Assembly: GCA_018613055.1 (NCBI GenBank) | Contig: JAGGQZ010000017.1 | Coordinates: 161,614-225,613 of the forward strand | Length of the DNA stretch: 64,000 nt | DNA from: Chryseobacterium sp. ISL-80 | GTDB lineage: Bacteria; Bacillota; Bacilli; Bacillales; Cytobacillaceae | Direction of reading: 5' to 3' | In this document: positions 1-64,000 of the stretch, one piece after another | How the letters are laid out: each line of letters opens with the position of its first letter | Position numbering within the stretch: the stretch's first letter is position 1 | Position numbers and translations under genes: made by a program | Notes under the pieces: model-generated | Seen by the model: the letters and a program-made list of their open reading frames with translations, nothing else | What the model was told of the DNA's origin: nothing | Database searches by the model: none

Positions 1-120
1 ACAGCTTCCCCGCTACTCCCAACAAACCTGTCAAAATAACGACCTTTTCTTGACAGCTTCCCCGCTGCTTCTATCAAACTTGTCAAAATCTCGTGCGTTT
101 CTTACATCAAACCTGTCTGA
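1..120. repeat. Degenerate direct repeats at the window edge
   Basis: Two copies of a block containing ACAGCTTCCCCGCT and, about 22 bases on, CAAACCTGTCAAAA lie 52 bp apart (positions 1 and 53). A third partial copy, CAAACCTGTC, follows at 108. The array continues beyond the left edge, so its true length and unit are unknown. No ORF covers it. It lies upstream of the acylphosphatase gene. Confidence 0.5.
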
Positions 121-282
121 ACCACGAGCTTAGTATAGTTTTACAAAAGGTTCCTACAAAAATTAAAACTCCCTTTTCCCTTATGCACCCTAAATCACTG
201 TGCTATAATGAAGTTATCAAGGAATCTTTACATATAATATTAGAAATATTGTTTACCTAATTGTTTATCTGGGGGCGACGTC

Positions 283-555
283 TTGATTCAATTACAGATT
301 ATTGTGTCAGGAGAGGTTCAGGGTGTGGGGTATCGGTACTATACACAAATGAAAGCTATTCAGTTTGGAATTACTGGCTGGGTAAGGAATCTTCGTGAAG
401 GCGGCGTTGAGATTCTTGCTTCAGGTCCTAGAGGCGATCTTGAGAAATTCATTGATGAGGTGCGAAGGGGCAATCCTTTTTCCACTGTTGACCACATTGA
501 AGTGAACGAGATTGAAAATACCGAAACCTATAAATCTTTCGCAATAAAATATTAA
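283..555 (+). CDS. acyP: Acylphosphatase
   Basis: A 90-residue protein of the usual acylphosphatase length that hydrolyses the carboxyl-phosphate bond of acylphosphates in the cytosol. The family signature is clear: the phosphate-binding loop GEVQGVGYRYYTQ near residues 10-22, with the catalytic Arg, and the GWVRNLREGGVEI segment carrying the catalytic Asn. The start is a TTG behind a GGGGGCG ribosome-binding site at 271-277; no in-frame ATG fits the family N-terminus. It is monocistronic and ends in a strong hairpin shared with the convergent gene. Family assignment is firm; the natural substrate is not known from sequence. Confidence 0.95.
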   Translation: MIQLQIIVSGEVQGVGYRYYTQMKAIQFGITGWVRNLREGGVEILASGPRGDLEKFIDEVRRGNPFSTVDHIEVNEIENTETYKSFAIKY

Positions 556-557
556 CA

Positions 558-584
558 GGCAGAGGAATTATCCTCTGCCTTTTC
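558..584. terminator. Bidirectional intrinsic terminator
   Basis: Perfect 9-bp stem GGCAGAGGA/TCCTCTGCC with a 4-base loop, flanked by T-rich sequence, between acyP and the convergent repeat-protein gene. Confidence 0.9.
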
Positions 585-587
585 TGT

Positions 588-1964
588 TTAGTCAAAATCG
601 ATGATAGATCCATCCGGCTCTTTTAAAATGGCATCTCTCATCTTTTTCAGTTGTTCTTCCTCGCTCGGTTTTAATCCAAGCAGGTTGAGCAGGCCCAGTG
701 AATCGAGCAGTCCTTCCGTCAAGCTTTCCAGCTGATCAGTCAGGGTCTTGTCTGTTGGGCAAAGTTCGTCCAGCATTTTATTTTCCGCCAGGGCCTTGTC
801 GATCAATTCCAGGCCCAGTTCTTTAGTAATTTCGCCATCCGCAGCCTTCAGCTTTTCACAGGCAGATTTTGCGGTGGCGTCAACTGTCCCTTTTACTGGT
901 TCTGTCACTGGTTCGGTCGCTTTTTTGACAGTGTCAGTCGTTTCATTGACGACCTCTTTCACAGGCTCTGTTACTTTGCCCACCGTCTTATCCACAGGTG
1001 TGACAACCTTGTCGACTGTATCATTGACCGGTTTGGTTACCTTCTCAACTGTATCTTTGAGCGGATCGGTCGCCTCCTTGAGTGGGTCTGTCACCTTTCC
1101 GATCGTATCATCCAGTGGATCTGTCACCTTCCCGATTGTATCATCCAGCGGATCCGTCACTTTCCCAATCGTATCCTCCAGCGGGTCCGTCACATTCCCT
1201 ATCGTATCATCAATCGGATCTGTCACTTCCCCTACCGTGCCGTCCAACGGGTCTGTGACATTCCCGATCGCGTCATCAACTGGGTCGGTCACATCTTCTA
1301 CCAGTTCGTCGGCTGGATTTGTGATTGATCCAGCTTCTTCACCACTCTCTTCATCTCCCTCACATGTAAGCGGAAGCTGGCCGCTGGTGATTTTTCCAAT
1401 CTCCTTCTTCATTTGTTCAAATGGCATCGAGCCGAGTTCCTGCAAAATTTTCAGGGTGCCTGGCTTCTGGACTCCGCCATTGCCGCTGACTGTCTGCAGC
1501 TGAAGCTGGTCGAGACTGCTGTTGGCGGCTTTCATTGAATGGGCGACCATGGTCACTCCTTCGAGGGCAGCATTCGGAATGACTTTCACTGCGTGTACGC
1601 ATGCTCCCTGGAAGGAAATCGCGCTGGCATCGACCTGCATTCCTTTAATATGGACGGGGCCGCTGGCTTTCATTGTGATGCTTACCGTTCCTCCCGGAGT
1701 CGCGAACTGTTTAGTCAGTCTCATGCCATAAATCTGTGCGGAATCGTAGGTGATCCGCAGCATCGGCTTTGCCTTCGAGCCAGATGTCTCGCCTGCCACA
1801 ATCGTTGCCTTCATATTCTCGCCGACGACTCTGTCAGCCTGGATGATGAACCCGTCGGCATCACTTCCAGCTGCATTCGCTTTTTCAATAAACGGGAGAA
1901 AGGATAATGCAGCGAGTTGAATGCACATTCCTATTAAAAATAACCGATGTTTGACAATCTTCAT
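588..1964 (-). CDS. Secreted protein with DUF6230-like domain and 11-residue repeats
   Basis: 458 residues. A signal peptide (residues 1-31, ending ANA) is followed by a globular part (about 33-190) that aligns by eye with the DUF6230 protein two genes upstream: both have GETS, then KASGPVHIKGMQVDA here against QASKPVQISGLQHDA there. Residues about 215-365 are 11-residue repeats (VTDPLDDTIGK type, around a dozen units, the middle ones nearly identical), acidic first and then Lys-rich, with hydrophobic positions 1, 5 and 9, which suggests an extended or amphipathic stalk. A short Leu-rich C-terminal domain follows. Last gene of a three-gene operon. Probably an exported or surface protein; no enzymatic motif seen and the function is unknown. 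Confidence 0.75.
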   Translation of the reverse strand: MKIVKHRLFLIGMCIQLAALSFLPFIEKANAAGSDADGFIIQADRVVGENMKATIVAGETSGSKAKPMLRITYDSAQIYGMRLTKQFATPGGTVSITMKASGPVHIKGMQVDASAISFQGACVHAVKVIPNAALEGVTMVAHSMKAANSSLDQLQLQTVSGNGGVQKPGTLKILQELGSMPFEQMKKEIGKITSGQLPLTCEGDEESGEEAGSITNPADELVEDVTDPVDDAIGNVTDPLDGTVGEVTDPIDDTIGNVTDPLEDTIGKVTDPLDDTIGKVTDPLDDTIGKVTDPLKEATDPLKDTVEKVTKPVNDTVDKVVTPVDKTVGKVTEPVKEVVNETTDTVKKATEPVTEPVKGTVDATAKSACEKLKAADGEITKELGLELIDKALAENKMLDELCPTDKTLTDQLESLTEGLLDSLGLLNLLGLKPSEEEQLKKMRDAILKEPDGSIIDFD

Positions 1965-1976
1965 TTTTTCTCCCCT

Positions 1977-2369
1977 TTACCCTGTTTCGGCTGGTTGCTC
2001 TGTTACGTTCGAGCCTGGTGATCCTGATGCCTCTTCTGCAGGTACGATCCGCCATGCTGTGAGCAAGGCACCGCCAATAATGCCGAATATCGTCCCGAAC
2101 AGGAAACCGCCCAGTGCGCCAATGACCGATAGAATGGATAAAAAAATGACGATGATGCCCAGTGCTTTAGAGGCACTTGGCAAAAAGAAAGACATCAATC
2201 CCATCAGCGTGATTAAGCCGCCAAATAGCAAGCCAATGACTGCGACCGACCCTGGAAGGAATGTGCTCAAATACAGGTTCAAGGGCACCCATAGAATCAT
2301 CAGCCCGCTTAATACGGTCAATATCGATCCGAAAAAAGGCCTTGTATGCCTCCATTTTTTAAAAACCAT
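1977..2369 (-). CDS. DUF6114-like membrane protein
   Basis: About 130 residues with four hydrophobic segments (roughly 15-38, 42-65, 68-90, 92-112) and a polar C-terminal tail. Length, topology and position next to a DUF6230 gene match DUF6114, which accompanies DUF6230 in actinomycetes and bacilli. The chosen start is the ATG at 2369, seven bases after GAGGTGA; a GTG three codons earlier is possible. It lies 12 bp before the downstream repeat-protein gene. No catalytic motif; probably a membrane partner of the two exported neighbours, which is inference from gene order. Confidence 0.7.
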   Translation of the reverse strand: MVFKKWRHTRPFFGSILTVLSGLMILWVPLNLYLSTFLPGSVAVIGLLFGGLITLMGLMSFFLPSASKALGIIVIFLSILSVIGALGGFLFGTIFGIIGGALLTAWRIVPAEEASGSPGSNVTEQPAETG

Positions 2370-2383
2370 ATCTGTCACCTCGA

Positions 2384-2938
2384 TTATTTCTTATCGATTT
2401 TTTCCACGGTCAATTTCATGCCCGCCATATTGATGGTCTCCTGGAATAGATAATGCGTTTTCAATTTTGCATTTTCAAGAGTAATCGTGCTTGATGTCTG
2501 CTCGAATTGCTTTGTCCAGTCTGTACTGTTGTTTTCCTTTAGCGCGAGGTTCTGGAACTTGGCATTCGCTTCAATCAGCCCGGCATCATGCTGGAGACCG
2601 GAGATCTGTACTGGCTTTGATGCCTGGATTTTTACGCGGATCCATTCGCCGCCTACCTGAAAGTCCTTATATAACTTCAGATTGTCGATTGTCAGGGTGT
2701 CGATGATATTGGTTCCTTGCGGTGCAGCGTCAGAGCTGCTGGTCTCTCCGAGTTTTGGATAGAATTTGTAGCCTTTGCCCTCTAGCTTATCGAATTCAAC
2801 ATAGAAATCCCCTACCCCGGCGATTGGTACAGCATAGGCCACTCCGGATACACCGAAGGACACAAGCAGGATTCCAAGCGCAAGCAATCCGGATGCGAGC
2901 GCACCCCAAAACACCTTTTTATTCGTCTTGCTTTCCAT
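2384..2938 (-). CDS. DUF6230 family exported protein
   Basis: About 184 residues: one N-terminal membrane or signal segment (FWGALASGLLALGILLVSF) and then an extracellular beta-rich domain typical of DUF6230. First gene of the three-gene operon. Two starts are plausible: ATG at 2938 behind CGGAG, and TTG at 2956 behind GGAGG; the ATG is used here. Its extracellular domain resembles the N-terminal half of the repeat protein at 588-1964, so the operon appears to carry two paralogous domains. No function is established for the family. Confidence 0.75.
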   Translation of the reverse strand: MESKTNKKVFWGALASGLLALGILLVSFGVSGVAYAVPIAGVGDFYVEFDKLEGKGYKFYPKLGETSSSDAAPQGTNIIDTLTIDNLKLYKDFQVGGEWIRVKIQASKPVQISGLQHDAGLIEANAKFQNLALKENNSTDWTKQFEQTSSTITLENAKLKTHYLFQETINMAGMKLTVEKIDKK

Positions 2939-3007
2939 GACGACAGCTCCGTTCAAGAAAGCCACCTCCGTTAAATATTTTTAAAATTCAAAATTAATTC
3001 TCTCCAT

Positions 3008-3036
3008 ACTATATCCCCGAAAAATCAAGCCTACAA
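3008..3036 (-). promoter_or_regulatory. Candidate sigma-A promoter of the DUF6230 operon
   Basis: On the minus strand TTGTAG (3036-3031), a 17-bp spacer and TATAGT (3013-3008), about 70 bp upstream of the DUF6230 start. Confidence 0.5.
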
Positions 3037-3050
3037 CTCCGAAAAAAATC

Positions 3051-3084
3051 GTTAACAACATGTTAACCCCGTTAAATGTCGGGG
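3051..3084. promoter_or_regulatory. Candidate operator between divergent genes
   Basis: Two GTTAAC hexamers 5 bp apart (3051-3067), running directly into a CCCC-N10-GGGG inverted repeat (3067-3084). The cluster sits between the DUF6230 operon and the LuxR-type regulator and is a natural candidate for that regulator's binding site. No experimental support. Confidence 0.4.
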
Positions 3085-3161
3085 TATATGAAGTTGACGG
3101 ACAAAAATCTGAATTTTTAAACGAATATTATTTTACCAGAATCTGAGAGTGAGGTTGCCTG

Positions 3162-4661
3162 ATGGAGCATAAAATTGAGGATTTGGCTATAAAAGGGTTA
3201 TTTCTTTTAAAAGAATACGAGAAACCTTTTCTTAAAGAATGGTCCTGCTTAAAGAAGGATTTAAAGGACTGGCAAAATGAACTTGTTTCAGAGTTTGAAC
3301 GGATGATTGTTTATGGCTTCAACAATCTTTCGAAAACTACTTTTGTTTCTACAAACGATTTCATCCAGTTGCTGGTCCTGAAATGGCAAAAGCGACATCC
3401 CGAATTCGTCGATGATTTTGATGCCATCTTCCTGATCAGCGCAGTGGAAAATCTATTTCATAAAGCATTAAAAAGAAAGAATGCTGGATTCCTTGATCAC
3501 CAGGCAATTCAGGTTTTTTTTACGAGAATCATCGATAAGGTCTTGCGCACACAGCGGCTGGAATACCAGGATGATAAATGGCTGAAGACCATCGCAGGGC
3601 TCCGAACTGTCAAGAGCAATTGGCTCGCGGTTATCCGGAATGAAAAATCACGATACAAAGTTAATAAAGTCGTCTGCGGAGACGTCCAGCAGGCAACCGA
3701 ACAACTTGTCACCATGTGTGAGGGCCTTCAAGCAGACCATCTGGAAAATTTGTCGACGGCCCTGAGCAGATTGCTGTCACCAGGCCAGGAAGCACCTCAA
3801 ATCATTACAATCCCCTGCCTGACTGAAACCCTGATGATTTGTATAAAGGACCAGGCCGAGACGATCACAGATGAGCAAAAAGAGACGCTGAGAAAAATGT
3901 ATCTGAAACAGATGAAGCTCAATCACTTGGAGAGCGAGCTAGAATGGAAGGATGCCACCCTCCTGTTCCAGCAGCGGCTGATCCATTCGCAAAGCGCCTC
4001 GGAAGCGGTCAAAATGATCACCCGGGGACTGGTTGACTATCTTCCTTTTTCGCGCTGTGCCCTTTTCATCTACTCACCAGGCGAGCACAGTGGTGTCGGC
4101 GTCCATGCTCATAATGTCAATACGGGGTCTGTCCAGCATATAAAGGAAAGCATCGCCGAATTCCCGCTTTTGCGTAAATACTTAAAGCATTTCAGCCATT
4201 CAAAGCCAATTTTCATCGAAGACGCTGCCGAAATTTTACCGGGAAAATATGTACGCGATTATAGTTTGAAATCCCTGGTCGTCCTGCCGATATACGTACC
4301 GGCTGAGAACAAACTGATTGGCCTCGCGCTTCTTGACCGCGGGGAAAATAAGTCATTCACCGTCAACAATCAGACTCTGACGGCTCTCATCAAGTTTGGA
4401 CAATATGGCGGCGAATTATTGAACCAGTATTACGAGGATGCCGTCCAGCTTTTTGGCGTCCAGCACACAGTCCTGACCATACGTGAACGTGAGGTCCTGA
4501 AGCTCATCGCCGAAGGTGCCTCCATCAATGAAGCAGCCGACGCACTCCACCTCAGCGCCTATACGGTACGTGATTATATTTCAGCCATCATCCATAAACT
4601 CGACGCCAAGAATCGGACCGATGCTGCGGTAAAAGCGTTGAAAATGAGGCTGATTCAGTAA
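3162..4661 (+). CDS. GAF-like domain LuxR-type transcriptional regulator
   Basis: 499 residues. The N-terminal ~260 residues are helical and unrecognised. Residues about 265-425 resemble a GAF sensor domain (CALFIYSPGEH, SLVVLPIYVPAENKLIGLALLD). The C-terminus is a clear LuxR/FixJ helix-turn-helix ([27 protein letters not shown]... then SAYTVRDYISAIIHKL). No receiver domain, so it probably responds to a ligand rather than phosphorylation. It is divergent from the DUF6230 operon with an inverted-repeat cluster in between, so control of that operon is the simplest inference. The start is the ATG behind GAGTGAGG. Confidence 0.8.
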   Translation: MEHKIEDLAIKGLFLLKEYEKPFLKEWSCLKKDLKDWQNELVSEFERMIVYGFNNLSKTTFVSTNDFIQLLVLKWQKRHPEFVDDFDAIFLISAVENLFHKALKRKNAGFLDHQAIQVFFTRIIDKVLRTQRLEYQDDKWLKTIAGLRTVKSNWLAVIRNEKSRYKVNKVVCGDVQQATEQLVTMCEGLQADHLENLSTALSRLLSPGQEAPQIITIPCLTETLMICIKDQAETITDEQKETLRKMYLKQMKLNHLESELEWKDATLLFQQRLIHSQSASEAVKMITRGLVDYLPFSRCALFIYSPGEHSGVGVHAHNVNTGSVQHIKESIAEFPLLRKYLKHFSHSKPIFIEDAAEILPGKYVRDYSLKSLVVLPIYVPAENKLIGLALLDRGENKSFTVNNQTLTALIKFGQYGGELLNQYYEDAVQLFGVQHTVLTIREREVLKLIAEGASINEAADALHLSAYTVRDYISAIIHKLDAKNRTDAAVKALKMRLIQ

Positions 4662-4677
4662 AATCAAATATATTTTT

Positions 4678-4718
4678 AGGCCTGTCCCCGTCAGGGTATC
4701 AGGCCTATTGCTTTTTCC
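4678..4718 (+). terminator. Terminator after the LuxR-type gene
   Basis: 7-bp stem AGGCCTG/CAGGCCT with a 15-base loop, followed by ATTGCTTTTT. Confidence 0.65.
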
Positions 4719-4770
4719 CTGACAATCTCGCAGAATATAAGGGATATTATTTATAGGGGGTACATATTGA

Positions 4771-5139
4771 ATGTGGAATGAATTCAAGAAATTCGCCTTT
4801 AAAGGCAATGTGCTGGATCTCGCTGTCGGGGTCATCATCGGGGCAGCATTTGGAAAAATCGTTTCCTCACTTGTTGATGACATTATTATGCCGATTGTTG
4901 GACTTGCAACTTTTGGTGCGGATTTTTCAGAGCTTACATACAAAGTGGTAAAATACGGTGCGTTTCTTCAATCGGTCGTCAACTTTTTCATCACGGCTTT
5001 TGCCATCTTCATATTCATCAAAATCATCAGCCGCTATCGTAAAAGGGAAGAGGCAAAGCCTGCCGTTCCTACACCGGATGTAAAAGAAGAGCTTTTAAAA
5101 GAAATCCGCGATCTTCTAAAGGAAAAAAACCATATTTAA
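4771..5139 (+). CDS. mscL: Large-conductance mechanosensitive channel
   Basis: 122 residues, normal MscL length. N-terminal amphipathic helix [22 protein letters not shown]1 with [24 protein letters not shown]2 [18 protein letters not shown] and a charged C-terminal helix ([14 protein letters not shown]). It forms a homopentameric pore that opens under membrane tension and releases solutes on hypo-osmotic shock. The start is the ATG nine bases after AGGGGG. It stands alone with its own upstream region. Confidence 0.97.
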
Positions 5140-5217
5140 ATTTTCTCGTTCTGGATGAAACCTGCCATGCCTGTCACCCGTATATATAAGCAAATAACTT
5201 TATGAGGTGACATATTA

Positions 5218-5853
5218 ATGTACGCATACACAGATAATTCGATGATGCCATCGGTAATGAGAACTTTTGCTTTTTCCCTGGCAATCGCCTTCGTTGGCAC
5301 AATGGCAGGAGTGTTCGTTCCGCCAGCGCTGTTCCTTCCGCTCGTTATCATTGAGCTTGCGATGCTGATCGGGGTGTTCTTTTTACGCAAAAAGAAAGCC
5401 ATTTCCTATGCATTCCTCTATGCATTTACGTTCATCTCCGGAATGACGATGTATCCGGTCATTGCCCATTACATCGCGGTATCTGGTGCAAATGTCGTGA
5501 TCAACGCGCTTGGAGCAACTACTGTTGTTTTTACAGGACTCGCGATTTATGCGACAAAAACGAAGCGTGACCTCAGCTTTCTTGGCGGCATGCTGATGGC
5601 AGCCTTGCTGGCTTTGATTGCTGTCAGTATTTTTAACTGGATCTGGCCGCTAAGCACCACGGGAATGATGGCTTATTCCTTCATTGGAATCCTCGTTTTC
5701 AGTGGATATGTGCTGTTTGATTTTAACAGAATGAAACATTATGGAGTGAGTCCGGAAGAAGTGCCGCTGATGGCTCTGAACCTGTATCTGGATTTCATCA
5801 ATCTTTTCCTATATATACTCCGTTTCTTCGGGATCCTATCAAGCAATGACTAA
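5218..5853 (+). CDS. BI-1/YetJ family membrane protein
   Basis: 211 residues, about seven transmembrane segments, of the Bax inhibitor-1 family. The C-terminal family signature is visible: an Asp in the sixth helix (YVLFDFNRMKH) and one in the seventh (ALNLYLDFINLFLYILRFFG), corresponding to the two Asp residues proposed to form the pH-sensing pair of the B. subtilis calcium-leak channel YetJ. The start is the ATG behind GAGGTG at 5203-5208. Probably a pH-dependent cation leak channel in the plasma membrane; transport is inferred from the family. Confidence 0.88.
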   Translation: MYAYTDNSMMPSVMRTFAFSLAIAFVGTMAGVFVPPALFLPLVIIELAMLIGVFFLRKKKAISYAFLYAFTFISGMTMYPVIAHYIAVSGANVVINALGATTVVFTGLAIYATKTKRDLSFLGGMLMAALLALIAVSIFNWIWPLSTTGMMAYSFIGILVFSGYVLFDFNRMKHYGVSPEEVPLMALNLYLDFINLFLYILRFFGILSSND

Positions 5854-5862
5854 ATATTACTC

Positions 5863-5893
5863 AAAAGGCAGTCCATAACGGCTGCCTTTTTGC
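5863..5893 (+). terminator. Intrinsic terminator
   Basis: Stem AAAAGGCAG/CTGCCTTTTT with a 9-10-base loop, directly after the BI-1 family gene. Confidence 0.88.
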
Positions 5894-5941
5894 TTGTACC
5901 AATATTTAGAACTATTACCAAGTTTTTATTGAGTTTAATGA

Positions 5942-5966
5942 GTTTTCTGTGATTTCACCCGGGTAT
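5942..5966 (+). promoter_or_regulatory. Candidate sigma-B promoter for the tandem small ORFs
   Basis: GTTTTC (5942-5947), a 13-bp spacer and GGGTAT (5961-5966) match the general-stress sigma-B pattern. It lies 46 bp upstream of the first small ORF. Confidence 0.55.
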
Positions 5967-6012
5967 ATATATAGTGCAAGGCCAATACAAAAACTAGAAG
6001 GGACTGGTTAAA

Positions 6013-6117
6013 GTGCAAAACTTTACGGCGACTTCGGAATATGTCATTGGCTTAGCAAACGGAGGAAGATTTGCGTTGCTATCTCAAGGCACGCTGGTCT
6101 TAAATCGATGGACTTAA
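6013..6117 (+). CDS. 34-residue small stress peptide, copy 1
   Basis: GTG-initiated ORF of 34 codons ending in TAA; contains FTATSEYVIG, GGRFALLSQGTLVLNR and ends WT. AAGGG lies about ten bases before the start. Against copy 2, codons 4-32 differ at six places, four of them synonymous (Y10, F20, L22, L23), which argues for translation. No signal peptide or membrane segment is obvious, and no known family was recognised. It sits behind a sigma-B-like promoter and upstream of copy 2, probably in one transcript ending at the hairpin at 6403. Confidence 0.6.
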   Translation: MQNFTATSEYVIGLANGGRFALLSQGTLVLNRWT

Positions 6118-6223
6118 CATCGCTTGACCACATTGTTTTTGAATAGCTCAAGCAGGACACTCCTCTAAGTTAGTCCGCAGGATTGGAGCAATGCCAATAC
6201 TAGTAAGGAAGGGACTGGTTAAG

Positions 6224-6328
6224 TTGAAAGACTTTACGGCGACTTCGGAATACGTCATTGGCTATGCAAGTGGAGGAAGATTCGCGCTGCTGTCTCAAGG
6301 CACGCTGGTCTTAAATCGATACATTTAA
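6224..6328 (+). CDS. 34-residue small stress peptide, copy 2
   Basis: TTG-initiated ORF of 34 codons, paralogous to the ORF at 6013-6117; residues 4-32 match except L14 to Y and N16 to S, while the first three and last two residues differ. The same AAGGGACTGGTTAA leader precedes the start. No separate promoter was identified, so it is probably co-transcribed with copy 1. Function unknown; a structured RNA remains the alternative. Confidence 0.6.
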   Translation: MKDFTATSEYVIGYASGGRFALLSQGTLVLNRYI

Positions 6329-6402
6329 AATCGATTTACCTCAGATGGGCAAGTTGAATAGCAACAGTTTAATACTCCTCCCATCGTCCGGATGTCGGAC
6401 TT

Positions 6403-6440
6403 AAAAAAGGTGCAGGCCCAGTGGCCCGCACCTTTTTTAA
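6403..6440 (+). terminator. Strong intrinsic terminator after the small ORF pair
   Basis: AAAAAAGGTGC pairs with GCACCTTTTTT, with an inner GGCC/GGCC-type pairing; a classic hairpin and T run. Confidence 0.92.
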
Positions 6441-6513
6441 TGAGATTCTTGAATTAGGAATTCAGACGCTGATTTCCTCCATTAACCTTCCAACCTTGAA
6501 TGTGCTCCCAAAT

Positions 6514-6540
6514 GTTTACTAGATTCCGACATCAGGGTAT
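6514..6540 (+). promoter_or_regulatory. Sigma-B-type promoter of the DUF3243 gene
   Basis: GTTTAC (6514-6519), a 15-bp spacer and GGGTAT (6535-6540), 34 bp upstream of the ATG. Confidence 0.7.
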
Positions 6541-6574
6541 TTAATAACTATCTTAAACGAGGAGGTTTTTACAC

Positions 6575-6907
6575 ATGGAAAAGGATCATATGATTCATAA
6601 AGATGGCGAAGTGGACACTAGCAAGGTGGATGAGACGCTAGAACGAATGGATACTCAGAAGGCAGATGAAATCCTTGGTGATTTTAATGAGTTCAGGACT
6701 TATTTAAGCAAACGAATCAATCTTGGCAAAACAGCTGGTTTAGATGAAGAGCAGCTGGCAAAGACAGCGGAAAAGGTTGCTGGTTATCTCGCTGAGAACG
6801 TGGCACCGCGCAATAAAGAAGAGCAGCTGTTGCAGGAGCTTTGGAAGGTCGGCAATAAAGAACAGCAGCATGCCCTTGCCCATATGCTTGTGAAACTGGC
6901 TGAATAG
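6575..6907 (+). CDS. DUF3243 family protein (YmfJ-like)
   Basis: 110 residues. The C-terminal ~80 residues match the DUF3243 pattern (ILGDFNEFRTYLSKRINLGK, YLAENVAPRNKEEQLLQELWKVG, EQQHALAHMLVKL) known from B. subtilis YmfJ, a small helical cytosolic protein of unknown function. An extra ~25-residue polar N-terminus (MEKDHMIHKDGEVDTSKVDE) makes it longer than YmfJ. AGGAGG lies eight bases before the ATG. The promoter is sigma-B-like, so general-stress induction is expected. Confidence 0.85.
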   Translation: MEKDHMIHKDGEVDTSKVDETLERMDTQKADEILGDFNEFRTYLSKRINLGKTAGLDEEQLAKTAEKVAGYLAENVAPRNKEEQLLQELWKVGNKEQQHALAHMLVKLAE

Positions 6908-6937
6908 AAAAAAATCGCCCTCGGGCGATTTTTTATT
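6908..6937. terminator. Bidirectional terminator
   Basis: AAAAAATCGCCC/GGGCGATTTTTT stem with a short loop, between the DUF3243 gene and the convergent CorA-like gene. Confidence 0.92.
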
Positions 6938-6953
6938 TGGTCCGGTTTAACTT

Positions 6954-7910
6954 TTACCCAAAGAATCGATTCTTCTTTTTCACCTTCAGGATATCTCCCA
7001 TCCAGCCTTTTACCTTTAAATAATAATATAGGCCAGCTGTTGATGCGATGATCAATATTCCTGCAAATAAATACCCTAACTTCCACTCCAATTCCGGCAT
7101 CACTTTGAAGTTCATTCCCCACACAGCACCCCAAGCGGTCACTGGAGTGAATAGAATCGTCATGACTGTCAGGGTCTTCATGATTTCATTGCCGCGGTGG
7201 GTAGACACGACTTCTTCGAGATTGATCATTGTATCGATTGCCTGCTGGTATTCGCTTAGCAGCATCCTTATCCGTTCTACCCGCGTCTCTACCCGGTTGA
7301 ATTCGGAGTTCTCATGTATTCCTTTTCCATATGCTTCCTCAGCGATGAGTTTTATCTCGACGATTGGCACAACCAGGTTTTTCCAAACAAGGAGTTCGTG
7401 CCGATTTTCATAGATTCTCTCAAGGATTTTCAGATTGTTCTGTTCCTTCATTTCCCATAATAAATTATGAAGACGTTCTTCATAGCCATCTATCTTTTGT
7501 AAATAAGTCGATAAAATTTCTCCGAGAAGAATTAAAAAGCCTTCTATCCCATTTTCTGCCTGATTCATTTGTTTCTGTACTCCGATTGGACTTGCATCAA
7601 TAATGGAGAAATCAAAATTAACCGTTATGAAAAATTCCTTACAAATGTAAAAATGGAAAATATTCTTCTCACCCTTATCCTCGATATCCTGTTGATAAAT
7701 GAGCGAGCCCCAAATGTATTCCTCTCCCCTTATTTCAGTGTTAAGGTTGAGAAGATTAGCTTTCCGATCTATTATGTTTTCAAACCATTCACCACAGTTT
7801 GAGCTTTTGGAGACCAGCTCCTTTACTTTCTCCTCGTCTCCCTCATCGAAATCAAACCATGTCCATTTTTCCTGATTAAATGTATATTTCAAGGGTCTCA
7901 GACCTTTCAT
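6954..7910 (-). CDS. CorA-like divalent metal ion transporter
   Basis: 318 residues. A cytoplasmic alpha/beta and long-helix region is followed by two C-terminal transmembrane helices. The pore signature WGMNF lies near residue 265 at the end of TM1, followed by a PELEW loop and TM2 (LGYLFAGILIIASTAGLYYYL). CorA proteins form homopentameric channels for Mg2+ (some members Co2+, Ni2+ or Zn2+). The sequence is diverged in the N-terminal domain, so the metal cannot be called. Monocistronic, convergent with the DUF3243 gene. Confidence 0.87.
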   Translation of the reverse strand: MKGLRPLKYTFNQEKWTWFDFDEGDEEKVKELVSKSSNCGEWFENIIDRKANLLNLNTEIRGEEYIWGSLIYQQDIEDKGEKNIFHFYICKEFFITVNFDFSIIDASPIGVQKQMNQAENGIEGFLILLGEILSTYLQKIDGYEERLHNLLWEMKEQNNLKILERIYENRHELLVWKNLVVPIVEIKLIAEEAYGKGIHENSEFNRVETRVERIRMLLSEYQQAIDTMINLEEVVSTHRGNEIMKTLTVMTILFTPVTAWGAVWGMNFKVMPELEWKLGYLFAGILIIASTAGLYYYLKVKGWMGDILKVKKKNRFFG

Positions 7911-7993
7911 ATGATATCAACTATTACTCTTCCCTTTAAATGCAAGCTTGAAACGAATACTCTAATACTTGGCAGGCCTTCCATTTTAAAAAT

Positions 7994-8019
7994 GTTTCTG
8001 AATTTTATTGGGCGGGTAA
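7994..8019 (+). promoter_or_regulatory. Sigma-B-type promoter
   Basis: GTTTCT (7994-7999), 14-bp spacer, GGGTAA (8014-8019), 51 bp upstream of the 87-residue ORF. Confidence 0.62.
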
Positions 8020-8070
8020 ATACGAATATAGACAATAGCAAATTCAAAATTAATACAGGAGGGAAAAACA

Positions 8071-8334
8071 ATGCAAACCAAAACGAAAAATGCTGTCATG
8101 TTAGGTGTTGGAGCTGCAGCCCTTTGGATGGCAATGAAGCCGGAAAATAAAACAAAACTTACCGAGATGGCTACGCAAGTGAAAGAAAAAGTGATGCCTT
8201 CGAAGACAGATGTCTTACCGGTACAAAAAGCAGGCAACCCTGACCCGTTGGATGTTGAAGACAACAAGATGGTCAGTGAAGGCGCCATGTACGGTGTGAA
8301 TTATTACAACGAGAATCTTCAGGAACAACGATAA
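8071..8334 (+). CDS. Small protein of unknown function, probably stress-induced
   Basis: 87 residues. A short hydrophobic stretch near the N-terminus (AVMLGVGAAALWMAM) is followed by a Lys-rich helical part (TKLTEMATQVKEKVM) and a polar tail. It could be membrane-tethered. An excellent AGGAGG site precedes the ATG. The sigma-B-type promoter and a strong terminator mark it as a single-gene transcript. I do not recognise the family. Confidence 0.75.
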   Translation: MQTKTKNAVMLGVGAAALWMAMKPENKTKLTEMATQVKEKVMPSKTDVLPVQKAGNPDPLDVEDNKMVSEGAMYGVNYYNENLQEQR

Positions 8335-8340
8335 AATTGT

Positions 8341-8370
8341 CCGGGGAATGGCTTCCCCGGTCTATTTTTG
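8341..8370 (+). terminator. Intrinsic terminator
   Basis: Perfect stem CCGGGGAA/TTCCCCGG with TGGC loop, then TCTATTTTTG. Confidence 0.92.
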
Positions 8371-8424
8371 TTTAAATCGCACCTCGGCAATCAATACTAG
8401 ATAGTACGAGGGGGGATGGAGGTC

Positions 8425-9084
8425 ATGGGCATTCTATTCATTTTCATATACCTGTTCATCGTTTTTACCGTGATTGAGATTAATACGTCCATTTTTGTGG
8501 CGACTGGTTTGGAGCGAAAAGTAGCCAGATTCCAGGTCATCTCGATGTTAACCGGAACTGGATTTACAACAGGGGAATCTGAGCTGATCATTGACCATCC
8601 TGTCAGGAGACGGTTGGGCGCATTTCTGATTTTGTTCGGAGCTTTCTCGCTGGCAGTCATCATCTCGGCCATCAGCAAAATATTAGAGGATGAATTTTAT
8701 ACAATGGAAATCGCCTATGTTGCCGGCGGGCTGTTGGTCCTTTTGTTAATATTGCGAGCGCCGCTGGTGCAGCATTTGATGTCCGGGAAACTGAAGAGCG
8801 AGCTAAAAGAAAACTATGAACTGGCTGATTTGCCGATCAGCGATGTCCTTGTAATGGAAGAAGACGATGAGGTCAGGGAGATTGCCATTAATGAAGATTC
8901 GCGCTTCGCTGATATGACCTTCGATGATATTGTCGATATGGAAGACGATATTATTCTGTTATTCATTAAAAGAGGCGAAATCAATATCCGCAACAAAGCA
9001 CATGAGACGAAATTGGAGCCAGGTGACAAACTTGTTTTATACGGCAATAACCCTAAAATCGAAGAAAAATTTAAAGATGCCTGA
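8425..9084 (+). CDS. Membrane protein with TrkA-C (RCK-C) domain
   Basis: About 219 residues. Three hydrophobic helices (residues about 1-24, 70-92, 100-120) precede a C-terminal RCK-C/TrkA-C ligand-binding domain (VREIAINEDSRFADMTFDDI... ending LEPGDKLVLYGNNPKIEEKF). Such proteins couple nucleotide or ion sensing to membrane transport, usually K+ or other cations, but no K+-selectivity filter is present here. The ATG at 8425 is preferred because GAGGGGG ends nine bases before it; the ATG at 8416 abuts the ribosome-binding site. Confidence 0.72.
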   Translation: MGILFIFIYLFIVFTVIEINTSIFVATGLERKVARFQVISMLTGTGFTTGESELIIDHPVRRRLGAFLILFGAFSLAVIISAISKILEDEFYTMEIAYVAGGLLVLLLILRAPLVQHLMSGKLKSELKENYELADLPISDVLVMEEDDEVREIAINEDSRFADMTFDDIVDMEDDIILLFIKRGEINIRNKAHETKLEPGDKLVLYGNNPKIEEKFKDA

Positions 9085-9126
9085 CACTGTGCTTGTATGC
9101 TGCAAACACTGGTCAGGCATCTTTTA
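9075..9126. terminator. Terminator hairpin overlapping the stop codon
   Basis: GATGCCTGAC/GTCAGGCATC 10-bp stem followed by TTTTAT. The left arm contains the TGA stop of the RCK-C gene. Confidence 0.85.
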
Positions 9127-9141
9127 TGGTTCTTTCAAGCT

Positions 9142-9582
9142 CTATTCCATTGAGATGCTTGCGCTGTTCTTCTCGCGAAGCTGCGCAATTCCTTCCTTGC
9201 AGACACCATACTGCAGCCAGGAGCAGTTTTTACAAAGTTCATCAAGGTCATCAGGTTCAACTTTTTCAGCGGTCCAATTTACAAGCTCCGACTTTAAATA
9301 GCGCTCGCCGGGTACAAGTCCTAAATGGCGGATGACTTTCCCGTCCATCGATAAAACATGCTCATTGGAACCCTCGCTTGCCTCGCAAATCTCAAGCCCG
9401 CGGTGCGGACATGACATGCAGGCGTCATCGAACGCAGCAACCACCTTTATGTAAAAGTCCTGCTCAGGATCACGGATATCCTTCACGATCCCTTCCATTT
9501 TCTTCACAAATTTATCACTATAGCCCATTCCCCTGAAACCATGCACACAGAGGAGATGGTGCCCACGCAATACTTTTTCCAC
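9142..9582 (-). CDS. DUF1284 domain protein
   Basis: 146 residues beginning with the DUF1284 hallmark LRGHHLLCVHGFRGMGYS. Cysteines lie in HHLLC, ACMSC, LEIC, CKNC and GVC contexts, which suggests metal or iron-sulfur binding, though this is inference. The function of the family is unknown. It may form a small unit with the flippase gene upstream (59-bp gap, same strand). Confidence 0.85.
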   Translation of the reverse strand: MEKVLRGHHLLCVHGFRGMGYSDKFVKKMEGIVKDIRDPEQDFYIKVVAAFDDACMSCPHRGLEICEASEGSNEHVLSMDGKVIRHLGLVPGERYLKSELVNWTAEKVEPDDLDELCKNCSWLQYGVCKEGIAQLREKNSASISME

Positions 9583-9641
9583 ACCATCACTCCTGAAAAA
9601 TTCTTCTAACTATTAATTCTTCGAAAATCTCCGAAATCCTT

Positions 9642-10973
9642 TTACAATCGGGAATCTCTGATCGTATTCCTTGAGAGCCAGGTGATGCCAATCTTCTTGC
9701 AAATCGTCATGTAATGGAGCAGCAAGATGACCATACTGCCAGTATTCATGCCAATGATGACGCCCTCCATCCCCCATTCAGACCTTGAGCCGACCAGGTA
9801 GATGAGCGCAAAGGTGACGATCGTTGCATAGACGGAATGGATAAAAGCATCCTTCACCAGCCCGAGCCCGATCAAATAGGCCTGCATCGGGATCGTAAAA
9901 TAATGGAACAGGAAGTAAGGTGCCAGCAGCTGCAAAAAGACAGCGGCTTGTTTCGAATGGAAAAACGTCATCGTCAATGGCTCAGCCAAAAAATAAAAGG
10001 CCGTTACAGCCGGCAGGCCATAAAACAAAGTCAGCAGCATCACCTGCTGAAGCAATTTTTGCAGCTTATGGAACTCTTTTTCCGCATAAGCCTTTGATAC
10101 GGTCGGAATCAGGATAATCAGGAAAGAATGCGCAATGAAAGCCGGAAAAAAACCAATCGTCATCGCAATCCCCGCCATCATTCCGAATTGTTCAGTTGCC
10201 ATTTCAGGTGTTAGTCCTGCGGTGACGATGGCAAATTTAATCAAGAAAGGCTGGACGGCATGGGTCAGAGAGTGAAAAATCCGCAGGCCTGTCGTCGGAA
10301 CGGACACCTCCACCAGATTTTTTCTGACTTCTCCGCCGCTTACAGGCTTACCAGGCACCTTCCTGATTTTTTGATAAGACATGATGAAATGGTGCAATAA
10401 ATACAGGAAGACGACGAGTTCACTCCCGGCAAGCGTGCAAAAGGCCACAAGCAGTGCCGTTTCACTGCCAAACTCGAAATACTGGAAAACAGCCGATAAC
10501 AGGACAAGCTGGACAGCCCGCCGCAGGAAATGCGAAATCGCGATCTTTCCCATTTCCTGTTTACCCATGAAAAACCCCCTGGCAATCGCGGTGATTGTCA
10601 TGACCGGGATGAGCGACAGGACGACCCATTTAAGCATTGGATGGTATTCATTGAAAATCGGAATGATCGGAAGCACGATGGCTGCCAAAATCAGCAGGAC
10701 CGTTGTAAACACCACTGCCAGCCTAATGGCATGCCTCATCATGCTCCGATGGTACGACTCATCATGCTCGGCAATCATCTTGGATATCGATACGGGCAAT
10801 TCAAAATTTGCCAGCAGCATGATCAGGAATATCGTGGGCAAAATCGTCATGTAATGCCCCATCCCGCTTTCCCCAAGCTCGCGCGCGAGAATCATATTGA
10901 CCAGGAATTCCACCACTTCACCAAAAAAATTAGCAACCACGAGGATGGACATCCCTTTTAAAAAAGTATTCAT
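9642..10973 (-). CDS. MurJ/SpoVB-type polysaccharide or lipid flippase
   Basis: 443 residues, about 12-14 hydrophobic segments, of the MVF/polysaccharide-biosynthesis exporter superfamily: an N-terminal GEVVEFLVNMILARELGESGMG motif (family sequence around TM1-2) and the conserved middle segment PTTGLRIFHSLTHAVQPFLIK. Relatives move lipid-linked glycans across the plasma membrane (cell wall, spore cortex or exopolysaccharide). It lies far from the eps block at 52-64 kb, so a cell wall or sporulation role is more likely than capsule export. The substrate is not decidable from sequence. Confidence 0.85.
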   Translation of the reverse strand: MNTFLKGMSILVVANFFGEVVEFLVNMILARELGESGMGHYMTILPTIFLIMLLANFELPVSISKMIAEHDESYHRSMMRHAIRLAVVFTTVLLILAAIVLPIIPIFNEYHPMLKWVVLSLIPVMTITAIARGFFMGKQEMGKIAISHFLRRAVQLVLLSAVFQYFEFGSETALLVAFCTLAGSELVVFLYLLHHFIMSYQKIRKVPGKPVSGGEVRKNLVEVSVPTTGLRIFHSLTHAVQPFLIKFAIVTAGLTPEMATEQFGMMAGIAMTIGFFPAFIAHSFLIILIPTVSKAYAEKEFHKLQKLLQQVMLLTLFYGLPAVTAFYFLAEPLTMTFFHSKQAAVFLQLLAPYFLFHYFTIPMQAYLIGLGLVKDAFIHSVYATIVTFALIYLVGSRSEWGMEGVIIGMNTGSMVILLLHYMTICKKIGITWLSRNTIRDSRL

Positions 10974-11190
10974 AGCTTCTCTCCCAATCCTGTCTCATTT
11001 ACTCCTATAAACATATGAGACAAGTCCGGACAATATTAAAGAAAGTGCAAATTGGCGGTGAGCAACGCTTAACAGACGTCTTCAACAGTAGATGCCTTAG
11101 CCTGGGAGCAGATTTTATAGGAAGGAGTATAGTTTTATAACCGAAACCATGATTTTTTAACAAGTTTAGGTTTTTTCAGCAGAAAATTTT

Positions 11191-11374
11191 AAATTTTTAT
11201 AGCTAGTTTTTCTTTTTGATATCACATTTCAAAATTATATAGCGAGTTTTTGATTTATATAGCGAGTTTCAATTTTTTATAGCGAGTTTTCTTTTTTTAT
11301 AGCGACTTTTCGATTTTTATAGCGACTTTTTCATTTATATAGCGAATTGGAAATTCCGCGCGTTTTTTTCCAGT
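11191..11374. repeat. 20-bp periodic intergenic array A (TATAGCGAGTTT type)
   Basis: The decamer AGCGAGTTTT or a close variant recurs in exact 20-bp register at 11201, 11241, 11261, 11281, 11301, 11321 and 11341, with a decayed unit at 11221. The intervening ten bases are A/T-rich and variable. The last unit runs into GGAAATTCCGCGCG, seven T and CCA, a module repeated at the end of array B (28221). The array lies in the 484-bp gap downstream of the ABC-F gene and upstream of the flippase gene. The rest of the gap (10974-11190) shows no recognisable feature beyond a promoter-sized A/T-rich segment. Confidence 0.85.
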
Positions 11375-11413
11375 CCCCCCAAAAAAAACTGCTGGCTTCC
11401 AGCATTTCATAAA

Positions 11414-11447
11414 GATAAAAAAGAACTGCCGACACCCAGCAGTTCTT
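11414..11447 (-). terminator. Terminator of the ABC-F gene
   Basis: On the minus strand AGAACTGC/GCAGTTCT with a 9-base loop followed by TTTTTTATC, just after the ABC-F stop. Confidence 0.88.
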
Positions 11448-11456
11448 AATGTGTCA

Positions 11457-13355
11457 CTATGAGATTTCCTCCAGCTTTTCATAAAGCTGATTGCATTTGC
11501 TTTGCAGTTCTACTTTTTTTGTGTGAAGCTCCTGCAATAAAGCTAAGTCTGAAACAAAGGCCATTTGGTCTTCAATTGAAGCAATTGCTGCTTCCTGCGC
11601 TTCGATGTTTTCGAGCAGTTCATCTTCGTTGGGAACAGCAGGTGTTTTCTTAACAGGCTTTTCCCTGATAACAGGCTCTTTTACAAGACGTTCAGCCTCT
11701 GGCCTCGCATCATCTCGCAGCTTCCGTTTTTCTTCCATCTTGGCCCTCGCCCGGTCGTAGTTGCCGGTTATTTCGGTCAATTCCCCGCTTTCCAGCCAGT
11801 ATATCTTGTCAAAGAGTTTATTCAGGAAGTATCGGTCATGGGAAACGGCCAGCAGTGTTCCCTCGAAGTCTTCGAGCGCTTCCTCCAGCACCTCCCTGGA
11901 GTCGATATCCAGATGGTTGGTCGGTTCATCAAGAATCAGGAAATTGAGGTCCTGATGCATCAGTTGGGCGAGCCTCAGCCTCATCCGTTCTCCTCCGCTC
12001 AACTGGGACACCTTCTTGAAAACGTCAGGCCCATAGAACAGGAATCCTGCGAGCACATTCCTCGCTTCCCCCTCATTCATGACGACTTCACTCCTGAACG
12101 CGTCCAGTACGGATCCATCCTTACTCGACAGCTCCATATGCTGAGACAGGTAGCCGATTTTGACATTGCTGCCGAGCCGGACTTCTCCCTGGTCCGGTAC
12201 CATTTCATTCCTGATGAATTTTAGCAGCGTCGTTTTTCCCGAGCCATTTTCGCCAACAATCGCCGCCCTGTCCTGATATTTAAGCTGCAGATGGATGCTG
12301 TCAAAAAGCTCTCTGCTGCCAAAAGACTTTTTTACTTCCTTGAAAACAAGTACATCTTTTCCGCTTCGAGCTCCAGTCTCAAGTTCAAAGTTCATTTTTT
12401 TCCTGTTCAAAACTGGCCGGTCAAGCTTTTCCATCCTGGCAAGCGCCCTCTCCATATTCGTCGCCCGCTTATGAAGCGCCGAGCTTGGAGGATTCGAACG
12501 GTTTGCCCAGTCTCTCAGCCTTTTGATCGCTTCCTTCATTTTCTTGATTTTTCGCTGCTGCTCTTCATACGCCTGGAATTCACGCAGTAGTTTCGATTCC
12601 TTTTCCTTTACGAATCCCGAGTAGTTTGTGTGATAGAGATTGATTTCCCCATCCTCCATATCGAGGATTTTTGTCGCCGTTTCATCAAGAAAATAACGGT
12701 CATGGGAAATGATGATGACGGTGCCATCATAGTCTTTCAGGAATTCTGCCAGCCATTCGGCAGCCACAATATCTAGATGGTTCGTCGGCTCATCGAGAAG
12801 CAGCAGCTCCGGATTCCGCAGCAAGCTCAGTCCCAGGCCAACCTTTGTTTTCTCTCCGCCGCTCAATCTGTTGAAATTGGAATCCAGCAGGCTTGCAATT
12901 CTTAAACCGTTGGCGACTCTGTCAATATTCGCTTCCATTTCATAACCGCCGCCAAGAGCGAACCTCTCCTGGAGAACGCCGTATTTTGCCAGCAGCCTTT
13001 CAAGCTTATGCGAGTCCTCTCCGGCTGCTGCCATCTCCATTTCCATCTGCTTCAACTCATCCTGAACATCCAGCAAGTCATCGAAGGCTGTCGCCAAAAC
13101 ATCTCTCGCCGTCATGCTTGCTTCATACTCTGGTATCTGTGCCAGATAGCCAATCTTCAAGCCTTTCTTCCAGTGAATCTGCCCATTGTCCGGCTCTTCA
13201 ATGCCGGCAACAAGACGCAGCAATGTTGTCTTGCCGCACCCATTTGGTCCAACAAGGCCAACTCGGTCCTTTTCATTTATCTCAAACGACAGATCTTCAA
13301 ATATCAAATTGCCGCCGTACATTTTGCTTATATGGTTAACACTGCATGTGATCAT
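11457..13355 (-). CDS. ABC-F ATPase, probable ribosome-protection factor
   Basis: 632 residues, two ABC domains and no membrane segments. Domain 1: Walker A GPNGCGKTT, signature LSGGEKTK, Walker B LLLLDEPTNHLD. Domain 2: GENGSGKTT, LSGGERMR, FLILDEPTNHLD. A charged linker (about 245-325) joins them, and a C-terminal coiled coil (about 540-632) resembles the extension of YdiF/YfmR-type proteins. ABC-F proteins act in the ribosomal E site, either as housekeeping elongation factors or as antibiotic-resistance factors that displace bound drug. The upstream leader ORF plus terminator is the arrangement of drug-inducible ABC-F genes, which favours the resistance role. Drug class cannot be predicted. 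Confidence 0.88.
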   Translation of the reverse strand: MITCSVNHISKMYGGNLIFEDLSFEINEKDRVGLVGPNGCGKTTLLRLVAGIEEPDNGQIHWKKGLKIGYLAQIPEYEASMTARDVLATAFDDLLDVQDELKQMEMEMAAAGEDSHKLERLLAKYGVLQERFALGGGYEMEANIDRVANGLRIASLLDSNFNRLSGGEKTKVGLGLSLLRNPELLLLDEPTNHLDIVAAEWLAEFLKDYDGTVIIISHDRYFLDETATKILDMEDGEINLYHTNYSGFVKEKESKLLREFQAYEEQQRKIKKMKEAIKRLRDWANRSNPPSSALHKRATNMERALARMEKLDRPVLNRKKMNFELETGARSGKDVLVFKEVKKSFGSRELFDSIHLQLKYQDRAAIVGENGSGKTTLLKFIRNEMVPDQGEVRLGSNVKIGYLSQHMELSSKDGSVLDAFRSEVVMNEGEARNVLAGFLFYGPDVFKKVSQLSGGERMRLRLAQLMHQDLNFLILDEPTNHLDIDSREVLEEALEDFEGTLLAVSHDRYFLNKLFDKIYWLESGELTEITGNYDRARAKMEEKRKLRDDARPEAERLVKEPVIREKPVKKTPAVPNEDELLENIEAQEAAIASIEDQMAFVSDLALLQELHTKKVELQSKCNQLYEKLEEIS

Positions 13356-13414
13356 TATGATTTCCTCCTAAATCGATCCCCCTCTTCTCCTGAACCTGGT
13401 TTATCGGTAAACGC

Positions 13415-13453
13415 CAAAAAGCCAGGGGCAGATGGCTCTGCTCCTGGCTTTTA
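13415..13453 (-). terminator. Leader terminator (attenuator) upstream of ABC-F
   Basis: On the minus strand AAAAGCCAGGAGCAG pairs with CTGCCCCTGGCTTTTT, giving a long stem and a T run, located between the leader ORF stop (13499) and the ABC-F start (13355). Readthrough is required to transcribe the ABC-F gene from the leader promoter. Confidence 0.85.
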
Positions 13454-13498
13454 GATTCCATGAATACAAAGGAGGACTTGTGTGCCCTCCCCATTCAC

Positions 13499-13654
13499 CT
13501 AAGCGGGAAAAGAGATGATCGTACCGTTTGTTTTTGATATTGAGCTGTTAAAAAAGGGCATACGTATCCCGTTGACAGCTGCAACAGCAAATTTTGCACG
13601 ACAAAAATATAGGAATTCATTCCAAAATCCGCGTACAAAAACAGTCTTGATCAT
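13499..13654 (-). CDS. 51-codon leader peptide of the ABC-F gene
   Basis: ATG-initiated ORF of 51 codons with an outstanding ribosome-binding site (GGAGGTGAGGAG). It begins MIKTVFVRGFWNEFLYFCR and ends TNGTIISFPA. It lies between a consensus-like promoter and an intrinsic terminator, 144 bp upstream of the ABC-F start. The layout parallels drug-responsive leaders such as B. subtilis bmrB and other ABC-F leaders, where a stalled ribosome alters RNA folding. The peptide itself probably has no other job. No homologue is recalled; the regulatory role is inferred. Confidence 0.75.
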   Translation of the reverse strand: MIKTVFVRGFWNEFLYFCRAKFAVAAVNGIRMPFFNSSISKTNGTIISFPA

Positions 13655-13707
13655 CTCTCCTCACCTCCGTTCCTTAATAGTTAGTTTCATTTTACAATCT
13701 GATAATT

Positions 13708-13735
13708 ATTTTAGCAAGTTTTTCCTGAATTGCAA
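13708..13735 (-). promoter_or_regulatory. Sigma-A promoter of the ABC-F leader
   Basis: On the minus strand TTGCAA (13735-13730), a 16-bp spacer and TAAAAT (13713-13708), giving a leader RNA of about 340 nt before the ABC-F start. Confidence 0.7.
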
Positions 13736-13849
13736 GCGGCCCATTTTCTGTAAATTCAAATAATCAAATGTTTGATTGAATGGTATTGGAAGCTGTCATT
13801 ATGGGCTTTTTATCAATTTTTCCCATGCTGATATTCTTGTGGATAAAGT

Positions 13850-13876
13850 GTTTAACCGAGCTTGGACACCGGGTAA
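13850..13876 (+). promoter_or_regulatory. Sigma-B-type promoter
   Basis: GTTTAA (13850-13855), 15-bp spacer, GGGTAA (13871-13876), 27 bp upstream of the ATG of the 64-residue ORF. Confidence 0.7.
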
Positions 13877-13903
13877 GGATAACTAACGAAGGAGTGGGTG
13901 ACA

Positions 13904-14098
13904 ATGCTTAGACACGTGGAACTTTCAGATTACCAGCTCTGGATGTGTAAAAAAATAAAAGAAAAGTTAGCTGAAAAGCATAACTATATAAATAGTGCTT
14001 CCCATTATCCAAATGAATTTGAAGAACGGGAAGTCATATCCATTGCGTTAAGCGAAATGCTTATGAAGTTAGATGTAATCGAAGAGAAAGCTAATTAG
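13904..14098 (+). CDS. Small helical protein, probably sigma-B controlled
   Basis: 64 residues from the ATG at 13904, which is nine bases after GGAG; a GTG two codons earlier is too close to that site. The sequence is polar and helical (LSDYQLWMCKKIKEKLAEKH, EREVISIALSEMLMKLDVIE), with no membrane segment. No family was recognised. It has its own stress-type promoter and its own terminator. Confidence 0.72.
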   Translation: MLRHVELSDYQLWMCKKIKEKLAEKHNYINSASHYPNEFEEREVISIALSEMLMKLDVIEEKAN

Positions 14099-14105
14099 TT
14101 TCACC

Positions 14106-14128
14106 AGGGGCCATTGGCCTCTTTTTGT
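14106..14128 (+). terminator. Intrinsic terminator
   Basis: AGGGGCCA/TGGCCTCT hairpin followed by TTTTTG. Confidence 0.8.
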
Positions 14129-14157
14129 TTTTTAATGGCTCCTGCTTGTGTTTATGG

Positions 14158-14340
14158 TTATCGATTCAAAAAGCTTTTATCTGGCTGATTCTTCCTCAGC
14201 TCTTCAAGAATTTCCTTCATTAATGCTTCCTGTCTTTTTGTGCTTGTCACCAGCATGACGAACAGGATGATCATGGCCAGTGGAAGGACGAGTGAAATCA
14301 ATACTCCTAACAGGCCGAATACCCCGAAAAATGGTTCCAT
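14158..14340 (-). CDS. Small single-pass membrane protein
   Basis: 60 residues. One long hydrophobic segment (VFGLLGVLISLVLPLAMIIL, continuing through FVMLV) is followed by a charged helix (TSTKRQEALMKEILEELRKN). An AAGGAGG site precedes the ATG. It sits 83 bp downstream of liaR on the same strand, possibly at the end of the lia transcript. No family was recognised. Confidence 0.7.
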   Translation of the reverse strand: MEPFFGVFGLLGVLISLVLPLAMIILFVMLVTSTKRQEALMKEILEELRKNQPDKSFLNR

Positions 14341-14423
14341 GCTCTGGACCTCCTTATCTTAGGCTGTTTTCGTATGATTATTGTTCGTTTCAGTTTACAA
14401 TAGGAAATTGCAAAAGAACGTCG

Positions 14424-15056
14424 TTATTTTACAAGTGAATGCCTGAACGCATAGATCACTGCCTGGGTGCGGTCCTGCACCTGCAGTTTGCTTAAGATAT
14501 TGCTGACATGCGTCTTCACGGTCTTTAAGGCGATGAACAGTTCATCGGCGATTTCCTGGTTCGTCTTGCCCTCGGCAATCAGCTTCAGTACTTCCATCTC
14601 GCGCTCGGTCAGCTCTTCATGCAATTCGACGCTGTTCTTTTGGCGCATCTTCATCATCATCTTCCCGGTCACTTCGGGCTCAAGCACAGGCTGGCCGGAG
14701 TATGTAACCCGCACCGCATTGGCGATTTCACTGGCCTTCGAGGTCTTTAGCATATAGCTTGTCGCACCGGCCTCAAGCGCAGGGTACACTTTTTCATCAT
14801 CGAGGAAACTGGTCACGATGATGATTTTCGCCTCAGGCCACTGTTCAATGATCTGCCTTGTCGCTTCAATGCCGTCCATTTCCTTCATGACCAGGTCCAT
14901 CAGGATGATATCCGGCCGCAGTTCAAGCGCCATCTCGACACCCGACTTGCCATTATCCGCTTCACCGATCACCTCGATATCCGGCTGGGCCGATAGATAC
15001 GATGATACTCCGATCCGCACCATTTCATGGTCATCCACAAACACTACTTTAATCAT
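14424..15056 (-). CDS. liaR: LiaR response regulator
   Basis: NarL-type response regulator of about 210 residues. Receiver domain: [14 protein letters not shown] at the N-terminus, phospho-acceptor Asp in [17 protein letters not shown], Thr in [16 protein letters not shown]-terminal LuxR helix-turn-helix: [20 protein letters not shown], then [20 protein letters not shown]. The receiver and linker ([23 protein letters not shown]) match LiaR specifically. The ATG at 15056 matches the B. subtilis N-terminus; a GTG at 15065 is also in frame. It overlaps the end of liaS. It activates the lia promoter upon phosphorylation when cell wall lipid II cycling is disturbed. Confidence 0.93.
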
Positions 15057-16095
15057 TCTTCTCACCCGCCACCACTAAAATTGGAACCTTGACCTCAAGC
15101 CTGGTCCCTTTATTTTCAACACTTACGATCTTCAATGTCCCGCCGATTTCCCCTGCACGTTCATGCATGTTCTGGAGCCCGTATGATCCCGCTTTTGCTT
15201 CGTCGACATTAAAGCCCATTCCGTCATCAACCACCCGCAAAATGACCTTATCATCACGATGGATCAGCAGCACTTCCAGCTGATCCGCCTTTGCATGGCG
15301 CAGCGTATTCGAAATCGACTCCTGCAAAATCCGGAACAGATGGTCCTCAACGCCCTTATCAAGCGGAAACGGCTCGACCTTCCAGTTGATATTCATGGTG
15401 ACTTTTTGTCTTAATTCGAGCAGCAGTTCCTCAATTCCTTCCTGCAGGCTCTTCCCTTTCAACGCGACCGGCCGGAGGTGCAGAAGCAGCGCTCTCATTT
15501 CAAGCTGCGATTGATGGATCATTTCCTCGACCATCTTCAGCTGCTTGGCTTCCCGTTCCTCTGAAGGTCCTTTTGTTTCATTGATCGCTGACATCAGCAT
15601 CGATGCCGCAAACAACTGCTGGCTGACCGAATCATGCAGCTCCCTAGCAAGCCTGTTGCGCTCCTGGGAAATGATCTCCTGGATCCGCGATTCCTGCTCC
15701 TCCGCTTTTTCGGTTGCGAGCCTTTGTGAAAGCATCGCTTTTTCTGAGATCTGTTTATACAGTTTGCTGACACGTTTCGAGACCGATGTGATTTCTGCGT
15801 ATGCCTGGTTTGCTTCAATTTCAGGCTGCTGCCCTTCCTCGAGCTGGAAGAGCCAGCTGTCCACCGTTTTGAACTGCTTGCGCCAGTATATGCCTGAAGC
15901 CATGCCAAACGCGATGCCAAGCACAACGCTGATGCTGAATGTGAAGATGACAAACGGAATGTCCATCAGCTCACGGTTCCATAAATCGGAAAAGCGAGCT
16001 GCAGGGAAAGCCAGCCAATAAGACAGTGTTAGCGCAATAAACGATATGATTCCAAAGGTCAACCCCCATAAGATTTGGCGCATGGCAGTTGTCAT
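15049..16095 (-). CDS. liaS: LiaS sensor histidine kinase
   Basis: 348 residues. Two N-terminal membrane helices (about 10-30 and 45-68) enclose a very short extracytoplasmic loop, as in intramembrane-sensing kinases. A HAMP-like region follows, then a HisKA_3 motif with the phosphorylated His ([20 protein letters not shown]) and a HATPase_c domain ([33 protein letters not shown]). It is LiaR's partner. The start codon overlaps the liaF stop (ATGA), indicating translational coupling. Confidence 0.93.
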
Positions 16096-16826
16096 ATGCG
16101 TTTCACCTCGATATTCCCGACGATCATCGAGGTAAAGATTTTCACCTTTTGCCCAGCGTCTTCATAGCCAGGTGTCTGCACGAATAGGCTTTGGTTCAGC
16201 ACCCTGCCTTCCTGATGTCCGAAAACTTCGGCAGAGCCGACAACCGATGAATGGCGGAGGGTGACTTCTACATCATATGGCACATACACCTTTACATTCC
16301 CGATGATATTCCTAATGAAAATCACTGTCTCGCCCTTTGGCAGCACCGTCAGGCTCAAGTCAATCACGTTGTCGCCAATTCCGGTCTGGATGTTGACATC
16401 ATCCCAATCATATACATGTGAAGGCGTTTCCTGATGTCCAAACAAGCGATTTTTAAAAAGCGGCGGTTTTTCAATCAGCATTTCCTGGCTGATTTCCTTC
16501 TCAGGCTCTTGTAAAACTGGCGTGATCATTTCGGGCTTCTTTTTTGACTGGATATACTGATAGACCAGATAGATCAGTACCGCCAACAGAAAAAACCTGA
16601 AGGTCATCATGCTGAAAACACTGCTCAGGAAAAAGAATAACCCAGCCCAGAACAGTGCCTTTCCTGATTTTTTCGGCATTAAAGAGCGTCCGAAGTAGAT
16701 CATCGCTCCACTTGCCAAAAGGGAGAAAATCAGCCCTTCATTGAAAAAAGAAACTTCCAGCAAAAGCAGGATGACTCCGGTAATCACAATCCAGCTGACA
16801 TAATCATTTTTCATATTTTTCAACAT
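16092..16826 (-). CDS. liaF: LiaF, membrane inhibitor of LiaRS
   Basis: 244 residues. N-terminal hydrophobic segments (about 10-100) and a C-terminal cell wall-active antibiotics response domain (DUF2154-type) with NVIGNVKVYVPYDVEVTLRH and [13 protein letters not shown]. LiaF keeps LiaS in its phosphatase state without stress. It directly precedes liaS with a 4-bp overlap. The start is the ATG behind GAAGGGGG. Confidence 0.92.
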   Translation of the reverse strand: MLKNMKNDYVSWIVITGVILLLLEVSFFNEGLIFSLLASGAMIYFGRSLMPKKSGKALFWAGLFFFLSSVFSMMTFRFFLLAVLIYLVYQYIQSKKKPEMITPVLQEPEKEISQEMLIEKPPLFKNRLFGHQETPSHVYDWDDVNIQTGIGDNVIDLSLTVLPKGETVIFIRNIIGNVKVYVPYDVEVTLRHSSVVGSAEVFGHQEGRVLNQSLFVQTPGYEDAGQKVKIFTSMIVGNIEVKRI

Positions 16827-16906
16827 GCTGTTTTCCCCCTTCCGTTAAATTATTTGGGATTATGTTTAGAGTGGAATAAAGTTGAAGTTCAAAAGAGGTG
16901 ATATCC

Positions 16907-16932
16907 AAAAGGCGCAGCTGCCTGCGCCTTTA
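16907..16932. terminator. Hairpin between liaH and liaF
   Basis: AAAGGCGCA/TGCGCCTTT stem with a short loop in the 127-bp liaH-liaF gap, T-rich on both sides. It may partially terminate transcription so that liaIH is made in excess of liaFSR, as known from B. subtilis. Confidence 0.7.
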
Positions 16933-16953
16933 TAGAATACCATGTTTTGCCTA

Positions 16954-17598
16954 TTAAATAGTATGGGTTTCTTCATTTTTGTACTCTTTTTCAAGCTGAG
17001 CAATCCTTGCGTCAATCGTATTCCGGTGATAGTTGCTGTTCACCTTTTCTTCTAGCTGATCAAGGTAGGTTTCCATATCTGTGAACTTAGAATAGGCTTT
17101 GTCGGAGCCGTTGCTGTGGTCAAGCACCTGGTCCATCCGGTAGTTGGCACGAGTTACATTTTCACGGCCCATCAATTCGAGACGGCGGATGTGCATATCT
17201 TTCAATCGATGCTTCATGTCTTCATATTTACGTTCGAGCTCCATTTGCTGCTTGCCCGCATTTTCCATCGCTTCCTTCAGCCTAGCCGCGCGTTCTTCGT
17301 ATTGAACCTGCTCCCTGCTGGCAAACTCCTGAAGTTCCGCTTCCCCGGCTCTCATCGCGATTTCCGTCTGATGCTTCCGTTTTTCTGCCATTTCAAGTGC
17401 CTGCTGGTATTCACGGGCAAACCGTTCCTTCAGCTGGCCCTGACGCTCAAGCAGCTTCCTGACCTTTTCCGTTTCTGCTTCACATTCGCGAAGATACTGG
17501 TTCAGCAGCGCTATCGGGTTCTTTTTTTCCTTCTGGTCCAGTGCCTCATGTAGATCTGACATAACAGTGTTTTTGATTCTTGTTAATAGATTAGCCAT
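16954..17598 (-). CDS. liaH: LiaH, PspA/IM30 family protein
   Basis: 214 residues, almost entirely predicted coiled coil: NLLTRIKNTVMSDLHEALDQ at the N-terminus, PIALLNQYLRECEAETEKVR, then long Arg/Glu-rich helices to about residue 150. This is the PspA/LiaH architecture, which forms large oligomers that protect the membrane under envelope stress. Order liaI-liaH-hairpin-liaF-liaS-liaR; liaG of B. subtilis is absent from this locus. Confidence 0.93.
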   Translation of the reverse strand: MANLLTRIKNTVMSDLHEALDQKEKKNPIALLNQYLRECEAETEKVRKLLERQGQLKERFAREYQQALEMAEKRKHQTEIAMRAGEAELQEFASREQVQYEERAARLKEAMENAGKQQMELERKYEDMKHRLKDMHIRRLELMGRENVTRANYRMDQVLDHSNGSDKAYSKFTDMETYLDQLEEKVNSNYHRNTIDARIAQLEKEYKNEETHTI

Positions 17599-17642
17599 TT
17601 ACAATCTCTCCTTTTTTTCGTGTAATTTAGTATTTCGAAAGC

Positions 17643-17993
17643 CTAGTTATTTTTTAATTCTGCCCATTGCTTTTCGAAGTTGACGAATGGATCGTTGTCT
17701 TCTTTGATTGCCTCATCTTTTTTGTCCCAGTTCTTGTAAACAAGGTAAAGGACGTATGCAGCTGCGATTCCCAGGATGGCAGGTACGTTTGAAGCTGTGG
17801 CCATCAGGATGATGAACCCGGCTATTCCCCAGCCGATTTTTCCAGCTGTCGAGTGAGTCTTTAAAAATTGCTTGATGACAAAGTAGAGCACCAGCAAGCT
17901 TACGCCGAGACCAACAAGCGGACCAAGGTTTGACATCAGCACCATGGCAGCGATGAAACCGGCAAGCAGTAAACCAATTTTTTTCATGTTCAA
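17643..17993 (-). CDS. liaI: LiaI-like membrane protein
   Basis: 116 residues with about four hydrophobic segments (KIGLLLAGFIAAMVLMSNLG, LGVSLLVLYFVIKQF, GKIGWGIAGFIILMATASNV, LGIAAAYVLYLVYKNW) and a charged C-terminal tail. First gene of the lia operon, 45 bp before liaH. In B. subtilis LiaI is the membrane anchor of LiaH; this protein fits that role but resembles the Listeria Lmo0954-type family and is longer than the B. subtilis version. AGGAGG lies before the ATG. Confidence 0.8.
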   Translation of the reverse strand: MNMKKIGLLLAGFIAAMVLMSNLGPLVGLGVSLLVLYFVIKQFLKTHSTAGKIGWGIAGFIILMATASNVPAILGIAAAYVLYLVYKNWDKKDEAIKEDNDPFVNFEKQWAELKNN

Positions 17994-18126
17994 TTCCTCC
18001 TTATCTCTTATGTACTCATCTTACCTCTGCCGCAAAAAATCCATAACGTGCCTGAGCTTGATTTTAAGGTAGGTCCTGAGGCTTAGCAGGATACCGGACC
18101 GGTCGTCCCTCTTGCGTTTCCGTCCA

Positions 18127-18165
18127 TAAAAAATACCCTGGTGACAGCTTCACCGGGGTATTTCT
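18127..18165 (-). terminator. Terminator of the LysM-CAP gene
   Basis: AATACCC(T/C)GGTGA paired with TCACCGGGGTATT, T run on the minus strand, directly after the stop. Confidence 0.85.
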
Positions 18166-18173
18166 TCCGTTCC

Positions 18174-18782
18174 TTATTTTGCGATAAACATCTGGGTCCA
18201 ATAATGCCCATAATTCCCGCCTGTTGCATGCCCGACGCCAATGTGGGTGTATGCAGGGCTGAGGATATTCTTGCGATGTCCGGGGCTGTTCATCCACGAT
18301 TGGACTACTTCATTTGGAGTCCTCTGCCCAGCTGCTATGTTTTCAGCGGCACTTCGGTAGTTGACGCCAAAATTCCTCATCATGGTGAACGGACTGCCGT
18401 ATGTAGGGCTTGTATGAGAAAAATAACTTTTATCTCTCATCTCTGCAGATTTGTATCGCGCAACTCTTGAAAGCTGCCAATCGGCTGCCAGCGGCTTCAG
18501 TCCATTCTTCGCCCGCTCCTGGTTCGTCAGCTGGATGACCTGGCTTTCGATACTCTTTGTCGCGCTTAGATTAGGAATATTGACCCTCTGCCCAGGATAG
18601 ATCAAGCTAGGATTCTTGAATTGCGGGTTAGCACCGATGATTTCCGAAAGGCCAACCTTGAACCTGACGGATATTTCCCATAAAGAGTCCCCCTCCTTAA
18701 CCGTATAGACCTGCTGTGCGAACGATACAGTGGGAATAGCCATACACATTAAAACAAGGGCCAGTATGATCTTTTTTACCAT
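18174..18782 (-). CDS. Secreted LysM-CAP domain protein (SafA/YkwD-like)
   Basis: About 202 residues. Signal peptide to about residue 23 (ending SFA). One LysM (QVYTVKEGDSLWEISVRFKV, ending YPGQRVNIP) binds peptidoglycan. Then a CAP/SCP-like domain: LTNQERAKNGLKPL, YFSHTSPTYGSPFTMM, AAENIAAGQRTPNEVVQSW, SPGHRKNIL and a final GHYWTQMF with the usual His and Glu residues. It is typical of Bacillus sporulation or spore-coat-associated CAP proteins. The ATG at 18782 is seven bases after GAGGAGG. The enzymatic role of bacterial CAP domains is unresolved. Confidence 0.87.
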   Translation of the reverse strand: MVKKIILALVLMCMAIPTVSFAQQVYTVKEGDSLWEISVRFKVGLSEIIGANPQFKNPSLIYPGQRVNIPNLSATKSIESQVIQLTNQERAKNGLKPLAADWQLSRVARYKSAEMRDKSYFSHTSPTYGSPFTMMRNFGVNYRSAAENIAAGQRTPNEVVQSWMNSPGHRKNILSPAYTHIGVGHATGGNYGHYWTQMFIAK

Positions 18783-18905
18783 ATCCACTCCTCCTCAACT
18801 GATAGGATGAGAATATTTGATAAAAATATACAGTTGAATCTTGAACTTACAAGAAAACATCACTTTAACGATGCATATAGTTTTATCAAGGGAGGAATGA
18901 GGATT

Positions 18906-19049
18906 ATGGGATATCTATGGGTTATAACGATCGGTTATGTCATTTGTCTCGGCCTGCTTGGCGGCACTTTAATGTTTTTCATTACCTCTGCTTTTGATTT
19001 CGATGATGCAAGCCGGATCGATTTACTGGATACAAGGGAAAAAGAATAG
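18906..19049 (+). CDS. Small single-pass membrane protein
   Basis: 47 residues from the ATG at 18906, ten bases after GGGAGG; an ATG at 18897 is too close to that site. A hydrophobic helix (LWVITIGYVICLGLLGGTLM) precedes an acidic cytoplasmic tail (FDDASRIDLLDTREKE). It has its own downstream terminator. No family was recognised. Confidence 0.65.
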   Translation: MGYLWVITIGYVICLGLLGGTLMFFITSAFDFDDASRIDLLDTREKE

Positions 19050-19050
19050 C

Positions 19051-19086
19051 AAAAGCTGGCTGCTAAATTGATGCAGCCAGCTTTTT
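19051..19086 (+). terminator. Intrinsic terminator
   Basis: 13-bp stem AAAAGCTGGCTGC/GCAGCCAGCTTTT with a 9-base loop and T run. Confidence 0.92.
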
Positions 19087-19098
19087 AAATTGTGCCCA

Positions 19099-19131
19099 TA
19101 AAAAAAGCTGCCAAATGGCAGCCTTTTTTAT
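19099..19131. terminator. Terminator of the convergent stress gene
   Basis: AAAAAGGCTGCCA/TGGCAGCTTTTT on the minus strand, directly after the general stress protein gene. Confidence 0.9.
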
Positions 19132-19134
19132 GAA

Positions 19135-19713
19135 TTAAAAGTCACGTGTGTTGTCAAAACGAGTGTTGGCAGGGTTGTCCGAAGTGAGCGGTGCATCAAC
19201 AGGGTTGTTCGTTCTTGTTCCGTCCAAACCAGCTGTTGTCGTTGTCGTCCCATCGTTCAGGCCAACTCTGTTCTCGTCACGCTCGACGACTACAAGGATT
19301 TTACCTTCTTTTACATAGCCTTCATAGCGTTCTGCTTCATCTTCCGGAATACCCATTCCGATCAATGCTCCGGCCAATCCGCCGGCACCTGCGCCTACTG
19401 CAGCACCTGTAAGTGTCGCAGCAATCGGGCCTGCAGCCACGATTGGGCCGATTCCAGGAATCGCTAGTGCTCCGATGCCTGCCAGTAATCCAGTAAGGCC
19501 GCCCAATATGCCGCCTGTTGCCGCACCTGCAGCAAGACCTTCCTCAGTCTTTGTACCGGTTGCTTCGTTTACGTGATCAACCTCTTCGTCGTTTTTACTA
19601 ATAACAGAGATATCATCGGTATTGTACCCTTGCCTCTTCAGGTCCTCAACGGCCTGGATTGCGTCTTGCTCGTTATCATATACTCCAACAAGATGTTTTT
19701 CATGTTCAAACAT
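19135..19713 (-). CDS. General stress protein (YflT/GSP17M-like)
   Basis: 192 residues. The N-terminal YflT domain (HLVGVYDNEQDAIQAVEDLK, DDISVISKN) is followed by a Gly/Ala-rich hydrophobic region (about 70-125, alternating GILGGLTGLLAGIGALAIPG) and a polar Thr/Asn-rich tail. B. subtilis YflT-type proteins belong to the sigma-B regulon, and a good sigma-B-type promoter sits upstream here. Possibly membrane-associated through the Gly-rich part. Biochemical function unknown. Confidence 0.85.
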   Translation of the reverse strand: MFEHEKHLVGVYDNEQDAIQAVEDLKRQGYNTDDISVISKNDEEVDHVNEATGTKTEEGLAAGAATGGILGGLTGLLAGIGALAIPGIGPIVAAGPIAATLTGAAVGAGAGGLAGALIGMGIPEDEAERYEGYVKEGKILVVVERDENRVGLNDGTTTTTAGLDGTRTNNPVDAPLTSDNPANTRFDNTRDF

Positions 19714-19750
19714 AATAAAAGCCTCCTTTAGACGAGTAGTCCTTTTAAAG

Positions 19751-19775
19751 ATACCCGCATACAGGAGGTGTAAAC
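19751..19775 (-). promoter_or_regulatory. Sigma-B-type promoter of the general stress gene
   Basis: On the minus strand GTTTAC (19775-19770), 13-bp spacer, GGGTAT (19756-19751), 37 bp upstream of the ATG. Confidence 0.72.
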
Positions 19776-19789
19776 CTGATGTCGAACGA

Positions 19790-21085
19790 TTATTGGCGGT
19801 GAGTATAGACGGATACGGTTTTGTTCAACAACGAAGAGACTTGTGTCAGGTTCTCAGCCGTCAAGGTCAATTCCCTGACTGTCTCTCCCTGATTTTCAAA
19901 TCCTGCAGCCATTTCAGCAATTCCGGCTGCATTTGTTTGCAAAATGGCATTCGTTTCATGATTCATCGTCAATAATTTATCTGTCTGCTGATTCAAATCT
20001 GCAGTGTACTGGCTGATGGTGCCAATTTCATCCTGGATGGACAGAATCCCTTCCCGCATCTCATTATATTGGATTTGGACATTGCCGAATAACTTGCTGC
20101 CCTTTTGTACTTCCACGCTTCCGCCAGACATGACATCCACCATTTGTTTAATGTCGCTGCGGACGACCTCGATCGTTTCCTGGATCTGCCGGGATGCTTG
20201 AAGCGATTGTTCAGCCAATAGTCGCACTTCACCGGCTACGACAGCAAACCCCTTCCCCTGCTCCCCGGCACGCGCAGCTTCGATGGCCGCGTTCAATGCC
20301 AGCAGATTCGTTTGGTTGGCAATTCCGGAAATGATACTGACGATCTCATCGATTTTATTCGTTTTTTCAGCCAGTGATTCAGCATCCCTGGCAGCCTGTC
20401 TCGTAATCTGATCCATGTGCCCGACCTGTTTGCTCGTTTCACTGATGAGTCTCTGGCCTTCTTCACTTTTCACAGCATTGGTCATGGACATTGTTTCAAT
20501 CATATTGGATAGTTGAGCAATCTCGCTGATTCTTTGCACCATATTATCAACAATATCACTCAGCACAACCGAATGGCCCTGCTGCTGTTCAGCGCCGGCA
20601 GAGACTTGAAGAATGGAAGCTTTGATTCTCTCGCTTTCATTTTCATGGACCTGAGAACTCTCGAATAGCTTTCTTGCAGATTCATGCAGAACCTGCGTAT
20701 TATCCTGGCATTGAGCTACGAGATGCCGTAATTGACTGATCATCTCAGCAAAATGGGAGGTCAGCTTCCCAATCTCATCACTTGAATCACTTGCCAGTTT
20801 CACCGCCAGATCGCCCTGAACAATTCTCTGTGTCGCTTGTGTGAGGCGATCGATGGGCTTAAAGACCCTTTTGAATAAAATAATAATGAAAACAAGGCAG
20901 CCTATCGAGATGAGCGATCCCGCAATGGCTGTCGAGTACATACTCCTGGATACCAGTTCGGCCGTATCAGAGTCTCCTTTGAATGAATTCAGCAGATAAA
21001 AATTGTACATTGTCGAAATGGCATAAACAAAAAATAACATGCCAAAAAAGGCAAACACCTTTGTTTTTAACGAAAGGTCCCGCAT
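19790..21085 (-). CDS. Methyl-accepting chemotaxis protein
   Basis: 431 residues. Two membrane helices (about 8-30 and 50-70) enclose only ~18 extracellular residues, so there is no classical extracellular ligand domain. HAMP ([20 protein letters not shown]) follows, then a long signalling coiled coil with the invariant hairpin tip ([40 protein letters not shown]). It would signal to CheA/CheW and may sense a membrane or cytoplasmic cue. Monocistronic. Confidence 0.92.
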
Positions 21086-21100
21086 ACTATCCTCTCCTGT

Positions 21101-21128
21101 AAAATCCCCAGCGCGAACACTGGGGATG
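21101..21128 (-). terminator. Terminator of the PLP-enzyme gene
   Basis: ATCCCCAG/CTGGGGAT stem with an 8-base loop and TTTTAC on the minus strand, between the PLP enzyme and the chemoreceptor. Confidence 0.8.
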
Positions 21129-21175
21129 AATGATCTCTCTATAATAATATCGGCATTTCCGGAAAATTTTTCATC

Positions 21176-22318
21176 TTACTCAACAGCTTTTGCCAAGGCG
21201 GCTTCAAACTGGGAAACGATATCCTCTCCGTGCTCGATTCCGACCGAAATCCTTACCAGGCGATAAGTGATGCCAAGTTCGGCCTGCGCCTCAGGAGGGA
21301 GTGCGCGATGGGAGGTTTTCAGCGGGTGGGAAACGGTGGTTTCAACGCCTGCCAGTGTCGGAACGATTTTTACCCAGCCAAGCGATTTGAAAAACTGGTC
21401 TGTATCCACATGCCCCGCTAGCTCGATCGATACCATGGCCCCAAAGCCATGTTCAGCTTCTGCGAATGGATAATAAACCTTTGCGACTTGCTTATTTTCA
21501 CGCAGACGATCAGCAAGCAATCTCGCATTCTCAGATTGAGCCTTCATCCTTAAAGCCAGCGTCTTCAAGCCCCTGCATGTCAGCCATGCTTCAAACGGAC
21601 TCAGATTCGCCCCGAGGTTGACGATTCTCGCCCGTGCTTCGGTAATCAGTTCTTTCCTGCCAGCGATGACGCCGGAAGTGACATCGCTATGGCCGCCAAT
21701 GTATTTTGTCGCACTGTGGACCACAAGATCAGCACCGAGCTCATATGGACGGACATGGAGCGGAGTCGCAAACGTATTATCAACTAATACAACGAGGTTC
21801 CTCTTCTTTGCCAGCGCGATGACTTCATCCAGCTTTTCAACGCGGAGCAGCGGATTTGTGATCGACTCTGTGTATAGAAGCTTCGTATTAGGCTTGATGG
21901 CGTTTGTGACATTGCCCAAATCCGAGAACGGCACGAATGTCGTTTCAATCCCGAAGCGCTCGAGCTCTGCTTTTAGCATATGGAAGCTTCCGCCATATAC
22001 ATCATCCGCGGCCACAATATGGTCGCCGCTTTTCACCACTGCCAGGACACCTGCCAAAATTGCAGCCAAGCCTGAAGAAGCTGCCACACCATCCTCGGCA
22101 TGCTCAAGAGCCGCTACCGCTTGTCCGAGTTCATCCGTATTCGGATTGCCAACCCTGGAGTACAGATAATTCCCCTCACCCTGATAAAAACCCTCAAGTT
22201 CATCAAGATCCTTAAAAGTAAAAGCCGAAGTCTGGTAAATCGGCGTCGCCTTGCTTTTAATTCCCTGCTGCTTCGTATGTACTGAATGAAGTACTTCCGT
22301 TTCAAACCTGTTGTTCAT
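21176..22318 (-). CDS. Cys/Met-metabolism PLP-dependent enzyme (SAM-riboswitch controlled)
   Basis: About 380 residues, fold type I PLP enzyme of the cystathionine gamma-synthase/beta-lyase/methionine gamma-lyase family: YSRVGNPNTDEL, AASSGLAAILAGV, and the PLP lysine in VVHSATKYIGGHSDVTSG. The upstream S-box shows control by S-adenosylmethionine, placing it in methionine/homocysteine metabolism. Exact reaction (MetI-, MetC- or gamma-lyase-like) cannot be assigned. The ATG at 22318 is five bases after AGGTGG; the upstream GTG (22327) is less likely. Confidence 0.87.
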   Translation of the reverse strand: MNNRFETEVLHSVHTKQQGIKSKATPIYQTSAFTFKDLDELEGFYQGEGNYLYSRVGNPNTDELGQAVAALEHAEDGVAASSGLAAILAGVLAVVKSGDHIVAADDVYGGSFHMLKAELERFGIETTFVPFSDLGNVTNAIKPNTKLLYTESITNPLLRVEKLDEVIALAKKRNLVVLVDNTFATPLHVRPYELGADLVVHSATKYIGGHSDVTSGVIAGRKELITEARARIVNLGANLSPFEAWLTCRGLKTLALRMKAQSENARLLADRLRENKQVAKVYYPFAEAEHGFGAMVSIELAGHVDTDQFFKSLGWVKIVPTLAGVETTVSHPLKTSHRALPPEAQAELGITYRLVRISVGIEHGEDIVSQFEAALAKAVE

Positions 22319-22346
22319 TTCATCCACCTGCTTTTATAAAATATAA

Positions 22347-22372
22347 AAACCTCTCCAAATAAGGAGAGGTTT
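22347..22372 (-). terminator. Expression-platform terminator of the SAM riboswitch
   Basis: AAACCTCTCC/GGAGAGGTTT stem followed on the minus strand by TTTTATATTTTAT, between the aptamer and the PLP-enzyme start. Confidence 0.88.
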
Positions 22373-22384
22373 CAACTGCTCAGC

Positions 22385-22489
22385 CTCTCTTATCTTCAGA
22401 AATCGTTCTTCAGGAATTAGCACCTTTCTAATAGAAAGAAGGTTGCCGGGCTTCGCAGGGCCTGTCCCTCCGCCACTCTGGATAAGAGT
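22385..22489 (-). ncRNA. SAM-I (S-box) riboswitch
   Basis: The minus strand shows the S-box core in order: CTCTTATC (P1), AGAGTGGCGGAGGGAC, GGCCCTGCGAAGCCCGGCAAC, a short variable P3 hairpin, AAGGTGCTAATTCC, and the closing GATAAGAGAG of P1. A terminator follows at 22347-22372. High SAM stabilises the aptamer and terminates transcription of the PLP-enzyme gene. Confidence 0.96.
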
Positions 22490-22576
22490 TATTCATTTAA
22501 AATCAATAATATTAGCTGAAGTATATCAATATCGCTGTAAACTCGTCAATGAACGATTTTCAAAAGATTTGTGAAG

Positions 22577-23863
22577 TCAGTCCTCGGGATCACTGTCAAG
22601 CAAATCCCATGGTGTGATGACACCGATTGGCTTTCCGTGGCGGTCGCCCGTTTCCGTGATGATGACCGCCTGGAGCTTCTTGCCCCTCGTATGGTAACGC
22701 TCGAATAATTCCTCAATATGGTATAAAGATGCTTCCTCATCCACAAACGTGACGAAATAATTTTTCCCCTTCGTCAGCAATTCTTTGATCTGAACATTTT
22801 CAAAATGAACGACACTGTCGGAAAAATGCTTCGCCATCCACTGGATGATCTCCGTCGAAGTCAGCAGGGCTACATATTTATCTTCCTTGTCATATACCGG
22901 GAATCTCGTAAAATCAAACTTGTTGATGACCTTAAGCACATCTTTAAGATAAGCATCTTCATAATAGTAAAACACCGGACTGGTCGCGATTGATAACGCC
23001 GTCTGCGGCTTCTCGAACTCCTTCGCGATTTCCTCAATCCGCTCAACCACCTCAATATGCGGCTCAGCAATATAATAGTCCGCATTCACCCGCTCATGGA
23101 CAATCGCATTCCGCAGCTTGGCAAACTGATGCAGCTCACTTTTATACTTGCGGACCAATGAATGATTCTTATAGCCAGAGTACAGCAGCTCGACAAACGC
23201 ATCGCTGTCCGTCCCCTTCACCATTTCCTTCAGCGCTTTATGGATTCGGTTAAAAGCCGTCTCAAACTTGCCGGACTGTTCTTTGTGCTTTACCCCCTGG
23301 TTTTCAGAAGAGGCCTGAGGATCAGAAGTTTTTTGCGGTTTTTCATTGCCGTTGTTTTGTTTTTTTGATTTGTCGCTGTTTTGGTTTGTGGCTTTTGTGC
23401 TGTTCTGATTCGTTGATTTAGCGTTAGCTTGGGTTGTTGTTTTGCTGTTGTTTTGATTTGGTGTTTTATCGTTATCTTGGTTTGATGCTTTGCTGTTGTT
23501 TTGTTTTAGTGTTTTACCGTTATCTTGATTAGTTGCTTTGCTGTTGTTTTGTTTTGTTGTTTTACTGTTATCTTTAGTGGTTATTTTGCTGCTTCTTTGT
23601 TTTGATGTTTTACCTTGATCTTGGTTTGTTGCTTTGCTTCTATTCTGCTTTGTTGTTTTGCTGGTATCTTTTTTCGGCAGATCGTCAACGTTCTCATCGA
23701 CACGCTTGAGGCGGTTATCGTCTACTGCCGGTCTTGGATTGGTGCGAAGATATGAGTTGTTGCCGCGATTTTTATTCGTTTTTCTGTTGTGTTGATCTTT
23801 CCTTTTTTTCGATGTGGTCTGTTGCTTGTTGGATCTATGTTTAACCTGAGTTTCGTTAGCCAA
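22577..23863 (-). CDS. HEPN-like/CBS fusion protein with octapeptide repeats
   Basis: About 428 residues. A basic N-terminus is followed by a disordered tract (about residues 80-185, counted from the upstream ATG) of roughly 13 octapeptides of type SK(T/A)TKQNN. A helical domain follows (FETAFNRIHKALKEMVKGTD to about 300) containing LRNAIVHER, which fits the HEPN R-X4-H motif. Then two CBS domains (FYYYEDAYLKDVLKVINKFD, YVALLTSTEIIQWMA; SLYHIEELFERYHTRGKKLQ, PIGVITPWDLL). CBS pairs bind adenosyl nucleotides. TTG at 23863 is preferred because GGAGGG lies six bases before it; the upstream ATG (23902) has a poor site. Nuclease activity is speculative. Confidence 0.75.
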   Translation of the reverse strand: MANETQVKHRSNKQQTTSKKRKDQHNRKTNKNRGNNSYLRTNPRPAVDDNRLKRVDENVDDLPKKDTSKTTKQNRSKATNQDQGKTSKQRSSKITTKDNSKTTKQNNSKATNQDNGKTLKQNNSKASNQDNDKTPNQNNSKTTTQANAKSTNQNSTKATNQNSDKSKKQNNGNEKPQKTSDPQASSENQGVKHKEQSGKFETAFNRIHKALKEMVKGTDSDAFVELLYSGYKNHSLVRKYKSELHQFAKLRNAIVHERVNADYYIAEPHIEVVERIEEIAKEFEKPQTALSIATSPVFYYYEDAYLKDVLKVINKFDFTRFPVYDKEDKYVALLTSTEIIQWMAKHFSDSVVHFENVQIKELLTKGKNYFVTFVDEEASLYHIEELFERYHTRGKKLQAVIITETGDRHGKPIGVITPWDLLDSDPED

Positions 23864-24038
23864 AATGGTCCCTCCGTTGTTTCGAATCACTTCCCTACTC
23901 ATTACCCCAAAACGTACTTTTACTAATCATGGATATATCATGTAGAATTTCCAGATGACTTTTAAGTTTGATACAATAAGTATAGTACATACAATGCAAT
24001 TAGATAGTAGATTTTTATAGAAAAGGGTTTGATATTCA

Positions 24039-24905
24039 GTGGCAGCAACGAAGAAAAAAAGAGTCATAAAAGAGGTTACACAGCTGGTGACGATTACGAT
24101 TGGGGCGATCATCGCCGCATTCGGGCTTGATATGTTCCTCGTCCCCAACGCCATCCTTGATGGAGGTGTAATCGGCCTTTCGATTATCGCAGCGGAATTG
24201 ACCAACGTCTCGATGAGTATTTTCCTGATCCTGTTCAATCTGCCTTTCCTTTATATCGGATATAAGAGGATGGGAACGAAATTCACCCTTCGGACGCTGT
24301 ACGGCGTCATTATTTTATCCGGAGCGACAGCTTATTTCCACCACTATGACCGGGTAACAGATGATTTATTTTTGGCAACCATCATCGGTGCCGTCATCCT
24401 TGGAACAGGCGTCGGTCTCGTCATCCGCGCTGGCGGAGCGCTTGATGGCACCGAAATCATCGCGATCCTTGTCAGCAAGAAACGCACCGTGTCCGTTGGG
24501 CAGATCGTCATGATCATGAACTTGTTCATTTTCCTTTTGGCTGCACTGCTCGTGTTCAGCTGGGAAACAGCCATGTACTCGATCATCACTTATTTCATTG
24601 CATTCAAGATGATTGACGTCGTTGTCGAGGGTATGGAAGAGTTAAAATCAGTAACGATCATTTCCGATGTCCCGGAAGAAATCGCCGAAGCCTTGTTGAA
24701 GCAATTAGGACGCGGCATGACCTATATTCAGGGCCAGGGCGTTTTTTCAAGCGAACCGAAGAAAATTATTTACATTATTGTCAGCCGGATTGAATTGTCT
24801 ACTCTGCGCTCGGTTGTAGATGATATCGATCCGAACGCACTCGTCGCGATCGAGAATGTGGCCGATGTATCAGGGAGTAATTTTGATAAGGGCAGCGGGC
24901 ATTAA
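24039..24905 (+). CDS. YitT family membrane protein
   Basis: 288 residues, GTG start. About five to six transmembrane helices (VTITIGAIIAAFGLDMFLVP with the family's NAILDGGVIGLSI; later GVGLVIRAGGALDGTEIIAI) and a cytosolic C-terminal DUF2179 domain (SVTIISDVPEEIAEALLKQL, GRGMTYIQGQGVFSSEPKKI). It closely matches the YitT/YpjC group of B. subtilis. Function unknown; membrane transport or regulation is presumed. Divergent from the HEPN-CBS gene. Confidence 0.9.
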   Translation: MAATKKKRVIKEVTQLVTITIGAIIAAFGLDMFLVPNAILDGGVIGLSIIAAELTNVSMSIFLILFNLPFLYIGYKRMGTKFTLRTLYGVIILSGATAYFHHYDRVTDDLFLATIIGAVILGTGVGLVIRAGGALDGTEIIAILVSKKRTVSVGQIVMIMNLFIFLLAALLVFSWETAMYSIITYFIAFKMIDVVVEGMEELKSVTIISDVPEEIAEALLKQLGRGMTYIQGQGVFSSEPKKIIYIIVSRIELSTLRSVVDDIDPNALVAIENVADVSGSNFDKGSGH

Positions 24906-24910
24906 TAGGG

Positions 24911-25032
24911 AATCTCCACAAAAGCTCACATATTCTCTACGAAATCGGATTATTCTCTACGGAATTTGCATTATTCTCTACACTTAAATGCAGAATCTCT
25001 ACGAAATAACCGATAATCTCTACATTTTACAT
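24911..25032. repeat. 20-21-bp periodic intergenic array C (TATTCTCTACGAAAT type)
   Basis: The core CTCTAC (first copy CTCCAC) occurs at 24914, 24935, 24955, 24976, 24997 and 25018, so spacings are 21, 20, 21, 21 and 21 bp. Each core is preceded by AAT or ATT and usually followed by GAAAT or a variant. It fills the convergent gap between yitT and the 44-residue ORF. It has no shared sequence with arrays A and B except the overall design and the CGA step. Confidence 0.82.
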
Positions 25033-25045
25033 TTATCAGGAAATC

Positions 25046-25083
25046 AAAAAGCATGTGACTTTAAAACCGTCACATGCTTTTTT
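25046..25083. terminator. Bidirectional terminator
   Basis: AAAAAGCATGTGAC/GTCACATGCTTTTTT perfect stem, between array C and the convergent 44-residue ORF. Confidence 0.92.
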
Positions 25084-25084
25084 G

Positions 25085-25219
25085 TTAATCAATCGGATTA
25101 TTGAATTTCTTCTCTTTCTGGCCGGTTGTGAATTCAACAAGCTCTTCTGGTGTGTTATTGCCTTTTTTCTTGTTGTTGTTGCGCTGGGCGTTTCCGTTGC
25201 CTAGCTTTTGCTTACCCAT
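25085..25219 (-). CDS. 44-residue Lys/Asn-rich small protein
   Basis: ATG-initiated ORF of 44 codons behind GGAGCGAGG, ending at a strong terminator. It begins MGKQKLGNGNAQRNNNKKKG and ends KEKKFNNPID. It is basic, Asn-rich and hydrophilic, and resembles small spore-core or nucleic-acid-binding proteins in composition, but no family was recognised. It is 24 bp downstream of the amidase gene on the same strand. Confidence 0.65.
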   Translation of the reverse strand: MGKQKLGNGNAQRNNNKKKGNNTPEELVEFTTGQKEKKFNNPID

Positions 25220-25243
25220 GCTTCCTCGCTCCTTTTAATGGAT

Positions 25244-26731
25244 TCAAGGTGTAGTATGGATTTTTTCGTTGGCGTTTATTCCAAGTTCGGGTGCGCGGCG
25301 GACCTTGGTTGCCTGTTCGTAGGCATAGGCGAGCCTGATCAGCAAAGGTTCACTGAAGGCTGTGCCCGAAAAAGTGATTCCGATTGGTTCTCCTTCTTCA
25401 CTGTAAGCGGTCGGTACTGTAATCGAAGGATATCCTGCTTTTGAGCCGATCGTAGAGCCATCCATCGGGAAAAGCACCGCATCCGCTCCGTATTCCTTCA
25501 GGGCATAGTCAATTCCCTGTTCCCTGGCCATATAAAGATTGAATTCGAGTTCTTCGAGATACTCTGCCTCCGTCAAGGTTCCGCTTGTCGCTTCCGATCC
25601 GAGCATCACCTGCTGGCCATATTTCAGCGTTTTCTCACCATGCTCATAGTTGAAGGCAATGACATCAGCAAGCGTCCTGACTGGAACATTCGGTGCCAAT
25701 CCGTTCAGGTAGGCATTCAGGTCAGCTTTGAATTCATAGCTTAAAACATTGTATCCCCATTTCGCTTTTGCTGCCGGGATTGCCGCTTCTATAACTTCCG
25801 CGCCAAGCTCCTCCAGTTTTTCAACCGCTTTTTGAAAAATTTGCTCCTGTTCTTCGGTCCATTGGCCAATATACTCTTCCCGGACAACAGCAATTTTTGT
25901 TCCTTTTAATGCTTTTTTATCGAAAAGAGAGTCATGGTTGAATTCAGGTAAACTTACCATTGTTGCCGGATCTTGCGAATCCAGCCCGGCAATCGCTTCT
26001 AAAAGATACACCGCATCCTTTACGGTTCTAGCCATCGGTCCTGCCGTGTCCTGGGTGTGGGCAATCGGGATGATGCCGCTGCGGCTGACCAGGCCAACTG
26101 TCGGCTTAATGCCAACCAATGAATTTTGCGAGGATGGATTTAAAATTGAACCGTCGGTCTCCGTACCAATAGCAGCTGCCGCAAGATTCGCTGCAATCGA
26201 CGCACCAGAACCCGCACTAGATCCACCAACCTCAAACTTGCCAGGGCCATAAGGATTGAGCACCTGTCCTCCGCGTGAACTATAGCCGCTCTTCATGCCA
26301 TTAGCCATGAAGTTAGCCCACTCAGTCATATTTGTTTTTCCGAGGATGACTGCGCCAGCCTCCCGAAGTTTGGACGCAACAAACGAATCCTTCGTGGCAA
26401 TTGAATCCTTCAAGGCCAGCGAGCCGGCACTTGTATGCATTTTATCGCCTGTATCGATATTGTCTTTGACCAGGACCGGGATGCCGTGCAGCGGACTTCT
26501 TGGACCTTTTTGTTTTCGCTCCAAATCCATTGCAGCCGCGATATGCAGGGCATCTGGATTCAATTCAAGCACAGAGTGGATCGTCTTATCAAAAGCAGCG
26601 ATCCTCGCCTGATACATCAGCACAAGATCATGCGATGTCAGCTCACCGCTTTCCATTTTTCCCTGCATATCATCGATCGACGCTTCCGGAAGCCATTCTT
26701 CCATCAATGTATGTAAACGTGGGTTTTTCAT
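25244..26731 (-). CDS. Amidase signature family protein
   Basis: About 495 residues. Amidase signature with the Ser-cisSer-Lys triad: Lys in IPVLVKDNIDTGD, the Gly/Ser-rich block FEVGGSSAGSGASIAANLAA and the conserved AIGTETDGSILNPSSQNSLV. Members hydrolyse carboxamides or peptide amides. Because it is not next to gatB/gatC and is closer to stand-alone peptide or aryl amidases, it is not called GatA. ATG at 26731 with GGAAGG upstream is preferred to the TTG two codons earlier. Substrate unknown. Confidence 0.88.
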   Translation of the reverse strand: MKNPRLHTLMEEWLPEASIDDMQGKMESGELTSHDLVLMYQARIAAFDKTIHSVLELNPDALHIAAAMDLERKQKGPRSPLHGIPVLVKDNIDTGDKMHTSAGSLALKDSIATKDSFVASKLREAGAVILGKTNMTEWANFMANGMKSGYSSRGGQVLNPYGPGKFEVGGSSAGSGASIAANLAAAAIGTETDGSILNPSSQNSLVGIKPTVGLVSRSGIIPIAHTQDTAGPMARTVKDAVYLLEAIAGLDSQDPATMVSLPEFNHDSLFDKKALKGTKIAVVREEYIGQWTEEQEQIFQKAVEKLEELGAEVIEAAIPAAKAKWGYNVLSYEFKADLNAYLNGLAPNVPVRTLADVIAFNYEHGEKTLKYGQQVMLGSEATSGTLTEAEYLEELEFNLYMAREQGIDYALKEYGADAVLFPMDGSTIGSKAGYPSITVPTAYSEEGEPIGITFSGTAFSEPLLIRLAYAYEQATKVRRAPELGINANEKIHTTP

Positions 26732-26807
26732 GTTCAACAGTTCCTTCCAAAAATAAACTTCAGAATATATATTCTTTAGATTTTACAGAAATCCCTTTAT
26801 ATATAGA

Positions 26808-26839
26808 AAAAAAGCTATAGGACCAGAGCCTATAGCTTG
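26808..26839 (-). terminator. Terminator of yfmL
   Basis: AAGCTATAGG/CCTATAGCTT stem with a 7-base loop and a T run on the minus strand. Confidence 0.88.
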
Positions 26840-26848
26840 ATTTTGCTA

Positions 26849-27991
26849 TTATTCAGCGTCGACAATTTTGCCACCGTAAAATTCCTTCAGCACTGGATCG
26901 ATATTCAGCGCCTTGCAGAATTTTTTCAGATCACGTTCTTCTCGCTCGTTGACGATCGAAATGACGGTTCCTTCTGCTCCAAAACGGCCTGTACGGCCAG
27001 AGCGATGGATGTACTTGTCCTGTTCCCGTGGAAAATCGTAATGGACAACATGGGTTACGCCTTTAATGTCAAGGCCGCGAGCCGCGATGTCAGTGACGAG
27101 CAGCATCTCGCTGCTGCCTTCGCGGAATTTATTCAAGTATTTCTGGCGCTCCTGCTTGGCCAGTTCGCTATGCAGCTGTCCAACCGGGATGTCCTTGAAA
27201 TTCAGCTTCTCAGCAGCAATGATCAGATTAGGGATATCCTTAATGAATACGAGCGACTTTGTTCCATCAAGACGCGCAATTTTCTCAAGAATTTTGATCT
27301 TGTCACGCTGCTCACTGCGGAAGTAAATATGCTCGACTTTGGCTGCATCAATGGTGTCATCCTTCTTCACCTTGATGATTTCAGGATCATTCGCCAGCCT
27401 GTTGATTGATTTTTCTACAGCCTCAGGCAGTGTGGCTGAAAAAAGTAATAGCTGCCTTTGATCAGCAAGAGTCGATTTCACGATACTTTTCACCGTTTCA
27501 TTATGTTCCGGTGTCAGCAGCTGGTCGCCTTCATCGAGTACGATGGTGTGGACCTTATGCATCTTCAGCTTTTTCTGCTTGATCAGTTCATTCGTGCGTC
27601 CAGGAGTTCCGACGATGATGTGCGGGCTTTTTTTCAGCTTGTCAATCTGGCGCTTCAGATTAGCACCTCCAATCAGGCTTGCTGATTTGATTCCGCTGCC
27701 TTCTCCCCATTTCTGGATTTCAGCGAGGATCTGCATGACAAGTTCCTGTGATGAGGCAAGAATTACGGCCTGTGTATTCTGCATCTTCGCATCGATTTTA
27801 TTTAAAACAGGAAGCAGGTACGCTAAAGTTTTGCCCGTACCTGTCGGCGATTCAGCGGCAACATCTTTTCCTTCTATTATTAACGGGATCGTTGTCGACT
27901 GGACTGAAGTCATCGCCTCGAATCCGGCCTTCTCCCAGGCCTGCTGCAGGAAAGGGTTCAATTGAGCGATTATTGGTTGGGTTTCTGACAT
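26849..27991 (-). CDS. yfmL: DEAD-box RNA helicase YfmL
   Basis: 380 residues. Motif I AESPTGTGKT, Ia ASSQELVMQI, Ib GTPGR, motif II LDEGDQ (DEGD rather than DEAD), motif III SAT, motif V DIAARGLD, motif VI HRSGRTGR. Length, lack of a C-terminal RNA-binding extension and segments such as SLIGGANLKRQIDKLKKSPH match B. subtilis YfmL, linked to ribosome assembly and cold growth. ATG at 27991 is used because AAGGAG precedes it; the upstream GTG (28006) overlaps that site. Confidence 0.9.
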   Translation of the reverse strand: MSETQPIIAQLNPFLQQAWEKAGFEAMTSVQSTTIPLIIEGKDVAAESPTGTGKTLAYLLPVLNKIDAKMQNTQAVILASSQELVMQILAEIQKWGEGSGIKSASLIGGANLKRQIDKLKKSPHIIVGTPGRTNELIKQKKLKMHKVHTIVLDEGDQLLTPEHNETVKSIVKSTLADQRQLLLFSATLPEAVEKSINRLANDPEIIKVKKDDTIDAAKVEHIYFRSEQRDKIKILEKIARLDGTKSLVFIKDIPNLIIAAEKLNFKDIPVGQLHSELAKQERQKYLNKFREGSSEMLLVTDIAARGLDIKGVTHVVHYDFPREQDKYIHRSGRTGRFGAEGTVISIVNEREERDLKKFCKALNIDPVLKEFYGGKIVDAE

Positions 27992-28090
27992 GATTTTCTC
28001 CTTCACGTAAACATTCTAGTATTGATACTAGCTAAAACCTGCTTATAAGTCCAGTCTTCCCCCGCTGAATCACGATTTTTCATCTAGTTT

Positions 28091-28246
28091 ATGACTCGGT
28101 TTTATTTTATTGGCGAAGTTCACAACTTTATTGGCGAAAATATAATTTTATTGGCGATTTCATAGCTTTTCTGGCGAAATTCTTAATATATTGGCGATTT
28201 CCAACTTTTATTGGCAAACTGGAAATTCCGTGCGTTTTTTTCCAAT
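28091..28246. repeat. 20-bp periodic intergenic array B (TTTATTGGCGAAAT type)
   Basis: TTGGCGA or a variant starts at 28110, 28131, 28151, 28171, 28191 and 28211, a 20-bp register after one 21-bp step. The intervening halves are A/T-rich and variable. The last unit passes into GGAAATTCCGTGCG, seven T and CCA (28221-28244), matching the end of array A with one C/T difference. It lies between yfmL and inhA (442-bp gap, otherwise holding the element at 28255 and the inhA terminator). Confidence 0.85.
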
Positions 28247-28254
28247 TCAGAACA

Positions 28255-28348
28255 AAAAGCGCAAGCGCTGGAGGGATTGACAGTGAAGTCGTTCTTTGAC
28301 TTCAGGCAGGACCGAAGCGTCTCGAGGGGCTAGGCGCTGGTGCTGGAT
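28255..28348. repeat. Dispersed-type hairpin element
   Basis: About 94 bp: AAAGCGCAAGCGCTGGA at the left; GAAGTC-N7-GACTTC in the middle (28295-28313); AGCGTCTCGAGGGGCTAGGC and GCGCTGGTGCTGGA at the right. The GC-rich composition and nested self-complementarity resemble the palindromic intergenic elements scattered in many Bacillaceae genomes. Only one copy is visible in this window. Confidence 0.55.
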
Positions 28349-28392
28349 TAAGACAACCACTATAGTTATCTACACACAATTTATTTTAAAAT

Positions 28393-28425
28393 TAAAAAAC
28401 ATCGGACGAATAGTCGCCCGATGTC
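28393..28425 (-). terminator. Terminator of inhA
   Basis: ACATCGG/CCGATGT stem with a T run on the minus strand, directly after the inhA stop. Confidence 0.85.
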
Positions 28426-28433
28426 TTAAAGTT

Positions 28434-30824
28434 TTATTTATGGATCCAAACTGCACCAGCAGAGTTGTCTTTCGCTTCGCCGATTACCTTGAACTTAATC
28501 GGGAATTGAGCTGGAACTTTTCGTCCTGCGTCTGGAATTAAGTCATTCATGTAAGACTTGGTAGAATCGAATTCAGTTACCCCTGGAAGACCTTTATAAT
28601 CAAAGATTCCGCGAGATGGAGAATTGATGTACCATGCAGGTGTCTGATCCATAGAGAATGCAGCATCTGCTACCTGGTAGCGTGTGCTTTGGTAAACGGA
28701 AGGCTTACCGTTAAGCGTACCTACGATTGCTTCTGGATGTGAATCGACTGGTCCTAAGAAGCCTTCACCCGGGTGGATACCAACCCAGTTATCTGTGAAT
28801 GAATCATCCGCATACCATACGACCATACCAGTGTTGTACTTCACTCCGCGTCCTTCAAGTAAAGCTTTGTCGGAACCAGCGTAGTTTCTCCACTCCAGAT
28901 AGTAGTAGTGGTCCTTGAAGAATGTACCGTTTGTTTGGATGAAACCATCAAGTGTTACAGCTGCATCGCCTTCAGCGCCATCAACGAAAACTTCTTCACC
29001 GTCAACTGTCAGCTTAAGCTCGTCCATTGCGAAACCTTCTGGAGCAAGGCCGCCGTCAGTTACGTATTCAAAAGCAAGTTGTACTTTCTTGCCAGCATAG
29101 TCGCTTAGATCGTACTTTACATCAATCCATTTGCCTTCTGAAGTATCCATTCCACCAGCAACATTTGTATCACCGATTTTGTCGATTTCTACTTCTTTGC
29201 CATCAACAATTGCATTAACGTATACATAATCGTAATCAAATTCAACTTCATAATTCGCTTTGTATGAGAATTCAGCGCTAGTTGCGTTTGTTAGATCTAA
29301 CTCAGGTGTTACAAGTGTTGTATGAAGATCATCGCCTTTTTGGCTGTAGTAGTACTTCTCGCCAAACTCTGTCTGGATTCCCTTCACTTCTTTACCAGGA
29401 AGGTTTACTTTTACAATTCCTGGGTTCTTTGATTTTGTCACACTCTGGTCAATAACTGTTGCAAGACCTTTAGAATCAATATCTTCGTAATTCACTTCTG
29501 TAATATTGGCCCAGTTGCCGCCCATTGTCTTTTGGAAGAATTCTTTATTTTGCGGAGAGAAGCTTGGTGCTTCTGTTCCAGCGATTTTTCCATTCCAGCT
29601 TCCGCCTGACATGATTGACCAAGAAGCTACAGGGTCACCTTGTCCAGTGTACTGAGTGTCATACTCATCTGGAAGACCTAAGTCATGTCCGAATTCGTGA
29701 GCGAATACACCTACTGCGCCATCTTCAGGCTCTACAGTGTAATCGAATGCCGCCATTTGTCCGCCCCAGTAAGGAACTGCAGCAGTTGTTCCAGGTACGC
29801 GGAAAGGAGCGTTGCCGACTACCCAGCGGTGTGACCAGATTGCATCGTCACCAAGCTTGCCGCCGCCAGCTTCCTGTCCAACACCAGAGTGCAGAACCAT
29901 CAAGTGGTCAACAAGGCCGTCTGGCTCATTCTGGTTTCCATCACCATCGAGGTCATACTGATCAAAATGGTCATATTCAGCTAAGTCGATTCCAGATTCA
30001 GCTGCTGCTACCAATGCATCCTTAACAAGTCCGCGAGCACCCTTTGCTCCAGGAGCATTATCATGGCCGCCATCAGGATTGTCACCGCCATACTCAGCAG
30101 CTGTACCAGGCACCTTCAGCCAGTTGGAAACTTCGCCTGTAACTGTGTAGCTTCCGCCTGATTGCTCTTCATAATATTGCTTGAATGTCTTTACCTTTTC
30201 ACCATTAAAAAGTGTGAAGTCCTCATCACCGAACAGCATTTTTTGATAGTGTTCGCGATTGAAGTCATCGGCCCACATATAGCCTTCTTCTTGATCGATG
30301 TTATTGTGCGGGAAGTCCGCATATTCTACAAGAAGGACAAGAACCTTATCCTCACGAACGTCTCCGTTGTAGTTAGCCTGCTTAGCAGAGTCTACCTTTA
30401 CTGCTCCCGTCGGCTTTCCTTTTTTGAAGTTTTCATGACCTTTATCAAGCTGCTTAGCGAGCTTGTCCTTTTGTTTTGAAACAAAGTCTTTGGCCTTTTT
30501 GTCAAAAGCCTTCTCTTCTTTTGTCAAAGCTTTATCGGACTTGCCAGGCTTTTCACCTTGCTTCTTTTCGATATAAGCAGTGACTGCCTTGTTTACTTCT
30601 TTCTGAGAAGCTCCTTTAGAAATCAGACCGCGCTTTTGCAACGCCTTTGCCAGGCGATCCTGGTCAACGATATTCAAATCAATCGGCGCTGATTCCAGAG
30701 CTGTGGCAGCTTCTACAGTCTTAGTTGCTGGTGACCCCGCAAATGAACCAGCAAATAATGTGGAAGCAAAGACTGCACTTGCCGCTACGCTGGAAAGAAC
30801 CTTCAACGTATTTTTCTTCTTCAA
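28434..30824 (-). CDS. inhA: Immune inhibitor A, secreted M6 metalloprotease
   Basis: 796 residues. A signal peptide (about 1-40) precedes a Lys-rich pro-region (to about 150) and a peptidase M6 catalytic domain with zinc motif [14 protein letters not shown] near residue 378. A C-terminal region follows with a MAM/jelly-roll-like segment ([32 protein letters not shown]) and the VEG/InhA C-terminal domain. B. thuringiensis InhA degrades host antimicrobial peptides and other proteins; in environmental bacilli it is a general extracellular protease. A perfect Spo0A-box-like site lies upstream, consistent with post-exponential control. Confidence 0.95.
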
Positions 30825-30959
30825 AAAGATTACCCCCTGCTATTTTCCAAGTTTCGATTATTCATATATTCTGAAGAATCTGATTGAAATTGTAGCAAGG
30901 TTTTGAAATATTGTAAATTTTTATAATATAATAATATTTACCTATAAATTTTTGTATTT

Positions 30960-30968
30960 TTTGTCGAA
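30960..30968. promoter_or_regulatory. Candidate Spo0A box upstream of inhA
   Basis: TTTGTCGAA, a full match to the Spo0A-box consensus, 136 bp upstream of the inhA start in the 332-bp inhA-yfkN gap. The rest of the gap is A/T-rich promoter sequence plus the yfkN terminator. Confidence 0.45.
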
Positions 30969-31113
30969 ATTACCCATTATAAAAATAAACTGATTCCTTT
31001 TTCCTGTTTTCATCTCAGAAATATGTGTAAATAAAACTATTTTCATGAACTTATATATTGGGAAATTTTCTTCGCGTCTCGAAATTTGATTCTAAGGAAC
31101 TAGAACTTTTTTA

Positions 31114-31147
31114 CAAAAAAAGAGAGCACCCGGGTAAAGTGCTCCCT
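31114..31147 (-). terminator. Terminator of yfkN
   Basis: GAGCAC/GTGCTC stem and a seven-base T run on the minus strand, following the yfkN stop. Confidence 0.85.
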
Positions 31148-31156
31148 TCTAAACTA

Positions 31157-34100
31157 TTAGTTTAACTTCGTTACACGGCCCTCGATTTGAGGATTAACTT
31201 CCCCGTGCGCCTTAATATAGTTTACCAAAGCGTCCAAATCGACTACATCGATTTGCTTATCAGTGATTGTTGCCAGGATTGCATAGCCATCCCCGCCACC
31301 TGCCATGTAGTTGTTGACGGTGATGGAGTAAGTTTTATCCATCTCAACAGGTGTGCCATCATTCTTCGTGATCGAAACAATGCGGTCTCCTGCAGCTCTG
31401 GAGTCATCGTAAGTGACCTTCAAACCAGAAATCGGCATGATGCGGACCTTGCTGCCCCATTGCTGCTCAAGCAAAGTCTTGATGACTTCACCAGTCACGT
31501 TCATTTTCACAAGGTCATTTCCGAATGGCTGTACAGTGAAAGCTTCCTTCCAAGTAATTTCACCTTGGTCAATGTCAGCACGTACGCCGCCTGAGTTCAT
31601 GAAAGCAAAATCAGTGCCTGTCTGCCAGCGCATTGAGTCAGCTACAAGGTTCCCCATTGCTGATTCACCAGCAGCACTTGTGTCACGGCTAATATAAGAA
31701 GGTGTTGTTCCAATTACTTCATTCAGAATCGGTGCGACATCAGCTACATAGCTATCCAGCATCGCTTTGATTTCAGCATCTGGTTGGATTTGGTCACGGT
31801 ATGTCGTCACGATTTCAGACTTACCAACCATGACATCTTTCGTAACAGGGTTAATCAATAAGTCTACATCAGAAAAAGCTGTACCTGAAGAATAAGACTG
31901 CACGACAATTTTGCCATCTACTTTAGTGTTTGTGAAAGCATGATTATGCCCACCCAATAACACATCTACTTCATCATCCACATTTTGAGCGATCTCAACA
32001 AGTTCTTCTCCAGCGTTTGATCCATCAGGGTTAGAAGTTGATGGGTTATGTGCTAATACAACAATTGTTTCTACACCCTGAGCTTTTAACTCCTCAGTAT
32101 AGCGGTTGATGGCTTCCGCTTCGTCTGTGAACTTTACATCTGTAACAGCACTTGGGATAACAATACTTGGAGTGTCAGATAAAGCTACTCCGATTACTCC
32201 GACCGGAATTCCGTTCACATCAATAACTTTGTAAGGATCTAAGACATTCTCACCTGTCTCTTTGTATACAAGGTTAGCAGCAACATATGGGAAGTCAGCG
32301 CCTTCAAATTCGCCATACTTATCCACTGTTTTCGGATGGCTTCCACCATCGATCAAGCGAAGCATTTCTTCAACGCCTTCATCAAACTCGTGGTTGCCGA
32401 CAGTACCTGCGTCAAAACCAAGCTCGTTCAAAATCTTGATCGTAGGCTCGTCCTGCAGCAAAGCGGATACCGGCGAGCTTGCTCCTACCGCATCACCAGC
32501 ATGAAGCAGCAATGTGTTAGGATTTGTCGCTTCACGTTCTTTCAAATAAGCAGCAAGATAATCCACTCCGCCAGCATTGATTTTAGAATTGTAAGTGTCC
32601 AGCTGGCCATGGAAATCATTGATTCCTAAAAGCTGAAGTCCAATTGGCAAATGAAGCTGGTATTTAGCAAAGCCGTTTGCTGCTTCACCAGCATAGTTAA
32701 TCAAACCACTTTCAGGCAACGCATTTTGTGCATCAGGAGTTGAGTTGAAAGTAACATTTAAATCTTTGCTCACACCAGCAAAGCTCCAGTTATTGTCAGC
32801 AGATGGATCGATTGTTCCAACTTCACGGATATAATCGATGATCGCCTGGCGGTTTTCATCTGGATACATTTCTACTGCTGTCTGATTTTTCACACCTGGG
32901 AATGTTCCAGTAGCACGGTAGTTATTTGTTACAACAAGGAATTCCTGCTCCAGGTCGATTGGCTGGCCATTGTATTGAAGGTTCTTGATTCGGTTTGCAT
33001 CAGCGTCAACCAGATTTCCCTTATCATCGTACTTAGCCGGCTCTGTCACATCGATTTCATAAGTAACACCATCAATAACATCATAGTTATATACCGGGAA
33101 CTTCGGATTGATTAACGGCTGTTCTGTTGTAATGTCCTCATCAATCTGGTTGAACTGTCCAGCAGACATTTCAAGCCATTCTTTTACATCGCTTCCTTTA
33201 ATTTTGATTGTCGAAACGGTATTTGGATATAAGTAAAGATCTGCCACGTTCTTGATTGCAATCGTTCCTTTTGGAATATAAGTGTAATCACTTACACCGC
33301 CTCTTCCAGACTTGAATGGAGCACCCGCAGATAGGATTGGAAGATTTTCATCAGGCGTACCTTTTACCTGCTTTTCCACATACCATTTTTGTGCATTCGT
33401 TACGATTTGGATTGATGGATCATCTTGTACAAGCGCGAAGTAACTGTGGATGTCAGCATCAGTTTCCCCAACAGGCTGGCGGACATAATCTACAGTGCCC
33501 TCATGGTCTTCTTTTACAGCTTCCAAAATTTCTTTGTCAGCATCCACTAATGGAGTCTTTGTTGCTTTATCATAAATCGCTCTTAGCTCAGCCTTAGAAT
33601 TCTTAACATTCCATTTGCCTTTTTCTTTAGCGATCGTTAAGTCCATAACACCAAGCTGGTTGCCCCAGTTTCCAGCCATGACAACCGGCACTCCATTGAT
33701 TGTACCATTGGCTGCGTCTACGCCAGGAAGGTTCTTAAAATCACCAGGGAAAGTTAAGTGGTTGTGTCCAGTGATGATTGCATCAATGCCGTCAACAAGT
33801 GACAGGTCGTATGCCGCGTTCTCTTCCATTTCCACTACTTTCTCATCGCCAATTCCAGAGTGGGATAGCGCGACGATGATGTCAGCGCCTTCTTCTTTCA
33901 TTTTTGGAATCTGTGCTTCTACTGATTTTACGATATCCTTTGTAATAACCTTGCCATCAAGGTTCGCTTTATCCCATTGCAAGATTTGCGGTGTTACAGC
34001 ACCGACAACACCAACCTTGATTACCTGTGTCTTGCCGCTATTATCAGTCACTTTTTTGTTAAAAATGGTGTATGGCTTGAAGTAGTTTTCGTCATTTTCC

Positions 34101-34627
34101 GGATTATCGTCACCATCATCCTTGAACACGTTTGCATTCACATATGGCATCGGCGCGTCATCCAGCACTTCATCCAGGTAATCCAGACCATAGTTGAATT
34201 CATGGTTGCCGACTGTAGCCGCATCATAATCCAATAGTTCCATAGCTTCAAAGACCGGATGCATTTCACCGTCTTCCAGTACATCAACCTTGGCTTTATA
34301 GTCTCCCAGCGGATTTCCCTGGATCAAGTCTCCATTATCAAAAAGGAGATTATTTTTCCCTTCTTCTTCAGCCCTTGCCTGCTTAATCAGGGTAGCCGTC
34401 TTGGCCAGACCAAATTCGTTCGTTGATGCATCTTTGTAATAATCATAGTTATATAAATGTGTATGAATATCAGTAGTCCCCATGATTCGCAGCTGTACTT
34501 CATGTTTTCCTGCTTTATCAGGCTTACCTGCCGCAAATGACTTATAAGAAACAGGTCCTGCCAATACTGACAATGCCATTGTCGTAGCAACAACGGTTTT
34601 TCCTAACTGGCGCAAAGGCTTCTTCAA
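31157..34627 (-). CDS. yfkN: YfkN-type bifunctional 2',3'-cyclic-nucleotide phosphodiesterase/5'-nucleotidase
   Basis: 1156 residues: signal peptide (to about 32) and two complete metallophosphatase/5'-nucleotidase modules. Module 1: MGTTDIHTHLYNYDYY, LFDNGDLIQGN, VGNHEFNYGLDYL, GHNHLTFPG. Module 2: GINDFHGQLD, LLHAGDAVGAS, VGNHEFDEGVEEM, GGHNHAFTN, then a nucleotide-binding domain (NLVADSMRWQTGTDFAFMNS, GGVRADI). It hydrolyses extracellular nucleotides for phosphate and nucleoside salvage. Compared with B. subtilis YfkN (wall-anchored, longer) it ends without an LPxTG-type tail, so it is probably released or held non-covalently. Confidence 0.93.
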   Translation of the reverse strand: MKKPLRQLGKTVVATTMALSVLAGPVSYKSFAAGKPDKAGKHEVQLRIMGTTDIHTHLYNYDYYKDASTNEFGLAKTATLIKQARAEEEGKNNLLFDNGDLIQGNPLGDYKAKVDVLEDGEMHPVFEAMELLDYDAATVGNHEFNYGLDYLDEVLDDAPMPYVNANVFKDDGDDNPENDENYFKPYTIFNKKVTDNSGKTQVIKVGVVGAVTPQILQWDKANLDGKVITKDIVKSVEAQIPKMKEEGADIIVALSHSGIGDEKVVEMEENAAYDLSLVDGIDAIITGHNHLTFPGDFKNLPGVDAANGTINGVPVVMAGNWGNQLGVMDLTIAKEKGKWNVKNSKAELRAIYDKATKTPLVDADKEILEAVKEDHEGTVDYVRQPVGETDADIHSYFALVQDDPSIQIVTNAQKWYVEKQVKGTPDENLPILSAGAPFKSGRGGVSDYTYIPKGTIAIKNVADLYLYPNTVSTIKIKGSDVKEWLEMSAGQFNQIDEDITTEQPLINPKFPVYNYDVIDGVTYEIDVTEPAKYDDKGNLVDADANRIKNLQYNGQPIDLEQEFLVVTNNYRATGTFPGVKNQTAVEMYPDENRQAIIDYIREVGTIDPSADNNWSFAGVSKDLNVTFNSTPDAQNALPESGLINYAGEAANGFAKYQLHLPIGLQLLGINDFHGQLDTYNSKINAGGVDYLAAYLKEREATNPNTLLLHAGDAVGASSPVSALLQDEPTIKILNELGFDAGTVGNHEFDEGVEEMLRLIDGGSHPKTVDKYGEFEGADFPYVAANLVYKETGENVLDPYKVIDVNGIPVGVIGVALSDTPSIVIPSAVTDVKFTDEAEAINRYTEELKAQGVETIVVLAHNPSTSNPDGSNAGEELVEIAQNVDDEVDVLLGGHNHAFTNTKVDGKIVVQSYSSGTAFSDVDLLINPVTKDVMVGKSEIVTTYRDQIQPDAEIKAMLDSYVADVAPILNEVIGTTPSYISRDTSAAGESAMGNLVADSMRWQTGTDFAFMNSGGVRADIDQGEITWKEAFTVQPFGNDLVKMNVTGEVIKTLLEQQWGSKVRIMPISGLKVTYDDSRAAGDRIVSITKNDGTPVEMDKTYSITVNNYMAGGGDGYAILATITDKQIDVVDLDALVNYIKAHGEVNPQIEGRVTKLN

Positions 34628-34920
34628 GAAAATCCATCTCCTTAATAATTAATTTGGTAGCATACGAGTTTAATTATAGTAGGATTCATGTAGAAGGAAA
34701 TGGACTGATAGACCTGACTTTTCTAAACTTTTTGTAAAATTCGAGCTATTTAATAGGTAATATTTACTTACTTTTGCGGAAACCCCTCGATATATGTCGG
34801 CAATTGCGAATATTATAATTATCTATTTTTCCGCCAAAAGGACTACAATTGATTTATAAGATTGAAACAATCATAGAGTGGTAATGTATTTGTAGAACCT
34901 TTTCGAGGAGTGTTGATAGA

Positions 34921-35973
34921 GTGAAAGAATTATTAAAAGAATTGATCCTGATTGACAGCTCCACCATGGAAGGGGCCAATCAGGCAGTCGAGTTTTGCAG
35001 GCAATGGCTGATTGAGCAAGAATTGAAGCCAAGTTTGATTGAGAATAATGGGTATAAAATGCTCGTATGTGAGATTGGCGAAGGCGATAAAACAATCGTA
35101 TGGAATGGCCATGTAGATGTTGTCAGCGGAAAAAAGGAGCAGTTCATCCCCATTGAGAAGGATGGAAAACTCCACGCCAGGGGCGCAGCCGATATGAAGG
35201 CTGGTGTTGCCGCGATGATGGTCGCAATGAAGGAATTACGGGATCAGAAACCTGGTGTCAAAATCCAGCTGCAGATTGTCTCTGATGAAGAAATCGGCGG
35301 GCAAAATTGCACAGGCTACCTTGTCGAAAATGGCTATCGTGGGGATTTCGTGATTGCCTCGGAACCAACCCAGCTCGGAATCGCCCTTCAGGCAAAAGGT
35401 GTCTTAAGACTTGAAGTCGAAGTGAAAGGAAAATCAGCTCATGGCAGCCGTCCATGGGAAGGCGAGAACGCAATCGTCAAAGCCTATCAGGTTTACGAAA
35501 AACTTCTTCAATTACCTTTTACAAAAGAAAGCTCGGAATTTTACCAATCGCCATCTATTAACCTTGCTATCATCTCAGGCGGTGAAGTTTTTAATAAAGT
35601 GCCGGATCGGTGCATCATGTCCCTTGATATCCGCTATCTTCCGGGCCAAAAACCTGATACCATCATCCAGCAGATCGAAAGTATTTCGGATGGTAAAGTT
35701 ACTGTTGGATTAAAGGGAATCCCTGTCGCGACAAAACCTGATAATCCATTCATATCCCAGCTAAAACCGGTCTTGGAAAAGCATATCGATGGTGAAGCCA
35801 TCCTATTTGGCCAGCACGGTGCAGCAGACACCCAATTTTTTGCAGCCCATGGAATCCCGGCAATTGAGTTCGGCCCAAGTGGAGCGAACTGGCACGGTGA
35901 CGATGAATTTGTATTGCTGGAATCGCTTGAAAAATATAAAGAGATTTTAATTGATTATGTTAAAACCTACTGA
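34921..35973 (+). CDS. M20 family ArgE/DapE-type deacylase
   Basis: 350 residues, GTG start ten bases after GGAG. M20 dizinc motifs: WNGHVDVVSG, HARGAADMKAGVAAMM, SDEEIGGQNC, IASEPTQ, and C-terminal FGQHGAADTQFF and FGPSGANWHGDDEF. A dimerisation domain sits in between (KGKSAHGSRPWEGENA). It resembles acetylornithine deacetylase/succinyl-diaminopimelate desuccinylase-like proteins. Monocistronic, with no arginine or lysine genes nearby, so substrate cannot be fixed. Confidence 0.85.
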   Translation: MKELLKELILIDSSTMEGANQAVEFCRQWLIEQELKPSLIENNGYKMLVCEIGEGDKTIVWNGHVDVVSGKKEQFIPIEKDGKLHARGAADMKAGVAAMMVAMKELRDQKPGVKIQLQIVSDEEIGGQNCTGYLVENGYRGDFVIASEPTQLGIALQAKGVLRLEVEVKGKSAHGSRPWEGENAIVKAYQVYEKLLQLPFTKESSEFYQSPSINLAIISGGEVFNKVPDRCIMSLDIRYLPGQKPDTIIQQIESISDGKVTVGLKGIPVATKPDNPFISQLKPVLEKHIDGEAILFGQHGAADTQFFAAHGIPAIEFGPSGANWHGDDEFVLLESLEKYKEILIDYVKTY

Positions 35974-36000
35974 AAAAGACAGCCACCCGGCTGTCTTTTT
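35973..36000. terminator. Bidirectional terminator
   Basis: AAAAAGACAGCC/GGCTGTCTTTTT stem, shared by the M20 gene and the convergent M50 gene. Confidence 0.9.
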
Positions 36001-37243
36001 AACTGCTAAAACGATATTTCTTCGTCCATGAAAAAATCAATAACCCCAAAACTAAAACGATTTGCAGCAAAAAGACAACCGAGTCCCAAAAACGAAGACT
36101 ATTCACCGGCTCAATAAAGCCCGGCAACATAATATCGTTTACCGCGAAAATCACTTGCGGTATGTAGTAGTAGACGGTGATGGCGATGGTTAAGAGGATG
36201 CCGGCCAGGTAGAAACCTGCATATGTACGGACAAGCCCTTCCTCACCGTCGAATGTTTCCGTTTGCGGTACCTGCAAAAAGGGAAGCCACTGCGCCAGGA
36301 AGTTCCGTCCATTTTCCATCAAGTTATAACAGCCCGTCTTATTCTCAATCACATAGTAAAGATCCGTTTTCATAAAAACAGCAGCCTGATACACCAGGCG
36401 AATGAACGTGTCCAGCACCACCAGCTTCAATAAACCCATGATGAGCGAATCTTCACTTGTAAACATTTGAGCCAGCAACGCCAGAAATAACACAACAAAA
36501 TCAAAATACATCCCCGCGAGATAAAGCCTATTCCGCCTTTCAGCCGGCAGCTTCCAGACCTGCGACATATCTGTTTCCAAAACCACTAAAAAGAGCCGAT
36601 GTCCGATTTCAATCTTAGCAGGCAGCCCTTCTGACCTGACCGCCAGGACATGGCCGAATTCGTGGAGAAGGACAAGAAAAAAAGTAATCACCAGCCATGC
36701 AATAATATTTTGCAGCATGAGATCAAAAGCAAAGATATCGGAGTAGTGAGGGAATAATGCCGGGTTGTATAGGATTAAAGCTATACTTGCGATGAGTAAA
36801 ATTAGATAAAGATTAGAGCTGAAAGAATTGAAGAAAAAACGGCCTAGATTTTTTGGAATCCATGAATAACCCGATTGGTCCTTCTTTGACGAACTTTTTA
36901 ACATTTCTTCACCGTTAATTTCGCTGACTAAGTCCAATTCCAGGAGTTGAGAGACAAAATCAAATAGTTCTATTTCTTCATCAGGAAATCTAACGGTCAA
37001 TTCTTTTTCCACATCATTAAGGGATTTTCTTTGATTTATTAGCTCGATAGCAACAATACATAGTTCGGGCATTTCGTAAAATTCACCATTCAATACATCT
37101 TCAACAATATAATGTTTTTGATCTTTTCGAATAGCTAGTTGTTTAAGTGTAACATGAGTTTCATAGGTAAGATCCATACCCATCACCTTATCAAAGTAAT
37201 AAAAAGGGGATGTTTCCAGAAACTTAACATCCCCCTCCTTCAT
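35999..37243 (-). CDS. PqqD-like/M50 membrane zinc protease
   Basis: 414 residues. Residues about 25-110 resemble a PqqD/RiPP-recognition fold (HYIVEDVLNGEFYEMPELCI, KSLNDVEKELTVRFPDEEIE). Then several transmembrane helices with the M50 site-2-protease motif HEFGHVLAVRSEG around residue 190 and a second conserved region MYFDFVVLFLALLAQ. This arrangement recalls B. subtilis YydH, the peptidase of a modified-peptide system. The start ATG overlaps the stop of the 21-residue peptide gene (TAATG), so the two are translationally coupled. Likely role: processing or export of that peptide. No radical-SAM enzyme is nearby. Confidence 0.78.
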   Translation of the reverse strand: MKEGDVKFLETSPFYYFDKVMGMDLTYETHVTLKQLAIRKDQKHYIVEDVLNGEFYEMPELCIVAIELINQRKSLNDVEKELTVRFPDEEIELFDFVSQLLELDLVSEINGEEMLKSSSKKDQSGYSWIPKNLGRFFFNSFSSNLYLILLIASIALILYNPALFPHYSDIFAFDLMLQNIIAWLVITFFLVLLHEFGHVLAVRSEGLPAKIEIGHRLFLVVLETDMSQVWKLPAERRNRLYLAGMYFDFVVLFLALLAQMFTSEDSLIMGLLKLVVLDTFIRLVYQAAVFMKTDLYYVIENKTGCYNLMENGRNFLAQWLPFLQVPQTETFDGEEGLVRTYAGFYLAGILLTIAITVYYYIPQVIFAVNDIMLPGFIEPVNSLRFWDSVVFLLQIVLVLGLLIFSWTKKYRFSS

Positions 37244-37308
37244 TATTGTTTAGAAAATGGACACCACCAGCAGGTTGTTTTAATTTTGTTTAGCTTACGG
37301 ATTTTCAT
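37243..37308 (-). CDS. 21-residue CWWC peptide, candidate modified peptide or pheromone precursor
   Basis: ATG-initiated 21-codon ORF with a strong ribosome-binding site GAGGAGGTGAGGG lying in the end of the HD-GYP gene. The start overlaps the HD-GYP stop (ATGA) and the stop overlaps the M50 start (TAATG). The N-terminal half is basic (MKIRKLNKIK) and the C-terminal half is TTCWWCPFSKQ. The double coupling and placement before a PqqD-M50 protease make it a good candidate precursor peptide. It is too hydrophilic for a standard signal peptide. No known family was recognised. Confidence 0.7.
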   Translation of the reverse strand: MKIRKLNKIKTTCWWCPFSKQ

Positions 37309-38507
37309 GCCCTCACCTCCTCTACACAATTATGTTTTTGAACAAAATGATCTTCATTCCATTCTGAACTCTTATGGAATGCAGCCCATTCTGGAAAAAC
37401 TTCCTTAAACTTTTCAACAAGTTCAGGATCAAATTGCGTACCTTGACCTTCTATTATCCTGTTGTACGCCACGTCAAAAGGCATGGCTGAACGATAGGAT
37501 CGAGAGGATGTCATAGCATCGAAAGCATCCGCAATGGATACTACTCTTGCTGAAAAAGGAATTTCATTTCCTTTTAATTGTTCAGGATATCCCTTGCCAT
37601 CCCACCTTTCGTGATGAGATTTGATAATATCAATACTGTCTCCTAATCCATTCACCTTAACAATAGCTTCTGCCCCTACCGCTGGATGTGTTTTAATAAT
37701 CTCGTATTCTTCTTTTGTCAATTTTCCAGGCTTCATAAGTATTGAATCAGGGATATTCACTTTCCCAATATCATGTAATAAACATGCATATGTAAAGGAA
37801 CGCAGTTGATCTTTTGTAAATCTGCCAGTAGATTCAGCTAGTGAGTTTGCATAGTAAGCTACTCTTTCGCTATGACCCCTGGTATAAGGGTCCTTTAACT
37901 CAAGTGTTGCAATTACACCCTTAACAATTCCAGATAATTGATTATCATAGGATTCTTTAATAGCTTTCACATATCCTTGATATCTTCTTAAAATTATGAA
38001 CCCTAATATCGATAGGATTATAATTACTGCTATCGGGAATAAAACTACGGTTGTATTAAGTAATAGTCCTATGTATGAGTATTTAAAAATAGTTCCAAGT
38101 GAAACCGTCCAAAAAAAAGCAGTATTCACAAAAATAGGCGCAAAGAGTATGAGAAACACCTCAACGATATTTCCCCCGTCATAGGCTACATCATTGCTTA
38201 AGTATGTTACTGAATCATTGAGTATTGTAATTGCTATAAATCCCAGAAAAAAAATAAACTTAACTGAATAAAGTTCCCCTTTTTTCACCAATAGATACAC
38301 ACCAGGTAATAACATTAGGATTAAAAGATGGTAATAATATCTATTGTTCGAGAAAATTAAAACATCCTTGTGCGTAACATAAGTCGGATTTATGTAATAG
38401 TAGAAAATCTCAAAGGAAATGAACAATATATAAAATAAAGTTATAAACCATTTTAATGCTCTTTTTTCCTCATGATACAAAGATGGCTCTTCAAAAGAAT
38501 TCTGCAT
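37305..38507 (-). CDS. HD-GYP phosphodiesterase with membrane sensor domain
   Basis: 400 residues. Residues about 20-190 hold six hydrophobic helices, followed by a short linker and an HD-GYP domain: HSERVAYYANSLAES, CLLHDIGKVNIPDSIL, KTHPAVGAEAI, IKSHHERWDGKGYP and IADAFDAMTSSRSYR. HD-GYP proteins hydrolyse cyclic di-GMP or related dinucleotides. The membrane domain is clearly paralogous to that of the histidine kinase at 38734 (for example VEVFLILFAPIFVNTAFFW against LEVYFILFSPMFVSKKFFW). First gene of a three-gene operon. A candidate Spo0A box lies upstream. Confidence 0.88.
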   Translation of the reverse strand: MQNSFEEPSLYHEEKRALKWFITLFYILFISFEIFYYYINPTYVTHKDVLIFSNNRYYYHLLILMLLPGVYLLVKKGELYSVKFIFFLGFIAITILNDSVTYLSNDVAYDGGNIVEVFLILFAPIFVNTAFFWTVSLGTIFKYSYIGLLLNTTVVLFPIAVIIILSILGFIILRRYQGYVKAIKESYDNQLSGIVKGVIATLELKDPYTRGHSERVAYYANSLAESTGRFTKDQLRSFTYACLLHDIGKVNIPDSILMKPGKLTKEEYEIIKTHPAVGAEAIVKVNGLGDSIDIIKSHHERWDGKGYPEQLKGNEIPFSARVVSIADAFDAMTSSRSYRSAMPFDVAYNRIIEGQGTQFDPELVEKFKEVFPEWAAFHKSSEWNEDHFVQKHNCVEEVRA

Positions 38508-38636
38508 GATACTACCTCTTTTTCTGTCTACAAACCTATGTATTTTTCCTTCATATCGCCATTATTCTTGACATATTAATAGTTTTATTGAAATAAGAAT
38601 AAAATGAGCATTATGACCTAGACCAAATTAGCAAGA

Positions 38637-38643
38637 TTCGACA
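38637..38643. promoter_or_regulatory. Candidate Spo0A box
   Basis: TTCGACA (TGTCGAA on the minus strand) about 130 bp upstream of the HD-GYP start. A 7-bp match is weak evidence on its own. Confidence 0.3.
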
Positions 38644-38662
38644 ATTTTCTCCATTATAAACC

Positions 38663-38694
38663 AAAAGGACTATTTAATAAAATAGTCCTTTTGG
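38663..38694 (-). terminator. Terminator of the histidine kinase gene
   Basis: AAAAGGACTATTTT/AAATAGTCCTTTT stem, separating the kinase gene from the HD-GYP operon. Confidence 0.85.
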
Positions 38695-38733
38695 TTTATT
38701 TATTGGTTTATTTTTCATTATACAACTATAACT

Positions 38734-39960
38734 TTACTTGGCGATGGGTAAAGATATAATCACAGTTGTTCCTTTTTCTAACTCACTTTCAATATTAAAA
38801 GTACCTTCATGTTCTTCAATAATTTTTTTCGTGACCATCAGGCCCAGACCATTTCCATTTTGCTTGGTTGTATAAAATGGTTCTCCTAATTTAGCGAGTT
38901 TTTCAGGAGGAATCCCGCACCCTTCATCCCTTACTGAAATGAAAGCTCGATCACTCTTAACTTGGGAATCTATTTTCACCATTCCCCCATCTGGCATTGC
39001 TTCTATCGCATTTTTAATTAAGTTGATAAATACCTGCTTTATTTGATTTTCGTCACATAAAAGTACAATAGTATTATCAACGTCATATTCAATATTAATT
39101 TCTTTCCTGTGAGCATGCGGATCAATAACGGATACAACATACTCGGTAATCCCCATTAGACTTTTCGGCGTTTTAACAGCTGTATTTGGTCTTCCTAAAA
39201 TCAACAAGTCATTAACGATCGAGTTAATTCTATCAATTTCATTTAACATAATTGGGTAATACTGTTCATCGCCCTTATCCTTTTCTTGCTGTAATTGAGT
39301 GAAACCTTTCAAAGAGGATAAAGGGTTTTTAATTTCATGAGCAATTGCTGTTGCCATTTGACCAATAACCGCCAATTTTTCTTTTTGTCTCATATCCTCA
39401 AACATTGAGGTAATAGCATTTATATATGATTGGAAACGAGTAAGTAAAATCCAGGCAATTATGCCAATAAAGAGAATCAAGCCTAGCGCGAATAGGACCT
39501 TAGCAGATTGGTAAATCAAACCCACTGTTAGATACTTAAGAGAAAAGCCCAATGTAATAATCCAAAAGAATTTTTTACTGACAAACATAGGCGAAAACAA
39601 AATGAAATATACTTCAAGAATATGGCCACTATTGAACTCTCGATTAGTACCCCAATAAATTAAAATATTATTGATCGTGTCCAATATTATAAAAGCAGCG
39701 AAATACATATATTTCACTTTTTCAGGATGCCCCTTTTTAATTATGAAGATGGCCAAAGGAAGCAAAGCAAACAATAGCAAATGAAAATAGAACCCCAGCC
39801 CTCCATATGGCAACCCTGTCTTTACATTGTTAAAATATGGATATATATAATAAACTGTGAAATCATAAGGAACTAATATAATATAAAAAGTCCACAAAAA
39901 GAACTTGACTGCTTTTACTTCTTCATAAACTAAAACCGAATTTTTTTTGAATGGTTCCAT
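38734..39960 (-). CDS. Membrane sensor histidine kinase (sporulation-kinase-like)
   Basis: 408 residues. Six hydrophobic N-terminal helices (paralogous to the HD-GYP protein next door), then HisKA with ATAIAHEIKNPLSSLKGFTQ and HATPase_c with FINLIKNAIEAMPDGG, RDEGCGIPPEK, and GNGLGLMVTKKIIEEHEGTF. No linked response regulator gene, as in orphan sporulation phosphorelay kinases (KinA-E), whose kinase core it resembles. Signal unknown. Separate transcript with its own terminator. Confidence 0.88.
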   Translation of the reverse strand: MEPFKKNSVLVYEEVKAVKFFLWTFYIILVPYDFTVYYIYPYFNNVKTGLPYGGLGFYFHLLLFALLPLAIFIIKKGHPEKVKYMYFAAFIILDTINNILIYWGTNREFNSGHILEVYFILFSPMFVSKKFFWIITLGFSLKYLTVGLIYQSAKVLFALGLILFIGIIAWILLTRFQSYINAITSMFEDMRQKEKLAVIGQMATAIAHEIKNPLSSLKGFTQLQQEKDKGDEQYYPIMLNEIDRINSIVNDLLILGRPNTAVKTPKSLMGITEYVVSVIDPHAHRKEINIEYDVDNTIVLLCDENQIKQVFINLIKNAIEAMPDGGMVKIDSQVKSDRAFISVRDEGCGIPPEKLAKLGEPFYTTKQNGNGLGLMVTKKIIEEHEGTFNIESELEKGTTVIISLPIAK

Positions 39961-40102
39961 ACGGAATCTCCTTAAATCTTAAAACTTGATAGCCTTATTA
40001 TAGCAGGATGTGTCACATCTTGTTACTTTTTGTCTAATCAGGAAGGAGATTTTCAATAAATATTTTTTATAGATTGAAAGGAATCTTTTATGGAATAAAA
40101 AT

Positions 40103-40128
40103 GGACCAGGCGATTAATTGCCTGGTCC
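40103..40128 (-). terminator. Terminator of the SCP2 gene
   Basis: GGACCAGGC/GCCTGGTCC perfect stem, TTTTTAT on the minus strand. Confidence 0.9.
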
Positions 40129-40136
40129 ATCCTGCT

Positions 40137-40493
40137 TTATGCTGTTTCACTCAGATTGTATTCATTTAAGATTCCTTCAAGTTTAAGCGCGAGTCCCATG
40201 CTGCCCTGGATTTTGAGTTTCCCTGTCATGAAGGCTGCTGTTCCGTTCAGCTTGCCCATGATCATTTTCTTGAAGTTTTGGTCTGACAGCTTCAGGGTGC
40301 AATCAGGTGTTGCTTCTGTTCCTTCAACAACGCGTGCCGTTCCATTTGTGATCAGCAATTGGAATGTTCCGCTGTCATCACCCGTGATGTCATATTGATA
40401 GACCGTATTCATACCTTGAATCGGTTCAGGGTTTTCCGTCATGACCTTTTCGATTTCCTGCCACACTTCTCTGATTGATTTGTTTTCCAACAT
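40137..40493 (-). CDS. SCP2 sterol-binding domain protein
   Basis: About 118 residues with the SCP2 fold pattern: YQYDITGDDSGTFQLLITNG, GTEATPDCTLKLSDQNFKKM, IMGKLNGTAAFMTGKLKIQG, SMGLALKLEGIL. SCP2-like proteins bind lipids or acyl chains. ATG at 40493 is preferred because AGGGGTG lies seven bases upstream; the ATG at 40526 has none. Monocistronic. Confidence 0.87.
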   Translation of the reverse strand: MLENKSIREVWQEIEKVMTENPEPIQGMNTVYQYDITGDDSGTFQLLITNGTARVVEGTEATPDCTLKLSDQNFKKMIMGKLNGTAAFMTGKLKIQGSMGLALKLEGILNEYNLSETA

Positions 40494-40610
40494 CCTTGCC
40501 ACCCCTATCAATCTACTTTTTTCCATCTTACCTGACTGAAGTCCTATGAGGCAATACGATAATGAAAGTGTTCAGCAAAAAGTCCCTACATTTATAGGGT
40601 AGCTTTTAGT

Positions 40611-41402
40611 TTAACTTCCTGTACTTGCAAAAGCTTTAAGCCCCCTGTTCCAGAAAGCATAGGCAATCACACAGCAAACAACTGCAGCAACCGGAGTCCA
40701 GAGCGCGAACTCCTTGTAGCCAGACTTATCGATAAAATAAGCTGCCGGGAAAAATGCTGTGAACCCGTAAGGTATGATCCATGTCAGGAACATGCGGATT
40801 CCCTTGTGATAAATCGTCAGCGGATATCTCGCAAAGTCACTGAGGTTAAAGACTGCCCATACAATAGGAAGACTGTCGATCATCCAGTAGCTGAATGTCG
40901 CGAAAAATAGGTTGATCGCCACGAAAATTAATCCGGATGAAATGATCATGATGACCAGCATCGCAATTTCCGTCGCTCCCCAAACGAGGTCAAGCTGTGG
41001 AATCGCTGTTCCGAGAATGATCAACCCGATGATCAGCTGGCCAAAGCCATCCTGATGGAGACGATCCGCCACAACATGGAACAAAGGATTGACCGGCCTG
41101 ATCAGCAACCGGTCCAGCTTTCCTGGCCTTATATACTGCCAGCCAAGTGTCCAAAGATTATCAAAGAAAATCTGGTGGATCGACCGGCCCGTCGCCGCTA
41201 TTCCGTAAATGAACAATATCTCATAAAACGACCAGCCATTGATCTGCTCAATGTGGTCGAAAACCACTTTTACAAAAAAGATCGAAGCGAACTGCTCGAG
41301 CATAACCGAGGCGACACCGATCAAGAAATCGATTCGGTACTCCATCATCACCTTCATATGGCTCTTCGCAAACTCCCAATATAATCTCGTATAACGACGC
41401 AT
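40611..41402 (-). CDS. ABC-2 type transporter permease (DUF990-like) 2
   Basis: 263 residues, about six transmembrane helices, with LYWEFAKSHMKVMMEYRIDF at the N-terminus and VVFDHIEQINGWSFYEILFI. It belongs to the ABC-2 permease group that occurs as pairs with a separate ATPase. It is 11 bp downstream of the first permease gene, forming a three-gene exporter operon with the ATPase. Substrate unknown; related systems export antibiotics, lipids or peptides. Confidence 0.85.
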   Translation of the reverse strand: MRRYTRLYWEFAKSHMKVMMEYRIDFLIGVASVMLEQFASIFFVKVVFDHIEQINGWSFYEILFIYGIAATGRSIHQIFFDNLWTLGWQYIRPGKLDRLLIRPVNPLFHVVADRLHQDGFGQLIIGLIILGTAIPQLDLVWGATEIAMLVIMIISSGLIFVAINLFFATFSYWMIDSLPIVWAVFNLSDFARYPLTIYHKGIRMFLTWIIPYGFTAFFPAAYFIDKSGYKEFALWTPVAAVVCCVIAYAFWNRGLKAFASTGS

Positions 41403-41413
41403 CCAATCGCCTC

Positions 41414-42202
41414 CTATCCTCCGAAAATCGTAATCTGTTTAATCGCCTGCGACCAGATTACCCTAACCAAAACATATAAAGACACGAGCCAGAAAAGCTG
41501 GACTCCCAATGCCATATAAGCGTCCGTCCCGCTTATGAGGCCTGAATAAATCGAAACCGGCAGATAGACCATCGCCTGGAACGGCAAGAATTCCGTGATG
41601 ATTCTCAGCCAATCAGGGAAAAGCGTGATTGGAACCAGCGCCCCGGAGAAAAACGTAATCAAGGATTCCTTCAGCACCCTGACTCCCCAAACATTGACCG
41701 TCCAGAAAGCAAGCACACCGACAAGGAAATCAAAGAACGTACCGATCCAGATCCCTACTAATGCACTCAGGATAAATAAAATGATCGTCTCAGGTGATGT
41801 TGGAAAGCTTAAATCCATGAAGAAGTAAGCAATCAGCACCATCGGCAGTGTCCCCTGGATTAAATACATGATTTTCGATCCAATATCAACCGCGAATAGT
41901 TTAAAAATCATATCGTACGGACGCATCAACTCGATCGCGACCTGGCCGTCCTTAATATTTTCCGCAAGCTCATTGCCGACACCGCCGACAAACCCCTGAA
42001 GCATCATCGCAATGACAATATACGTCAGCATCGTTTCCAGATTGATATTTTCAATCGTCGTCTGGTTTGCGTAGACCGCCTGCCAGAAGAAGTAAATAAT
42101 CAACAGCCTCATTACGGCCGAGGCGGTCCCAGCCCAGTACCAGGCAGAATAAGCCGTGTTCTCCTGCATCCGCCCTTTAGCTATTTGCCAATACTTTCTC
42201 AT
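41414..42202 (-). CDS. ABC-2 type transporter permease (DUF990-like) 1
   Basis: About 262 residues from ATG 42202 (MRKYWQIAKGRMQENTAYSA), preceded by GGGGGAGAG; the ORF extends further upstream but would overlap the ATPase gene. Around six transmembrane helices. MRPYDMIFKLFAVDIGSKIM is typical of the family. It overlaps the end of the ATPase gene by 26 bp, indicating coupling. Together with permease 2 it forms a heterodimeric channel. Confidence 0.85.
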   Translation of the reverse strand: MRKYWQIAKGRMQENTAYSAWYWAGTASAVMRLLIIYFFWQAVYANQTTIENINLETMLTYIVIAMMLQGFVGGVGNELAENIKDGQVAIELMRPYDMIFKLFAVDIGSKIMYLIQGTLPMVLIAYFFMDLSFPTSPETIILFILSALVGIWIGTFFDFLVGVLAFWTVNVWGVRVLKESLITFFSGALVPITLFPDWLRIITEFLPFQAMVYLPVSIYSGLISGTDAYMALGVQLFWLVSLYVLVRVIWSQAIKQITIFGG

Positions 42203-43202
42203 GCTCTCCCCCCTGTTCCTGCTTGTTGTACAGTTCCTCAACGATCGTCTCAATCTTCGGGTCTGCAATATTCAAATCGCCAATTTCATACATGCCCATC
42301 ATTTCTGAAATGACGAACGAGCTTTTAACAGTCTCATGGTCAAAAGACAGACTGACCTTCGTTTCTTCTTCGTTCGGTAAAATTTCCACCTGTCCATTGA
42401 GTGGATCTGGCAACACAAATTTTTCCTTGTCAGCCAGTTCAAAGTGGATCACACGTTTTTGCCCAAATTGCTTTTTGATTTGCTCCAGCCCGCCATCGTA
42501 CAAAATCGTACCGCCATCAATAATGATGATCCGGTCGCAAATTTCCTCAATGTCCTGCATGTCATGTGTAGTCAGCAGCACTGTTGTGCCCCAGCGCTGA
42601 TTCATTTCTTTTATAAACTTTCTGATTTTCACTTTTACCGCAATATCAAGACCGATCGTTGGCTCATCCAGGTAAACAACTTTAGGTCTATGAAGAAAGG
42701 CCGCAGCCAATTCACAGCGCATTTTTTGTCCGAGGGAAAGCTGTCTGACCGGAATGCTGAGCAATGGTTCCAGGTTCAGTACCTCAGTAAACATTGCGAT
42801 TGTTTCTTGATATTCCTGCTCCGGAATCTCATAAATATGTTTTAACAGATTATAGGATTCACGAACCGGAATATCCCAGAACAGCTGAGTCCGCTGCCCG
42901 AAGACCGCCCCGATATTCACGGCATTCTTCTGACGGTTTTCATATGGCACCAGCCCATTCACCGTCACCTTACCAGAAGTCGGTGTCAGGATTCCCGTCA
43001 GCATCTTAATTGTCGTCGACTTACCCGCACCATTCGCACCAATATAGCCAACCGTCTCCCCCTGTACAATCGTAAAATTAATCCCCTTCACCGCATGCTT
43101 AGTTTCATACTTGCGGTTAAAAAGCGATTTGACCGCACCCTTAAGACCCTGGTCACGCTTCACCAATTTATATTCCTTTTTCAAATTTTCAACAGTAATC
43201 AC
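42177..43202 (-). CDS. ABC-2 exporter ATP-binding protein
   Basis: About 341 residues. Walker A GYIGANGAGKSTTIKML, signature QLSLGQKMRCELAAAFLHRP, Walker B VVYLDEPTIGLD, H-loop LLTTHDMQDIEEICD, and a C-terminal extension (about 240-341). The start is taken as GTG 43202 (VITVENLKKEYKL), nine bases after GGAG; the ORF is open further upstream. The gene follows a small ORF and a strong terminator, so it may be controlled by readthrough. Confidence 0.88.
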   Translation of the reverse strand: MITVENLKKEYKLVKRDQGLKGAVKSLFNRKYETKHAVKGINFTIVQGETVGYIGANGAGKSTTIKMLTGILTPTSGKVTVNGLVPYENRQKNAVNIGAVFGQRTQLFWDIPVRESYNLLKHIYEIPEQEYQETIAMFTEVLNLEPLLSIPVRQLSLGQKMRCELAAAFLHRPKVVYLDEPTIGLDIAVKVKIRKFIKEMNQRWGTTVLLTTHDMQDIEEICDRIIIIDGGTILYDGGLEQIKKQFGQKRVIHFELADKEKFVLPDPLNGQVEILPNEEETKVSLSFDHETVKSSFVISEMMGMYEIGDLNIADPKIETIVEELYNKQEQGGEHEKVLANS

Positions 43203-43241
43203 AATATCACTCTCCAAGAACATACATTCGATTTTTAGGCA

Positions 43242-43275
43242 CAAAAAAACCACAGACATCCCAGTCTATGGTTTA
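43242..43275 (-). terminator. Terminator between the CLYC peptide and the ABC-2 operon
   Basis: AAACCATAGAC/GTCTGTGGTTT stem and a T7 run on the minus strand, 34 bp after the peptide stop and about 40 bp before the ATPase start. Confidence 0.88.
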
Positions 43276-43307
43276 GCAGTTATTTTACATGACAAAAATA
43301 AGCGCTA

Positions 43308-43379
43308 CTACACACAATACAGGCAGGCCGAAGGTAAAACATATGAAATTGTCTTAGTTGCTTGGTTTAAATCAATCAT
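43308..43379 (-). CDS. 23-residue CLYC peptide upstream of the ABC-2 exporter
   Basis: ATG-initiated 23-codon ORF with a near-perfect site (AAGGAGG, eight bases before ATG). It begins MIDLNQATKTI and ends LPSACLYCV, followed by two TAG codons. It has its own consensus-like promoter and is followed by a strong terminator and then the exporter genes. It could be a leader peptide controlling readthrough into the exporter, or a small secreted or signalling peptide. No family was recognised. The CxxC ending recalls the CWWC peptide at 37243, but the rest is different. Confidence 0.62.
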   Translation of the reverse strand: MIDLNQATKTISYVLPSACLYCV

Positions 43380-43410
43380 TTCGACTGCCTCCTTAAGTTA
43401 ATACTTTCAT

Positions 43411-43439
43411 ATTGTACCTGTAAAAGAAAAAATTGGCAA
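43411..43439 (-). promoter_or_regulatory. Sigma-A promoter of the CLYC peptide gene
   Basis: On the minus strand TTGCCA (43439-43434), 17-bp spacer, TACAAT (43416-43411), 32 bp upstream of the ATG. Confidence 0.75.
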
Positions 43440-43476
43440 TATTTTTATAAAAAAATAAATAGTGCCTGAGTTTTTC

Positions 43477-45012
43477 TCAGGCACCAGTAACTAATCTGTT
43501 ATTAAACTTTAAATAAGTAATTAATTCTTCCATGGTTTCAAAATGTCCCTGTGTACCGAACTCATGGAATATATTCATCTTCCGCAGGATTCCGCCAAGA
43601 TCAAGATCGTTGCCGACGAGATATAGTGTTTGGCCGCGTTCTTTGAGCTGGTCCTTAAGCTGAAGAAGAAGCAAAGCTCCAGAAGCATCCACTATGGTGA
43701 CTTTTTCGATATCAATTACAATTCCCTGGCTGTTATCCGAACTAATTGTTTTGGTAATCAGTTCTGTCGCGCCAAAATACAGCGGTCCTTCCAGCGTGTA
43801 AATCTTTAAACCTTGTTGCGTTTTATTGTTTATTTTGAAGCCTTCATCGCTCATCCGCTTCATGAAAATCAGTGCACTCATCACAATCCCAACACCAACC
43901 GCTACCATCAGGTCAATGACTACTGTTAAGATCATCGTCACCAGCATGACGGCTGCGTCAGTGCGAGGCTCATCCTTGAGGATTTTCAAGCTGTCATAAT
44001 CGAACATTGTAATACCAGTCATGATTAAAATCCCCGCTAGTACTGCCAGTGGAATTTCTTCCGCCAGCGGTCCGAATACTAGCATGAACAGCAGCAAGGC
44101 TACACTGTGAACCATCGCTGACAAAGCGGTTTGGCCTCCGCTGCGTAAATTGACTACAGAACGAACTGTGGCTCCAGCACCAGGCATCGCACCAAACAAA
44201 CCAGCAAGCGTGTTGCCGATCCCCTGGCCAATTAACTCTTTATTGCTTTTGTGCTTCGTACCTGTCATATTGTCCATGACGACAGACGTAAGCAAAGAGT
44301 CTATCGATCCAAGAACTGCGATACTTAATGCCGCCGGAATCAACTGAATGATCGTTCCTAAGTCTGCAATTGGCAGATGGAACTGAGGCAGCCCTTTTGG
44401 AATTTCCCCAATCCTATCTACACTATCAAAGAATATGAAATCATTGATAAATGGCAGGGTAAAATGTACGGCAGGAACCACTTTTTCCAGAAGTATTACC
44501 GCCACTGTTCCTAAAATCAACGCCATCAGACTTGGTGGAATAATCTTAATCCATTTCATCGCAAACAGCATAAAGACAATCGTCAACAGCACAACCAAAA
44601 AGCTGCCCGTCACATACTGCAGCTGCCCCATGATAATAATGATGGCAATCCCATTCATAAAACCGCTAACTACCGGTAATGGGATGAACTTCAAATAATT
44701 CCCGGCCTTCAGCAACCCAAAGACAATTTGAAACAGCCCACCCATGAATGCGGCAATGAACGCATACTCCAGACCCTGAGTCGCCACAATCCCTGTAAAA
44801 ATAATCGTAATCGGCCCAGTCGGACCTGTGACCTGGCTCTTCGTCCCGCCAAATAAAGCCGCAAAGAAACCAGTGATGATAGCACCATACAAACCAATGA
44901 TGGCACCATCAGAATTCCCCGTCGCTTGCATCCCAAAAGCCAATGCCAGCGGCAGCGCAACAACCGAAACCGTAATCCCGGCCAAAAGCTCACGCTTGAG
45001 CGTCTGAAACAT
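43477..45012 (-). CDS. SulP family anion transporter
   Basis: 511 residues. About 11-14 transmembrane segments with SulP landmarks (LLAGITVSVVALPLALAFGM, TGPTGPITIIFTGI, AGLFGAMPGAGATVRSVVNL) and a C-terminal cytosolic STAS domain (GIVIDIEKVTIVDASGALLL). The family includes sulfate and bicarbonate transporters; the substrate is not evident. Monocistronic. No carbonic anhydrase gene adjoins it. Confidence 0.9.
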   Translation of the reverse strand: MFQTLKRELLAGITVSVVALPLALAFGMQATGNSDGAIIGLYGAIITGFFAALFGGTKSQVTGPTGPITIIFTGIVATQGLEYAFIAAFMGGLFQIVFGLLKAGNYLKFIPLPVVSGFMNGIAIIIIMGQLQYVTGSFLVVLLTIVFMLFAMKWIKIIPPSLMALILGTVAVILLEKVVPAVHFTLPFINDFIFFDSVDRIGEIPKGLPQFHLPIADLGTIIQLIPAALSIAVLGSIDSLLTSVVMDNMTGTKHKSNKELIGQGIGNTLAGLFGAMPGAGATVRSVVNLRSGGQTALSAMVHSVALLLFMLVFGPLAEEIPLAVLAGILIMTGITMFDYDSLKILKDEPRTDAAVMLVTMILTVVIDLMVAVGVGIVMSALIFMKRMSDEGFKINNKTQQGLKIYTLEGPLYFGATELITKTISSDNSQGIVIDIEKVTIVDASGALLLLQLKDQLKERGQTLYLVGNDLDLGGILRKMNIFHEFGTQGHFETMEELITYLKFNNRLVTGA

Positions 45013-45150
45013 CTACGATACGCCTTCTTTCTTATACATTTATAAGAAAAATTATACGCCTGTTAAAATGGTTATTGAATATGAAAATAGTAAAAATAAA
45101 TGAACATTTCGAGGATATTTGTGAGGAGTTAAAACAAATACTCTGACTGG

Positions 45151-45468
45151 TCAAACAAGATGGACCAGCCAGAAGCTATGCAAGCCAATGACGGCTGTGT
45201 AGCTAGCAGCCGCAAACATTGTAAGACCTTTTACAAGCTTTGATTTTGGTACTTTTTTATACAGTATAAGCAATACTAAAGCCACAGAAAGAAGAGCTTT
45301 TAACGCAATGAATAGTCCGATGTCAATCGAATAGATCCTCTCCATCAATGGATTGGCTTCAGTTATTAGTGAGCTTTCAACCCCGGCAACTGTCAAGGCT
45401 GTATCAACAAGGTTAAGAAGGGAAAGATAATAGAATAACAGGACCAAGTAATTCACCTTCCTTTTCAT
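45151..45468 (-). CDS. DUF5658-like small membrane protein
   Basis: About 105 residues with four hydrophobic segments and a central EANPLMERIYSIDIGLFIAL motif typical of DUF5658. Start chosen at ATG 45468 behind AAGGGA. Last gene of the RiPP-like operon, 32 bp after the nucleotidyltransferase. A weak CTGGTC/GACCAG hairpin overlaps its stop codon. Role unknown. Confidence 0.7.
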   Translation of the reverse strand: MKRKVNYLVLLFYYLSLLNLVDTALTVAGVESSLITEANPLMERIYSIDIGLFIALKALLSVALVLLILYKKVPKSKLVKGLTMFAAASYTAVIGLHSFWLVHLV

Positions 45469-45500
45469 ACTATTATTCCCTTGCACCACCGCTCATAACA

Positions 45501-46490
45501 CTATTTCTTGGCAGGAAGGATCGTAGCAATTATTTCCCTAATCGTGTGGCTTGGGGTATCATAGCTAAAATATTGATAATCGACATAATCTGTATATTTT
45601 TTGTAAAAGCTGCTGCCATTCTTTTTTTTGCCGAATTCCAAGTACCTTCTGGAAGATTTATATGGAAAAGGCTTGATGTAATCCAGAAAAGGAAACTCTT
45701 GATATACAGAAGAAAGCGTCCGTATAATCCTTTTTCTTGTTTTGTGCTTTTCAGTCATTATTATTAATAGATCAAAATCCAAGTCATCCCTTAAAAAATG
45801 AATCAGTTGAATGATATCCAAATAATACTTTAGAGAGTCAAGATTGTGGCGCCATCCATGCAGAACAATCATGTAAAATACATGGATACGTGATAACTCT
45901 TTAACCGAAGAATATTGACCTAATGGCTTTGCTGCCTGCCAGAATTCTTCTATATTAAACTGCGCTGTCGACTCCTTCAACAGATCCCAATGCAGTTCAA
46001 CCACCAAAGGAATTTCTGATCCAGGAAGCTTCTTACTGTAACTGCAATGAAAATGACCAGGAATTCTCTCCTCTTCAACTGTAAAACCTAGTTGGTTTAC
46101 TAATTTCACAGCTGCATCAATATCCTGTACCTTCACAAGTAGGTCTATATCAGATGTCTTCCTTGCACCCAAACTATTGAAATAGGCTTCAGCAAAGCCA
46201 ACACCCTTTTGAGGGATGACTTTCATACTTCGCTCTTCGAATGCATTGAGAAGCTGAGTTGTTTCGTGTTTTACAAATAAATTAATCTGCATGGTTTGAA
46301 AGTATTTCTCTTTTAGGTATTGGCGGAAAAAGTCTGGTACTCGATCGAGCTTTCCTTGTAATTTTAATAATTGATAGAGCTGAGGGGCGATTGAGTCTAT
46401 ATCCTGATTTTTTAAAAGCTGCTCATAATAGACTTCATCACCTGGCAACTCAATTTCATTTATATATAATGCTGATACCAATTGATTCAT
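45501..46490 (-). CDS. Nucleotidyltransferase family protein
   Basis: About 329 residues. The nucleotidyltransferase core is LGARKTSDIDLLVKVQDIDA with the metal-binding DxD, preceded by VIPQKGVGFAEAYF and followed by VVELHWDL; an all-helical C-terminal part follows. This type is often found with PqqD and HPr-kinase-like proteins in lasso peptide (paeninodin-type) clusters, where nucleotidyl transfer to the peptide or a partner has been proposed. ATG 46490 is used; a TTG at 46508 directly abuts the ABC gene's stop. Confidence 0.82.
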   Translation of the reverse strand: MNQLVSALYINEIELPGDEVYYEQLLKNQDIDSIAPQLYQLLKLQGKLDRVPDFFRQYLKEKYFQTMQINLFVKHETTQLLNAFEERSMKVIPQKGVGFAEAYFNSLGARKTSDIDLLVKVQDIDAAVKLVNQLGFTVEEERIPGHFHCSYSKKLPGSEIPLVVELHWDLLKESTAQFNIEEFWQAAKPLGQYSSVKELSRIHVFYMIVLHGWRHNLDSLKYYLDIIQLIHFLRDDLDFDLLIIMTEKHKTRKRIIRTLSSVYQEFPFLDYIKPFPYKSSRRYLEFGKKKNGSSFYKKYTDYVDYQYFSYDTPSHTIREIIATILPAKK

Positions 46491-46508
46491 CACTTTGCAA
46501 AACTCCAA

Positions 46509-48320
46509 TCACTTAGATACCAAGTATAGATGTTCAGAACTTTTAGGCTTCAGCACAGATGAATTCAACTTCCTGTAAAGTCCATTTTCTACAATTAACT
46601 CCTCATGAGTTCCCGTTTGTACTACTTCCCCTTCATCCAGCACAATAATTTGGTCAGCATTCTGGATTGTGGATAACCTGTGGGCAATCACAATGGTCGT
46701 CTTTCCTCTCATTAAATGTTCAAGTGCTTGTTTGACCGTTGATTCAGTATTGCTATCCAAAGCAGAGGTCGCTTCATCGAGGAGCAGGATTGGTGCATCT
46801 TTCAAAATGGCCCTTGCAATCGCGATTCGCTGCTTTTGTCCACCAGACAGCTTTATCCCCCGTTCACCAATCTCCGAATCATATCCTTGTGGGAGTCCCA
46901 TGATAAAGTCATGGATGCAGGCCTGTTTTGCAGCCTCCATCATTTCCACCTCTGAAATTCCTTCTCTAGCTAACGAAAGGTTATCACGAATGGTCCCAGC
47001 AAATAGAAATGTCTCCTGCGGCACATGGGCAATGGCGCTTCTTAACTCCGAAATTGTCATTTCTTCAGTCGGAATTCCATCAATCAAAATTTGTCCTGAT
47101 TGCGGTTGATAAAAACCTTGAAGCAGATTGAACAACGTCGTTTTCCCCGCTCCACTTGGACCTACTAGAGCGACCATTTTTCCTGGTGGAATTTGCAGAC
47201 TCAAGTTTGAAAAGATCATTTTATTTTCATCGTAACTGAATGAAATATCCTTAAACTCTATTGATTTCATGTTGGATTTTGCAGGCAAGTAAGCTGGTAA
47301 TTCTAAAGAAGCGACAGGTTTTTCGACCAATTCAATGATTCTCTCAATAGCTGTGATCGATCTCTGGAAACCAGCCCATTGTCCAGCCAGGCCAGTCAGC
47401 GGATAAACAAGATAGCCAACGAGATTGGTAAAAGTCAATAAAGAGCCTATCGACATCTCTTTTTGGTAGACAAAATAAGCACCCAGTGACAGACATGTCA
47501 AGAATACCATTGAACTGATTAGATAACCGCCTGAATAATACCAGCCCTGCAGCTTCGCGTTTTCAAGCTCTAATTTAAAATAATCATCATTTTCCCGAGT
47601 AAACTTTTCAAAGACTTTCTTTTCAAGCGTAAAAGAGCGTATGACTTGGAAACCCTGGAAAGTTTCACTTAAAGTATTGTTGATTTGAGCAATCAAACTA
47701 TGAAGCTTGCGCCCATTCCGTTTTAGCAGCAAGCCAAATCCCGCGCCCGCCACAATCGCTATTGGAGCAATCAGAATGCTAATCATGGACAAAGCCCAGT
47801 TTATTTGGAAGAGATAAATGAGGACGGCAATATAGGTGAGCGGCAGGCGGATTAAATTAATCAAACTGCTGCCAGTAACACCATCAATGCTATGAATATC
47901 ATTGGTAAAATAAGAAAGAAGATCGCCGGAACGAAGGTTAGAGGCAACACCTGCAGGCAGGCTGAGAATATGCTTGAATAAATATTCTTTCAAATCCTTT
48001 TTCAAGCCGTTTGAAGCAATCGTTTCAAAATAAATATCACAGAAATTCGAAATGATATTTAGAACAGTAAGCCCAACCCCAATCGGAATCAGTCTTTTTA
48101 ATTCCTCAAAATCACTGCGGATCGCCGCATCGGTAATACTCCCGAAAAACCAGGCAAAAGCAATCGTAAAAAAGATATCAAATCCTAATAAAAAAAGGAG
48201 TGCCGAATAAGCCTTCCAATGCCTAAGAAAAAAAGGCTTCAACATCGAAAAGGTTTTTCGGATATCCTTCATTGAAAAGTATTGACTCGCAATCGTTATA
48301 AACTGTTTAACTTTCGCCAT
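46509..48320 (-). CDS. ABC exporter (fused permease and ATPase)
   Basis: About 603 residues. Six-helix type IV exporter domain (about 35-325) and ATPase with Walker A LVGPSGAGKTTLFNLLQ, signature IKLSGGQKQRIAIARAIL, Walker B ILLLDEATSALD. No N-terminal C39 peptidase domain. Start ATG 48320 behind GGAG. It overlaps the S26 peptidase gene by 25 bp. In this operon it is the probable exporter of the processed peptide. Confidence 0.9.
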   Translation of the reverse strand: MAKVKQFITIASQYFSMKDIRKTFSMLKPFFLRHWKAYSALLFLLGFDIFFTIAFAWFFGSITDAAIRSDFEELKRLIPIGVGLTVLNIISNFCDIYFETIASNGLKKDLKEYLFKHILSLPAGVASNLRSGDLLSYFTNDIHSIDGVTGSSLINLIRLPLTYIAVLIYLFQINWALSMISILIAPIAIVAGAGFGLLLKRNGRKLHSLIAQINNTLSETFQGFQVIRSFTLEKKVFEKFTRENDDYFKLELENAKLQGWYYSGGYLISSMVFLTCLSLGAYFVYQKEMSIGSLLTFTNLVGYLVYPLTGLAGQWAGFQRSITAIERIIELVEKPVASLELPAYLPAKSNMKSIEFKDISFSYDENKMIFSNLSLQIPPGKMVALVGPSGAGKTTLFNLLQGFYQPQSGQILIDGIPTEEMTISELRSAIAHVPQETFLFAGTIRDNLSLAREGISEVEMMEAAKQACIHDFIMGLPQGYDSEIGERGIKLSGGQKQRIAIARAILKDAPILLLDEATSALDSNTESTVKQALEHLMRGKTTIVIAHRLSTIQNADQIIVLDEGEVVQTGTHEELIVENGLYRKLNSSVLKPKSSEHLYLVSK

Positions 48321-48775
48321 AGCGTACTCCACATTTCTGCATAATGAGATTTCCAGTTAAGATATTTCCTCAGGATTCCTGACAAAAAAGGCAAGGACAT
48401 GATCAAATTTCCCCATAGTTTTACTGAGGAATATTGCATAGAGACATCGTATCTTTGCTTTTTAATAGTAGTAAGTTTACCGATGATTTGTTCAGGTGTG
48501 GCAGGCAAGTCAGATCCCAGATTAGTATCCCCTTTGAAAAGGTATTTGTTTGCTTCCTTGCTGATTAACCGATGGGCTATCAATTGCCCCTGATCCGTGT
48601 GGAATAAAATAATGTCTCCCTTCACCAAAGAGCCAGGACTGCATGGATTGAATCTGCATACATCCCCTCTCTGGATCAACGGAAACATGCTGTTACCATC
48701 AGCAGGCAATTCAAGAAAACCATCTTTCTCAATTGCAACTTTTAAAAAAAGAATCGTTTCTTGATCAAATAGCAT
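48296..48775 (-). CDS. S26/S24-type signal peptidase-like protein
   Basis: 159 residues. Catalytic Ser in PADGNSMFPLIQRGDVC and the second box QLIAHRLISKEANKYLFKGD, where His stands in place of the bacterial Lys, as in SipW/ER-type signal peptidases. A C-terminal hydrophobic stretch (WGNLIMSLPFLSGILRKYL) could be a membrane anchor; the N-terminus has none. It overlaps the PqqD gene by 11 bp. In this operon it is a candidate for leader removal, a job done by B2 proteins in true lasso clusters. Confidence 0.82.
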   Translation of the reverse strand: MLFDQETILFLKVAIEKDGFLELPADGNSMFPLIQRGDVCRFNPCSPGSLVKGDIILFHTDQGQLIAHRLISKEANKYLFKGDTNLGSDLPATPEQIIGKLTTIKKQRYDVSMQYSSVKLWGNLIMSLPFLSGILRKYLNWKSHYAEMWSTLWRKLNSL

Positions 48776-49025
48776 GGCGAATCAGCCCGCACTTTTCTAA
48801 GTCGGTTAAAAATTTAACAACCGAATCTTTTTCGCATTCTGCACCGTATTCCTGATCAATAGCAGTTTGCAGACTATCCACCGTCTGAGCCTCACAAAGC
48901 TTCGACCAACAGAAGCCTCCAAGATCATTCACCCTAGTGACCGTATATTGATCAGTATCAAGAATGATCCACTCATCCTCAATCTGGGTCGCCTCAAAAC
49001 TATTTTTTTGAATAAATTGAACCAT
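48765..49025 (-). CDS. PqqD family RiPP recognition protein
   Basis: 86 residues from ATG 49025, overlapping the stop of the kinase gene (TAATG). It has the PqqD pattern: WIILDTDQYTVTRVNDLGGF, TVDSLQTAIDQEYGA and KFLTDLEKCGLIRHA. Stand-alone PqqD proteins (B1 in lasso clusters) bind precursor leader peptides and present them to modifying enzymes. Confidence 0.87.
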   Translation of the reverse strand: MVQFIQKNSFEATQIEDEWIILDTDQYTVTRVNDLGGFCWSKLCEAQTVDSLQTAIDQEYGAECEKDSVVKFLTDLEKCGLIRHAI

Positions 49026-49804
49026 TATGAAATCAGCTCCCAAAATGTAGGATCTTTACGAAAATACAGTTCATAAACCGGAACCTTTTCTACCAATGTA
49101 CGCAATAGACCCATAATACGCTGCGTCTCCGCGGTATCATGGCTCCAGTAAAAGACCTTATCCATCAGGGATAATAGCGCCTCAGGTTTCCGTATCATTT
49201 CTATTCTGTTACTCTCCGCCTGGTGCAGGAGCTGGATTCCAGCTAAAGATCTTGGCTGTTGATAACCGGTGGATTGTAATTCACTTCGGAAAGGCGAATC
49301 AAATACAGTGATGCCATTCTCTGAGATTTTAACAATTGTGGCTTCGTCAGATAAAAGAGCACGTGGTTCCGATAGCCTTGCAGCAGTCGATTTCCCCGCT
49401 CCCGAATGACCAGCAAAGATATGCGCCCTGCCATCCTCGATTGCGCAGGATGAATGAATTAATAAACCCCAGTTGTGGTAGACGATGTAGGAGCTGTAGA
49501 GATTCATTAGAGCGTGCTTTAAGGCTAGCTCGTCGTGGACGTGGATGGTAGCTGAAGTATAGTCTGGGGTGGAATCGATTAGGTAGTCAGATCTTTGGAA
49601 GTAAATTTTGTCTGCGTCCTTTTTAATAGAGACAAGATAATCGACAAATGGCCTACCATAACCAAATTTGATTTCTATTTTAATACCAGGTATTTGATTT
49701 GTACTTTTAATACTTTTAAAAAGCTTGTTAATTTTTGCATACATAGAACTAGAAACTGAAATTTCAATTGTATGTTCTCCTATCACACATAAATAACTCT
49801 TCAT
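49025..49804 (-). CDS. HPr-kinase-like peptide kinase
   Basis: 259 residues from ATG 49804 (MKSYLCVIGEHTIEISVSSS), six bases after GGAG; the open frame continues upstream only through the precursor gene in another frame. P-loop HIFAGHSGAGKSTAARLSEP, with SDEATIVKISENGITVFDSP downstream, fits HprK C-terminal-type kinases. Homologues in paeninodin-type lasso clusters phosphorylate the C-terminal Ser of the precursor. It sits 43 bp after the precursor gene. Confidence 0.83.
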   Translation of the reverse strand: MKSYLCVIGEHTIEISVSSSMYAKINKLFKSIKSTNQIPGIKIEIKFGYGRPFVDYLVSIKKDADKIYFQRSDYLIDSTPDYTSATIHVHDELALKHALMNLYSSYIVYHNWGLLIHSSCAIEDGRAHIFAGHSGAGKSTAARLSEPRALLSDEATIVKISENGITVFDSPFRSELQSTGYQQPRSLAGIQLLHQAESNRIEMIRKPEALLSLMDKVFYWSHDTAETQRIMGLLRTLVEKVPVYELYFRKDPTFWELIS

Positions 49805-49847
49805 AACAATCTCCATTTTAATTAGTAGAAAACCTTTGGGGAGGATT

Positions 49848-50030
49848 TTATGGTTTATTTTTATGATCCTTTTTGGGATCAAAAGGGTCATGTTTATATT
49901 TATCTCCATCACTATTTCCGTCATCCCCTGAAACAGGTCCACGTCCTTTATTCCAGCTTTGCGACGTTTCAAATTGAACTGGTTGGTGACTTAATACTAG
50001 GGGGCGGATTTTTACGTTTTTTTTTGACAT
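49848..50030 (-). CDS. 60-residue candidate RiPP precursor with lasso-like leader
   Basis: ATG behind AAAGGAGGG. The N-terminal half resembles a lasso leader: basic start (MSKKNVKIRP), P-x-x-L (PLVL), and a Thr before a possible cleavage point (FETSQSWNKG). The C-terminal half is polar: GRGPVSGDDGNSDGDKYKHD, then Pro/Lys/Asp. First gene of a seven-gene operon with kinase, PqqD, peptidase, exporter and nucleotidyltransferase. No obvious lasso ring acceptor at the usual position, and the cyclase and B2 protease genes are missing, so the mature product is unknown. Confidence 0.7.
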   Translation of the reverse strand: MSKKNVKIRPLVLSHQPVQFETSQSWNKGRGPVSGDDGNSDGDKYKHDPFDPKKDHKNKP

Positions 50031-50123
50031 ATTCTATCCCTCCTTTGTTCATTATATAGAACGACGAATTTAAAAATAAATGAGCTAGAAAACCGCTCAA
50101 TTGCAAAATTACTATTCCTTTGA

Positions 50124-50170
50124 ATTATAAAACAACATTTGTTCTTTTTAAAGAAAATATATTCGACAAA
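50124..50170 (-). promoter_or_regulatory. Promoter region of the RiPP-like operon
   Basis: On the minus strand: TTTGTCGAA (50170-50162, a full Spo0A-box match), then TATAAT (50129-50124) about 95 bp upstream of the precursor ATG. A GTTCTTT motif (50141-50147, plus strand), compatible with the SinR half-site GTTCTYT, lies between. Sequence matches only. Confidence 0.4.
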
Positions 50171-50179
50171 TTCTTTAAT

Positions 50180-50635
50180 TCATTTTAAATTCAAGTAAAA
50201 ACTTCTTAACCAGCGACCTAATTTTGAACCTTCATTATAGAAATAACTTCGGTGCACCACCCACCAAAAAACAACAATTCCAATTATATCTTTCAATAGA
50301 TCTCCTATTGAAAAGGATCGAAACGGTACATACAACTGGTGAAGCTCATCAACCATTCCATACGCTAGAGCGATTAATACCGCAGTAACCTCATGCCAGG
50401 TTCGTAACTTGCCAAAACTAAGGAAGACGACGACTATGCATAAATACAACAAGCCAAATTGAAAAAGGTGAGCAATCTCAAAAGCAGCACCTATAAGCAG
50501 AAAAACAGAGTGGCTTAACGAACTTGAAAAACCAGCTATACTTTCAGGATCAAAATAACTTGATTGAATCCAAATAAAGCTCATATAGCCAATGGTTAAT
50601 AATATAAAAAACAATCTTTTAATAATTAACAGCAT
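50180..50635 (-). CDS. VanZ family membrane protein
   Basis: 151 residues, about four to five transmembrane helices, with the VanZ hallmark MVDELHQLYVPFRSFSIGDL followed by LKDIIGIVVFWWV. VanZ-like proteins confer low-level teicoplanin tolerance in some species, but most chromosomal members have no known role. It lies between the RiPP-like operon and a secreted protein gene, same strand, in the surface-glycan region. Confidence 0.88.
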   Translation of the reverse strand: MLLIIKRLFFILLTIGYMSFIWIQSSYFDPESIAGFSSSLSHSVFLLIGAAFEIAHLFQFGLLYLCIVVVFLSFGKLRTWHEVTAVLIALAYGMVDELHQLYVPFRSFSIGDLLKDIIGIVVFWWVVHRSYFYNEGSKLGRWLRSFYLNLK

Positions 50636-50711
50636 TAGTACCTTCCTTTAAATTAAGTCTTAATAGACCAAACAATGACTTTCAATAATAGCCAGTTAAA
50701 AAATTGCTGCA

Positions 50712-51125
50712 TCAATGCCACCGATTCCACCACTTTTTGTCCCACTCTTCCCAGTTATCGTCATCCCAATCATCATCGTAACAATACCATTTTTTCCAAA
50801 TATCCTTCGATTCAATCTCACCCTTAGGAAGGTGTTTCTTCTTGAAGTGTTTCTCCCAGTCTTTTTTATTAATTTTCTTATCGCCAATATAATACCAATC
50901 CTTATCACCGGTGTACTTGTCGTAATTAAAAGATTCATATTCATCTTCATCGTAATTTGCATAACTCTTTTCGCCAAAAAGTGCACTAAACAAATTATCA
51001 AAGAATGACAGAAATGATTTTTCGTCTGAATAAGATTTATTATTTTCAGTTGCAATCGCTAAAGTAGGAATTGATATTGAAATAAATAATAAGCTAACAA
51101 AAATACCCTTTCTTAACTTCTTCAC
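50712..51125 (-). CDS. Secreted Trp/Asp/Lys-rich protein
   Basis: 137 residues. Signal peptide (1-26, LRKGIFVSLLFISISIPTLA, then IATENN) and a charged mature part with Tyr/Asp-rich (ANYDEDEYESFNYDKYTG) and Trp/Asp-rich (CYDDDWDDDNWEEWDKKWWN) segments. A GGAGGTG site precedes the ATG. No family was recognised. It may be an exported matrix or wall-associated protein given its place beside exopolysaccharide genes. Confidence 0.75.
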   Translation of the reverse strand: MKKLRKGIFVSLLFISISIPTLAIATENNKSYSDEKSFLSFFDNLFSALFGEKSYANYDEDEYESFNYDKYTGDKDWYYIGDKKINKKDWEKHFKKKHLPKGEIESKDIWKKWYCYDDDWDDDNWEEWDKKWWNRWH

Positions 51126-51190
51126 AAGTTCACCTCCTAAATCAATAATCCTCGATTTGTTATTTTATATCCACTTAACATCATACCCTT

Positions 51191-51931
51191 TTACCAGTCC
51201 CCTAATGTGAACTCTACTCCTCCAAGAATATAAACAACTATAATTATTAATTTCTTAACCCTTGCATTCTTTAGAGCCTTAATCATAGATTCTTTGTTCT
51301 GATAATCTGTGCCGCTAAACTGATCAATTACCTTTTCAACATTATAATCAACTCTAATAATTGCTGTTTGATAATTGTAACCATCTAGTTCAACCATTGC
51401 ATAAGATGCTTTATTTAATCCATCCAATGGGAGACTCACACTGCCTGTGTTGATAATACACTTCCCATCCGTAAACCTAATGTATGGCTTAAAGATATGA
51501 GCGTATACATAGATATCCGCATCTTGAACCATTTGAGACTCTATAAGAGTTTCTTCAGATTCGTCAGGGAGTACTATATCAAACAAGCTTTGTGAAGTGG
51601 CATGATGAGCATGGATTCGCACACCTTCTATCTCAATCTTCAATTCCGCAGGCAAGAATCTATACTCTCCGTATCCAACTGAGATACAGTCCAGTCTCTT
51701 TCTTTATTCATTAGTTCTAGTGCCTGAGCAGGCACCTCTCCCTGTTGGACACCACGAACCACCCATTCATTAGCATTTCCTTTAATAACCTTTGTATTTA
51801 GCTCTCTCACCAAATCGAGTGAACGCTGCGGTTCTGGTCCTCTGTAACATATATCACCAATATATAAATCTTATTGACATTCCGTCCCCAACATCCTGCA
51901 GTACAGCTTCAAGCGTCATGGCAATTTCCAC
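51191..51931 (-). pseudogene. Degraded calcineurin-like metallophosphoesterase
   Basis: Starts with GTG 51931 behind AAAGGAG (VEIAMTLEAVLQDV), where the expected metal motif SDIHGN between VEIA and LEAVLQD is missing. A frameshift near 51870 leads into DLYIGDICYRGPEPQRSLDL and KVIKGNANEWVV; a second near 51658 leads into LPAELKIEIEGVRIHAHHAT and the remainder ending at 51191. The last 154 codons remain an open frame. Loss of the DxH metal ligands and two frame changes make a functional product unlikely. Confidence 0.82.
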
Positions 51932-52028
51932 TTTAATTCTCTCCTTTAAAACCAACCACATTTGCTTACCAAACTTATACTCCTTTTAACATATATTTTG
52001 CAACCGATTAATTATTATTAATATTCTA

Positions 52029-53129
52029 TTAAACCTTTATACTTCTAGGAGACTTAAATTTATGTTTAGCTGTATAAGATTTGTATGTATTAATGTTTCC
52101 TACAATATACTTACCAAAGGTGAATTTATTAATTAAATATGATAAGAGGATTGAAAAACAAACACTGATTACCATCACAATTACTAAATAGCTTAGTTTA
52201 TTAAGCATAATTGGTGGCGTAAATAGTTCAATAAGATGAATAATTAGCATATGCAATAAATAAATGCTAAATGAATAATTACTAATAATCATTACAATTT
52301 TCGGAACTGTCTTAATGAAGTGGGTTGAAACCAGAAAAATCAAAAATATTATACTTACTGTATATGGAACCATATCCACTCTCTTAGATGTTGTATAATT
52401 AATAAGGTCAAACTTATTGATAATAATAAAAAGAAAAAACGTTAATGGAGGTAGTGCGAATACCGTTTTTGAATACTTACCTAATAAATAAACAAATTTA
52501 TCAAAATATTTACCACAGTAAAAGCCTAAAGTAAAATAGAATAGCCAACCTACGAACGGTAACCAGTAACCATATCTCCATACTTCTTTTGCAATAGAAT
52601 TATTAGGTGGATCCATAAAATTAAAGATTGCTAGATATAGCATATTAATTGCAAAAGAAACGGATAAGACGGCGACTGGAGAATATCTATTAAGAAAATT
52701 ATTAAGTATAGAATGTAGTAAATAAAATTGAAAGATTATTAATATAAAATACAGCACTGAATGGCCTAAAAAAATATTTTTTAGTATTTCAACAATAATA
52801 ACTATCACATTATATGATTCAATCTTAATAAATGCGTAGACCACATTCATAAAGAGATAAGGGAAGAAAATGTAAGCAATCCGCTTTTTAAAAAATCCAA
52901 CTGGCAATTGGGTTGGATACTTTTTTGAGAGTAATAATTCGGAGATAAATACAAAAACAGGTGTACCAAACAACCCTGCTGCCAACAGATAATTTAATAA
53001 TAAACTATAAAAGTCATTACTAAAATTTTTAAATTCAACATTAGTTAATTGTATACTATGTCCCATTACAACTGCTATACAAGCTATTGCTCGAATCCAA
53101 AATACTGAGTTTATAGTATTAATATTCAT
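52029..53129 (-). CDS. Acyltransferase 3 family membrane protein
   Basis: 366 residues, about ten transmembrane helices. N-terminal VFWIRAIACIAVVMGHSIQL contains the family R-x10-H pattern, and the later segment FSIYLLHMLIIHLIE is typical. Such enzymes O-acetylate or O-acylate surface polysaccharides. Last gene of the exopolysaccharide cluster in transcription order. A/T content is higher than in the core genes at 1-45 kb, as for all genes from 52 to 60 kb. Confidence 0.87.
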   Translation of the reverse strand: MNINTINSVFWIRAIACIAVVMGHSIQLTNVEFKNFSNDFYSLLLNYLLAAGLFGTPVFVFISELLLSKKYPTQLPVGFFKKRIAYIFFPYLFMNVVYAFIKIESYNVIVIIVEILKNIFLGHSVLYFILIIFQFYLLHSILNNFLNRYSPVAVLSVSFAINMLYLAIFNFMDPPNNSIAKEVWRYGYWLPFVGWLFYFTLGFYCGKYFDKFVYLLGKYSKTVFALPPLTFFLFIIINKFDLINYTTSKRVDMVPYTVSIIFLIFLVSTHFIKTVPKIVMIISNYSFSIYLLHMLIIHLIELFTPPIMLNKLSYLVIVMVISVCFSILLSYLINKFTFGKYIVGNINTYKSYTAKHKFKSPRSIKV

Positions 53130-53179
53130 TTTCAGCTCTCCTGTTTGTTCATTTTAGAAACCTTTATTAACTATAAAAT

Positions 53180-54721
53180 TCATCCCTCGAAACTTCCTGT
53201 TTTTTTTTTGATTACTCTAATTTCTTTTATCTTTTCAATAAGATATTTAAATTCCTTAGTTTTATAAAAAATAATTAAAATGAAAATATTAGGGATGAAA
53301 ATGGATATTATACCCATTCCAATCAAAGATATAAAACTTTCTCCCTGTATAATGATTGAACTAGTTAGTTTAGTTAAATAGCCTATAATAACAGTAATTA
53401 ATAGATATATAAAGTATTTTAAGAAATAAAACTTAACTGAGACCTTAAATACTTTTTTGTACACGATCAGGGGTTGAGTCCAAAAGATTGTCAGTAAAGT
53501 ACTTATAGTAGTTCCCATGAATATTCCTGCTAGCCCATAAAACTTTACCAAAATCAGTGAAGAAATCAAATTAATCAAGCCCTCAATTACTGGCGCATAT
53601 TTATCTTGTGTAAACAAGCCAGCTTTATTTTTGAAGGTGGCGATTGCTGTACGCATTCCAGTTAAGTAAAAGTTAATTAAAATAAAAATAAATGAAAGGT
53701 GATTCAAAATAAACTGCTTACCTAACCACCAACTTATAAATGGTTCTAATAAGTTATACAAAAATATAACACAGAAGGAAATAAGCCAGAAATTAATGAG
53801 AAAGGAAACTTTGAATATTGAATAGTTCTTATTTCCATCTTCAGTAGCAATTAGATTCCCTACGCTCTCTCCTATCCCCCCAAGTATAGGATTAACCAGG
53901 GAAAAAAGCTGTGAGGTTATCATTACATAGTTTGAGTAAAGACCTACTGTAGCTACATTAATAAATGAAGAAATCAAAAGATTATCTGTACCAAAGACCA
54001 AAAATCCCCCAATATTATGCAAGAACATAGCTTTTACATTTTCAATTAAATTTTCTTTTGTTTTTATATCCATAGAATACTTCTCTTTTGTTTTAATATA
54101 GGGATATCTTTTATTTACGATCTTCCCATTATAAATGGTTTGAATTATATACAATGCTATTTCTATTACCAGATACAGTATGAAACTGTTTGTTACTACT
54201 AGTATTCCAATCCTTGCAATCATTGTAATCACTTGGAACAAAAGATTTACTTTTGCAAGGACATATCCCCTTTGATCAGCATTTATCAAGGACCATTTAT
54301 GTGCATTCAAATAAGAAACGATATTCTTGGATACAAATAGGAAATAAATTAATCCCAAATTCTCAATATTACCGCCATCCTTCATAAGTACACCCAAAAA
54401 TGGGTATAAACATACACTAAAGATTATTACTATTAACGCAAGGATTCCATATGCTTTTTTGTACGCCTGAACTAAAGCTATAATTTTTGTCTCATCACCA
54501 TCTGCGAGAGGCTTATAGAGATTATAAACAATACTTATTCCTATCCCACTCTCCACTAATGCCATTACCGATAGTACATTTGTCAATAAACCATTTATTC
54601 CAAGATATTCAATACCTAAGCTGTCCACAAAAATCTTGCGAGAAATAAAACCTAATAAAACTAAAACTACTTGAGACAGAATTCCTATGAAAATATTTTT
54701 TATTGAATGTTCTGTTCTCAT
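53180..54721 (-). CDS. Polysaccharide flippase (Wzx-like)
   Basis: 513 residues, about 12-14 transmembrane helices. N-terminal FIGILSQVVLVLLGFISRKI, then FVDSLGIEYLGINGLLTNVL, is characteristic of oligosaccharide flippases of the PST family. It would translocate the lipid-linked repeat unit built by the glycosyltransferases upstream. A/T-rich. It is 19 bp downstream of the GT-D gene. Confidence 0.88.
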   Translation of the reverse strand: MRTEHSIKNIFIGILSQVVLVLLGFISRKIFVDSLGIEYLGINGLLTNVLSVMALVESGIGISIVYNLYKPLADGDETKIIALVQAYKKAYGILALIVIIFSVCLYPFLGVLMKDGGNIENLGLIYFLFVSKNIVSYLNAHKWSLINADQRGYVLAKVNLLFQVITMIARIGILVVTNSFILYLVIEIALYIIQTIYNGKIVNKRYPYIKTKEKYSMDIKTKENLIENVKAMFLHNIGGFLVFGTDNLLISSFINVATVGLYSNYVMITSQLFSLVNPILGGIGESVGNLIATEDGNKNYSIFKVSFLINFWLISFCVIFLYNLLEPFISWWLGKQFILNHLSFIFILINFYLTGMRTAIATFKNKAGLFTQDKYAPVIEGLINLISSLILVKFYGLAGIFMGTTISTLLTIFWTQPLIVYKKVFKVSVKFYFLKYFIYLLITVIIGYLTKLTSSIIIQGESFISLIGMGIISIFIPNIFILIIFYKTKEFKYLIEKIKEIRVIKKKTGSFEG

Positions 54722-54740
54722 CTCTCAACTACCATCTCGT

Positions 54741-55640
54741 TCACACTACTTCCACAATGATTTCTTTCTTATACCTCTGATCCTCTATATCTTGGACATT
54801 TGTTCCATTAGGAATTTCGCCTATATATTTACTTTTTACAGGAACCTTTTCTTCAGCTCCCTGTAAAAACCATTCATATTCAATATCAATGTGTCCTATA
54901 TCAATTGCATGATATCCTAGAATCGCAAGATCATATGCTAATACTGTTGCGGTTGGGCCAAGCGCAATAAGTATTAGTTTTAATCTATCGTGCTTTATAA
55001 CTTCATTTAGGATATCTTCATATTTTTCAAAGGCATTCGTTGATGGACAAATGATTCTTTCAATGGATGTTGCCCCATTAAATAAATCATTCCCTATTCC
55101 AAGCCGGCTTTTATCTCCCTCTACTATGACAATACTTCGGTTATTCCATAGTTGTTTATATTTATTAAACCTTTTTTTGGCTAGCTTTTTATCTTTGTGG
55201 TCAATATAAAGTCGTGTCACCAGCGAATCATAATAAACATTGTTAAAATTTATCATTCTATAGATTTTAAATCTATTTATATTTAGATACCTATTCCAAT
55301 AAGCACTAGCTTTATCACTGCACCAATCCAAATTCAAAAAAACATTTGGAATACCCACCAAATGTTTTTCTTGATCATTTTTTATAATCTCTTTCAAGCG
55401 TCTCGCTAATAATGGGATATACGGTTGAAAAAGCAAATCCTTCCCATTCATTAAAGCGAATTCCCCATCACCAAATCTGCTTATTGAAGCCTTCTCTTCA
55501 ATCAATTTGGTTAAGGTTTCATCAGTTGTTCTCACTGTAGGAGGTTTGACTGTAAGGGATATAAATTTATTTCTCATGATAATAATTGATTCATACACTT
55601 TAAAGATATCATTGTAAAATTTGAGAATGATAGATTTCAT
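54741..55640 (-). CDS. GT-D fold glycosyltransferase (DUF1792-like)
   Basis: 299 residues. The GT-D hallmark ASISRFGDGEFALMNGKDLL sits near residue 50, with WNRYLNINRFKIY and LIALGPTATVLAYDLAILGY, followed by HIDIEYEWFLQGAEEKVPVK. GT-D enzymes transfer glucose or galactose in serine-rich glycoprotein and capsule synthesis in Gram-positives. Overlaps the upstream GT2 gene by 4 bp. Confidence 0.85.
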   Translation of the reverse strand: MKSIILKFYNDIFKVYESIIIMRNKFISLTVKPPTVRTTDETLTKLIEEKASISRFGDGEFALMNGKDLLFQPYIPLLARRLKEIIKNDQEKHLVGIPNVFLNLDWCSDKASAYWNRYLNINRFKIYRMINFNNVYYDSLVTRLYIDHKDKKLAKKRFNKYKQLWNNRSIVIVEGDKSRLGIGNDLFNGATSIERIICPSTNAFEKYEDILNEVIKHDRLKLILIALGPTATVLAYDLAILGYHAIDIGHIDIEYEWFLQGAEEKVPVKSKYIGEIPNGTNVQDIEDQRYKKEIIVEVV

Positions 55641-56611
55641 GCCTGCATTCTCCTCGGTAATTGATTGACTAAAAGTTTATAAAAGATTGGATGACACTTA
55701 GCTGCTGTCAATAAAATTTTTACATTCCTTGGATACTCTTTTAACCGCATCAATGTACTGTAATATGAATTCAAGATATTGGTTACCGTTTTAAAATGAT
55801 TTTTGTATTTATTGAATTCATCATGACCTGATATGGCATTCATAATTACCAATGCGCTATTTGCGAGCTTTAAACTAACTAACGATGTCAAATCTGGATA
55901 GTATTTCTCCATGAACTTAAACATTTCATCGTAGATCAAGACCGCATCAATTCTAATACTCTTCTTGGCGTTGTCCATAATACTTTCTTCTCTTTTTATA
56001 TAATGGTATTTAGGAGCACCAATACTGCAGACCTTTTTGCTCTTATGAATCACTTTATAAGTAAATGCTGTATCCTCATAAACCATCCCTTCCGAAAAGC
56101 GGATATCCTCTAATAGAGTCCTTTTAATTAACTTTGTCCAAACTACCTCGTCATACAGATCTCCCACAAGCATCGCTTTCATTGCTTCCGACTTCTGATG
56201 TACAATTAGTGGATGAGTACCATTTTTCTGTATTCTGTCTTTAAAATAAATAATACTGCTGATATTTGAAATATCGCAGTCGTTTTCTGTGCATAGGTCA
56301 TAGAGTAATTCATACATATCTGATTCAATCCAGTCATCACTATCTACAAATCCTATATATTCTCCCTTTGCAATATCAAGACCAGCATTACGAGCAGATG
56401 CTAGCCCACCATTCTCCTTATGGATGACAGAAACTCTTGAGTCCTTCCTAGCATATTTATCACAGATTCTCCCACAGTTATCCGGTGAACCATCGTCAAT
56501 TAATATCAATTCAAAATCAGTGAATGTTTGAGCCAGGATAGAATTTATACATTTATGTAAATACTTTTCAACCTTATATACTGGAACGATGATACTTATC
56601 TTTGGATTCAC
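55637..56611 (-). CDS. Family 2 glycosyltransferase
   Basis: 324 residues. GT-A fold: PKISIIVPVYKVEKYLHKCI, LILIDDGSPDNCGRICDKYA, ENGGLASARNAGLDIAKGEY and the DxD-type SDDWIESDMYELL. An inverting transferase acting on nucleotide sugars in the cytosol. Part of the exopolysaccharide gene run. Confidence 0.92.
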   Translation of the reverse strand: MNPKISIIVPVYKVEKYLHKCINSILAQTFTDFELILIDDGSPDNCGRICDKYARKDSRVSVIHKENGGLASARNAGLDIAKGEYIGFVDSDDWIESDMYELLYDLCTENDCDISNISSIIYFKDRIQKNGTHPLIVHQKSEAMKAMLVGDLYDEVVWTKLIKRTLLEDIRFSEGMVYEDTAFTYKVIHKSKKVCSIGAPKYHYIKREESIMDNAKKSIRIDAVLIYDEMFKFMEKYYPDLTSLVSLKLANSALVIMNAISGHDEFNKYKNHFKTVTNILNSYYSTLMRLKEYPRNVKILLTAAKCHPIFYKLLVNQLPRRMQA

Positions 56612-56630
56612 ATTTATTAACCCCCTTCTT

Positions 56631-57806
56631 CTAAACAGAAAATTGTGGTTGCTCCCTCTTCTGTTTTTTCTTTGATAAAACTTTACTTAAGTTATCTCTA
56701 ATCTCTTTATTTTCTATGAACAGTTTAATTGCTGAATAAATTTCATCTTCATTTAAATCTACTATATAGCCATTCTCCCCATCGATGATTTGTTCAAAAG
56801 CACCAATAAAGTTAGTGGTTACGATTGGTTTATCCAAACACTTTGCTTCGGCTAAAGTTAAGCAATATCCTTCATGCCTTGATGTTTGTACATATATATC
56901 TGCTTGAGCCATATAAGGATAAGGATTGGTTTTTGATCCTAGTAGAATAAAGTTTTCTTCGATTCCAAACTCTTTAATTAAACTCTCTAGCTTTTCCCTG
57001 TATTTCCCTTCACCTATGCAGTACCACCTAACATTAAAACCATTCTCTCTTAGCTTCGATAACACCCTTACAGCTAAATCTTGCCCTTTCTCTTCAGACA
57101 GCCTTCCAACTGTTAAAATCTTCAAACCTTTATATTTCGGATCAAAGATTATTGCTTCTTTTGACATCTCTATAATCAACTCATCATTGATAATGTTAGG
57201 AACGATTCTTGTCTTCCCTTCTGCAGATGGGATTAGTTGTACTAACTGTTGTCTTGCTTCATCCGAAACCACTACTAAATCATGGAATTTCCCGTATAAT
57301 TTTTTATATAATTTTTTATTTATTTGATGCTTGGATACATCAAAATGGATCCATGATATTTTCTTGGCTGCTTGGACTTTATTAGAAATATAAAAATCAA
57401 TAATATCAGTAGGTCCCTGGTAGGCTATTGCTAAATCATATTTTGTAGATTCTGGAGGAACATTCTTCATGACATGTTCATAGTAAAGATATCTATCATC
57501 AAGTTTCTCTGAAATGAAATAGGTGATGATGAAACCGGGAATTCTATGAAGATTCCAATTTATAAAATATTCACAAACCGTCTTGTATGGTGACTGTAAA
57601 ATCACTGGTTTTATTGTAATAAACCAAGATGCTTCTTTTACTGTCACCCAATCTGGAACAAAGGAAAGAAACTCACCCTTTTTTTCTAATAATAGGAGGG
57701 TTATTTCATACTTTTCCTTTTCTATTGTTGATAGTAGTGATAGGAAAGACTTCTCTACCCCTCCAATATTCATACTACTCAGCATGAAGAGGATCTTCTT
57801 CTTCAT
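56631..57806 (-). CDS. Family 4 glycosyltransferase, paralogue 1
   Basis: 391 residues. GT-B fold: FMLSSMNIGGVEKSFLSLLS at the N-terminus; LKILTVGRLSEEKGQDLAVR and ADIYVQTSRHEGYCLTLAEA in the C-terminal donor domain with the family E-x7-E. The closest relative in the window is the next gene upstream (57838-59028). The protein stops shortly after the last helix (KKKQKREQPQFSV). Confidence 0.9.
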   Translation of the reverse strand: MKKKILFMLSSMNIGGVEKSFLSLLSTIEKEKYEITLLLLEKKGEFLSFVPDWVTVKEASWFITIKPVILQSPYKTVCEYFINWNLHRIPGFIITYFISEKLDDRYLYYEHVMKNVPPESTKYDLAIAYQGPTDIIDFYISNKVQAAKKISWIHFDVSKHQINKKLYKKLYGKFHDLVVVSDEARQQLVQLIPSAEGKTRIVPNIINDELIIEMSKEAIIFDPKYKGLKILTVGRLSEEKGQDLAVRVLSKLRENGFNVRWYCIGEGKYREKLESLIKEFGIEENFILLGSKTNPYPYMAQADIYVQTSRHEGYCLTLAEAKCLDKPIVTTNFIGAFEQIIDGENGYIVDLNEDEIYSAIKLFIENKEIRDNLSKVLSKKKQKREQPQFSV

Positions 57807-57837
57807 TTACTCAGCCCCTTTATTAAAAAACAGCTAA

Positions 57838-59028
57838 CTAAAGATTAGAAAACTTTTTCTTTCGGATAATAGTTGCCTCGTTTAGATTCTCAGTCTTAAG
57901 ATTAGATATAAGTTCATTTTTCAATTTTGAATTTTTTATTACTTCCCTTACAGCCTGATGAAGACTTGTAGAGTTAGTTTCCGTAATTAATCCCGTCTTT
58001 AGGTGTGTTATATGTTCGCTTACTCCTGCAAATTTAGTACTAATAATCGGGAGATTGAAACATTTGGCTTCTGCCAATGTTAAACAATATCCTTCATGTC
58101 TGGATGGTTGAACATATATATCACACTGTTGCATAAAAGGATAAGGATTATGCTTTGCTCCCATTAATATAAATTCATCTTCAATACCGTATTCCTTTAT
58201 CATGGATTCATATTCATTCCTAGCATTACCATCACCAATACAGTACCAGCGTATATTAAATCCCTCATATTTTAGATGAGCTAAAACTGGAATAATTAAA
58301 TCCTGTCCCTTTTCTTTGCTGAGTCGTCCTACCGTTAAAACCCTTATCCCATTGAAATTGTCCTGGAATCCCCCCCCTATCTTTGCGAGTTTAACAATAT
58401 TTTCTGGGATTGTAATATTCGTGAACACTTCAGTTTTATTCTTAATAGAAGGTACTAATCTAATTAATTGATTTACACCATCTCTTGAAACGGCAAAAAT
58501 TTTATCAAAGTTTTTATACAATTTAGTGGCGAATTGAACATTGAAACCGATTTCACTTACATCAAAGTGAATCCATTGATACTTTTTCTTGGCCCTCACT
58601 TTTTTTGTAATATAATAGCTTATGAAGTCCATTGGACCTGCATAAGCTACTGCAACATCATATTCATTATTTTCAATAGGTTGGTGCCGCAAAAGGTGAG
58701 CAAAAAGCAGACTTCTCTCATTCTTAATTGCGACAATTAGAAATATCAAAAGATAATATACAGCCTTCATAAATTTCTTATTTTTAATGAAATTTAGTAT
58801 AATCCTTTTCGGAGGAGTATGAAGAATTTCTTTCATTTTTTCATAACCTTTTATTTCCTCCACTTTAACCCATTCAGGAAGTGACTTCAGGAACCCCCCA
58901 GAAAATTCCAGCATTAATATTTTTATGTTATACTTTTCCTTTGGCATTGTTTCAATCAAATTCAATAAAGCTTTTTCCGTTCCGCCTACATTCATATTAA
59001 TTACCATGAATAATATTTTCTTTTGCAT
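57838..59028 (-). CDS. Family 4 glycosyltransferase, paralogue 2
   Basis: 396 residues. Same architecture as its downstream neighbour: MVINMNVGGTEKALLNLIET, IRVLTVGRLSKEKGQDLIIP, CDIYVQPSRHEGYCLTLAEA. The shared QWIHFDVSE/SWIHFDVSK and NPYPFMQQ/NPYPYMAQ segments show the two arose by duplication. Retaining GT-B transferase in exopolysaccharide assembly. Confidence 0.9.
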   Translation of the reverse strand: MQKKILFMVINMNVGGTEKALLNLIETMPKEKYNIKILMLEFSGGFLKSLPEWVKVEEIKGYEKMKEILHTPPKRIILNFIKNKKFMKAVYYLLIFLIVAIKNERSLLFAHLLRHQPIENNEYDVAVAYAGPMDFISYYITKKVRAKKKYQWIHFDVSEIGFNVQFATKLYKNFDKIFAVSRDGVNQLIRLVPSIKNKTEVFTNITIPENIVKLAKIGGGFQDNFNGIRVLTVGRLSKEKGQDLIIPVLAHLKYEGFNIRWYCIGDGNARNEYESMIKEYGIEDEFILMGAKHNPYPFMQQCDIYVQPSRHEGYCLTLAEAKCFNLPIISTKFAGVSEHITHLKTGLITETNSTSLHQAVREVIKNSKLKNELISNLKTENLNEATIIRKKKFSNL

Positions 59029-59031
59029 ATT

Positions 59032-60234
59032 CTATTCACCAACATTTTGTAAAAGTTGATAAAACTTTTCAATATCTTCAACATTTCCCTTCTTCTCTAA
59101 AGTAAGATAACGTTTTATTCGTCTATTTAAATCTTTATTCTCAATAAATTGTATAATTCCATTGCTTATACCATCTGGGTTCATTTCTACTACCAGGCCA
59201 TTTTTTTGATCAACCATTTGATTAAAAACAGCGTCGAATTTAGTTGTCACCACTGGGATATTGAGCATACGAGCCTCTGCTATCGCGAGGCCAAACCCTT
59301 CATACCTGGAAGTCTGTACATAAATATCAGCATTTTTAATGTAAGGATATGGGTTGGCTTTCACTCCCAATAATCTAAACTCATTTGTTAAACCATTATG
59401 TTGAATTAACTTTTTTATCTCTAATTCTAAGGGACCTTTTCCTAATGCATACCATCTAAATTTGACACCTTTCTCCTTAAGCTTTTTGCAGGCTGCTATT
59501 GCTATATCATATCCTTTTTGATAATGAAACCTCCCTATCGTAAGAATTCTTAGTCCATCAAAATCATCATCATACCCTTCACCAAGCTCAGATAATGATG
59601 AAATTAAAGCATAATTATTAATGTCGTAAAGTACTTCCATTCTCTTGGTGTACATCGGAAATGTTTCTAGAAATATTGTCTTTGCAGAATCTGATACAGC
59701 GATAATCTTTTCATATTGATCATAAAACTTTCTTTGAAAAATTTGATCAATTTCATCTAGACGATAGCTGTTATTAACCCATGCAAACTTCCTCTTGGCA
59801 TTAATTTTTTCAGCAACATAAAATGTAGGTACACCTTGTGCATAACTAATTGCTATATCATATAAGGTGGGGTCTTCTTCGATGACACCTTTTGTGAGTT
59901 TCCAAAATATCCTTGAGTTTTGTTCGTTATTATATTGTTTTTTTCGAATTGCTAATGAGTATTTCAGTCTTGTAAAAAGCATATTATAATCTCTTTTTTT
60001 AAATGAATACTCTATGGCCTTTTTAATACTTAAATTTGCGAATTTTGTATATGATAGTGGTTCTAGTAAATTCACTTGCTCAGGCAAGGAGTTTTCTAAC
60101 ATTCCTCCATATGCAAACATCTTTAGATATACTTCAAACTTATTATAGTCTAATAAAGATAATAAGCTTATAAGACTTTTTTCAGCACCAGCACAATCTA
60201 ACGAGTCAATAACAAATAATATTCTAGTTTTCAT
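59032..60234 (-). CDS. Family 4 glycosyltransferase, paralogue 3
   Basis: 400 residues. FVIDSLDCAGAEKSLISLLS, LRILTIGRFHYQKGYDIAIA, ADIYVQTSRYEGFGLAIAEA. More diverged from the other two but the same fold, with KANPYPYIKNADIY matching theirs. It lies three bases from the next gene. Last of a run of three same-family transferases. Confidence 0.9.
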   Translation of the reverse strand: MKTRILFVIDSLDCAGAEKSLISLLSLLDYNKFEVYLKMFAYGGMLENSLPEQVNLLEPLSYTKFANLSIKKAIEYSFKKRDYNMLFTRLKYSLAIRKKQYNNEQNSRIFWKLTKGVIEEDPTLYDIAISYAQGVPTFYVAEKINAKRKFAWVNNSYRLDEIDQIFQRKFYDQYEKIIAVSDSAKTIFLETFPMYTKRMEVLYDINNYALISSLSELGEGYDDDFDGLRILTIGRFHYQKGYDIAIAACKKLKEKGVKFRWYALGKGPLELEIKKLIQHNGLTNEFRLLGVKANPYPYIKNADIYVQTSRYEGFGLAIAEARMLNIPVVTTKFDAVFNQMVDQKNGLVVEMNPDGISNGIIQFIENKDLNRRIKRYLTLEKKGNVEDIEKFYQLLQNVGE

Positions 60235-60306
60235 TATTACATCTCCGCATTCTACTCATTTCAATTACCCTATCGTTGAGAGTCAATAATAGAATATTAG
60301 ATATCC

Positions 60307-60654
60307 TTAATTTTCTTGATTAACTTTTTCATTCTGCCACTTTATAAAATCAATAAGCTGTTTGTATTCACGGATATTGTCTTTCTTAATCCCTGTTTTT
60401 TTCAGTTCTTCTGCAAATTCGTAAAGCTCTTTATCGTGGCGAACCTTTTCTGTAATATGACCGCTTATCAACAATGCTTTAAGGTCTACATCTAAAACAT
60501 CCGATATCTTCTCCAGAATTTGTATGGAAGGATTTTTATGTACATCCCGTTCTATATTGCTTAAATATGACTTGGAAATCCCGGATCGATCAGCTAATTC
60601 AGAAAGGCTCAGCCCCTTTCTTCTTCTGAGTTCAGATAAATTTTTTCCAATCAT
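60307..60654 (-). CDS. SinR/SlrR-like XRE regulator
   Basis: 115 residues. N-terminal XRE helix-turn-helix (LSELRRRKGLSLSELADRSG, ISKSYLSNIERDVHKNPSIQ). C-terminal SinR-type dimerisation segment (YEFAEELKKTGIKKDNIREY, KQLIDFIKWQNEK), matching the SinI-binding region of B. subtilis SinR. SinR represses matrix genes. Here the gene lies inside the polysaccharide cluster, between the EpsN-like and glycosyltransferase genes, so it may act on its own cluster. No SinI gene was seen next to it. Confidence 0.87.
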   Translation of the reverse strand: MIGKNLSELRRRKGLSLSELADRSGISKSYLSNIERDVHKNPSIQILEKISDVLDVDLKALLISGHITEKVRHDKELYEFAEELKKTGIKKDNIREYKQLIDFIKWQNEKVNQEN

Positions 60655-60680
60655 GTGGGTTACCTCATTATTCTTGGATA

Positions 60681-61862
60681 TTAAACTATTTTTCTTTCAA
60701 CCTCTTTTACATTAATAAAGTTTTTAATACAATTAATGACCCGTGATTGGTCTAGTTCCTCCATATTGGAACCTGAAGGCAGGCAAATTCCGTTGGTGAA
60801 TAATTGTTCTGAGACACTTTCCTTTTCACCATGTGTAAAATACTGGGCACCTTTGAACAGTGGCTGCATATGAAGGGGCTTCCATACAGGTCTTGCTTCA
60901 ATATTTTCTTTAGCTAACCCCTCTATTAAATCACTTACTGAAAGTCCTGCTACATGTTCATCAATCGTCATTGCTGTAAGCCAACGATTAGAATAGGTTT
61001 CGTTTAACTCTGGCATAAATTGAATGCCGGGTAATGCAGATAACTCTTGTTGATACCTTTCAAAAATAGCTCTCCTTGCTTCGACTCTTTCTTCCAAAAC
61101 CTCCAGCTGCGCTCTGCCAATTCCAGCTAAAATATTACTCATTCTATAGTTATAGCCGATTCTGCTGTGCTGATAATGAGGTGCTGGGTCTCTTGCCTGT
61201 GTTGCCAGGAAACGTGCCTTATGGATTGCTTCGGTATCATTTGACACGAGCATACCGCCACCAGAAGTGGTGATGATTTTATTGCCATTAAAAGAAAAAA
61301 TCCCAAAGCATCCGAACGAGCCGCTTGGTTTTCCTTTATAAAATGAACCAAGGGATTCTGCAGCATCCTCAATCATTGGCACCTCATATTGGTCGCACAA
61401 CGCAGTCAACTCATCCATCTTTGCACTCTGTCCATATAGATTCACAATAATCACTGCTTTAGGAAGCTTTCCATTCAATGCTACATCCATAAATGCTTTC
61501 TCTAAAGCCTCTGGGGACATATTCCACGTTTCAGGTTCTGAGTCGATAAATACTGGCTCAGCACCCAAATACAAAATTGGATTAGCACTTGCGATAAATG
61601 TTAATGAGGAGCAAAATACTGTATCCCCTTTTTCTACTCCCAATAAAGAAAGAGCCAAATGAATCGCTGCCGTTCCAGAACTGACAGCTACTGCTTCATT
61701 GACTCCTGCATATGCGGCTATATCCTTTTCAAATGCGTCTACATTTGGTCCCAGAGGGGCGATCCAATTTGTATTAAAAGCTTCTTTTATATACTTTTCT
61801 TCATTCCCGCTCATATGCGGTGAGGAGAGATAGATTCTTTTTTGAACTCTAGTATCAATCAT
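60681..61862 (-). CDS. epsN: EpsN-like sugar aminotransferase (DegT/DnrJ/EryC1)
   Basis: 393 residues. PLP aminotransferase acting on nucleotide sugars: KRIYLSSPHMSGNEEKYIKE, SSGTAAIHLALSLLGV, DAAESLGSFYKGKPSG, and the PLP lysine in GIFSFNGNKIITTSGGGML. In B. subtilis EpsN makes UDP-4-amino-4,6-dideoxy-GlcNAc for bacillosamine-type sugars. It is adjacent to EpsM- and EpsL-like genes, as in eps. Confidence 0.9.
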   Translation of the reverse strand: MIDTRVQKRIYLSSPHMSGNEEKYIKEAFNTNWIAPLGPNVDAFEKDIAAYAGVNEAVAVSSGTAAIHLALSLLGVEKGDTVFCSSLTFIASANPILYLGAEPVFIDSEPETWNMSPEALEKAFMDVALNGKLPKAVIIVNLYGQSAKMDELTALCDQYEVPMIEDAAESLGSFYKGKPSGSFGCFGIFSFNGNKIITTSGGGMLVSNDTEAIHKARFLATQARDPAPHYQHSRIGYNYRMSNILAGIGRAQLEVLEERVEARRAIFERYQQELSALPGIQFMPELNETYSNRWLTAMTIDEHVAGLSVSDLIEGLAKENIEARPVWKPLHMQPLFKGAQYFTHGEKESVSEQLFTNGICLPSGSNMEELDQSRVINCIKNFINVKEVERKIV

Positions 61863-62507
61863 TTATACACCCCCAGTTACTTCTCTTATTTTCACAATCG
61901 CCGGCACACCAACTGCCGTGCTGTTTGGTGGAATATTATGAATCACTGTTGCACCTGCTCCGACTATTGCCCATTTTCCAATTTCTATACCTGGGATAAC
62001 AGTAGCGCTCGCACCAATCTGCGCTCCTTCTCTGACCGTGACATTTCCGGTCAAAGTGGCGTTCGGAGAGATATGGACGAAATTCTCAATTTTGCTATCA
62101 TGCTCGACAACTGCGCATGTATTAATGATCGTGTGTGCTCCAAGCTGAGCATCCGAGTTTACAACTGCACATGGCATCACGACACTCCCGGGCCCGACAA
62201 TAGCATCTGAGCTTATTTGAGCAGTCGGATGAATCAGAGTTGCATAAAACTCTTCGGGAAATCCTAGCTGGTCTACAATTTGCTTTCTAACGGTGTTATT
62301 TCCAATAGCAACAACAAATTTCACCTCAGGGAAATCCTCAACAATACTTTTGGAAGCATTCACTGGACCATAAATAATTTGTTCATGGAAAAATTCAGCA
62401 TTAAATTTATCATCGAGGCAGCCGACTATTGCTGCATCTCCCATCGCCTTAATGACATCTCGAACTACTTTGCTATGTCCTCCCTGACCGATAATGGCAA
62501 TTTTCAT
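61863..62507 (-). CDS. epsM: EpsM-like sugar O/N-acetyltransferase
   Basis: 214 residues. PglD/EpsM/NeuD family: N-terminal IAIIGQGGHSKVVRDVIKAM (nucleotide-sugar-binding) and a left-handed beta-helix of hexapeptide repeats (AIVGPGSVVMPCAVVNSDAQ, HISPNATLTGNVTVREGAQI). It acetylates the amino sugar made by EpsN. Starts within the EpsL stop (ATGA). Confidence 0.9.
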   Translation of the reverse strand: MKIAIIGQGGHSKVVRDVIKAMGDAAIVGCLDDKFNAEFFHEQIIYGPVNASKSIVEDFPEVKFVVAIGNNTVRKQIVDQLGFPEEFYATLIHPTAQISSDAIVGPGSVVMPCAVVNSDAQLGAHTIINTCAVVEHDSKIENFVHISPNATLTGNVTVREGAQIGASATVIPGIEIGKWAIVGAGATVIHNIPPNSTAVGVPAIVKIREVTGGV

Positions 62508-63118
62508 CCATGCCCCTCTTTTACAATAGATTTCGATCCTTTAAACGGCTCCATTGTCACATTACCAGGCTGTGTGACTCCTTCTGATTGGACTACTTTG
62601 GACATTGTCCTCCATAAAATCTTCAAGTCAAGAAGAAAGGAATGATTATGAACGTACCAAACATCTAATTTGAACTTTTCTTCCCAGGATAAGGTGTTTC
62701 GGCCGCTGATTTGAGCTAACCCTGTAATTCCGGGTTTAACAAGATGGCGTTTTGCCTGCTCCTGAGAATAAAGAGGAAGATAATCCATCAATAACGGCCT
62801 GGGCCCCACCAGACTAAGATCTCCTTTTAATACATTGATCAGCTGCGGCAATTCATCTAGACTGTACTTCCTTAAAAATTGGCCAGCTGGGGTCAAACGG
62901 ATTTTGTCTGAAAGTAGCCTTCCGTTTCGGTCTCGCTCATCTGTCATCGTCCTAAACTTATAAAGATAAAAGGGCTTTTCATTTAATCCTGGCCTCTTCT
63001 GTTTAAAAATGACTGGTGTTCCCAGTTTGACTTTTACAAATACAGCAGTGAACAAGATGATGGGTGATAATGCAACAAGGAGTAAAATTGAACAAATTAA
63101 ATCTAAGAGCCTTTTCAT
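62504..63118 (-). CDS. epsL: EpsL-like undecaprenyl-phosphate sugar transferase
   Basis: About 204 residues, start ATG 63118 behind AGGGG. One N-terminal membrane helix, then the small-PHPT/bacterial sugar transferase core: VIFKQKRPGLNEKPFYLYKF, LRKYSLDELPQLINVLKGDL, SLVGPRPLLMDYLP, GITGLAQISGRNTLSWEEK. It adds the first sugar phosphate to undecaprenyl phosphate and so initiates the polysaccharide unit. First of three coupled genes (epsL-M-N). Confidence 0.92.
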   Translation of the reverse strand: MKRLLDLICSILLLVALSPIILFTAVFVKVKLGTPVIFKQKRPGLNEKPFYLYKFRTMTDERDRNGRLLSDKIRLTPAGQFLRKYSLDELPQLINVLKGDLSLVGPRPLLMDYLPLYSQEQAKRHLVKPGITGLAQISGRNTLSWEEKFKLDVWYVHNHSFLLDLKILWRTMSKVVQSEGVTQPGNVTMEPFKGSKSIVKEGHG

Positions 63119-63145
63119 TTTTGCAACCCCTAGCAATGGTTAAGA

Positions 63146-63292
63146 TTAATGTTTATTCTCTAAAACTAATGTGAGCTTCTCTTGGATTTCTAAGATCAAT
63201 TCTTCGGTATTGATGTCCTCAATTAATTGACCCCTAATATAAATCTCCTGCAGCAATTCCTTGAAGCGTTGTTGTGTTTCCTGTACATTCAT
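63146..63292 (-). CDS. 48-residue helical small protein
   Basis: ATG-initiated ORF of 48 codons, between galE and the sugar transferase. Polar, strongly helical (MNVQETQQRFKELLQEIYI, EELILEIQEKLTLVLENKH), no membrane segment. No strong ribosome-binding site (GGATTAAGCA before ATG). Unrecognised; it may be an adaptor or a SinI-like partner in size only. Moderate confidence that it is a real gene. Confidence 0.5.
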   Translation of the reverse strand: MNVQETQQRFKELLQEIYIRGQLIEDINTEELILEIQEKLTLVLENKH

Positions 63293-63307
63293 TGCTTAAT
63301 CCTCTTC

Positions 63308-64000
63308 TCATTCATTTTTTAACATAAAAAAATCCCCACTTTTAGATAAGTGCGGATTGCTAGGTACTGTTTGTGTTAAGTTTTCCTCATATCCGTTCGG
63401 ATTCTTCGATTGCCATCTCCATGAATCTTCACACATTTCTCTTAGATTCTTTTCTGCTGTCCAATATAGTTCTTTTTCCGCTTTCGTTGGATCAGCAAAA
63501 CAGATAGCAGCATCTCCTGTTCTCGGCTCGACAATTTTATATGGAATAGGCACGCCAGCCGAACCTTCAAAAGCTTCTACCATTTCCAGTACACTATATC
63601 CTTTTCCAGTCCCCAGATTATACGAGTCAATTCCATTGCTTGTTGCTACTTTTTCAAGTGCCTTCAAGTGTCCTTTTGCAAGATCAACTACATGAATATA
63701 ATCTCTGACTCCAGTTCCATCAGCTGTTGGGTACTGATTGCCAAAGACACTGAGCTCTGGCAGTTTCCTAACAGCCACTTGAGTGATGAATGGCATTAAA
63801 TTATTGGGAATTCCATTTGGATCCTCTCCAATCATACCGGATTCATGAGCTCCGATTGGGTTGAAATACCTCAATAAGGCGATGCTCCAGTTTTGGTCAG
63901 ATTGATAAAGATCTGTTAATATTTCCTCAATCATTAACTTCGTTCGGCCGTATGGGTTAAGTGCACTTAATGGGAAGTCTTCTGAGATTGGAACTCTATC
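63308..64000 (-). CDS. galE: UDP-glucose 4-epimerase, C-terminal part (runs off the window)
   Basis: The reading frame continues beyond 64000, so the Rossmann N-terminus is missing. The SDR catalytic YxxxK ([13 protein letters not shown]) lies just inside. Then [73 protein letters not shown] and [15 protein letters not shown], all typical of GalE. About 20 extra residues follow the usual end; their codons form a terminator-like hairpin. It supplies UDP-Gal or UDP-GalNAc for the polysaccharide. Confidence 0.93.
63326..63358 (-). terminator. Terminator-like hairpin inside the galE 3' end
   Basis: On the minus strand AATCCGCACTT/AAGTGGGGATT with one G-G mismatch, then TTTTTTT, inside the last 20 codons of galE. 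Confidence 0.5.

Follow-up and report, generated by a model that had tools for sequence, protein, structure and literature searches.

A conserved CWxC peptide gene between HD-GYP and RRE-M50 protease genes in Bacillales: a candidate peptide signal for a membrane phosphodiesterase

Relation to described peptide systems

In the ComQXPA system, precursor and receptor co-vary, and ComX is prenylated. The excerpted text of PMC4408185 describes distinct communication groups (pherotypes) for this system. The locus analysed here resembles ComQXPA of Bacillus subtilis in its small precursor, its adjacent candidate membrane receptor, a communication-group pattern and the co-diversification of precursor and candidate receptor sensor. 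However, the candidate receptor is a predicted HD-GYP phosphodiesterase and not a kinase, the processor would be an RRE-M50 protease, and no prenyltransferases occur among the recurrent neighbours. A kinase is adjacent in only 33 of the 64 scan loci with >3 kb upstream (among the matches listed) and does not track the variable part of the peptide.

M50 proteases are also known from other peptide systems. Eep and other site-2 proteases of Gram-positive cocci make short hydrophobic pheromones; Eep acts on lipoprotein signal peptides, has no RRE domain, and the receptors are cytoplasmic. Here an M50 protease likewise accompanies a short peptide, but carries an RRE domain. According to the excerpted text of PMC10885120, EpeP (YydH) is an M50 protease of the membrane that is presumed to cleave the ribosomal peptide EpeX (YydF) and to export it. 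As far as that excerpt describes it, the pairing of a membrane M50 protease with a ribosomal peptide is shared with our locus, and the epipeptide model NF058609 matches 3 of 39 members of the protease family, but a radical-SAM epimerase gene is absent from the window (the whole 64,000-nucleotide stretch of DNA that was analysed). The EpeX precursor is presumably unrelated in sequence to the CWWC peptide. Most members (21/39; best match 1.9e-10) are matched by NF041824, the NCBIfam model of the daptide metalloprotease, whereas the window protein, with 19.1 bits, stays far below its cut-off of 300, and no other daptide enzyme was recognised nearby.

RRE-M50 proteins encoded beside ThiF adenylyltransferases are related to the protease as distant paralogues, with 24-30% identity among the matches listed; they have a ThiF-like partner and, in four family cases, neither an HD-GYP protein nor a CWxC peptide. 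Two such cases were seen on plasmids. CPTC stretches beside the distant paralogues, considered as a second peptide family, were rejected, as they are the ends of ThiF-like proteins. No description of a CWWC peptide/HD-GYP/RRE-M50 system was found in the open-access literature among the matches listed; in the excerpt of PMC7190382, the string 'MASE12' is part of locus tags.

The peptide gene and its two partners

The initial annotation had described an HD-GYP ORF, a 21-codon ORF with a strong ribosome-binding site and an ATGA overlap with the HD-GYP stop, and an HEFGH M50 ORF with a PqqD-like N-terminal region. The sequence bears out all three ORFs, on the minus strand, the two longer ones also by domain matches (Table 1). 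The ribosome-binding site AGAGGAGGTGA was read from the sequence, and comparable sites, judged by eye, precede the peptide genes of relatives.

Table 1. Coordinates of the features discussed, in window positions
Feature	Position	Strand	Remark
MASE12-HD-GYP membrane phosphodiesterase (predicted), 400 aa	37305..38507	-	
MASE12 membrane sensor domain, residues 13-173; candidate tail receptor	37989..38471	-	Pfam PF20971, 3.5e-30
HD-GYP catalytic domain, residues 200-363; HDIGK and HHERWDGKGYP intact	37419..37910	-	Pfam HD_5, 1.2e-36
Ribosome-binding site region of peptide gene, AGAGGAGGTGAGGGC	37309..37323	-	within HD-GYP gene 3' end
21-codon peptide gene MKIRKLNKIKTTCWWCPFSKQ	37243..37308	-	ATG start 37306-37308, stop 37243-37245
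Conserved leader, residues 1-12, consensus MKIRKLxK[VI]KxT	37273..37308	-	selection statistics
CWWC core, residues 13-16	37261..37272	-	CW[WIV]C across 152 loci
Variable tail PFSKQ, residues 17-21	37246..37260	-	pN/pS; covaries with HD-GYP MASE12
Terminator-like hairpin GGGGATGTT...AACATCCCC (37206-37234) + TTTTT	37201..37234	-	z -2.68; between peptide and protease
RRE-M50 membrane protease, 392 aa from conserved start	35999..37177	-	ORF 35999-37243 is 22 codons longer
RRE/PqqD-like leader-binding domain, residues 1-88 (predicted)	36914..37177	-	
HEFGH zinc motif, M50 domain, residues 172-176	36650..36664	-	H172, E173, G175, H176 invariant, 39/39
MASE12 histidine kinase, no adjoining response regulator	38734..39960	-	frequent neighbour, outside universal core
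20-pair terminator-like hairpin	38656..38699	.	after kinase gene; parts kinase from HD-GYP-peptide-M50 unit

A motif scan of genome contigs, blind to neighbours, found at least 119 peptide loci. Among the matches listed, an HD-GYP gene lies upstream in 116 of 116 loci and an M50 gene downstream in 114 of 114; loci with <300 nt upstream or <400 nt downstream were left out of the respective count. Starting from the protease, 81 regions (80 fetched and the window) contained 77 HD-GYP/M50 operons, all 77 with the peptide, the other four regions holding distant M50 paralogues without HD-GYP; the fetched regions and the window cover 82 of the 111 places of M50 matches. Of 193 family genomes, 103 have a single copy of the peptide pattern, and a reversed control pattern gave no matches. 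An M50 match and the pattern coincide in 102 of the 193, and 84 have neither. Of the six genomes with M50 only, three carry a slightly different peptide, two have distant paralogues only and one has a 55-residue fragment; in the sole peptide-only genome the contig edge is reached at the locus. Altogether 196 loci including the window, 152 of them distinct, were gathered. Judged from these sequence comparisons, the 21-codon ORF is a conserved gene, present in relatives where the initial annotation had placed it, between the HD-GYP and M50 genes, and the trio is found in many genera of Bacillales. The CWWC pattern had no exact matches in viral_contigs, and plasmid records held only distant protease relatives (28 records, all <60% identity). 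In one locus, L102, a ~1.9 kb insertion with a reverse-transcriptase-like frame (judged by eye) parts the peptide gene from the M50 gene, and both are kept.

Purifying selection acts strongly on the leader MKIRKLxK[VI]K and on the CWxC core, but not on the tail. Over the 152 distinct loci, pN and pS are 0.096 and 0.811 for leader codons 2-10 and 0.019 and 0.870 for the core, so that the selection predicted for the ORF is present in these two parts; for the tail, 3-10 residues long, pN/pS is 0.62-0.98 depending on length class. The C, W and C of the core are found in all 152 loci, the third position being W in 146, I in four and V in two; one further genome (G102) has CWLC. A conserved leader, a variable core part and an RRE protein are RiPP-type features. 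No recognised peptide-modifying enzyme was seen when representatives of the 33 recurrent neighbour clusters (other gene clusters present in ≥6 loci, in a scan limited to locus neighbours) were matched to Pfam; nine of the 33 had no Pfam match. The reported absence of a radical-SAM enzyme was confirmed, with no matches in the window and 16 in the genome, none of them on contig C9.

The HD-GYP protein is, from its sequence, probably a cyclic-dinucleotide phosphodiesterase with c-di-GMP as substrate. The nearest solved fold to its catalytic domain is PA4781 (E 1.7e-11), enzymes of cGAMP and c-di-AMP also being among the fold matches, and the HD and HHExxDGxGYP motif residues are (nearly) invariant across 39 HD-GYP sequences. 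Since the genome has 13 GGDEF matches, c-di-GMP is likely made in the host. The MASE12 domain is modelled with six helices. For the protease, the predicted structure (pLDDT 92) joins a winged-helix RRE/PqqD fold to a site-2-protease fold, which upholds the PqqD resemblance; the RRE domain may bind the peptide leader, with MKIRKLNKIKTT as candidate ligand. K270, T271, D272 and Y274 are invariant in 39/39 proteases and form the downstream Asp motif, which we take to be a ligand. An M50 profile gave no matches against the sequences of solved structures.

The initial annotation had further read the three genes as one translationally coupled operon, and here only the first junction stands. The peptide start overlaps the HD-GYP gene in 80 of 148 scored loci. 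Coupling of peptide and protease through TAATG is rejected because of the hairpin between them, the likely protease start at 37177 and in-frame stops in relatives. ATG 37243 opens a 22-codon extension that crosses the hairpin and T-run; among the compared regions, a protease frame starting at the peptide stop was seen only in the window. In L035, L036 and L069 the protease ATGs lie further in than the peptide stop, and 5 of 21 genus matches (L002, L003, L006, L010 and L016) have in-frame stops in the extension zone. ATG 37177 is the start common to relatives and most likely the protease start. On this sequence reading, the peptide gene is coupled to the HD-GYP gene, not to the protease gene. 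A hairpin with T-run occurs in 132 of 147 loci versus 186 of 735 mononucleotide shuffles; of the 152 loci, L051 and L102 were excluded for too long a gap and three had no protease sequence. A simple terminator scan, with loops restricted to 3-8, missed this hairpin; it gave 11 terminator-like sites versus 4.1 expected and entered the one after the kinase gene on the plus strand. No riboswitch or other known RNA was found in 34500-42500 at E up to 1.

Beyond the trio and the MASE12 kinases, no neighbour cluster occurs in more than 70 of the 196 loci. No transporter is common to all loci, so peptide export is a guess; ABC-2 transporter genes recur in 21-37 of the 196 loci and are found upstream of the kinase in the window's genus. 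The M50 gene of Neobacillus and some related genera is followed first by a gene for a membrane protein without a known family, then by molybdopterin-oxidoreductase, 4Fe-4S and Rieske genes. The first gene of this set is found at 70 loci, and the set is absent beside M50 in other lineages.

Co-variation of the tail with the HD-GYP sensor domain

Partial Mantel tests were run on the 117 of 152 loci in which both proteins exceed 360 residues and on a subset of 76 with a full kinase. Over the 117 loci, tail distance correlates with that of the HD-GYP MASE12 domain (r 0.274, rising to 0.415 within close clusters, with a stratified p of 0.001). In the subset, r is 0.269 for this domain versus -0.070 for the kinase MASE12, which is equally divergent there; the kinase is thus not supported as peptide receptor. 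For the M50 membrane part r is -0.129 (117 loci) and -0.014 (76 loci). Correlations were smaller for the HD domain, with r 0.208 (p 0.002) within clusters, and for the RRE part (r 0.040, stratified p 0.036 for 117 loci; r 0.066, p 0.001 for 76 loci; within clusters of the latter r 0.189, p 0.026).

Locus pairs with distant MASE12 and close M50 have a tail distance of 1.14 (65 pairs, 30 loci), those with close MASE12 and distant M50 one of 0.41 (11 pairs, 17 loci), pair counts that are not independent because the loci are related. The Mantel tests and these distances do not support the protease membrane part as tail partner. The MASE12 tree needs 41 tail-class changes, the HD-domain tree 45, and the M50 and kinase trees 49-52. 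In an AU test, four tail-type groups, picked after the distances were seen, were recovered by MASE12 and rejected by the M50 data. The exchanged block also includes the kinase and the RRE part, and the tail-associated MASE12 columns are scattered over the whole domain, on no single face. In these sequence data, tail similarity follows the HD-GYP MASE12 and neither the kinase MASE12 nor the M50 membrane part, a pherotype-like pattern; variable tail and sensor appear to evolve together, as expected of a strain-specific signal and its receptor.

Proposed mechanism and alternatives

We consider it probable that the trio makes a peptide signal that is processed by the RRE-site-2 protease and sensed by the membrane cyclic-dinucleotide phosphodiesterase. 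In the 21-residue precursor, a strain-specific tail would follow the conserved cationic leader and the invariant CWxC core. Going by its fold, the RRE domain would hold the leader; cleavage at the membrane would fall to the site-2-protease domain, which would release or export a peptide of CWWC plus tail. The tail would then be recognised by MASE12 of the HD-GYP protein, whose gene lies immediately upstream, in line with the co-variation, and its recognition would alter the phosphodiesterase activity, probably on c-di-GMP. Peptide and HD-GYP protein would form a ligand/receptor pair swapped among strains, while the protease membrane part would be generic and read the constant part of the peptide only. 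The hairpin after the peptide gene may keep the precursor in excess over the protease. Peptide secretion, cleavage and modification, as well as the HD-GYP enzymatic output, are what we infer. The original proposal of a peptide signal made with a cyclic-dinucleotide hydrolase thus survives in its leader/core precursor and PqqD-type M50 protease, which conservation, selection and structure prediction favour, but loses the coupling to the protease. The hairpin, the variable tail with its MASE12 co-variation and the spread through Bacillales are additions to that proposal.

The peptide could instead stay in the cell as a regulatory subunit that docks on MASE12 in the membrane and is removed or trimmed by the RRE-M50 protein through regulated proteolysis. 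Linkage, a peptide start that overlaps the HD-GYP gene, MASE12 co-variation and the absence of a universal transporter would all be accounted for. A near-unconstrained tail and the exchange of types among close relatives, however, resemble specificity between cells, needless for a private subunit, and we regard this reading as unlikely, though not negligible. Maturation proteases of daptides (21/39) and epipeptides (3/39) resemble the RRE-M50 proteins, which would suit a ribosomal antimicrobial of either kind with production tuned by the HD-GYP sensor; the pairing of the tail with that sensor, the missing recognised modifying enzyme among the 33 neighbours scanned and the lack of a further widely recurring cluster make it very unlikely.

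The invariance of both cysteines, and the oxidoreductase genes of Neobacillus and its relatives, would fit a CWxC motif that acts as a metal ligand or switches between its thiol and disulfide forms, reporting redox state to MASE12. Redox sensing does not need a variable, receptor-matched tail, and with that gene set missing beside M50 in other lineages this is the most improbable of the readings. Scarcely more credible is a ribosome-stalling leader peptide whose Cys/Trp codons before a terminator would respond to the supply of amino acids, with attenuation of the protease gene as the outcome. The CWxC codons do lie a median of 29 nt ahead of the hairpin (139 loci), and upstream stretches pairing over ≥8 nt with its 5' arm show a weak excess (21% of loci versus 9% of shuffles), but the distance spans 8-93 nt, the leader keeps its amino acids while its codons vary, the second Trp is replaceable by Ile, Val or Leu, and the tail co-varies with a protein domain. 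Moreover, peptide and M50 both persist in L102 despite the insertion.

Returning to a secreted signal, we put at about even chances the fuller reading of an undescribed pherotype system of Bacillales, in which the ribosomal CWWC peptide, matured by the RRE-site-2-protease fusion, controls a one-component membrane phosphodiesterase from outside the cell, the peptide/receptor cassette is swapped between strains and the protease membrane part is generic. If so, cell-cell signalling would feed c-di-GMP directly, without kinase, regulator or peptide importer, tying peptide signalling directly to cyclic-dinucleotide turnover, and many Bacillales genera would possess a new peptide communication system, whose peptide gene is so short that routine annotation may miss it. 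It would put forward a possible ligand of a MASE12 domain and assign a function to RRE domains joined to intramembrane proteases, with natural peptide/receptor type pairs at hand for testing.

The peptide gene and its partners

The M50 protease was found in 20/21 genomes of the genus and in 108/193 of the family, representing 13/25 genera; of 398 genomes sampled evenly across the class, just 7 gave a match, and the module is therefore patchy. Of 81 regions compared (80 fetched plus the window), 77 have the HD-GYP gene ahead of the protease, and in all 77/77 operons a peptide fitting [MLV][KR][IV]R[KP]Lx..CW[WIV]C plus a tail lies between the two; a search for a conserved C-x-x-C peptide in relatives was a check suggested in the initial annotation. 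The remaining four regions contain distant protease paralogues, 25-29% identical, with ThiF-like genes (by eye).

A scan with the peptide pattern alone, using one genome per species, gave at least 119 matching stretches. The HD-GYP gene is upstream in 116/116 of those with more than 300 nt of upstream sequence, and the protease gene downstream in 114/114 with more than 400 nt of downstream sequence. Genera among the matches listed (80 of 119 named) are Neobacillus, Mesobacillus, Oceanobacillus, Virgibacillus, Gracilibacillus, Ornithinibacillus, Lentibacillus, Sporosarcina, Solibacillus, Alkalihalobacillus, Paenibacillus and others. In the family, 103/193 genomes have the pattern, with one match each: 102 have both protease and pattern, six only the protease, one only the peptide, at a locus reaching the contig edge, and 84 neither. 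Among the six, three encode the peptide with a variant leader (MRIRKL, MKIRPL, MKIRRL), two have nothing but paralogues, and one (G086) retains a 55-residue protease remnant and neither HD-GYP nor peptide, as if these two genes had been lost together. At this locus (L244, ~6550-7800), kinase sequence is fused directly to the remnant. In L102 (G113) a ~1.9-kb insertion, which holds a reverse-transcriptase-like frame (group II intron type, by eye), parts the peptide from the protease, with both genes otherwise kept. In L051 (G020) the protease gene is split in two, while the HD-GYP gene and the peptide appear intact.

The peptide consists of a constant leader, an invariant core and a variable tail. 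The 196 loci encode 140 peptide sequences, and over the 152 distinct loci pN was 0.096 vs a pS of 0.811 for leader codons 2-10, 0.019 vs 0.870 for the CWxC codons and 0.39-0.64 vs 0.62-0.78 for the tails of 3 to 9 codons, ratios that are rough because synonymous change is near saturation. Purifying selection on the 21-codon ORF, a second point that the initial annotation put up for checking, is thus present in leader and CWxC. The tail is partly constrained, as its position 2 is F, W, Y, L or I in 149/152. The peptide gene is real, selected and tied to the HD-GYP and RRE-M50 genes.

Features of the locus (window positions)
Feature	Position	Strand	Remark
M50 protease gene	start shared with relatives, 37177	minus	
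Hairpin and T-run	37201-37234		between 37243 and 37177, ahead of the protease start
21-codon ORF	37243-37308	minus	product MKIRKLNKIKTTCWWCPFSKQ
MASE12-HD-GYP gene	37305-38507	minus	
MASE12 histidine kinase gene	38734-39960	minus	
SCP2-like gene	40137-40526		adjoins the ABC-2 transporter genes
Two ABC-2 type membrane proteins and ATPase	40611-43259		upstream of the kinase in the window's genus

In the window sequence the ATG of the ORF overlaps the HD-GYP stop as ATGA, in line with the original reading. The TAATG coupling of peptide to protease read there did not hold, since the hairpin with its T-run intervenes, relatives start at the equivalent of 37177, and several of them have in-frame stops upstream of that start; 37243 is merely the first ATG of the protease's open frame. 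A stem of at least 7 pairs with a T-run occurs between peptide and protease in 132/147 loci vs 186/735 mononucleotide shuffles. GG[AG]TG is present in 127/140 stems of at least 7 pairs, the other 13 having a different stem sequence. No Rfam family matched near the hairpin, which we read as a partial terminator.

The tail follows the HD-GYP sensor

A tail that acts as a ligand would be expected to change along with its receptor. In the 117 loci with full-length HD-GYP protein and protease, tail distance correlated with HD-GYP MASE12 distance (r 0.274, p 0.002, with HD-domain, RRE and M50 distances removed), more weakly with the HD domain (r 0.123, p 0.002), and not clearly with either the RRE part (r 0.040, p 0.108) or the M50 membrane part (r -0.129). 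This order does not stem from chromosomal distance, as MASE12 lies farther from the peptide gene than the HD domain or the RRE part does. When tails were shuffled only within clusters of close relatives, HD-GYP MASE12 kept p 0.001, with a within-cluster r of 0.415 for finer and 0.382 for coarser clustering. The kinase MASE12 served as control, being of the same domain type, in the same neighbourhood and equally divergent (mean distance 0.562 vs 0.574); in 76 loci it gave -0.070 vs 0.269 for HD-GYP MASE12. Contrary to this pattern, the within-cluster correlation was also significant for the HD domain (0.208, p 0.002). For the RRE part, r was small but the stratified p values were 0.036 in the 117 loci and 0.001 in the 76, where the within-cluster r was 0.189 (p 0.026).

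In pairs of loci, tails are unrelated where MASE12 is far and M50 close (mean distance 1.14; 65 pairs, 30 loci), and similar where MASE12 is close and M50 far (0.41; 11 pairs, 17 loci); the values are 0.40 with both close (61 pairs) and 1.00 with both far (5906 pairs). For example, L038 and L045, with the tails AFITI and ILL, have M50 membrane parts that are 6% different but HD-GYP MASE12 domains that are 63% different. At the DNA level the two loci share an identity of 0.91 over the leftmost 150 nt, 0.47-0.77 from kinase through RRE part and 0.92-0.97 across the M50 membrane part, so the exchanged block takes in kinase and RRE part too. The kinase travels with the exchanged block, yet its sensor does not track the peptide.

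In AU tests on 38 loci, with tail groups chosen after the distances had been seen, the M50 data reject four groups recovered by the MASE12 tree, namely the IYVGK type (p 6.9e-6), the LW type (p 1.5e-4), the ILL type (p 1.2e-4) and the PF/AF type (p 4.8e-42; MASE12 tree support 93, unstarred); the pairing of L038 with L045 is supported by M50 and rejected by MASE12 (p 3.5e-7). Tail-class changes over 76 loci numbered 41 for HD-GYP MASE12, 45 for the HD domain, 49 for the RRE part, 52 for M50 and 51 and 49 for the kinase. Broader tail classes lowered these counts to 26, 28, 38, 41 and 38 and 39, respectively. The tail follows the HD-GYP sensor.

Neighbouring genes

ORFs of at least 90 codons around the 196 loci formed 35 clusters present in at least 6 loci, the commonest beyond MASE12 proteins and protease occurring in 70/196. 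Pfam matches for one representative of each of 33 other clusters included transporters, an M20 peptidase, a helicase and others; none was a recognised peptide-modifying enzyme, and 9/33 had no match. In Neobacillus and related loci (for example L130, L184, L225 and L226), M50 is followed by a membrane protein without Pfam match, seen in 70 loci, and then by a molybdopterin oxidoreductase, a 4Fe-4S protein and a Rieske protein. The kinase in the window has no adjacent response regulator; its top NCBIfam matches are AtoS-, KinD- and ZraS-type models, every one below cut-off.

Distant RRE-M50 paralogues share loci with ThiF-like adenylyltransferases, annotated in plasmids L245 (Priestia koreensis) and L246 (Streptomyces) and called by eye in L098-L101 (a single frame in L099), which suggests that Bacillales and Streptomyces have a further family of peptide-type clusters.

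Proposed mechanism and known systems

The leader would be bound by the RRE domain and the precursor cut by M50, setting free a mature CWWC-tail peptide; sensing of this peptide by MASE12 would then alter phosphodiesterase output. That the protease membrane part does not track the tail fits a protease reading leader and core alone. CWWC might close into a small disulfide ring, or an enzyme encoded elsewhere in the genome might modify it. The weakest step is the peptide leaving the cell, and the main rival to a released peptide is a cell-internal subunit; the ABC-2 genes, whose clusters recur in 21-37 of 196 loci, may be linked to peptide export.

Ribosomal peptides are already known as targets of M50 proteases, among them EpeP, TglG and TmoG (PMC10885120). 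A description of an HD-GYP/CWWC peptide/RRE-M50 operon was not found in the open-access literature searched. The trio is not a member of ComQXPA: none of the recurring neighbours is ComQ-like, and its candidate sensor is an HD-GYP protein instead of a kinase. It is like ComQXPA in that its putative signal and sensor co-diversify.
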